IMG/VR virus record: IMGVR_UViG_3300003879_000005
Location: 1 to 20,325 of that record
Origin: a virus
Length of the DNA: 20,325 bases
Reading direction: 5' to 3' (one strand)
In this document: piece by piece, positions 1-20,325 of the stretch
Numbering within the stretch: the stretch's first letter is position 1
Layout of the letters: each line of letters begins with the position of its first letter
Program-made: the position numbers and the translations under genes
Notes under the pieces: generated by a model
What the model was told of the DNA's origin: nothing
The model's input: only the letters and a program-made list of their open reading frames with translations
The model's database searches: none

Positions 1-498
1 GTTAGATTTATCATAGTCTAAGTACTGGTCTATAAGTTCTACAATGATCTGCTCGGACATCTCGGATATCATCCTTTCAACAACCTGCATCTCCAAATCT
101 AGCACATTGTCAATCCATCGCTTTTCAGTTAGCGGCGCACCCTCTCGCTTGTGCTTATTTGCAATAGCAAAGGCGATACCGAGCGCGCGTTTTTTATCAA
201 CCCTAAAGCGCAGAACAGCGAATTTTACTAAGCCTTGTATATACTTGGAGCGTCCACCGCGCGGTGGACCGCCGATGGTGTAAGGTATCCTAGACGGAGG
301 AACCCCGTCATTAAGGGCTCGACCATAGGATAGCATTAGAAAGTTTAGCTTAGTCGTTTTCACTTGATCCTTAACGCGAGTTTCTAGGCTACTTAGCAGG
401 CTACCCGTAAGGCGATGCCCCTGCCTAATTAGCTCTTTGGAAAGCAGCGGCGTCAAGTGCCTTGCCACCGCCTGCGCTATGGGTTCAAAATTAAGCAT
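1..498 (-). CDS. HK97 gp10-like neck / tail-completion protein (partial)
   Basis: Open from the ATG at 498 through the left edge with no stop (166 residues visible), so the C-terminus is missing. The protein is mostly helical and basic. Its middle has the pattern SYGRALNDGVPPSRIPY, then GGPPRGGRSKYIQGLV, then a helix ending NKHKREGAPL. That resembles the neck/tail-completion proteins of Bacteroidota siphophages: a YGRxLxxGVxxSRIPY patch, then a helix closed by a K(R)EGxP turn. The start overlaps the end of the upstream gene by 8 bases (AATGCTTAA), which suggests coupled translation. The family call rests on remembered pattern; the existence of the gene is much surer than the name. Confidence 0.6.
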   Translation of the reverse strand, partial: MLNFEPIAQAVARHLTPLLSKELIRQGHRLTGSLLSSLETRVKDQVKTTKLNFLMLSYGRALNDGVPPSRIPYTIGGPPRGGRSKYIQGLVKFAVLRFRVDKKRALGIAFAIANKHKREGAPLTEKRWIDNVLDLEMQVVERMISEMSEQIIVELIDQYLDYDKSN

Positions 499-1027
499 TT
501 GTACGCTCTATATCTTCTTTAGCAATAGTAATACTGCCCAATTGCAGATCGGGCCCGTTACAATCAATAGGAAGTATCAGTGTCGTAGAGACGATCAGTA
601 TCACTGTGTTGTCATTGCCAATGTCGGCGCTTATCTCATAGGTAGGTTCCCCTGCAACGTAGATACCCAACGCTAAATTGGTTAGGTTTAACTCTAGTTG
701 CTTCATGAAATTAGTAGCAATATCCATTAGTTCGGACTGCTTTTCTAGTGCGGTGTTGGCGTTGGGATTACCAAGGGCATCGCGCCCCACTAATTGGTCA
801 AACCATAGCCGAATTGGAGCCCGTAGCTGGTTGCTGTTTTGAGGCATCCCATCTGGCACCTCTAGCATCAAAGAGGGATAGGAGCGCGATATACTGCCGC
901 TCTGGGCAAAGTTATTTTGTCGTGTGACATTCATGTCAGGGCGATAACCATATTGGTACCACTCAATTTGACTATTGGAATGCTGCACCATCAGGTTGAG
1001 GACATTACTAAACTGCACTAAGCTCAT
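491..1027 (-). CDS. Putative tail terminator / tail completion protein
   Basis: A 178-residue protein. It starts in an ATGA overlap with the -1-frame stop of the chaperone extension and runs into the gp10-like gene. It has the general order seen in Bacteroidota phage tail-terminator-like proteins: an N-terminal helix, a SYPSLMLEVPDG strand near residue 50, a helix about residues 90-115 (EKQSELMDIATNFMKQLE), a strand with the EISADIGNDNTV turn, and a final hydrophobic strand ending LPIDC. A terminator would cap the tail tube at the head-tail joint. Position among tail genes agrees. There is no catalytic motif, so the function is inference. Confidence 0.5.
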   Translation of the reverse strand: MSLVQFSNVLNLMVQHSNSQIEWYQYGYRPDMNVTRQNNFAQSGSISRSYPSLMLEVPDGMPQNSNQLRAPIRLWFDQLVGRDALGNPNANTALEKQSELMDIATNFMKQLELNLTNLALGIYVAGEPTYEISADIGNDNTVILIVSTTLILPIDCNGPDLQLGSITIAKEDIERTNA

Positions 1028-1308
1028 GAAACACTACTTTGATTGTTAAGAAATTCAATGCCCGCCTGCTCGTCTAGGTAATTAAGGGCAGCGTACAAAT
1101 CGGCCTCCTCGGCGCATCGCATTGCGTCCTTGCCACTAATTCGTTGATCGAATAGACCTGACTCGGCAATACGGTAGAGTATTCCTGCCCAACCATGGCG
1201 TTCTATGAAGTGGGTAGACTCTTTACTTCGCCTACCGCCATGTACAGGGAATAAATACTCAAATTGGCCTTGGATGTTGCGCTTTGTCTGAGCAAAAAAA
1301 AAGAGCAA
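1024..1308 (-). CDS. Tail assembly chaperone, -1 frame extension (gpGT-like)
   Basis: An open frame with no ATG; its first possible start is a TTG inside the upstream gene. It makes sense as the continuation of the chaperone after a -1 slip on the T run: the reading becomes INCSFFFAQTKRNIQGQFEY and carries on for about 90 residues. The extension has HGWAGILYRIAESGLFDQRI and an acidic helix with DLYAALNYLDEQAG, like the C-terminal part of Bacteroidota phage chaperones. Its stop forms an ATGA overlap with the next start, as elsewhere in this operon, so this frame and not the zero frame appears to feed the downstream gene. The full product would be about 301 residues. A sequencing indel in the run remains possible. 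Confidence 0.65.
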   Translation of the reverse strand: MLFFFAQTKRNIQGQFEYLFPVHGGRRSKESTHFIERHGWAGILYRIAESGLFDQRISGKDAMRCAEEADLYAALNYLDEQAGIEFLNNQSSVS

Positions 1309-1928
1309 TTGATTGCTACATCCATTTTAAGCGATCCAAATGCCTTTGCCCTTGCCATATGCTGAGTCTCAATATAGTCGTACTTCTCGGACCTATCAGG
1401 GCGGCACAGGACAGCCAATACCTCGGGCAGTGCCTCCCAATTGCCACCTTCTAATTGCTTGGCCTTATCGTCAAACATGGATGCGTCTACGTATTCGGAT
1501 AGCGTAGCCCCAACCATGTGCTTCTTAGGCAAATGATACAAAATGTTTTCATGCCAAAACGCACAAAACTTCTCATCAACCTCGCACTTGTCAGGGTCCA
1601 ACGCATCGCACAAGGTCGCATAGGCGGCAATTAGTTCGTTTACGTCCATATGCTCACGTATCGTAGATAGCGGCGCGTCCGACCAATAGGCCAATTCTTG
1701 GGCGTAAAAATCTAGAATAGCGGCACGATCCGTTACGGGCAAACTATCCCAATCCTTTTGTCCAAACTCAAAATCTTCATCTAGCATCTTTTGGTGTAGA
1801 CGCTTGAGGACTTCGGGCTTGTCTTGGGCGTGGGTAGTCAAGCATCGGACATACCTATCCAGTGTGATTTCAGCCCACGACGCAGGTGTTTGGTATTCAA
1901 TGCCGTCTATCGTGAATCTTACCCGCAT
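1203..1928 (-). CDS. Tail assembly chaperone, zero-frame product (gpG-like)
   Basis: A 241-residue protein starting MRVRFTIDGIEYQTPASWAEIT, the N-terminal pattern of phage tail assembly chaperones (a short beta hairpin, then SWxEIT). The C-terminal part has ALPEVLAVLCRPDRSEKYDY, followed by a helix that ends in phenylalanines coded by a run of nine T. These proteins hold the tape measure ready for tail tube assembly. The start overlaps the upstream stop (TAATG). After the T run the zero frame reads 30 further residues of unlike character (LLRQSATSKANLS...) and stops at 1203, leaving a 175-base gap before the next gene. The other frame continues as a family-like sequence, so the zero-frame tail is probably the short product of a frameshift pair. 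Confidence 0.65.
   Translation of the reverse strand: MRVRFTIDGIEYQTPASWAEITLDRYVRCLTTHAQDKPEVLKRLHQKMLDEDFEFGQKDWDSLPVTDRAAILDFYAQELAYWSDAPLSTIREHMDVNELIAAYATLCDALDPDKCEVDEKFCAFWHENILYHLPKKHMVGATLSEYVDASMFDDKAKQLEGGNWEALPEVLAVLCRPDRSEKYDYIETQHMARAKAFGSLKMDVAINCSFFLLRQSATSKANLSIYSLYMAVGEVKSLPTS
1294..1302 (-). promoter_or_regulatory. Candidate -1 frameshift slippery run (T9)
   Basis: Nine A on the given strand, read as T9 in the gene. The zero-frame codons are TCT TTT TTT TTG; a slip of one base back gives TTT GCT CAG. It contains the fully slippery heptamer T TTT TTT. It lies where chaperone G/GT frameshifts are expected, near the end of the first frame. Confidence 0.55.
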
Positions 1929-2791
1929 TACTTGCTCTTTTTTGCATTGCGATCAATACACGCTTCGATTTTTTCTACAACGATTTGCAACTCATCGCTA
2001 ATCGCTTCGGCAGTGAAGCCATTGCCGTGCATCTCCATGATGGTCTTGACAGTTTCGGATTTCATGCGTTTGGGGTTGGCTTTTTCGGGTTGGTCTTGCA
2101 CGGGTACCACCGTATTTGTCTCAGGATCGACCTCTAGGTTTTTTGCCATTTCTTCGGTCACTTCTATGATTTGAGGGGCGGGCTTGTCCTGACTATCTGG
2201 TGTGTTGCTTACATCAAAACCAAGATCGGGCAAGGCAACAAGGGACTGCCCTCCCCAAGTAAATGCTTCTACCAATCGCTCAGCCTGTTCTTTTGAAATA
2301 TCCTTGGGTAAACTTAAAACAATATTATCAATAAGTTGCTGAACTTGGGGACCAATAGGCTCTTTTGATGTAGTTGGCACGTCAAGATTATGGACCTTTG
2401 CTTGAAGCTCTTCAAAAAGCTCTGGCGTCAATTCACTTCGACCTTCGTAGAAGACTAATAAGCGAAATCCCATTTCGGCAAATAAACCTTCTAACTGCTC
2501 AACCTTATTAGGGTCTGTAGATTCTGGCAGGTGCAATGTGATACCCATTCCAGGCCTGACGGCCACTGACATGCTTGACTCGTCAGGAAAGCCCGTAACC
2601 AAGAAAGGCGGCTCATTAAGCACATCCTTACTGTACACACGGCGCAGGACAAGACGAGACTTTTCAATAGTTCGGCGGCAGGCAGCGGCCAATCGAAGCA
2701 AGCCAGGATTAATGTTTTGCGGATTCTTTTGGGCTAGTTCCATGGCTTGGTAAAATGCACTAAGATTGTGCAAAAACTGTTCGTTATTCAT
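1928..2791 (-). CDS. Unknown phage protein with C-terminal HTH-like segment
   Basis: A 287-residue protein if it starts at the ATG one base after the terL stop (MNNEQFLHNL); a longer reading would run 78 bases into terL and is less likely. The N-terminal 60 residues look helical (FYQAMELAQKNPQ, RLAAACRRTIEKSR). The middle has a mixed region with ELTPELFEELQAKV. An acidic proline-rich linker follows around residues 200-240. The last 45 residues (SETVKTIMEMHGNGFTAEAI, then SDELQI) look like a resolvase-type helix-turn-helix. Portal would be expected after terL in most tailed phages; this protein lacks portal features and is too short. I do not recognise the family. It is tightly packed between terL and the chaperone. 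Confidence 0.6.
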   Translation of the reverse strand: MNNEQFLHNLSAFYQAMELAQKNPQNINPGLLRLAAACRRTIEKSRLVLRRVYSKDVLNEPPFLVTGFPDESSMSVAVRPGMGITLHLPESTDPNKVEQLEGLFAEMGFRLLVFYEGRSELTPELFEELQAKVHNLDVPTTSKEPIGPQVQQLIDNIVLSLPKDISKEQAERLVEAFTWGGQSLVALPDLGFDVSNTPDSQDKPAPQIIEVTEEMAKNLEVDPETNTVVPVQDQPEKANPKRMKSETVKTIMEMHGNGFTAEAISDELQIVVEKIEACIDRNAKKSK

Positions 2792-2792
2792 G

Positions 2793-3995
2793 TTATGCAA
2801 TTGAATACATTGAGCTAATATTGGATAAATAGCGGGCGGCGTAGCGGGTGGCATCCCAAAAGTGGTCATGCCCGTCGGCGGGCTTATTGGTCGCCCTGCC
2901 CGTCTCTCGGTGCAATTTCCACTTATAATTGCGCTGTTCTATTTGCGCCCAATCGTTAGCAACAATGTTTAGTTTGTAGTTTTTTAAATTCCGTATTCCT
3001 TTTTCAATGCTGCCTGCCTCTTTTTGGGCAGCCTTCATATTTATTCGATAGGTGTTTCTAAGTTCTCTAATCGCTTGCTTGTCGTTATCGCAAACGATTT
3101 GACGTCGCGAGTCACGGGCACCGCTCGCAACTATACGCTCGGCAATCTCCTCGTAACCCAACTCCCACTCATAAGCATGTAGTTTTATGTATAGCTCATC
3201 GTTATGCAAACACACCTCGGATAGTGCAAACGGATCGGGCGAATATCCCCAATCAATGCCGTAAACCACGGAGGTACACTTTCTGTGGTCGGGCATGTCG
3301 CTATCCGATATCCAATTGACATCAGGGAAGATCACCTCGGAAGTATTGCCCGTTTTACCAAGACCGTACACTTGCCACCACTCTGGATTGCGCCGACCCT
3401 TTGCGATGATCTCCCGCACTTTCTTTTCCGAGTTGAACGGATTGTGTGAGTAGTTGGAATATATCCAATGCGCGTTAGGATCGTTTAAGAAGCGATCATG
3501 TACCCAAAACGCGGTATTGGGGTTAAAATCCACCGTCACCTGCTGGTCGGTCCTAGTTGACAACTCATCAAATATCCGTTCGGGCACACCGTTCACCTCA
3601 TTGACAAACAATCTATCGCGTTTACCCGCCTTTGCACCCTGCCAGTCACGAAAGGATGCAAACTCCATAAAAGAGCCGTTAGGGAAGGTGTGCGTTTTCT
3701 TGGTCTTGTTGTAATCCCCTCCAAACATCCACTTAATGCCCTTGGGCACATTGTCGGTCATATAGCCTATAATGTCCTCAAAGTCTCGTATTGCCCCACG
3801 TGTAAGGTTGGGCACATCTTGCGCCACCACCGTGGTGCGTGTCTTTCTCCGAGTGGCAGCAATCAATATTTCCTTTTGAAGTATTGAGTAAGTCTTCCCG
3901 CTATACGTGCCGCCTTGGTTGACTACTACATCAGCAGTAGATTTCATGTTCGCCACAAATACGGGTGTAGGCTCGAAGACGTCTGTGATGATCAT
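2793..3995 (-). CDS. terL: Terminase large subunit
   Basis: A 400-residue ATP-driven packaging motor and nuclease that threads DNA into the prohead. Visible motifs: Walker A GGTYSGKT at residues 28-35; Walker B RLFVNE at 128-133 with the catalytic glutamate; and an RNase H-like nuclease with acidic residues at D248 (VYGIDWGYSPDP), D303/D305 (VCDNDKQ) and D377 or D381 (GHDHFWDATRY). The order and spacing match PBSX/T4-type large terminases; length is at the short end of that group but both domains are complete. It overlaps terS by an ATGA. The C-terminal stop is one base from the next start. Confidence 0.95.
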   Translation of the reverse strand: MIITDVFEPTPVFVANMKSTADVVVNQGGTYSGKTYSILQKEILIAATRRKTRTTVVAQDVPNLTRGAIRDFEDIIGYMTDNVPKGIKWMFGGDYNKTKKTHTFPNGSFMEFASFRDWQGAKAGKRDRLFVNEVNGVPERIFDELSTRTDQQVTVDFNPNTAFWVHDRFLNDPNAHWIYSNYSHNPFNSEKKVREIIAKGRRNPEWWQVYGLGKTGNTSEVIFPDVNWISDSDMPDHRKCTSVVYGIDWGYSPDPFALSEVCLHNDELYIKLHAYEWELGYEEIAERIVASGARDSRRQIVCDNDKQAIRELRNTYRINMKAAQKEAGSIEKGIRNLKNYKLNIVANDWAQIEQRNYKWKLHRETGRATNKPADGHDHFWDATRYAARYLSNISSMYSIA

Positions 3996-4438
3996 TTTTC
4001 AAGAGGGTCAATAATGTCCTCTTCGCTGCTGGGCAAGTCGGGGGAGTTGCCAAAATTAAACGTCACATCACCCGTATGATGCTGTTCTTGCTTAACCTCT
4101 TTCCTGTCTACGTAGCCTGCATTGTTCTTAAGGCTAAATAGGACGGTCGCTACATTTAGATCGCCTTTCATGGCACCCTTGATCCACAAGTCTTGGATCT
4201 TGCTCTTTGCCTTTTTTATAGCGTTCAAAAACTCCTCTCCGTTCTCATCTACATAACCCTCGTAATTGAGCAATGACGTCCTTGTGTTGAAATCCAACGC
4301 CAAGGCCAAGCCTTCTATAGTAGGAGGGTCTTTATCGGCCTTACACTGAGCAAAGTAAGCATCAATGGCAGATTGCATGTCTGCTACACTGCTCCACTTT
4401 CTGGGTCGTCCGCCCTTATTTTCTTTACCATCTTCCAT
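3992..4438 (-). CDS. terS: Terminase small subunit
   Basis: A 148-residue protein from the ATG at 4438, which places the typical GGRPRKW motif near the N-terminus; the frame is open to a TTG at 4501, but those 21 extra residues look non-conserved. The small subunit binds the packaging site and loads DNA onto TerL. After GGRPRKW come an IDAYFAQCK helix, a PPTIEGLALALDFNTRTSLL helix-turn-helix, a basic helix (IKKAKSKIQDLW) and an AxxVLFSLKNNAGYVDR segment, the usual order in DNA-packaging gp3-type small subunits of Bacteroidota phages. The tail is acidic. Position directly before terL with a 4-base overlap supports the call. Confidence 0.85.
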   Translation of the reverse strand: MEDGKENKGGRPRKWSSVADMQSAIDAYFAQCKADKDPPTIEGLALALDFNTRTSLLNYEGYVDENGEEFLNAIKKAKSKIQDLWIKGAMKGDLNVATVLFSLKNNAGYVDRKEVKQEQHHTGDVTFNFGNSPDLPSSEEDIIDPLEK

Positions 4439-4512
4439 AGTAGTAAAGTTATCATTTTTTGCCGTAATTGCATAATTTTCATTATCTTTACTAGTAAGCA
4501 ATAAAGAGTTTC

Positions 4513-4553
4513 TACCCGCTTAGATAGTCTTACTATCGGGCGGGTATTTTTTT
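4513..4553 (+). terminator. Hairpin plus T7, rightward
   Basis: Outer stem TACCCGC/GCGGGTA, inner stem GATAGT/ACTATC, loop CTT, then seven T on the plus strand. It has the form of a rho-independent terminator reading rightward, yet no plus-strand gene lies upstream; it sits between terS and the plus-strand beta-helix gene. It may stop antisense transcription or act as an attenuator in the leader of the next gene. Confidence 0.6.
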
Positions 4554-4577
4554 ACATCACAATGCAACTCACTCAAA

Positions 4578-5408
4578 ATGACCACAGCATCCACAATCAA
4601 CGACCTGCCACAACCTAATTCATTGGGACAAATCGCCCTAACAGGAGACTGGGAAATAGCAGCCAACATCAACATGCCGCAAGATGTGACGCTGATACTA
4701 CAAGACGCCAACGTGAAGGGCTTTGCCCCAAGCTCTTGCGGCCTTTTCTCAGGCGGCACTAGCACAACCATTGCCGCGAGCCAACCTACTGGACTGCTCC
4801 AACCTTTTATCACCCTTGCAGGGGATTCGCACATTCAAAACCTCACGATCGACGGGGCGAACTCTGACCAAGCAATTATTGACACGAGTCAGCAAACCCT
4901 AGCTAACTCTACGACATGGAAGGGTGTAACGTTTCAGAATGGCGGCCTTCTCATAGCCCAAAACGGCGGCCCTGCTTTTGGGGGCGTGGGCTTTTCTTGC
5001 TCTAGCATTGGCAGATTCCTCGCCTTTGATTGCAAGTTCATCAATACGGGAACGCTCAACTTTCCAAGTAATAGTTTCTTACCCTCAATTGGACCTTTGG
5101 AAATCGGGTCTTTTGACATTGACTCTTGCTACATTGGCTTTTCGATAAGCCAACCCAACCAGTTCTTCATCTCTCATGGGGATAATGCAATCGTGAACAC
5201 TCGCTTTAGAGTAAGTAATTGCACAGGGTCGGTAGATGCTATTGGCGGTGGGCTCTTCTCTATCTACACCAAGGACGCAGGGACAGATAAGTTTCAGATC
5301 ATGGGCAACGACATTCGACTTGTCAATGGATTGGCGTTTAACTCCGATGCGCAGACATTACTTCCTGGCAACCCTGGGCTTTTGTTTGAGGGCAACAACG
5401 TCGCATGA
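4578..5408 (+). CDS. Beta-helix protein, possible tail spike or adhesin
   Basis: A 276-residue protein rich in N, G, S, T and hydrophobic residues. From about residue 60 it shows short repeating strands typical of a right-handed parallel beta-helix (SHIQNLTIDGANSD, TWKGVTFQNGGLLI, RFLAFDCKFINTG, FDIDSCYIGF, NTRFRVSNCTG, FQIMGNDIRLV). No signal peptide is seen. Such folds occur in phage tail spikes and in pectate-lyase-like enzymes; no lyase or hydrolase catalytic set is evident. It starts 25 bases after the hairpin T-tract and ends in an ATGA overlap with the RuvC-like gene, so the two are probably co-translated. A head or tail decoration role is inference. Confidence 0.6.
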   Translation: MTTASTINDLPQPNSLGQIALTGDWEIAANINMPQDVTLILQDANVKGFAPSSCGLFSGGTSTTIAASQPTGLLQPFITLAGDSHIQNLTIDGANSDQAIIDTSQQTLANSTTWKGVTFQNGGLLIAQNGGPAFGGVGFSCSSIGRFLAFDCKFINTGTLNFPSNSFLPSIGPLEIGSFDIDSCYIGFSISQPNQFFISHGDNAIVNTRFRVSNCTGSVDAIGGGLFSIYTKDAGTDKFQIMGNDIRLVNGLAFNSDAQTLLPGNPGLLFEGNNVA

Positions 5409-5908
5409 TCCGCAAAAGAATCACAATAGGTATTGATCCAAGTGTCTCCTCGAACAAATTCGCCTACGCGGTCGTCAATTGGGAAACCAAGACGGCCACC
5501 GTAGGCGTTTTTAGGGACTTTTTCGAGTTCCAGGACCTTGCGGTAGAGTTGGCGGGCAAAGAAGGCGTGAGCGCTGCCGTAGACAACAGCAACGCGCAGA
5601 ATGTGACCTTCAAAAGCAAAGGTAGCAAAGCACAGGTAGCAAAAATATCGCGCAATGTTGGGCGCAACCAAGAAGTATCCGAGCTTTGCCTAGCTTGGTT
5701 TAAAAAGTTGGGCATTCCTCATCGAAGCGTAAGCCCTTCTAGTAGCGGGCAAAAGAAGTCAGATGGCTACATCTTAGGAAGGCTCAGAGCTGAGGGATTG
5801 ACGCTCGTAGAAGGTCGGCTCGCGTGCTACGCCAAGGGGCGGAACAAGGGCAGACTCAGGGAAGATGTTCGGGATGCTTTGGAGTTGGCGCTTGATTGGG
5901 CACTATAG
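5405..5908 (+). CDS. RuvC-like (RNase H fold) nuclease
   Basis: A 167-residue protein with the layout of RuvC-family Holliday junction resolvases. The first strand is RITIGIDPSVSSNKFAYAVV with D11; the second acidic site is in SAAVDNS (D60); the end has GRLREDVRDALELALDWAL, where D154 or D157 would complete the metal site, as in the DDxxDALAxAL ending of RuvC. Length matches RuvC (about 170). Such enzymes resolve branched DNA before or during packaging, which fits its place beside the terminase genes, though on the opposite strand. It could instead be a related RNase H-like protein of unknown substrate. It ends 5 bases from the convergent gene at 5914. Confidence 0.6.
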   Translation: MIRKRITIGIDPSVSSNKFAYAVVNWETKTATVGVFRDFFEFQDLAVELAGKEGVSAAVDNSNAQNVTFKSKGSKAQVAKISRNVGRNQEVSELCLAWFKKLGIPHRSVSPSSSGQKKSDGYILGRLRAEGLTLVEGRLACYAKGRNKGRLREDVRDALELALDWAL

Positions 5909-5913
5909 GAGGT

Positions 5914-6561
5914 TTAATCACGCTTGACAAACTTTTCAGGATTAATAATAATGCGCTCTGGGGCTTCGAGCAAAAAAGGACCGCATTCGTCTTCAAAAAC
6001 TGTAGTCTTGAAGTTTTTGCGAGCAAATGCCTGGATTTTTCTAGCCATTTCTGCCCAGTAAAAGCCCCATCTTTCTTCCAAAATCAAGTCAAATGTGCCA
6101 ACCTTCATACTAAAAGAAAGCGCATTTTTTATTTCTACCACACCTGTTGGACGTTCAGCCCCATCTTTAAAAGCCAACCCAGTAGCGAAATACCCCTCAA
6201 GGATAATCGTCATAAGATTAGGATGATTCCGTGCAATCATAACGGGATTGCCAGCAAGAACTAAAAACTCACTTCTTAGTGCCTTGCACAGCTGCGTTGG
6301 CAAGTGCGGTGGAGCAGGCATCGCAAAGCCGCAGCGCATGAACAAAATAGCCTGCTGAATCAGTAATTCACTAGATATCTCCATAAAACCGTTTAACTCG
6401 CTCCACTGGAACGCCTTATCCACTACTTTACAGGTTATTCGCACACGCAGTTGCTGCTGCCTGTCCTCCAAACACCCTTGAGCCAACTGGAAAGCAATTG
6501 CTCTATTTTGCGCATCAGGCGACATTGCCAGTTCCATGATCTCATCAAACTCTGTGTTCAT
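5914..6561 (-). CDS. Unknown protein with Sxx(N)RxxxxxLxxG N-terminal motif
   Basis: A 215-residue protein, last gene of the long minus-strand arm. The N-terminus FDEIMELAMSPDAQNRAIAF followed by QLAQG resembles the N-termini of the genes at 6904-7236 and 7868-8632 and short N-terminal helical modules I recall from Saprospiria and Cytophagia proteins. The rest has RSEFLVLAGNPVMIARNHPN, GVVEIKNALSFSMKVGTFDL and RWGFYWAEMARKIQAFARKN, with mixed alpha/beta character and no catalytic motif that I can see. It is soluble. Function unknown; the location between recombination genes and structural genes is usual for accessory cargo. Confidence 0.6.
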   Translation of the reverse strand: MNTEFDEIMELAMSPDAQNRAIAFQLAQGCLEDRQQQLRVRITCKVVDKAFQWSELNGFMEISSELLIQQAILFMRCGFAMPAPPHLPTQLCKALRSEFLVLAGNPVMIARNHPNLMTIILEGYFATGLAFKDGAERPTGVVEIKNALSFSMKVGTFDLILEERWGFYWAEMARKIQAFARKNFKTTVFEDECGPFLLEAPERIIINPEKFVKRD

Positions 6562-6607
6562 AATTATTCGATTTAATAGTCCTTGTCCAATGGTTGCATT
6601 GTTCCTT

Positions 6608-6907
6608 TTAACACAATTTGTTGTAATAATTTACAGCATCGGCGGCATTGTCGAATTGGGATTCCCGCAACACTTCATTGTTCAAAACATACACGAAATA
6701 CCCTCCGTTGCAGTCTAGGTCTAGCCACTTGGTTGAGTAGCTATCGCTTAGACAGGAGGTGTGTTTTGCTAGGCAGGATTGACCGCATAAAAGTCTATCG
6801 TAAACAATAGGAAGCTCAAGGGATTTTCCCGAATTGAAAAACATCCAGTGAAGCCCTTGTAATTCCTGCAATAAACGGCTTTCATCTGTAGTTGCTCCTA
6901 AGGTCAT
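6608..6907 (-). CDS. Small hypothetical phage protein, cysteine-containing
   Basis: A 99-residue protein with five cysteines (CGQSC, SCLSD, DLDCNGG and the C-terminal KLC). Its start overlaps the stop of the upstream gene (ATGA), so it belongs to the same operon as 6904-7236. The centre KWLDLDCNGGYFVYVLNNEV looks like two beta strands; the end (AADAVNYYNKLC) is a helix. I do not recognise it. Confidence 0.5.
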   Translation of the reverse strand: MTLGATTDESRLLQELQGLHWMFFNSGKSLELPIVYDRLLCGQSCLAKHTSCLSDSYSTKWLDLDCNGGYFVYVLNNEVLRESQFDNAADAVNYYNKLC

Positions 6908-7236
6908 TCGCGATTTTGTTTTGGTCCATAATAAATAAAGGTCTCGTCTTTATCACACCAAAAAATCTCAATCACTACGCCTTGAGTATAAGCCCTGCCA
7001 CGCCTCATGTCGCCATGAAGCTCAATTACAGATTCTTCAATTTCGCAAAGGATCATTCCGAAATGAAAAAGGGTTACAAAGGAACTGTGCGTGCGAATCC
7101 AATCAATAATAGATTGATCGCTTGGATGGTCGGACCAATACGGGCGAAATCCACGTTCTAGCTCTTTGCCCAACTGCCGTTGCTCGTCATTTTGACTGTT
7201 GAGCAATTGTTGTATCTTGCTTAACTCTCTATGCAT
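6904..7236 (-). CDS. Unknown protein with the shared N-terminal motif
   Basis: A 110-residue protein. Residues 5-29 (LSKIQQLLNSQNDEQRQLGK, then ELERGF) match in pattern the N-termini of the proteins at 5914-6561 and 7868-8632: a helix, an S-[DN] turn, and (N/Q)R-x-(L/I)-x(4)-L-x(2)-G. The rest has WIRTHSSFVTLFHFGMILCE and VVIEIFWCDKDETFIYYGP, which read as beta strands. It is separated by 2 bases from the upstream stop at 7239 and overlaps the next start by ATGA. Function unknown. Confidence 0.55.
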   Translation of the reverse strand: MHRELSKIQQLLNSQNDEQRQLGKELERGFRPYWSDHPSDQSIIDWIRTHSSFVTLFHFGMILCEIEESVIELHGDMRRGRAYTQGVVIEIFWCDKDETFIYYGPKQNRE

Positions 7237-7238
7237 TC

Positions 7239-7526
7239 TTACTCATCAACACCACCCTCGCCTCTCTTGGAAGCGCACTTTTGGGTGGTTTTCTTGTTCA
7301 ATAAAAGTGACGTCACGTATCTGCAATGATCAAAGGCATGGTGTCGCCCTCTAGTCGGGCGCGACCTCCCAAGTCTCATTGATCGGAAACTTTGCAACCG
7401 CACAGAAACCCTATCCCATCGCATCCTGAACACTTTTACAATGCTACTGAGTCGCTGCCTTTCCGTAAAGTTCAGGAACTCATTCTTTAAGTCTGCCGAT
7501 GTTCTTTTACTGTAGTCTTTACTCAT
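7239..7526 (-). CDS. Small basic protein, possible DNA binding
   Basis: A 95-residue basic protein, coupled by ATGA to the ASCH gene before it and 2 bases from the gene after it. FTERQRLSSIVKVFRMRWDR followed by VSVRLQSFRSM has a spacing compatible with a helix-turn-helix (helix, turn around RMRW, recognition helix VSVRLQSFR). The following RSRPTRGRHHAF is strongly basic. No sure family. Composition is arginine-rich compared with its neighbours, so a shifted reading cannot be ruled out, although both boundaries fit the operon. Confidence 0.45.
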   Translation of the reverse strand: MSKDYSKRTSADLKNEFLNFTERQRLSSIVKVFRMRWDRVSVRLQSFRSMRLGRSRPTRGRHHAFDHCRYVTSLLLNKKTTQKCASKRGEGGVDE

Positions 7527-7855
7527 TCTGCTACCTTCATTTCACTAGACCACAACACGCGGCCCAGCGTCGTCACAAAATATTTCTTCCCTTCCTCGGC
7601 TCCCCACTCGGTCCGCCCCTCTCCTATTGTTGGCTGCTTCACAACCTCAACGACCATGGTTGGGTCGTTACTCCCGTAACCATTGCGGAAGACAGCCACA
7701 TCGAAGTCGTAGGGCTTGAATAATCTTCGCGTCCAATACTCCGTCATAGCGCGATACTCTTCCTTCTTGATGCCCTCGTGGATCATATCCCACCATTGCT
7801 TGGTGAGCGTGAACCAGACGGTGCGTTTACCTTGAATGGCTTGTTCGTAGGTCAT
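7523..7855 (-). CDS. ASCH-domain protein
   Basis: A 110-residue protein of the ASCH/PUA-like fold. The phage-type ASCH signature is clear: FTLTKQWWDMIHEGIKKEEY, then RAMTEYWTRRLF, FDVAVFRNGYGSNDP, and a beta strand VVEVVKQPTIGEG. In this family the (K)xEYR...YWxxRL motif lines the putative nucleic-acid or modified-nucleoside binding cleft; some ASCH proteins bind RNA and some hydrolyse modified cytidines. Which of these applies here cannot be told. It starts 12 bases after the stop of the gene at 7868 and overlaps the next gene by ATGA. Confidence 0.8.
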   Translation of the reverse strand: MTYEQAIQGKRTVWFTLTKQWWDMIHEGIKKEEYRAMTEYWTRRLFKPYDFDVAVFRNGYGSNDPTMVVEVVKQPTIGEGRTEWGAEEGKKYFVTTLGRVLWSSEMKVAE

Positions 7856-7867
7856 ATTTTATGCAAG

Positions 7868-8632
7868 CTATCTTAATCTAGTGTACTTTCGTTCCATCTC
7901 CTTGGTGCCTCTACTGGACTCCAGTCCCAGTGCCCTGAGATGCAGATCAATTAGTTCGTAGGTTCCTGGAATCTTTGGATTTGCTGCTGCAAATGGCAAT
8001 AACGCAGCTAGGTCATCTAGGCTGCCTCCAAACTCGTGGCAGATGCCAATCACTGGAAGATAGTCAATATGACAAGACTTTAATGCATCAAACACCTGAT
8101 GCTGCGTAAACAATAGATCGCACTTTGGGTCCCTGTATGAAACAGAGCAATCCGTATGGAGTGAATATGGAGATGCATCTTGAAAGTCACACCTTACTTG
8201 CATTCTACGCTGTCTGCTAACTTGATAATCGAAATAAAATTGAGCATTAAGCTTTTCAACACAAACCAATCTAGGAATTGGAGACGTGTGCTGAATGAAC
8301 AGATACTTAGAAGTGTAAATATGATGAATCCACTGCAAAGGAATAGTATGCACCCTAGATTGAATTTCTCGCAGCGCCCAAGACCAATTCACTCGCCCAG
8401 AAGATAACTCAAGCGCTATCCGTAGCTTTTCATATGGAGTTTCGTGTATGAGTGGCGTATCTTTGCAGGACATGATAAACTCCAATGTAGCCGCATAGCA
8501 TTTCTCAATCAAAGCGCCCTTATTGAGTCGCATGAACTCAGATATTTGTTTGCCACCAGAAAACATGTTGATTGCCACCTCTCTCGTCCAGTCACTCAGC
8601 AGCATGTCAATTATTTTGTCGGTATCACTCAT
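7868..8632 (-). CDS. Unknown protein with the shared N-terminal motif
   Basis: A 254-residue protein if started at the ATG at 8632, which overlaps the stop of the YopX-like gene (ATGA); a start 30 bases upstream is possible but less likely. The N-terminus TDKIIDMLLSDWTREVAINM followed by FSGGK resembles the starts of the proteins at 5914-6561 and 6904-7236. Later parts include LRIALELSSGRVNWSWALRE, PLQWIHHIYTSKYLFIQH and a long C-terminal helical region (DDLAALLPFAAANPKIPGTY). No catalytic motif or membrane segment is seen. Function unknown. Confidence 0.55.
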   Translation of the reverse strand: MSDTDKIIDMLLSDWTREVAINMFSGGKQISEFMRLNKGALIEKCYAATLEFIMSCKDTPLIHETPYEKLRIALELSSGRVNWSWALREIQSRVHTIPLQWIHHIYTSKYLFIQHTSPIPRLVCVEKLNAQFYFDYQVSRQRRMQVRCDFQDASPYSLHTDCSVSYRDPKCDLLFTQHQVFDALKSCHIDYLPVIGICHEFGGSLDDLAALLPFAAANPKIPGTYELIDLHLRALGLESSRGTKEMERKYTRLR

Positions 8633-8966
8633 TTGTCGTTCTTTTTGAATGTCCGCACACAACCAACCACCCTAACCTCTTCGTGCATTTGAACCAAATA
8701 CGGCCTGCCGTGTCGCTCTAGGTACGGACCAAAGCCAACATCTTGTTTCACTACACACTGTTGACCGCAGAAAATCACAACATCATTGAATAGATGCCCT
8801 TTCCGTTGGCATCGCACAGGCCAGTCCATTGGTCAATCTCAAGGATGTGCCACTGCACTGGCTCATCGAGGTCTGCCAAGGTTTTCAAATCAAAATACTC
8901 GTAGCGTTGAACTATGGCGTTCCATGCTCGGAACTTATATTTATTGGCTTGAGTTTCCATGCTCAT
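8629..8966 (-). pseudogene. YopX-like protein, split by a frameshift
   Basis: Two frames together make one YopX-family protein. Frame one from the ATG at 8966 gives KFRAWNAIVQRYEYFD, then QWTGLCDANGKGIYS, the classic YopX pattern (KFRAW...QxTGLxDxNGKxIY), and stops at 8775 after SMML. The -1 frame continues at about 8789 with NDVVIFCGQQCVVKQDVGFG and ends KNDK at 8629, whose stop overlaps the next ATG (ATGA). One extra base near TATTCAATGAT would restore GKGIYSNDVVIF. YopX proteins are common small phage proteins of poorly known role. This is either a true one-base deletion or a sequence error; the site is a two-A step rather than a long homopolymer. Confidence 0.75.
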
Positions 8967-9406
8967 TAAGGTAAAAGTAATTTCACATCAGGCAAGACGC
9001 CCGCTTGAATCCTATCTTGTATTGTCTCACCAGAAGGGCCCACCAAATAAGTCGCCCAAGTTTCCATTGGAGATGCGGTTTGATTCATGATTGCATCAAT
9101 CTGTATATCCAACAGCTCTCCGGTCGTTCTCCATGCAATATCTAAGGCACGGGCGCGGGTCTGCTTACTCTTTGGGAGCTTCATACCTGAGAGCCTATTG
9201 AGAACCCCTTCGTGCTGTACGCGAATCTTGAATTCGTAAGACTCTGATTGATGTTGGAACACAAAAGAAATAGAAGTAGGTGTGCCGCCTTGTCCTGTCT
9301 TGGAGACCTCAACGCAACCCAACTTCCAAAGCTTCTCTTCGATCTGAGCGGCGCTCCTTGCCGCTGGGATGGAGGTCGTGTAGTTTCTTAGTTTTTTATT
9401 GCTCAT
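8966..9406 (-). CDS. Conserved Bacteroidota phage protein (NYTTSIPA family)
   Basis: A 146-residue protein starting near RNYTTSIPAARSAAQIEEKL, followed by a G-x-(K/Q)-GGTPTSISFVF strand pair and YEFKIRV, then a long helix ARALDIAWRTTGELLDIQID and an end with ATYLVGPSGETIQDRI. This arrangement (TTSIPAxxSxxEIExxL, AWRxxxxWxxxQ) matches a family I remember from many Bacteroidota phages and prophages near recombination genes; I know no experimental function. The stop overlaps the YopX start (TAATG). Confidence 0.6.
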   Translation of the reverse strand: MSNKKLRNYTTSIPAARSAAQIEEKLWKLGCVEVSKTGQGGTPTSISFVFQHQSESYEFKIRVQHEGVLNRLSGMKLPKSKQTRARALDIAWRTTGELLDIQIDAIMNQTASPMETWATYLVGPSGETIQDRIQAGVLPDVKLLLP

Positions 9407-9415
9407 GCTGTCGGT

Positions 9416-9688
9416 TTAAAATGCGTCTACAATACAGGCAGGAACGCCCAGCCCTGTTTCTCTCATCTCCTCTAACATATCATAGGCTTCTGTTTGAGTA
9501 GCAAGACACTGCTGCTCTATGGCGTCTATGATCGCCGATAAAGCCCTATGGTTGACAGGTGCCACACTCCACAAGATGTTGCCCTGATAATCGAAGCCTT
9601 GACGCATCAAAATGGCACGAGCGCCTTTTTCGATGTCGTTGTACTTTTTGATGAGTAGTTCGTGGTATTCCATCTCTTCTTGGCTCAT
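9416..9688 (-). CDS. Small hypothetical protein
   Basis: A 90-residue acidic, mainly helical protein (EEMEYHELLIKKYNDIEKGA, AIIDAIEQQCLATQTEAYDM). The start overlaps the stop of the exonuclease gene by ATGA, and the next gene follows after 9 bases, so it is in the recombination operon. No family recognised; a partner of the nuclease is possible by position only. Confidence 0.5.
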   Translation of the reverse strand: MSQEEMEYHELLIKKYNDIEKGARAILMRQGFDYQGNILWSVAPVNHRALSAIIDAIEQQCLATQTEAYDMLEEMRETGLGVPACIVDAF

Positions 9689-10395
9689 GCTGCTGGTTGG
9701 TTTGAAAACTGGTCAATGAATTCATTCATCACTTGTTGAGCGGCTACGATTTTCTGTTTTAATTGCTCGACCGCTCCGTCCATTTGCTCAACCTCTATAA
9801 CGTGAAGGGCTTTGTGAGTGTACCTCTCAGAGCTTAGAAGCCTTGGGTCAAAGCTCACCCAATAGGCCGAATCTGAGCGCATGAGCCACATTTGATGAAT
9901 GATTTGCCAAGCCTTTTGTTTGTCGAACTTCATCAGATCGTCCAACGATTGAAGTTGGCAATGGGAGAAATGTATTGACCTGTTGTATGGGCACTTGTAT
10001 TCTGATGGACGGCCGTCAACATGGTCATCGGGCGATGTTCCCGTCGGAAGGCTCTCATGTTCTATAAACCGCACTTGGTCCATGTCTCGGAATAGCAATC
10101 TAGGAGCTAGGTAGGTCTGCTCAAAATACTCAGCAGCTATTGGTTCGTAGTCTTTGCCCCATTGGCCCGCTATGCCCGCACTGGACTCTGCATAAGTGCC
10201 GTACAAAACCTCCACGGCCTTGGATTTGATGTAGTTCAATCCTCGCTGGGAAAACTCGGACTTAGAAGACTTGGAGCCTTGCATCAAAAGCCATATCTGG
10301 GAAGACGTAAATTTGCCCACTCTTAGCTCATGCCAGTCGTGCGTTCCTTGCTGCCCATAGTGGATAATTCTATCCTTTAGCTTTGGCAATGGCAT
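9685..10395 (-). CDS. YqaJ / lambda exonuclease-type nuclease
   Basis: A 236-residue PD-(D/E)XK nuclease of the YqaJ viral recombinase group, expected to resect double-stranded DNA 5' to 3' for single-strand annealing recombination. Visible motifs: GTHDWHELRVGKFTSSQI near residues 17-34 (the usual QGTxxWxxxRxGxxTxS entry motif); GQWGKDYEPIAAEYF with E84; GTSPDDHVDG at 119-128 (metal-binding D123/D124); and SEYKCP with E132 and K134 as the E-x-K. A helical tail holds QKAWQIIHQMW, where family members have a conserved glutamine. The start overlaps the preceding gene by 26 bases. No RecT/Erf/Red-beta annealase is recognisable; the upstream gene may fill that place. Confidence 0.85.
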   Translation of the reverse strand: MPLPKLKDRIIHYGQQGTHDWHELRVGKFTSSQIWLLMQGSKSSKSEFSQRGLNYIKSKAVEVLYGTYAESSAGIAGQWGKDYEPIAAEYFEQTYLAPRLLFRDMDQVRFIEHESLPTGTSPDDHVDGRPSEYKCPYNRSIHFSHCQLQSLDDLMKFDKQKAWQIIHQMWLMRSDSAYWVSFDPRLLSSERYTHKALHVIEVEQMDGAVEQLKQKIVAAQQVMNEFIDQFSNQPAA

Positions 10396-10924
10396 CCTCT
10401 ATGATTTTTTGTTGTGTTGGTGTTGGCATGTAGTTCTTGAGAAGCGCGTCCATGCCTTTGGCAATGGCGAATTGGATAGCCTTATCCATGTTCTTTTCTT
10501 CTATAGGCTTTGGACCTGAGGTCGCCTTGGGCGCCTCCATGTGCATTCTAAAGCGAATCCCACCAACTGCCTCTCTACCAAACTTTACGCCGTGGTCTAT
10601 GTACAAATACACCTTCTTGCCCTTCCAGTCCTTAGCATGTGGAGATTGGAAGATTTGCTCTAATTGCTGGAATTTTTCAGGCCCAAGTAAAAAGGGAAGG
10701 ACATTTGTTTCCTTGAATAGCACCGCTGGTTTGGTTTCCTTACGACCCTTGTGCGATATTTCTTTTTTGACCACTTTGTCAATAGTGACCAATAATCCTT
10801 TGTCGGTTAGACTGCCACCTTTAGCAAACACCTCAAAATGATGCTTTCCTAAAAAAGTGCTTTCCATGTAGTTTTTCCAATGCAAATCTTCATCAACTGG
10901 CATAGTTGTTACTTTTATTCCCAT
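10370..10924 (-). CDS. Putative recombination partner / ssDNA-handling protein
   Basis: A 184-residue protein directly upstream of, and overlapping, the exonuclease gene. It reads HFEVFAKGGSLTDKGLLVTI, then PAVLFKETNVLPFLL, DWKGKKVYLYIDHGVKFGRE and IRFRMH, which looks like a small beta-barrel region: Gxxxx(L)VTIxxV, VLxFxE, and WxGKxVxLYxxxVxFG. I recall this pattern from proteins encoded beside phage exonucleases and proposed to bind ssDNA. The last 50 residues are helical (KAIQFAIAKGMDALLKNYMP). The leader carries the AACAGAGAA motif seen before several genes of this arm. Whether it is an annealase, an SSB or a regulator cannot be said. Confidence 0.5.
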   Translation of the reverse strand: MGIKVTTMPVDEDLHWKNYMESTFLGKHHFEVFAKGGSLTDKGLLVTIDKVVKKEISHKGRKETKPAVLFKETNVLPFLLGPEKFQQLEQIFQSPHAKDWKGKKVYLYIDHGVKFGREAVGGIRFRMHMEAPKATSGPKPIEEKNMDKAIQFAIAKGMDALLKNYMPTPTQQKIIEDAIAKAKG

Positions 10925-10939
10925 TTCTGTTCTCTGTTC

Positions 10940-11281
10940 TTAAGGTTGGTAATTCGTTTTGCACCGCTCACACACCATAAGCGGCTTGTTCTCTTGTATG
11001 CTTTTGCGGTCAATGCCCACTTCATAAACTCCCTCATTGGGGCAATTTTCGCCACTTGATTCGTGAATGGTAGCACATTTGACACTTGGCTTTGGGGATA
11101 GAATTTCAATTGTCTTCTTTATCTCTTCTTCGGTTCTGCGCAAATAACTATGTATTACTACCCTTCCTGTTTCTCTGGTATCATGACAATTTTTGCAGGC
11201 ATTCGGCTTGCCCTTGATGCCGAATAAATTACCCGCCCTTCCGTTTCCTGCACCGCATATTTCACACTTATTGTATTCCAT
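10940..11281 (-). CDS. Small zinc-ribbon-like protein
   Basis: A 113-residue protein from the ATG at 11281 (MEYNKCEICG). Two zinc-binding halves are visible: CEIC ... CKNC in the first 40 residues, and C...C with CERC in the last 40 (VKCATIHESSGENC, VCERCKTNY). Between them is a basic helix RTEEEIKKTIEIL. A structural or nucleic-acid-binding zinc protein is likely. A longer reading from 11320 would overlap the upstream gene and is less likely. Confidence 0.6.
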   Translation of the reverse strand: MEYNKCEICGAGNGRAGNLFGIKGKPNACKNCHDTRETGRVVIHSYLRRTEEEIKKTIEILSPKPSVKCATIHESSGENCPNEGVYEVGIDRKSIQENKPLMVCERCKTNYQP

Positions 11282-11300
11282 GGTTGCTGTTCGTTTTACA

Positions 11301-11534
11301 CTACAAATAATACCGATCAATCACCGTTCTAAGACTCCCTTGTGCAACTATACGCGCATCTGGGTAGCTCGGCCCTCTCCCATTGGTTATAACTTCGGTG
11401 TATCGTGGACCTCCACCACCATCTTCATAATTCCATGCCCACTTAGTGATAGTGTAGCGGTCCCCGTGTCGGTCAATATGCACAATAGCATCTTGGGCCT
11501 TGGCTTGACGTTCTGAGTAGTAATAAGTTTTCAT
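11301..11534 (-). CDS. Small hypothetical phage protein
   Basis: A 77-residue protein from the ATG at 11534, chosen because AAAAACAGAGAAC lies directly before it, a leader shared by other genes in this arm. It is basic and aromatic (MKTYYYSERQAKAQDAIVHI, YTITKWAWNYEDGGGGPRYT) with probable beta strands. No family recognised. Confidence 0.5.
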   Translation of the reverse strand: MKTYYYSERQAKAQDAIVHIDRHGDRYTITKWAWNYEDGGGGPRYTEVITNGRGPSYPDARIVAQGSLRTVIDRYYL

Positions 11535-11577
11535 GTTCTCTGTTTTTGAACCCGTGCAGAATTTGCACAAGTTGGTT

Positions 11578-11769
11578 TTAAAGGTATTCAATCTCCCATG
11601 TAGGATGATACTTGCCTGTGGTTGTTTCTCCATCCATTCGGATATTCAAGTGCGCACCATTGACTGAGGTGATAGCCCCTTCTTTGGGCTCAGCACCACC
11701 CGTATATCGTACACGTCCACCACGCTTTGCTGGGACTTTGTATTGTGATCTGATGTAATCCATTGACAT
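11578..11769 (-). CDS. Small SH3/KOW-like phage protein
   Basis: A 63-residue protein (MSMDYIRSQYKVPAKRGGRV; the second ATG at 11763 is also possible). The remainder has GAITSVNGAHLNIRMDG and KYHPTWEIEYL. The pattern YxVPAxRGxRVxY...GxIxSxxGxxLxVRxDG...HPTWxIEYL is one I recall from many small phage and prophage proteins. It suggests a small beta-barrel, but no function is known to me. Confidence 0.65.
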   Translation of the reverse strand: MSMDYIRSQYKVPAKRGGRVRYTGGAEPKEGAITSVNGAHLNIRMDGETTTGKYHPTWEIEYL

Positions 11770-11891
11770 AGTGACTTGACTTTTAAAAAGCAACCTTGGA
11801 AGCGGCAAGGCTGCACCATGAACTTAACAAACACAGGGCGCTTATCATACCACCCATACGCGGCCACTTGAGGATGCTTCGACGCGGTATA

Positions 11892-12203
11892 TCATTCAAT
11901 TACAGATGCCTTATACTTGCCGCTCTCTCGGCAATAGTAGACTCTGTAGCAGTAGCTTTCGTCACCAGCTCGCTCGTAGCCAATACACAGCTCGTAAGTC
12001 TGGACTCTTCTGTTTCGATCAAAATGCAAACCCAGAAAAGCACTAACCAGTTGACCAGTCTCCTCTCCACTAAATCTATGTTCACATAGGTCAATGGCTT
12101 GCTGTATGTCTTGTAGGACGTTTTCAGGGAAACCATCATGGCTTCTGTCAATGCAGATGAAATCGCTGCCGTCCTCAAATCGAATATTTGCTCTAGTTGA
12201 CAT
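11892..12203 (-). CDS. Conserved phage protein (MSTRANI family)
   Basis: A 103-residue protein starting MSTRANIRFEDGSDFICIDR, with SHDGFPENVLQDIQQAI, EETGQLVSAFLG and DESYCYRVYYC. The opening MSTRANI and the SHDGFPExxxxDI pattern are a recognisable small phage family of unknown function. ATAGAGAAG lies just before the start, similar to the AACAGAGAA leaders of neighbours. Confidence 0.6.
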   Translation of the reverse strand: MSTRANIRFEDGSDFICIDRSHDGFPENVLQDIQQAIDLCEHRFSGEETGQLVSAFLGLHFDRNRRVQTYELCIGYERAGDESYCYRVYYCRESGKYKASVIE

Positions 12204-12285
12204 ACTTCTCTATTTTAAAAACAAGGGGCTTTGCTGCGGACCTCACCCCTCTTATACAAATTTGACTTCTTTATTTTATTGCGCT

Positions 12286-12492
12286 TCATTTTTTTTGCAA
12301 AAGCGCAACGGCGCGCCCTGCCTGATAACATTGCAATATCAAACTGTAGCTGAGGTTAGCTACATCAGAAGAATTGAATTCAAAAGTTGCCATATGGTCT
12401 TCTGCTAGGTAAAATACAATCGCACTTCCTTCTACGCCAAACACCACACCAGCACCGATAGTTACCGACTCCTTTTTGTAGCTTATAATCAT
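12286..12492 (-). CDS. Small hypothetical protein
   Basis: A 68-residue protein with probable beta strands (ESVTIGAGVVFGVEG, AIVFYLAEDHMATFEF) and one helix at the end (SLILQCYQAGRAVALLQKK). It fits the gene spacing of the arm. A short inverted repeat TTGCGCTT/AAGCGCAA at 12279-12308 covers its last codons and stop. No family recognised. Confidence 0.45.
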   Translation of the reverse strand: MIISYKKESVTIGAGVVFGVEGSAIVFYLAEDHMATFEFNSSDVANLSYSLILQCYQAGRAVALLQKK

Positions 12493-12552
12493 TGATATTC
12501 TATTGTACTTGTTAAAAAAAATCCCACCCTCCCCTACCTACCCAGCGCGGGT

Positions 12553-12906
12553 TTAAGTCTGGCTTTGACATTCGCCCTGTGCTGGTTGGAACAATCCGTT
12601 ATCTCGCAAATATTGGTTGTAATTAGCGTTGACCTGCTCGACCATTTCTTGACTATACTCTTCGCTCTCAATATTGGATTGCTCGTAAAGCGTCATATCG
12701 CACATGATCTTATTAAGTACAGGATCATTAAGCTCAGCACACCTGGCTACAAGTGACCTCAAATAACGTTGAAACTCGTTCATGGGAATCCTGAGCGCTG
12801 CCATAACTTTCGGAGGGATGGCGTTCTCAAACGTCTCATTGAGCAAGTTGGGTACATGGACTTTAAACGGGTGTATGTATGGGCTAAATTCGTCTACTCG
12901 TTGCAT
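12553..12906 (-). CDS. Hypothetical phage protein
   Basis: A 117-residue helical protein (MQRVDEFSPYIHPFKVHVPN) with RIPMNEFQRYLRSLVARCAE and a block LNDPVLNKIMCDMTLYEQSN. The ATG at 12906 is preceded by TTTTTTAACAGAGAAATC, the recurring leader of this arm; the 14 upstream residues of the longer reading are therefore left out. It lies just downstream of the tRNA genes. Unknown function. Confidence 0.55.
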   Translation of the reverse strand: MQRVDEFSPYIHPFKVHVPNLLNETFENAIPPKVMAALRIPMNEFQRYLRSLVARCAELNDPVLNKIMCDMTLYEQSNIESEEYSQEMVEQVNANYNQYLRDNGLFQPAQGECQSQT

Positions 12907-12991
12907 CGTAGTTCTGATTTCTCTGTTAAAAAATAGGGCGGCAACCATGAGACGATCACCGCCCAGAAAACTAAACCCAATAAAAACCTAG

Positions 12992-13065
<74 letters not shown>

Positions 13066-13138
13066 GATAAAAATTGGAAGTCACAACCAAAGTGAACTGC
13101 ATTGCTTCTTCCCTGCTGGTGTATGAGGGCAAATCTTG

Positions 13139-13261
13139 TGACCAATGCAGGAATCGAACCCGCTCCTATTCATTCGTTACCTCGTCCTGAGGCGCGACCA
13201 CCAACTCCTTCGGAATCCAACTCTTTACGTCGCGCTAATGCTACCATTACACCAATTGGTC
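13139..13261 (-). ncRNA. tRNA-like element with replaced anticodon arm
   Basis: A 123-base element with tRNA ends: perfect 7-bp acceptor GACCAAT/ATTGGTC with discriminator A, a D-like arm (GTG-TAATGGTAG-CAT), and a T arm GCGGG-TTCGATT-CCTGC with the invariant TTCGA. Between the D and T arms lie about 73 bases instead of 22-34. They hold a perfect 7-bp stem GCGCGAC/GTCGCGC closing a 30-base loop (itself with ATTCC-GAA-GGAGT) and then a small CCTC/GAGG hairpin. No normal 7-base anticodon loop can be drawn. It lies 73 bases upstream of the CAU tRNA on the same strand. Too short for a tmRNA. It may be a tRNA with an insertion, or a tRNA-mimicking RNA. Confidence 0.65.
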
Positions 13262-13276
13262 GGTTGAAACTACAAC

Positions 13277-13495
13277 TTATTGCTTTGGCGCCCACACAGG
13301 ACAATCCTTTCCACATTCACCCAACCATCCTTGCCGCACTTGCTGCATGGAGATATTAAGCCCATACTGAAGCTCTTCAAGCATACCAACATCCTCTTTG
13401 TCAGGCACCATGCCTTCTTTTTCGCAGACAACAAATGGGTTGTGAAATCCATCTTCGTGAAACTCTAGATGTCTGCAATTATCGCATCTTTGCAT
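13277..13495 (-). CDS. Small cysteine-rich (zinc-binding) protein
   Basis: A 72-residue protein starting MQRCDNCRHLEFHEDGFHNP. Cysteines at the start (CDNC), in VVCEKEG, and near the end (GECGKDCPVWAP) form a likely zinc site; CxxC...CPxW is a common arrangement in very small phage proteins. Function unknown. Confidence 0.6.
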   Translation of the reverse strand: MQRCDNCRHLEFHEDGFHNPFVVCEKEGMVPDKEDVGMLEELQYGLNISMQQVRQGWLGECGKDCPVWAPKQ

Positions 13496-13535
13496 TATTA
13501 TGCGTTTTTCTAATTCTCAAATCACCACGAGACCC

Positions 13536-13617
13536 TTTCCCGTGGCGGGCGCTGGGTGTTCTTTGCTGCCAACATCGCGCCTGTGCTGGACTTCTTGCAC
13601 GGCTTTTCCCGTGGCGG
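13536..13617. repeat. Direct repeat pair in a non-coding stretch
   Basis: TTTCCCGTGGCGG occurs at 13536-13548 and again at 13605-13617, in the 135-base gap between two minus-strand genes. The first copy can pair with CCACGAG just before it (6 of 7 pairs). No convincing gene in the gap. It may be part of a small structured RNA or a protein-binding site. Confidence 0.5.
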
Positions 13618-13630
13618 ACAAATAGTATAT

Positions 13631-13843
13631 CTATTCTGTTGACGCAGACGGCGACTTAAACAAAAGCCCGCACAAAAACATCAACCCAATTGCTTGAAAA
13701 AATGTGATTCTACCCATCTCGTAAAGCTCAGGCATAAGCCAATTGTACAAATAGTACACAGGTATAGCGCCAACGATGGCGACGCCTGCTAGATAAATAA
13801 ACCCTGCCGATACAGCAGCAACTACATTAAACATCGCTTGCAT
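13631..13843 (-). CDS. Small two-helix membrane protein
   Basis: A 70-residue protein with two hydrophobic spans: FNVVAAVSAGFIYLAGVAIV and, after the amphipathic YNWLMPELYEMGRITFFQAI, the span GLMFLCGLLF. The motif (Y/W)NWLMPEL...ITFxQAxGL is one I recall from many small phage and prophage inner-membrane proteins. The start is directly preceded by TTAAAAACAGAGAAA. A role in the host membrane is likely, with no known mechanism. Confidence 0.65.
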   Translation of the reverse strand: MQAMFNVVAAVSAGFIYLAGVAIVGAIPVYYLYNWLMPELYEMGRITFFQAIGLMFLCGLLFKSPSASTE

Positions 13844-13947
13844 TTTCTCTGTTTTTAATTATTAAAATTCCCCCGCAGGGCCTCCCCTGCTTTCGCCGCA
13901 CCTCACGACCGATCATGTTGACGCGGGCCTGTCGGCTTGAAGGGGTG

Positions 13948-14151
13948 TTACTTTTTGCGCTCGTTGGGCCTAACCCAACTTTCCCCCTCTTTCGTCTTGC
14001 CAAAGGTCGGCGGCGGCTCCCTGTCCTTTGTCCCCAAGAGGAAATCACGAACCTTGTCGAGCACTCCGTTCTGGGCCTTGCTCTTGCCCACTAACTTATT
14101 ACGGTTCGCCTCTAAGTAATCCGCGGCTTCTTTTCTGCACTTATCGTCCAT
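13948..14151 (-). CDS. Small basic hypothetical protein
   Basis: A 67-residue basic protein from the ATG at 14151 (MDDKCRKEAADYLEANRNKL). It has an amphipathic helix, then VLDKVRDFLLGTKDREPPPT, and a basic tail PNERKK. A longer reading to 14223 overlaps the upstream gene and looks non-coding at the start. Second gene from the leftward promoter; possibly a regulator by position. No family recognised. Confidence 0.5.
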   Translation of the reverse strand: MDDKCRKEAADYLEANRNKLVGKSKAQNGVLDKVRDFLLGTKDREPPPTFGKTKEGESWVRPNERKK

Positions 14152-14207
14152 TGTTGCGTTTTTAATGGTTTTGAATTTCAATATAATACTTTTAGCCCTA
14201 ACCGCAA

Positions 14208-14483
14208 TCAAGCAGCAGGGCAATTTTTAGCAATAGGCAGCACAGCAGCCATTGACACCAAGTCATCGGCATCAATATCCAACCCATCCCAATCAACGTC
14301 AATTGCTTCCTCAATTTGCGCATCTGTAGCGGTTTCATACCACCGCTGACAAGAATCCTCGCAGGGCAAATCCTCAAGGTTTACCTGCACCAAGCATTCG
14401 CGCCCATCGGCGGTCTCTACTAGTACAAATACATAGTGTGGATCAATTTCGCTTTTACTGTGGAGTTGGATGAAGTCGTACAT
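14208..14483 (-). CDS. First gene of the leftward arm, acidic protein
   Basis: A 91-residue acidic protein (MYDFIQLHSKSEIDPHYVFV; later ATDAQIEEAIDVDWDGLDID). The ATG at 14483 is 38 bases downstream of the -7 box of the leftward promoter at 14523-14530; the longer reading from 14525 would start inside that promoter. Two strands (YVFVLVETADGRECLVQVNL) then an acidic helix. In position it corresponds to an immediate-early gene under the twin operator. Function unknown. Confidence 0.55.
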   Translation of the reverse strand: MYDFIQLHSKSEIDPHYVFVLVETADGRECLVQVNLEDLPCEDSCQRWYETATDAQIEEAIDVDWDGLDIDADDLVSMAAVLPIAKNCPAA

Positions 14484-14522
14484 GGTTGCCGTTGTTTGTG
14501 TCTCTACCTGATTGGTATGATA

Positions 14523-14566
14523 CAAATGTACGGCAACTTTTCTATTTCTCCAAATTTTTAGAGAAG
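14523..14566 (-). promoter_or_regulatory. Leftward promoter with palindromic operator
   Basis: On the minus strand, TTTG (14554-14551), 20 bases, then TACATTTG (14530-14523), a perfect Bacteroidota TTTG-N20-TAnnTTTG promoter. The TTTG box lies inside an inverted repeat at 14545-14566 with halves TTTCTCCAAAT and TTTTAGAGAAG. The same repeat (20 of 22 positions) covers the rightward promoter at 14911-14954. Confidence 0.75.
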
Positions 14567-14570
14567 TTTT

Positions 14571-14837
14571 TTATTCATTGACATCAACCTTGCCATTATT
14601 AATAGTATAAGGTATACTAAGCCAATCACATACAGACATTATAGTGTCAAAGGTCATTTGCGGGTCATTCTTCCAGACTCTATTCAATAGCGAATAGCTG
14701 ATTGGACACCCTGTGCGTGAACTCCATAAGGCACTATCAGCTCTAGCGACTGAAGAGTTGGTTTTTTTGTCTTTCATCTTGGCCTTGGACCTTTCTTTGA
14801 TTTGAGTCGCAAGTTTAGCCGTCATTCTTTTAGGCAT
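14571..14837 (-). CDS. HTH regulator, candidate immunity repressor
   Basis: An 88-residue protein. The N-terminus is very basic (MPKRMTAKLATQIKERSKAK), and the second half reads as an XRE-like helix-turn-helix: PISYSLLNRVWKNDPQMTFD followed by TIMSVCDWLSIPY, where SYSLLNRVW would be the recognition helix and TFDTIMSVCDWLSI the closing helix. It lies between two outward promoters that share one palindrome, as a phage repressor would. There is no peptidase or oligomerisation domain, so it is a short Cro- or Arc-sized protein; induction would need another factor. Its own promoter candidate is at 14866-14897. Repressor role is inference from fold and position. Confidence 0.6.
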   Translation of the reverse strand: MPKRMTAKLATQIKERSKAKMKDKKTNSSVARADSALWSSRTGCPISYSLLNRVWKNDPQMTFDTIMSVCDWLSIPYTINNGKVDVNE

Positions 14838-14865
14838 AATTCTTCTGTTTTTATTCTCTATAATA

Positions 14866-14897
14866 CAAAAGAACGCGTTTTTGGTCTAAATCACAAA
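14866..14897 (-). promoter_or_regulatory. Candidate promoter of the HTH gene
   Basis: Minus strand: TTTG (14897-14894), 20 bases, TTCTTTTG (14873-14866), one mismatch to TAnnTTTG. It lies 29 bases upstream of the ATG at 14837. The operator at 14911-14932 is just upstream, so the same protein could act on both divergent promoters. Confidence 0.5.
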
Positions 14898-14910
14898 AAA
14901 ACTGCTCTTT

Positions 14911-14954
14911 TTTCTCTAAAATTTTGGAGAAATGGAAAACATGCCCTATATTTG
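14911..14954 (+). promoter_or_regulatory. Rightward promoter with palindromic operator
   Basis: TTTG (14923-14926), 20 bases, then TATATTTG (14947-14954), again a perfect Bacteroidota promoter. The inverted repeat at 14911-14932 has halves TTTCTCTAAAA and TTTTGGAGAAA (10 of 11 pairs) and contains the TTTG box, so a bound repressor would block it. The ATG of the first rightward gene is 33 bases beyond the -7 box. Confidence 0.75.
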
Positions 14955-14986
14955 TTATCAACAACAAACAACACAAATACACAGAC

Positions 14987-15280
14987 ATGACAACTGCAAC
15001 TTACCAAATCACTAGCGACGACAACAACTTCAACCAAAAAGCCACCAATCTAATCAACGCTATGAACACTACGTCAAAGGCCACTGACAACCCAACGATA
15101 GAGGACGAGACATTGGACCAATTGCTAGACTTAGAAGAAAAGGCATACGATGATTTCATGCAGCTTATTTATAGCATGATCGAATCAGACGATGCCGCAA
15201 TCATCAAGGATTCTCACCTAAAGCAAGGGGCGTTTGCTCAACAGGTAATGAAGAAATACATCAACCCTTATCTAGCATAA
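14987..15280 (+). CDS. First gene of the rightward arm, acidic protein
   Basis: A 97-residue acidic helical protein (MTTATYQITSDDNNFNQKAT; then DETLDQLLDLEEKAYDDFMQ). The ATG is 33 bases after the promoter -7 box; the longer open frame from 14924 starts inside the promoter. It shares the initiation sequence ATGACAACTGCAAC with the next gene. It holds the place of cro in a lambda-like layout, but no helix-turn-helix is obvious. Function unknown. Confidence 0.6.
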   Translation: MTTATYQITSDDNNFNQKATNLINAMNTTSKATDNPTIEDETLDQLLDLEEKAYDDFMQLIYSMIESDDAAIIKDSHLKQGAFAQQVMKKYINPYLA

Positions 15281-15310
15281 TCCAACAAACTACAATACAA
15301 CAACACAGAA

Positions 15311-15706
15311 ATGACAACTGCAACTTTCACCACGGACACTATCGAATCAGTAAATGCTATTATCAAAGAAGTTGAGCAAAAAATGTATTTCCTAGACGCA
15401 TTTAGCGACGCCTACAAGGGCTGGGAGCAATTCCTGAAAGAATGCCAGCAATGGATCAAAGAAAACAACTCAAGCGAAGATTCATCCGCATTTCAAGTCG
15501 GCAAAACATACACTTACCGATACATAGGTGATTGCGAACTAAAGCCAAAAGTTACGATCCTAAAGCGCACCAAGTCATTTGTAACCTTTACCGATGGCGA
15601 CGGAACCGCTAGAAGAAAAATAAAGCAACACAACGGCATAGAATACTTTATGCCTGACGGAAATTACTCTATGGCTCCTAGTTGCAGCGCGGACGACTTA
15701 CTATAA
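15311..15706 (+). CDS. Phage protein with conserved C-terminal beta domain
   Basis: A 131-residue protein. The N-terminal 60 residues are helical (YKGWEQFLKECQQWIKENN). The C-terminal half, FQVGKTYTYRYIGDCELKPK, VTILKRTKSFVTFT, RRKIKQHNGIEYFMPDGNYS and MAPSCSADD, follows a pattern I recall from phage and plasmid accessory proteins: GKxYxxRSIxD..., VxxRTxKxVT, RRKI...GxExxxPxGxYSxAP. No enzymatic motif. It begins with the same ATGACAACTGCAACT as the gene before it. Confidence 0.6.
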   Translation: MTTATFTTDTIESVNAIIKEVEQKMYFLDAFSDAYKGWEQFLKECQQWIKENNSSEDSSAFQVGKTYTYRYIGDCELKPKVTILKRTKSFVTFTDGDGTARRKIKQHNGIEYFMPDGNYSMAPSCSADDLL

Positions 15707-15719
15707 GCAACTCACCACC

Positions 15720-15737
15720 CCCGCGCTACGGCGCGGG
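15720..15737. other. GC-rich perfect hairpin
   Basis: CCCGCGC-TACG-GCGCGGG, seven perfect pairs with a four-base loop, between the genes at 15311 and 15767. No T-tract follows (TATTCAAA), so it is more likely an RNA-stability or processing element than a terminator. Confidence 0.5.
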
Positions 15738-15766
15738 TATTCAAACACAATAAAAATCAACGTATT

Positions 15767-15898
15767 ATGACAACTGCCGAACAATACATTCAAAACATCC
15801 AAGAATACAAATATAATGTTGAACTGAAAAAATCAACTTCTGATCTAAAAGCAAAACTAGGTAGCTTTGACATCCTAAAAATCAAGAGCAACAAATAA
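15767..15898 (+). CDS. 43-residue basic peptide
   Basis: A short open frame in a good position: ATGACAACTGC start as in the two upstream genes, stop TAA, next gene 8 bases later. The peptide (MTTAEQYIQNIQEYKYNVEL, then KKSTSDLKAKLGSFDILKIK) is a single lysine-rich amphipathic helix followed by a short strand. Small basic peptides of this kind are common early phage products; no known function. Shared start sequence is the main support. Confidence 0.55.
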   Translation: MTTAEQYIQNIQEYKYNVELKKSTSDLKAKLGSFDILKIKSNK

Positions 15899-15906
15899 AA
15901 AACACC

Positions 15907-16491
15907 ATGGACATTCAAATCATAACAGCTTGGGCGTTAACATATAGCGCTCTGTGGCTAATCGCCGCCGCTATCCTCTACCGCAAGTGGAATAGACAAA
16001 ACACACAAACAGCCGACTATGAGGCAGCTAGATCATTTAAAAACAAGCGCTGGCAATACGAGCGCGTGCCCACATTGGCGCTAACTTGGTTTGCGCCAAC
16101 CTCTTGGATCGCTGGCAAGTTATTTCTGGCTTACAACGGGACTATCATGTTGCCCGACGACATTGACCCAGCCATCGCAGAGGAGATGGTCAAGGGCGCA
16201 TTAGCTTTGGTCGCCTTCCAGTCACTCATGGGTTACTTGGGCGGATGGTATACCGCAGAGGCAGTCAGTGTATGGTCGCGCTATGGCCTATCTGGTCAGC
16301 AGCCAAGCGACTGTGCAACTCGGCGCGTGTCAGCGCCACCGCGGGCCCTAGTCTGTGCCCTGCTGGCATTTTCAAGTGCTTGGGCGTTCGATTATGGTAT
16401 GGCGGGCGTGGTCGTAACTTGGGTAGTAATCGCATTAACTCAGGTTGTGTTCGTGATTTACCGCTGGATGCTGCCAGCACACAAGAAATAG
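15907..16491 (+). CDS. Multi-span membrane protein
   Basis: A 194-residue protein with about four hydrophobic spans: residues 5-25 (IITAWALTYSALWLIAAAIL), about 57-75 (LALTWFAPTSWIAGKLFL), about 96-115 (GALALVAFQSLMGYLGGWYT), and a pair in 148-187 (ALVCALLAFSSAWAFDYGMA, VVVTWVVIALTQVVFVIY). A basic cytosolic loop lies between spans one and two. The end is 22 bases before a strong terminator. No transporter or holin family recognised; a superinfection or host-membrane role is only a guess. Confidence 0.6.
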   Translation: MDIQIITAWALTYSALWLIAAAILYRKWNRQNTQTADYEAARSFKNKRWQYERVPTLALTWFAPTSWIAGKLFLAYNGTIMLPDDIDPAIAEEMVKGALALVAFQSLMGYLGGWYTAEAVSVWSRYGLSGQQPSDCATRRVSAPPRALVCALLAFSSAWAFDYGMAGVVVTWVVIALTQVVFVIYRWMLPAHKK

Positions 16492-16512
16492 TTTCAATCC
16501 GCTTTTTAGTTG

Positions 16513-16553
16513 GCAGCGCCCAACGTCCCAACTAGGGCGCTGCATTTTTTTTT
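16513..16553 (+). terminator. Rho-independent terminator
   Basis: Perfect 9-bp stem GCAGCGCCC/GGGCGCTGC, 13-base loop, one A, then nine T. It closes the first rightward transcription unit after the membrane protein; genes after it need read-through, antitermination or their own promoter. Confidence 0.9.
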
Positions 16554-16571
16554 AACCATTCATAATGCATC

Positions 16572-17027
16572 ATGCAAATAGTACACAAAATTACAGGAAG
16601 AGTTCTTAGTGAATATAACACCAAAAGCATTAAGGAATGTTTAGTTAATGCTTTATCAAACGGCGCTAACCTACGGAGCGCTGACCTAAAGGGCGCTGAC
16701 CTAGGGAGCGCTGACCTAGAGGGCGCTAACCTAGGGAGCGCTGACCTAGAGGGCGCTAACCTATGGGGCGCTGACCTAAAGGGCGCTAACCTAAAGGGCG
16801 CTAATCTAAAGGGCAGTGGATTATTTCAAATGGTTGGTTTCGGGGAAATGGGAAGATGCGTGACGATTGACACCCTAAATCAAAAAGTAATAGCTGGCTG
16901 CTTTTACAACAAGTACGAACAATTCATGCAGGCTATTTCGGATAAATACAAAGACAGCCCGAAAGGCAAAGCGTATATATTGGCCTTTAAGGGCATGTTA
17001 TCCGCTATAGAAATTCATAACTCTTAA
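16572..17027 (+). CDS. Pentapeptide-repeat protein
   Basis: A 151-residue protein. Residues 31-84 are about eleven pentapeptide repeats of form A(N/D)LxG/S, which build a right-handed quadrilateral beta-helix. Length is short for gyrase-protecting members (Qnr, MfpA), which have about 40 repeats. The C-terminal 65 residues ([49 protein letters not shown]) form a capping domain I recall from other phage pentapeptide proteins. It starts 19 bases after the terminator T-tract. The repeats are nearly identical at DNA level, so copy number may vary. Function unknown; DNA mimicry is a speculation. Confidence 0.8.
16663..16815 (+). repeat. Tandem 15-base repeats in the pentapeptide gene
   Basis: About ten in-frame copies of a 15-base unit, GGCGCTRACCTARRG with few changes (AGCGCT alternates with GGCGCT). 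The very low divergence indicates recent expansion or recombination-driven homogenisation. Confidence 0.85.
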
Positions 17028-17045
17028 TCTAAAACACGAGTTATC

Positions 17046-17165
17046 ATGAAACAAAACAATGACAACATCACCCCACCAAAATACAACAACTCAACCAGAT
17101 TCAACGCATTCATAATCACGCTACTATTCTTTCTAATATTGGTAGCCATAACCTTTCCACAATGA
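17046..17165 (+). CDS. 39-residue single-span membrane peptide
   Basis: An ATG at 17046 opens a short frame ending at the TGA 17163-17165, which overlaps the ATG of the next gene (ATGA). The peptide (MKQNNDNITPPKYNNSTRFN) has a polar asparagine-rich start and then one hydrophobic helix (AFIIITLLF-type, FLILVAITF). Single-pass, probably C-tail short outside. The coupling and hydrophobic span make it a convincing small gene, of unknown role. Confidence 0.6.
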   Translation: MKQNNDNITPPKYNNSTRFNAFIITLLFFLILVAITFPQ

Positions 17166-17638
17166 CTACCATAGCACAAACACAATCAACCATTATAACC
17201 CACACGGGCCTAGGCCCAAGTTGGCCCCAGCGATTAGCTAAGGCTTGGGTGCACCTCTTGCACGGCCGCGATAAATTGGATTGGGATTGGGCTGCCGCAC
17301 ACCAAGCAGTACAGACAGCCGCCTATAACGTCGGGCTGGAGCACTGCTTAACCCAAGGATACCCCATTGGCATTCTTGAGAATGGGACACAGAAGCCCTA
17401 TGCAGAGGGGGCAATTTGCTACACCCAAGGAACAACCATGCAGCGACTCAGTACGCCGCTTATGGGTGTGGTTGAGCATGTTGTCGTCCACCGAGCATTG
17501 CCCAATCATCGCAAAGACGACCACGCATATTGGGCCACTTGCCCGAATCGGGTCATCGGCCCCACGGACCTGCTCAGCAAAGTAGAAAGAGGCGAGTGGC
17601 GCTGGTACATTTGCGACAGAAAAACCACACTGATCTAG
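17162..17638 (+). CDS. Hypothetical protein
   Basis: A 158-residue protein starting MTTIAQTQSTIITHTGLGPS. It is tryptophan- and histidine-rich (LAKAWVHLLHGRDKLDWDWA, HVVVHRALPNHRKDDHAYWA) with CPNRVIG and a WRWYICDRKT end. Cysteines are scattered without a clear zinc pattern. Translation is coupled to the membrane peptide before it. No family recognised. Confidence 0.5.
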   Translation: MTTIAQTQSTIITHTGLGPSWPQRLAKAWVHLLHGRDKLDWDWAAAHQAVQTAAYNVGLEHCLTQGYPIGILENGTQKPYAEGAICYTQGTTMQRLSTPLMGVVEHVVVHRALPNHRKDDHAYWATCPNRVIGPTDLLSKVERGEWRWYICDRKTTLI

Positions 17639-17746
17639 ATTTATAAATGGAATTTACTAAGATTTCGTATCTTAAGAAGCTTCATACCCATAGGTTGCCC
17701 AAGCCATAAGAACGCCCACTCATTCACTTATTTCCTAAATGCGCCA

Positions 17747-18118
17747 ATGATAAACGTAGACGATAGAATATTGAGCAAGTTGACCAATGATGGCATTGCC
17801 CTCATGATGGTATTGGCCTCTTACGGTCAGAAGTTCAGGAAGTCTACCCATGAGCTGCGCACCCGCATGAAATGGGGAAAGGGGAAATTCCCAAAAGTTA
17901 AAAAAGAACTCATCAACCTTGGAATAATCAAGGTCACAAGCAGCTACAATGATACCGATCTTTTCGAGTTTACCACGTCACAAATAACATGGTATTTTGG
18001 AAAAACGACCCCCCGAAAAACAGGGGGTCCCCCCGAAAAACGACCCCCCGAAAAGTGGGGGTACCCCCGAAAAGTGGGGCCCCGAAAATCGGGGGGCCAA
18101 ACTATTAGATTCCTATAG
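17747..18118 (+). CDS. Replication initiator-like, N-terminal wHTH part
   Basis: A 123-residue open frame. Residues 1-85 (ILSKLTNDGIALMMVLASYG, RKSTHELRTRMKWGKGKFPK, VKKELINLGIIKVTSSYND) have the winged-helix layout of phage replication initiators (LTxxGxALxxxL...S...L....W...K...LI..GLI). The last 35 residues are coded by C5-GAAAA repeats (TPRKTGGPPEKRPPEKWGYP) and the frame stops at 18118. The other frame through the same repeats goes on to a further domain, so this is probably the front of one initiator gene cut by a one-base shift. A similar arrangement with origin repeats inside the gene is known from lambda O. Confidence 0.65.
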   Translation: MINVDDRILSKLTNDGIALMMVLASYGQKFRKSTHELRTRMKWGKGKFPKVKKELINLGIIKVTSSYNDTDLFEFTTSQITWYFGKTTPRKTGGPPEKRPPEKWGYPRKVGPRKSGGQTIRFL

Positions 18119-18824
18119 TAGTGTAGATAATAGTGAAATTAATAACTCTCTCTCTATTCAAGACGCGCACGAGGAAGAGATTCCTCCACCAAAAAAAACA
18201 GAACCCGAAATATTGAAATCACAAAAGCCAGAAAAAAAAGAAAAAAAAGTTGCGCAAAAAAAAGAAACAAATGCGATCCCCGATTTGGATGCCATTTGGC
18301 AGAGCGTTGAGAGCGCGAAAGTTTTGCCGCGTGTTTTGAGTCTAGAGCAAGACCCCGATGATTACGATTGGGACATCATGGCTTTTGTGGACGGCAACCC
18401 CAAACGCCCCCCGATTGCGACGCCCGATTACATCATTGTCGCGCAATCCAACAAGTATCTTCCCAATTGGCCGCCGCATCTGCGAAAGGCACTAGGTCGA
18501 TACCTGTACCGATGGCACGAGAATGGCCGCTACGGGACTTCGCCCACCTTAGCTAGGGAGAACATCGGAAAAATAGAGAAGTTTCGACAGGCGAGCGCAC
18601 AGGGCGCAAATTGGACGGATAAAGACATTAGCGACGCAATCATTGACACACTTAGCAAGGAAGGAGTAAAAGATTATCACCCAAAATGGGCAATTGCCAA
18701 ACGAAAAAAAGAAGCCGATGCACAGCAGCGATCTAACAACACAGGGCAACACACCAGCCATACAGCAGAAATCTACAACGAGCTTTTCGACGATTACAAT
18801 CAGCTCAACGGCGGCTCTGGTTGA
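17997..18824 (+). CDS. Replication initiator-like, C-terminal part (other frame)
   Basis: An open frame 1 base ahead of the N-terminal part. Its only upstream start is a TTG at 17997, inside the other frame, so it is best read as the continuation of the initiator after a +1 shift (equal to loss of one base) in the repeats; the joined protein would be about 358 residues. After a proline/lysine repeat linker and a very lysine-rich stretch (EKKEKKVAQKKETNA) comes a domain with YIIVAQSNKYLPNWPPHLRK, LGRYLYRWHENGRYGTSPTL and KFRQASAQGANWTDKDISDA. The end LFDDYNQLNGGSG overlaps the next gene if that starts at 18718. Independent translation from TTG cannot be ruled out. Confidence 0.6.
   Translation: MEKRPPEKQGVPPKNDPPKSGGTPEKWGPENRGAKLLDSYSSVDNSEINNSLSIQDAHEEEIPPPKKTEPEILKSQKPEKKEKKVAQKKETNAIPDLDAIWQSVESAKVLPRVLSLEQDPDDYDWDIMAFVDGNPKRPPIATPDYIIVAQSNKYLPNWPPHLRKALGRYLYRWHENGRYGTSPTLARENIGKIEKFRQASAQGANWTDKDISDAIIDTLSKEGVKDYHPKWAIAKRKKEADAQQRSNNTGQHTSHTAEIYNELFDDYNQLNGGSG
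18007..18096. repeat. Iteron-like repeats, candidate origin
   Basis: Five copies of the core CCCCCGAAAA (the G after the C-run at 18015, 18035, 18050, 18069, 18084; spacing 20, 15, 19, 15), each linked to a G-run that can pair with the C-run. They lie inside the initiator gene, directly after its winged-helix part, the place expected for initiator-binding iterons. Confidence 0.6.
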
Positions 18825-19776
18825 GTTGCCAGTAGCACAGGTGGAAAGAATCGTTGAGCTGAGCGAGCAAAACATCCGCTCTGTTCTAAAATCAGAAGAC
18901 CAAGAGGCGATTGAGAGGCAGCTAGTTGTTCTTCGTACTCAGGTTTTTCACTGCCTGAAAACCTTCACGGGCATTGACTTCTCAAAAATGCAGAGCCAGG
19001 TTTCCGTCGGACTTGACGAGCGTGGCGCTCCAATTAGGCAAAAGGAATCCCAAGTTTACCTTAGCGAGTGCGCCGAGTTTATCCTAAAGCGTTTCCCAAT
19101 GCTCAGTGTTTTTGAAATCAAGGAGGCGTTCTCCCTCTGGGCAGCCAATGTGATTGAGGCCGAGTGTGTCGCCTACGGTGGGCGGCTTCCAGTTGGTCAA
19201 ATCGGCAATGTTCTGGCTGCTTACCTGAGTAAGCGAAAAAAAGTGCTTGGAGCCTATCATCGGCAATTGGATCTGCTTGAAGCTCGCAGCAAGGACGCCG
19301 AGGCTGAGCAGAAAAATCAAGCAGTTCACCAGCAGATTTTAACCGAGTACCGCGCATTGGTCAAGCGGTTTACCGAGACGGGCGATTTGACCGATGCCGA
19401 GAAGCGCATCAAAGCGTTTTGGGGGAAGATTCTAGTGCAGGAGCTCGGCGTGATTCAATTCAGCGAAGAAGAGAAAGCCGAGATCGTCCAAGAGGCCAAG
19501 GCTTTGATCAAAAAAGAAACGCTAGAAAAGGCTAAAAATCCCGATTTGCCCAAAACCGAGCGCGAAGATATTCGCAAGATGGTCCATTATTGGCAAAAGA
19601 AGGCGGATTTAAGCGCGTTTCGCGATAAATACGACCCCAAGTCCATTGAGTCTATTTTAAAGCCCTTAGAAGACGGATTTAAAGAATCGAGCTTTCGCGA
19701 CAAAGTTGTGCAGCGGTATTCGATCCTGATCGTGCTAAAGGGAATTGTTAAGGAGTCACTAAACGAAGAAGAATAA
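18718..19776 (+). CDS. Replication-region protein
   Basis: A 352-residue protein from the ATG at 18718; a TTG at 18826, two bases after the preceding stop, is an alternative that avoids a 107-base overlap and the serine/threonine-rich first 36 residues. VERIVELSEQNIRSVLKSED opens the conserved part; KRFPMLSVFEIKEAFSLWAA and YGGRLPVGQIGNVLAAYLSK match a pattern I recall in Bacteroidota phage proteins next to replication initiators (helical, ExKxAFxxW...Y...IGxVLxxY). Long charged helices follow. No Walker motif, so not a DnaC-type ATPase. A helper in replisome assembly is possible. Confidence 0.65.
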   Translation: MHSSDLTTQGNTPAIQQKSTTSFSTITISSTAALVELPVAQVERIVELSEQNIRSVLKSEDQEAIERQLVVLRTQVFHCLKTFTGIDFSKMQSQVSVGLDERGAPIRQKESQVYLSECAEFILKRFPMLSVFEIKEAFSLWAANVIEAECVAYGGRLPVGQIGNVLAAYLSKRKKVLGAYHRQLDLLEARSKDAEAEQKNQAVHQQILTEYRALVKRFTETGDLTDAEKRIKAFWGKILVQELGVIQFSEEEKAEIVQEAKALIKKETLEKAKNPDLPKTEREDIRKMVHYWQKKADLSAFRDKYDPKSIESILKPLEDGFKESSFRDKVVQRYSILIVLKGIVKESLNEEE

Positions 19777-19777
19777 C

Positions 19778-20110
19778 ATGGAACACATCAAAACACAAGA
19801 AGACTGGTTTGAGTTCTTGCGACAAGAGCAATGGGCATACCAGAAGGCCGAATGTATATTAAGGATGCTCCATAAGGACACCTATGGCAACTGCGGGGAT
19901 ATAGAGCTAGACACTGGCATTGTGCGATATACGTTCAAGACAATTCCCATGCAATTTGATGCTAGATGGATGCTCATGCCAAAAGAAGAACTCAAGCCCA
20001 TCATAGAAGCGCACAAGGCCGCACTGCGCGGGAAGCGCGAAGAACACGCAAAAGCCATAGCTCAAGAGAAGCGAGCAAAGTCGTATTGGGAAGACGGTCA
20101 AGAGCCTTAG
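19778..20110 (+). CDS. Hypothetical protein, replication region
   Basis: A 110-residue protein, ATG one base after the preceding stop. It has EDWFEFLRQEQWAYQKAECI, a short beta part (GIVRYTFKTIPMQF), and a charged C-terminal helix (AALRGKREEHAKAIAQEKRA). It ends with TAG at 20108-20110, and the same frame stays open to the window edge. No family recognised. Confidence 0.55.
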   Translation: MEHIKTQEDWFEFLRQEQWAYQKAECILRMLHKDTYGNCGDIELDTGIVRYTFKTIPMQFDARWMLMPKEELKPIIEAHKAALRGKREEHAKAIAQEKRAKSYWEDGQEP

Positions 20111-20325
20111 ATTGAACGTATCAAAGAGTTGCTATATGCCAATGAAGAATCGTGCAAAGTCGCTTTGACGACTTTAGAAGAGCGAAGAGCCAACGGCTGT
20201 AGAATGGCTTATTGGATGCTAAGGGATGCAGAAGATTGGCAGCGATGGGTTTATACGAACCACACTACAAAATGGTTCACGCACCAAGATGCTGAAACCA
20301 TCGCTGGTTGCTTGCAAATGGAGTC
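20111..20325 (+). CDS. Partial open frame after an amber codon
   Basis: Directly after the TAG of the previous gene, in the same frame, 71 codons stay open to the right edge: IERIKELLYANEESCKVALT, ARRANG-type helix, MAYWMLRDAEDWQRWVYTNH. The sequence looks coding (helical, tryptophan-containing, no odd codons). There is no ATG until about 20203; ATT at 20111 or TTG at 20126 could start it. Either a separate gene with a rare start, or the previous gene is longer and interrupted by an amber stop. Incomplete at the edge. Confidence 0.4.
   Translation, partial: MERIKELLYANEESCKVALTTLEERRANGCRMAYWMLRDAEDWQRWVYTNHTTKWFTHQDAETIAGCLQME

Follow-up and report, generated by a model that had tools for sequence, protein, structure and literature searches.

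On the minus strand of the window (the whole metagenomic virus contig analysed here, 20,325 b), positions 13261-13139 encode a 123-nt tRNA-like RNA gene that has a complete tRNA top half, discriminator A73 included, and lacks an anticodon arm. The explanation that we prefer, with a probability of roughly 45%, is that an insertion replaced the anticodon arm of a phage tRNA gene, giving a remodelled gene that no longer decodes. Its ancestor would be a phage tRNA gene of the D-arm type GTGTAATGGTAGCA, in which sequence gained by insertion or rearrangement, about 51 nt net, may have taken the place of the anticodon arm. The gene would be co-transcribed with a neighbouring tRNA of anticodon CAU, and the folded top half (acceptor, T, and D arms) would be trimmed by RNase P and 3′ nucleases before the CCA enzyme adds its tail, as expected because the top half of a tRNA is what all these enzymes recognise. 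The RNA would be unable to read codons, because an anticodon arm is neither present nor restorable by one excision, and the remodelled gene would be of recent origin or in the course of being lost. Two sets of evidence pull in different directions: the base rate of interrupted tRNAs in phages and the lack of relatives of the centre favour insertion, whereas perfect ends and a stem at the anticodon position favour a selected, non-decoding RNA.

A tRNA top half without an anticodon arm

Read on the minus strand (RNA nucleotide n lies at window position 13262-n), the 5′ part of the element is GACCAAT TG GTGT AATGGTA GCAT TAGCGCGAC GTAAAGAGTTGGATTCCGAAGGAGTTGGTG GTCGCGC CTCAGGACGAGGTAACGAATGAATAGGA, and the 3′ part that follows is GCGGG TTCGATT CCTGC ATTGGTC A, with no encoded CCA at the end. 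The first-pass annotation of this DNA had described a perfect 7-bp acceptor, a D-like arm, and a full T arm, and all three are there. The acceptor strands GACCAAT (13255-13261) and ATTGGTC (13140-13146) form 7/7 Watson-Crick pairs. The D arm GTGT-AATGGTA-GCAT (13238-13252), common to many phage tRNAs, has four pairs, two of them G-U, and carries A14, G18, and G19. The T arm GCGGG-TTCGATT-CCTGC (13147-13163) is standard, with five pairs, one of them G-U. The elbow bases U8, A14, G18, G19, T54, T55, C56, and A58 make a complete set, and the element has every end feature of an elongator tRNA, i.e., the 7-bp acceptor, the D arm with G18G19, and the T arm TTCRANT. These tRNA-like ends are certainly far above chance. 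For the T-arm motif GGTTCRANTCC, two occurrences in the window compare with 0.05 expected, and the element is matched with E = 1.2e-7 by a covariance model built from other oversized tRNAs. An intact top half argues for an origin in a tRNA gene; its perfection also counts against insertion, because perfect ends are unusual in a relic.

The element was also said to be unlike standard tRNAs and tmRNAs, and this is borne out: its length (122 nt plus the discriminator) is outside the 70-95 nt of elongator tRNAs, and neither the tmRNA mode of ARAGORN nor Rfam gives a match. Of the program checks that had been proposed, ARAGORN in default mode made no call, and no Rfam family matched even at E <= 10. 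From the D stem to the T stem there are 74 nt (nt 25-98) instead of the usual 23 or so; the gap is thus as oversized as had been claimed, with a count one higher than the 73 given. It contains no anticodon arm. Its place is taken, just as described earlier, by a 7-bp stem GCGCGAC/GTCGCGC (13229-13235 and 13192-13198) around the 30-nt loop GTAAAGAGTTGGATTCCGAAGGAGTTGGTG (13199-13228), which folds into a weak inner hairpin and was not found elsewhere in IMG/VR. The minimum-free-energy fold adds a small hairpin CTC-AGGAC-GAG (13181-13191), which may be due to chance, and leaves a 17-nt linker GTAACGAATGAATAGGA unpaired ahead of the T arm (13164-13180). The hairpin had been noted as CCTC/GAGG: it exists, but it is limited to three pairs (CTC/GAG) when the 7-bp stem forms, because CCTC takes the last C of that stem.

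Is this centre more structured than expected? Its overall fold has a stability typical of shuffled sequence (z = -0.93, with 17% of dinucleotide shuffles equally stable), in agreement with insertion. A perfect 7-bp stem arises anywhere in the centre in 4% of the shuffles, and begins at most 3 nt from the D arm, as it does here, in 0.46% of them (p about 0.005). A stem at the position of the anticodon stem is therefore above chance, a modestly significant result that counts against insertion. It is one of the arguments for a tRNA-like RNA that is under selection but does not decode, similar to RNA C of phage T4, which we regard as possible and rather unlikely. By this account the top half would provide maturation, CCA, and stability, and the central rod might, e.g., bind or distract a tRNA enzyme. 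The flawless acceptor, D, and T arms with their full set of elbow bases fit such an RNA, as does its location in front of a tRNA and a putative terminator. It has a precedent in the T4 RNAs C and D, whose roles are unknown (PMC3014915; PMC9697503), RNA C having a T arm. Yet the centre is no stabler overall than its shuffles, it has no relative in any search and so gives no sign of conservation, and no gene for defence or for a tRNA enzyme was recognised near the element among the proteins scanned. We consider it unlikely, and a degree more so, that the phage has a purpose-built RNA in which a tRNA top half, joined to a private rod at the site of the anticodon arm, would mature and be CCA-tailed as tRNAs are and would act outside translation on a host tRNA enzyme or a defence nuclease. 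The idea of a tRNA mimic put forward in the first-pass annotation gains no support and is weakened by a test named there, since no relative with the same centre was found; it may nevertheless hold.

The normal CAU tRNA that had been reported next to the element is indeed intact (12992-13065, minus strand; Rfam RF00005, 69.9 bits) and lies 73 nt downstream, pointing the same way. It is followed by a terminator-like hairpin of 13 pairs with a T-rich tail (12936-12964, minus strand), only suggestive as it overlaps the start of the ORF at 12553-12948. Upstream, a 72-aa ORF (13277-13495, minus strand) ends 15 nt from the element. This arrangement suggests that the element, the CAU tRNA, and the hairpin at 12964-12936 form one small tRNA transcription unit. 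The terminase of the phage is closest to those of Bacteroidota phages and prophages (33-40%), and its host is therefore probably in this phylum; the exonuclease, nearest to those of proteobacterial phages, keeps the assignment tentative.

Interrupted tRNA genes in phages

In IMG/VR and the GTDB species genomes we looked for the arms of the element separated by 60-90 nt, kept the elements with fully paired acceptors, and asked whether the removal of one stretch yields a 5-bp anticodon stem with U33. Among the matches listed, the excision of 35-58 nt restores a 5/5 Watson-Crick stem with U33 in 24 of the 57 distinct elements, and 44 of these 57 reach at least 4/5 pairs; among shuffled centres the rate of 5/5 Watson-Crick is about 1-5%. 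The test is also passed by L140 and L143, archaeal tRNAs with ordinary introns that served as controls. An insert interrupts the majority of the other phage tRNA genes that have these arms and a gap of 60-100 nt. This base rate argues for insertion in the window element, whose extra of about 51 nt is within the range of 36-58 nt of the inserts in other phage tRNAs.

The commonest insert, which we call type A, consists of a hairpin followed by C[A/T]GCAA and was found by this motif in at least 54 distinct elements, with total lengths of 109-126 nt and 39-57 nt of extra sequence between the D and T arms. E.g., it is present as a conserved insert of 39-55 nt at L040 7908-8020, L169 8432-8548, L176 595-703, L179 11399-11509, L207 6086-6199, and in about 50 more IMG/VR elements. 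In the 34 elements whose inner stem is clear, positions 42-43 pair with the two bases that directly follow the D arm, with a mean of 1.57 out of 2. The mean falls to 0.77 upon random reassignment (0/5000 as high, a count that is not a strict probability because the elements share ancestry) and to 0.82 for the bases beside the inner stem. Because of this pairing across the insert, we conclude that type A sits within the anticodon stem, with position 28 before it and position 29 after it, in tRNAs with a variety of anticodons. It appears to be a short intron or extra arm of a new kind. Where checked, ARAGORN in its default mode misses type A tRNAs. To our knowledge, no mechanism is known by which such inserts would be removed or tolerated in bacteria, and we found no description of short inserts in phage tRNAs in the open-access literature.

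Type A also occurs in cultured phages, as an unannotated interrupted tRNA in 13 records of Aeh1-like Aeromonas phages (in Aeh1, NC_005260 96526-96637, or L255 2027-2138). The adjacent 122-nt gene (96384-96505, or L255 1885-2006) is annotated as tRNA-Val(CAC) and has a hairpin insert as well, which makes the anticodon call doubtful. The tRNAs of Aeh1 were called by tRNAscan-SE, and introns in tRNAs are not discussed in the corresponding paper (PMC1524935). The excision test thus brought to light numerous phage tRNA genes whose anticodon arm has a short insert, some of them in cultured Aeromonas phages, where they are either unannotated or apparently misnamed. These interrupted tRNAs, including the unannotated ones of Aeh1-like phages, may matter more than the element of the window.

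Other inserts have different motifs or positions. A Cytophagales MAG contig (L144) has four consecutive interrupted tRNAs (625-746, 925-1053, 1207-1320, and 1463-1587), and excision from the third restores Gln(TTG). A Microscillaceae MAG contig (L141) has one (4252-4371) with the same insert motif, AGGTCAA...TTACTYCYAA, which lies in or near the anticodon arm and differs from type A. Five oversized tRNAs followed by a normal one form an array in L225 (811-923, 1134-1241, 1250-1373, 1692-1809, and 1823-1943), several of which have an insert of a third type, made of a hairpin, ACTTAC, and an ACGCAA-like motif in that order. In L071 the anticodon loop of a tRNA (10697-10811) contains a nested minihelix, made of a 7-bp stem, a T arm, and GCCA, that resembles a tRNA without D and anticodon arms. 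Two further tRNAs, L071 1519-1646 and L127 2916-3027, are apparently interrupted in the D loop and not in the anticodon arm.

Excision, relatives, and decay

The window element itself fails the excision test, which is evidence against insertion: with a normal variable loop its best stem has 2/5 pairs, below the usual null score. When the single excision was allowed to take any 15-58 nt, with loops of 7 or 8 nt and variable regions of up to 30 nt, the solutions were contrived. The insertion proposed by the first-pass annotation gains from the base rate of interrupted phage tRNAs, but a simple removable insert is not supported, since no single excision restores the anticodon arm. We rejected an elongator tRNA, whose 5-bp anticodon stem, 7-nt loop, and U33 are absent both directly and after one excision, and also, judging by the excision tests, an archaeal-type or group I intron, there being no insert in an anticodon loop beside an anticodon arm of normal form. 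A group I intron would, moreover, be far larger than 51 nt. L195 1658-1784 is an oversized tRNA whose general layout is like that of the window element, with a CAGCAA insert inside a 5-bp stem (CCTGG/CCAGG) at the anticodon position, and it fails the excision test likewise.

Could the element be the precursor of a working tRNA, e.g., Thr(GGU), from which one or two inserts would be spliced out to leave a GCGCG/CGCGC anticodon stem and the 8-nt loop TTGGTGGT? Interrupted tRNAs clearly occur in other phages, taking out 26 nt gives a 5-bp stem without mismatch, U33 included, and ARAGORN calls a tRNA-Thr(ggt) with a 31-nt intron when introns are permitted, with a broken 3-bp stem. Such a precursor is nevertheless improbable: a variable region of 28 nt would be left on a D arm of the class I type, which is not Ser/Leu-like, whereas class I tRNAs have 4-5 nt there (PMC7609411); two inserts would be needed; and a normal variable loop brings the best stem back to the 2/5 pairs given above.

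Insertion is expected to be a private event, and the searches for relatives are consistent with this. The exact 19-mer of the central-loop core, TGGATTCCGAAGGAGTTGG, has no match in IMG/VR, and a relaxed pattern of the central loop has 21 there, none with tRNA-like context. The D and T arms with a gap of 60-90 nt gave 10 stretches (GCATT) and 75 stretches (GCAC) in IMG/VR, and 0 (GCATTA form) and 9 (GCAY) in genome contigs, and the centre of the window element is absent from all of them. A covariance model of the element found two weak matches of 31-32 bits in 395 Bacteroidota genomes, both as long as ordinary tRNAs (72 and 82 nt), and nothing similar over 30 loci. The search for related elements suggested by the first-pass annotation was therefore negative: no relative shares the centre in IMG/VR, in about 85,000 GTDB species genomes (arm-and-gap pattern), in the 395 Bacteroidota genomes (covariance model), or in GenBank phages, a statement that applies to these collections, those with the arm-and-gap scans being searched with exact arm patterns. 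Close relatives of the phage are also lacking in IMG/VR, where protein searches gave one distant terminase and nothing more, and in the seven prophage regions with terminase relatives no tRNA was found near the terminase.

That the element is merely a tRNA pseudogene in decay, or an assembly error, seems about as improbable as a spliceable precursor. It comes from a 20-kb metagenomic virus contig with no second copy for comparison, and some other oversized elements (L181, L185, L187) have damaged acceptor or T stems. Here, however, the acceptor has no mismatch and the T arm is standard, and inserts of this size are common enough in phage tRNAs that assembly need not be blamed. Among relatives identified by their terminase, none was found with an intact anticodon arm at the same locus, so that the plain decay raised by the first-pass annotation is unproven. 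If the element is not selected, it illustrates how frequently phage tRNA genes are interrupted.

Comparison with known systems

Like the window element, class II tRNAs, tRNA-Sec, and tmRNA are larger than class I tRNAs and have tRNA-like ends. Their variable arms, D arms, tag frame, and pseudoknots are absent from the element, and we rejected all three; for tmRNA, there is in addition no match by ARAGORN in tmRNA mode or by Rfam and no alanine tRNA-like domain. An in-frame GTG...TAG with AAGGAG, seen by eye in the centre, is too short to be meaningful as a tmRNA-like tag. The interrupted tRNAs of L144 and L141 resemble the element in being class I, in having a long insert within the anticodon arm or close to it, and in belonging to Bacteroidota, its likely host group, but their insert motif is absent from it. 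Type A tRNAs (e.g., Aeh1 96526-96637) share with it the D arm type, the T arm, the acceptor, and the total length, and differ in that their anticodon stem is restored across a conserved insert. We do not count the element among them, since it has neither the pairing with 42-43 across the insert nor the hairpin with C[A/T]GCAA. On the type A model it scores 38.7 bits, under the 45-58 of unrelated oversized tRNAs and the 68-98 of members outside the training set, which is a further point against insertion.

The closest parallel for a selected RNA would come from phage T4, whose stable RNAs C and D originate from its tRNA region and have unknown roles (PMC3014915; PMC9697503, Northern blot). No sequence similarity was seen, T4 not being among the blastn matches at E <= 10. 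RNA C (species 1 RNA, NC_000866 70908-71046) is, at 139 nt, longer than a tRNA, as is the window element, and its 3′ end has a perfect T arm, CCGGG-TTCGAAT-CCCGG. Both lie beside a phage tRNA gene and have a tRNA-like 3′ end. RNA C differs in having only 5/7 acceptor-like pairs and no clear D arm. If the window element were selected, it would exemplify a viral RNA of tRNA shape that puts the tRNA maturation enzymes of the host to a non-decoding use, and the old question of the role of T4 RNAs C and D would be revived.
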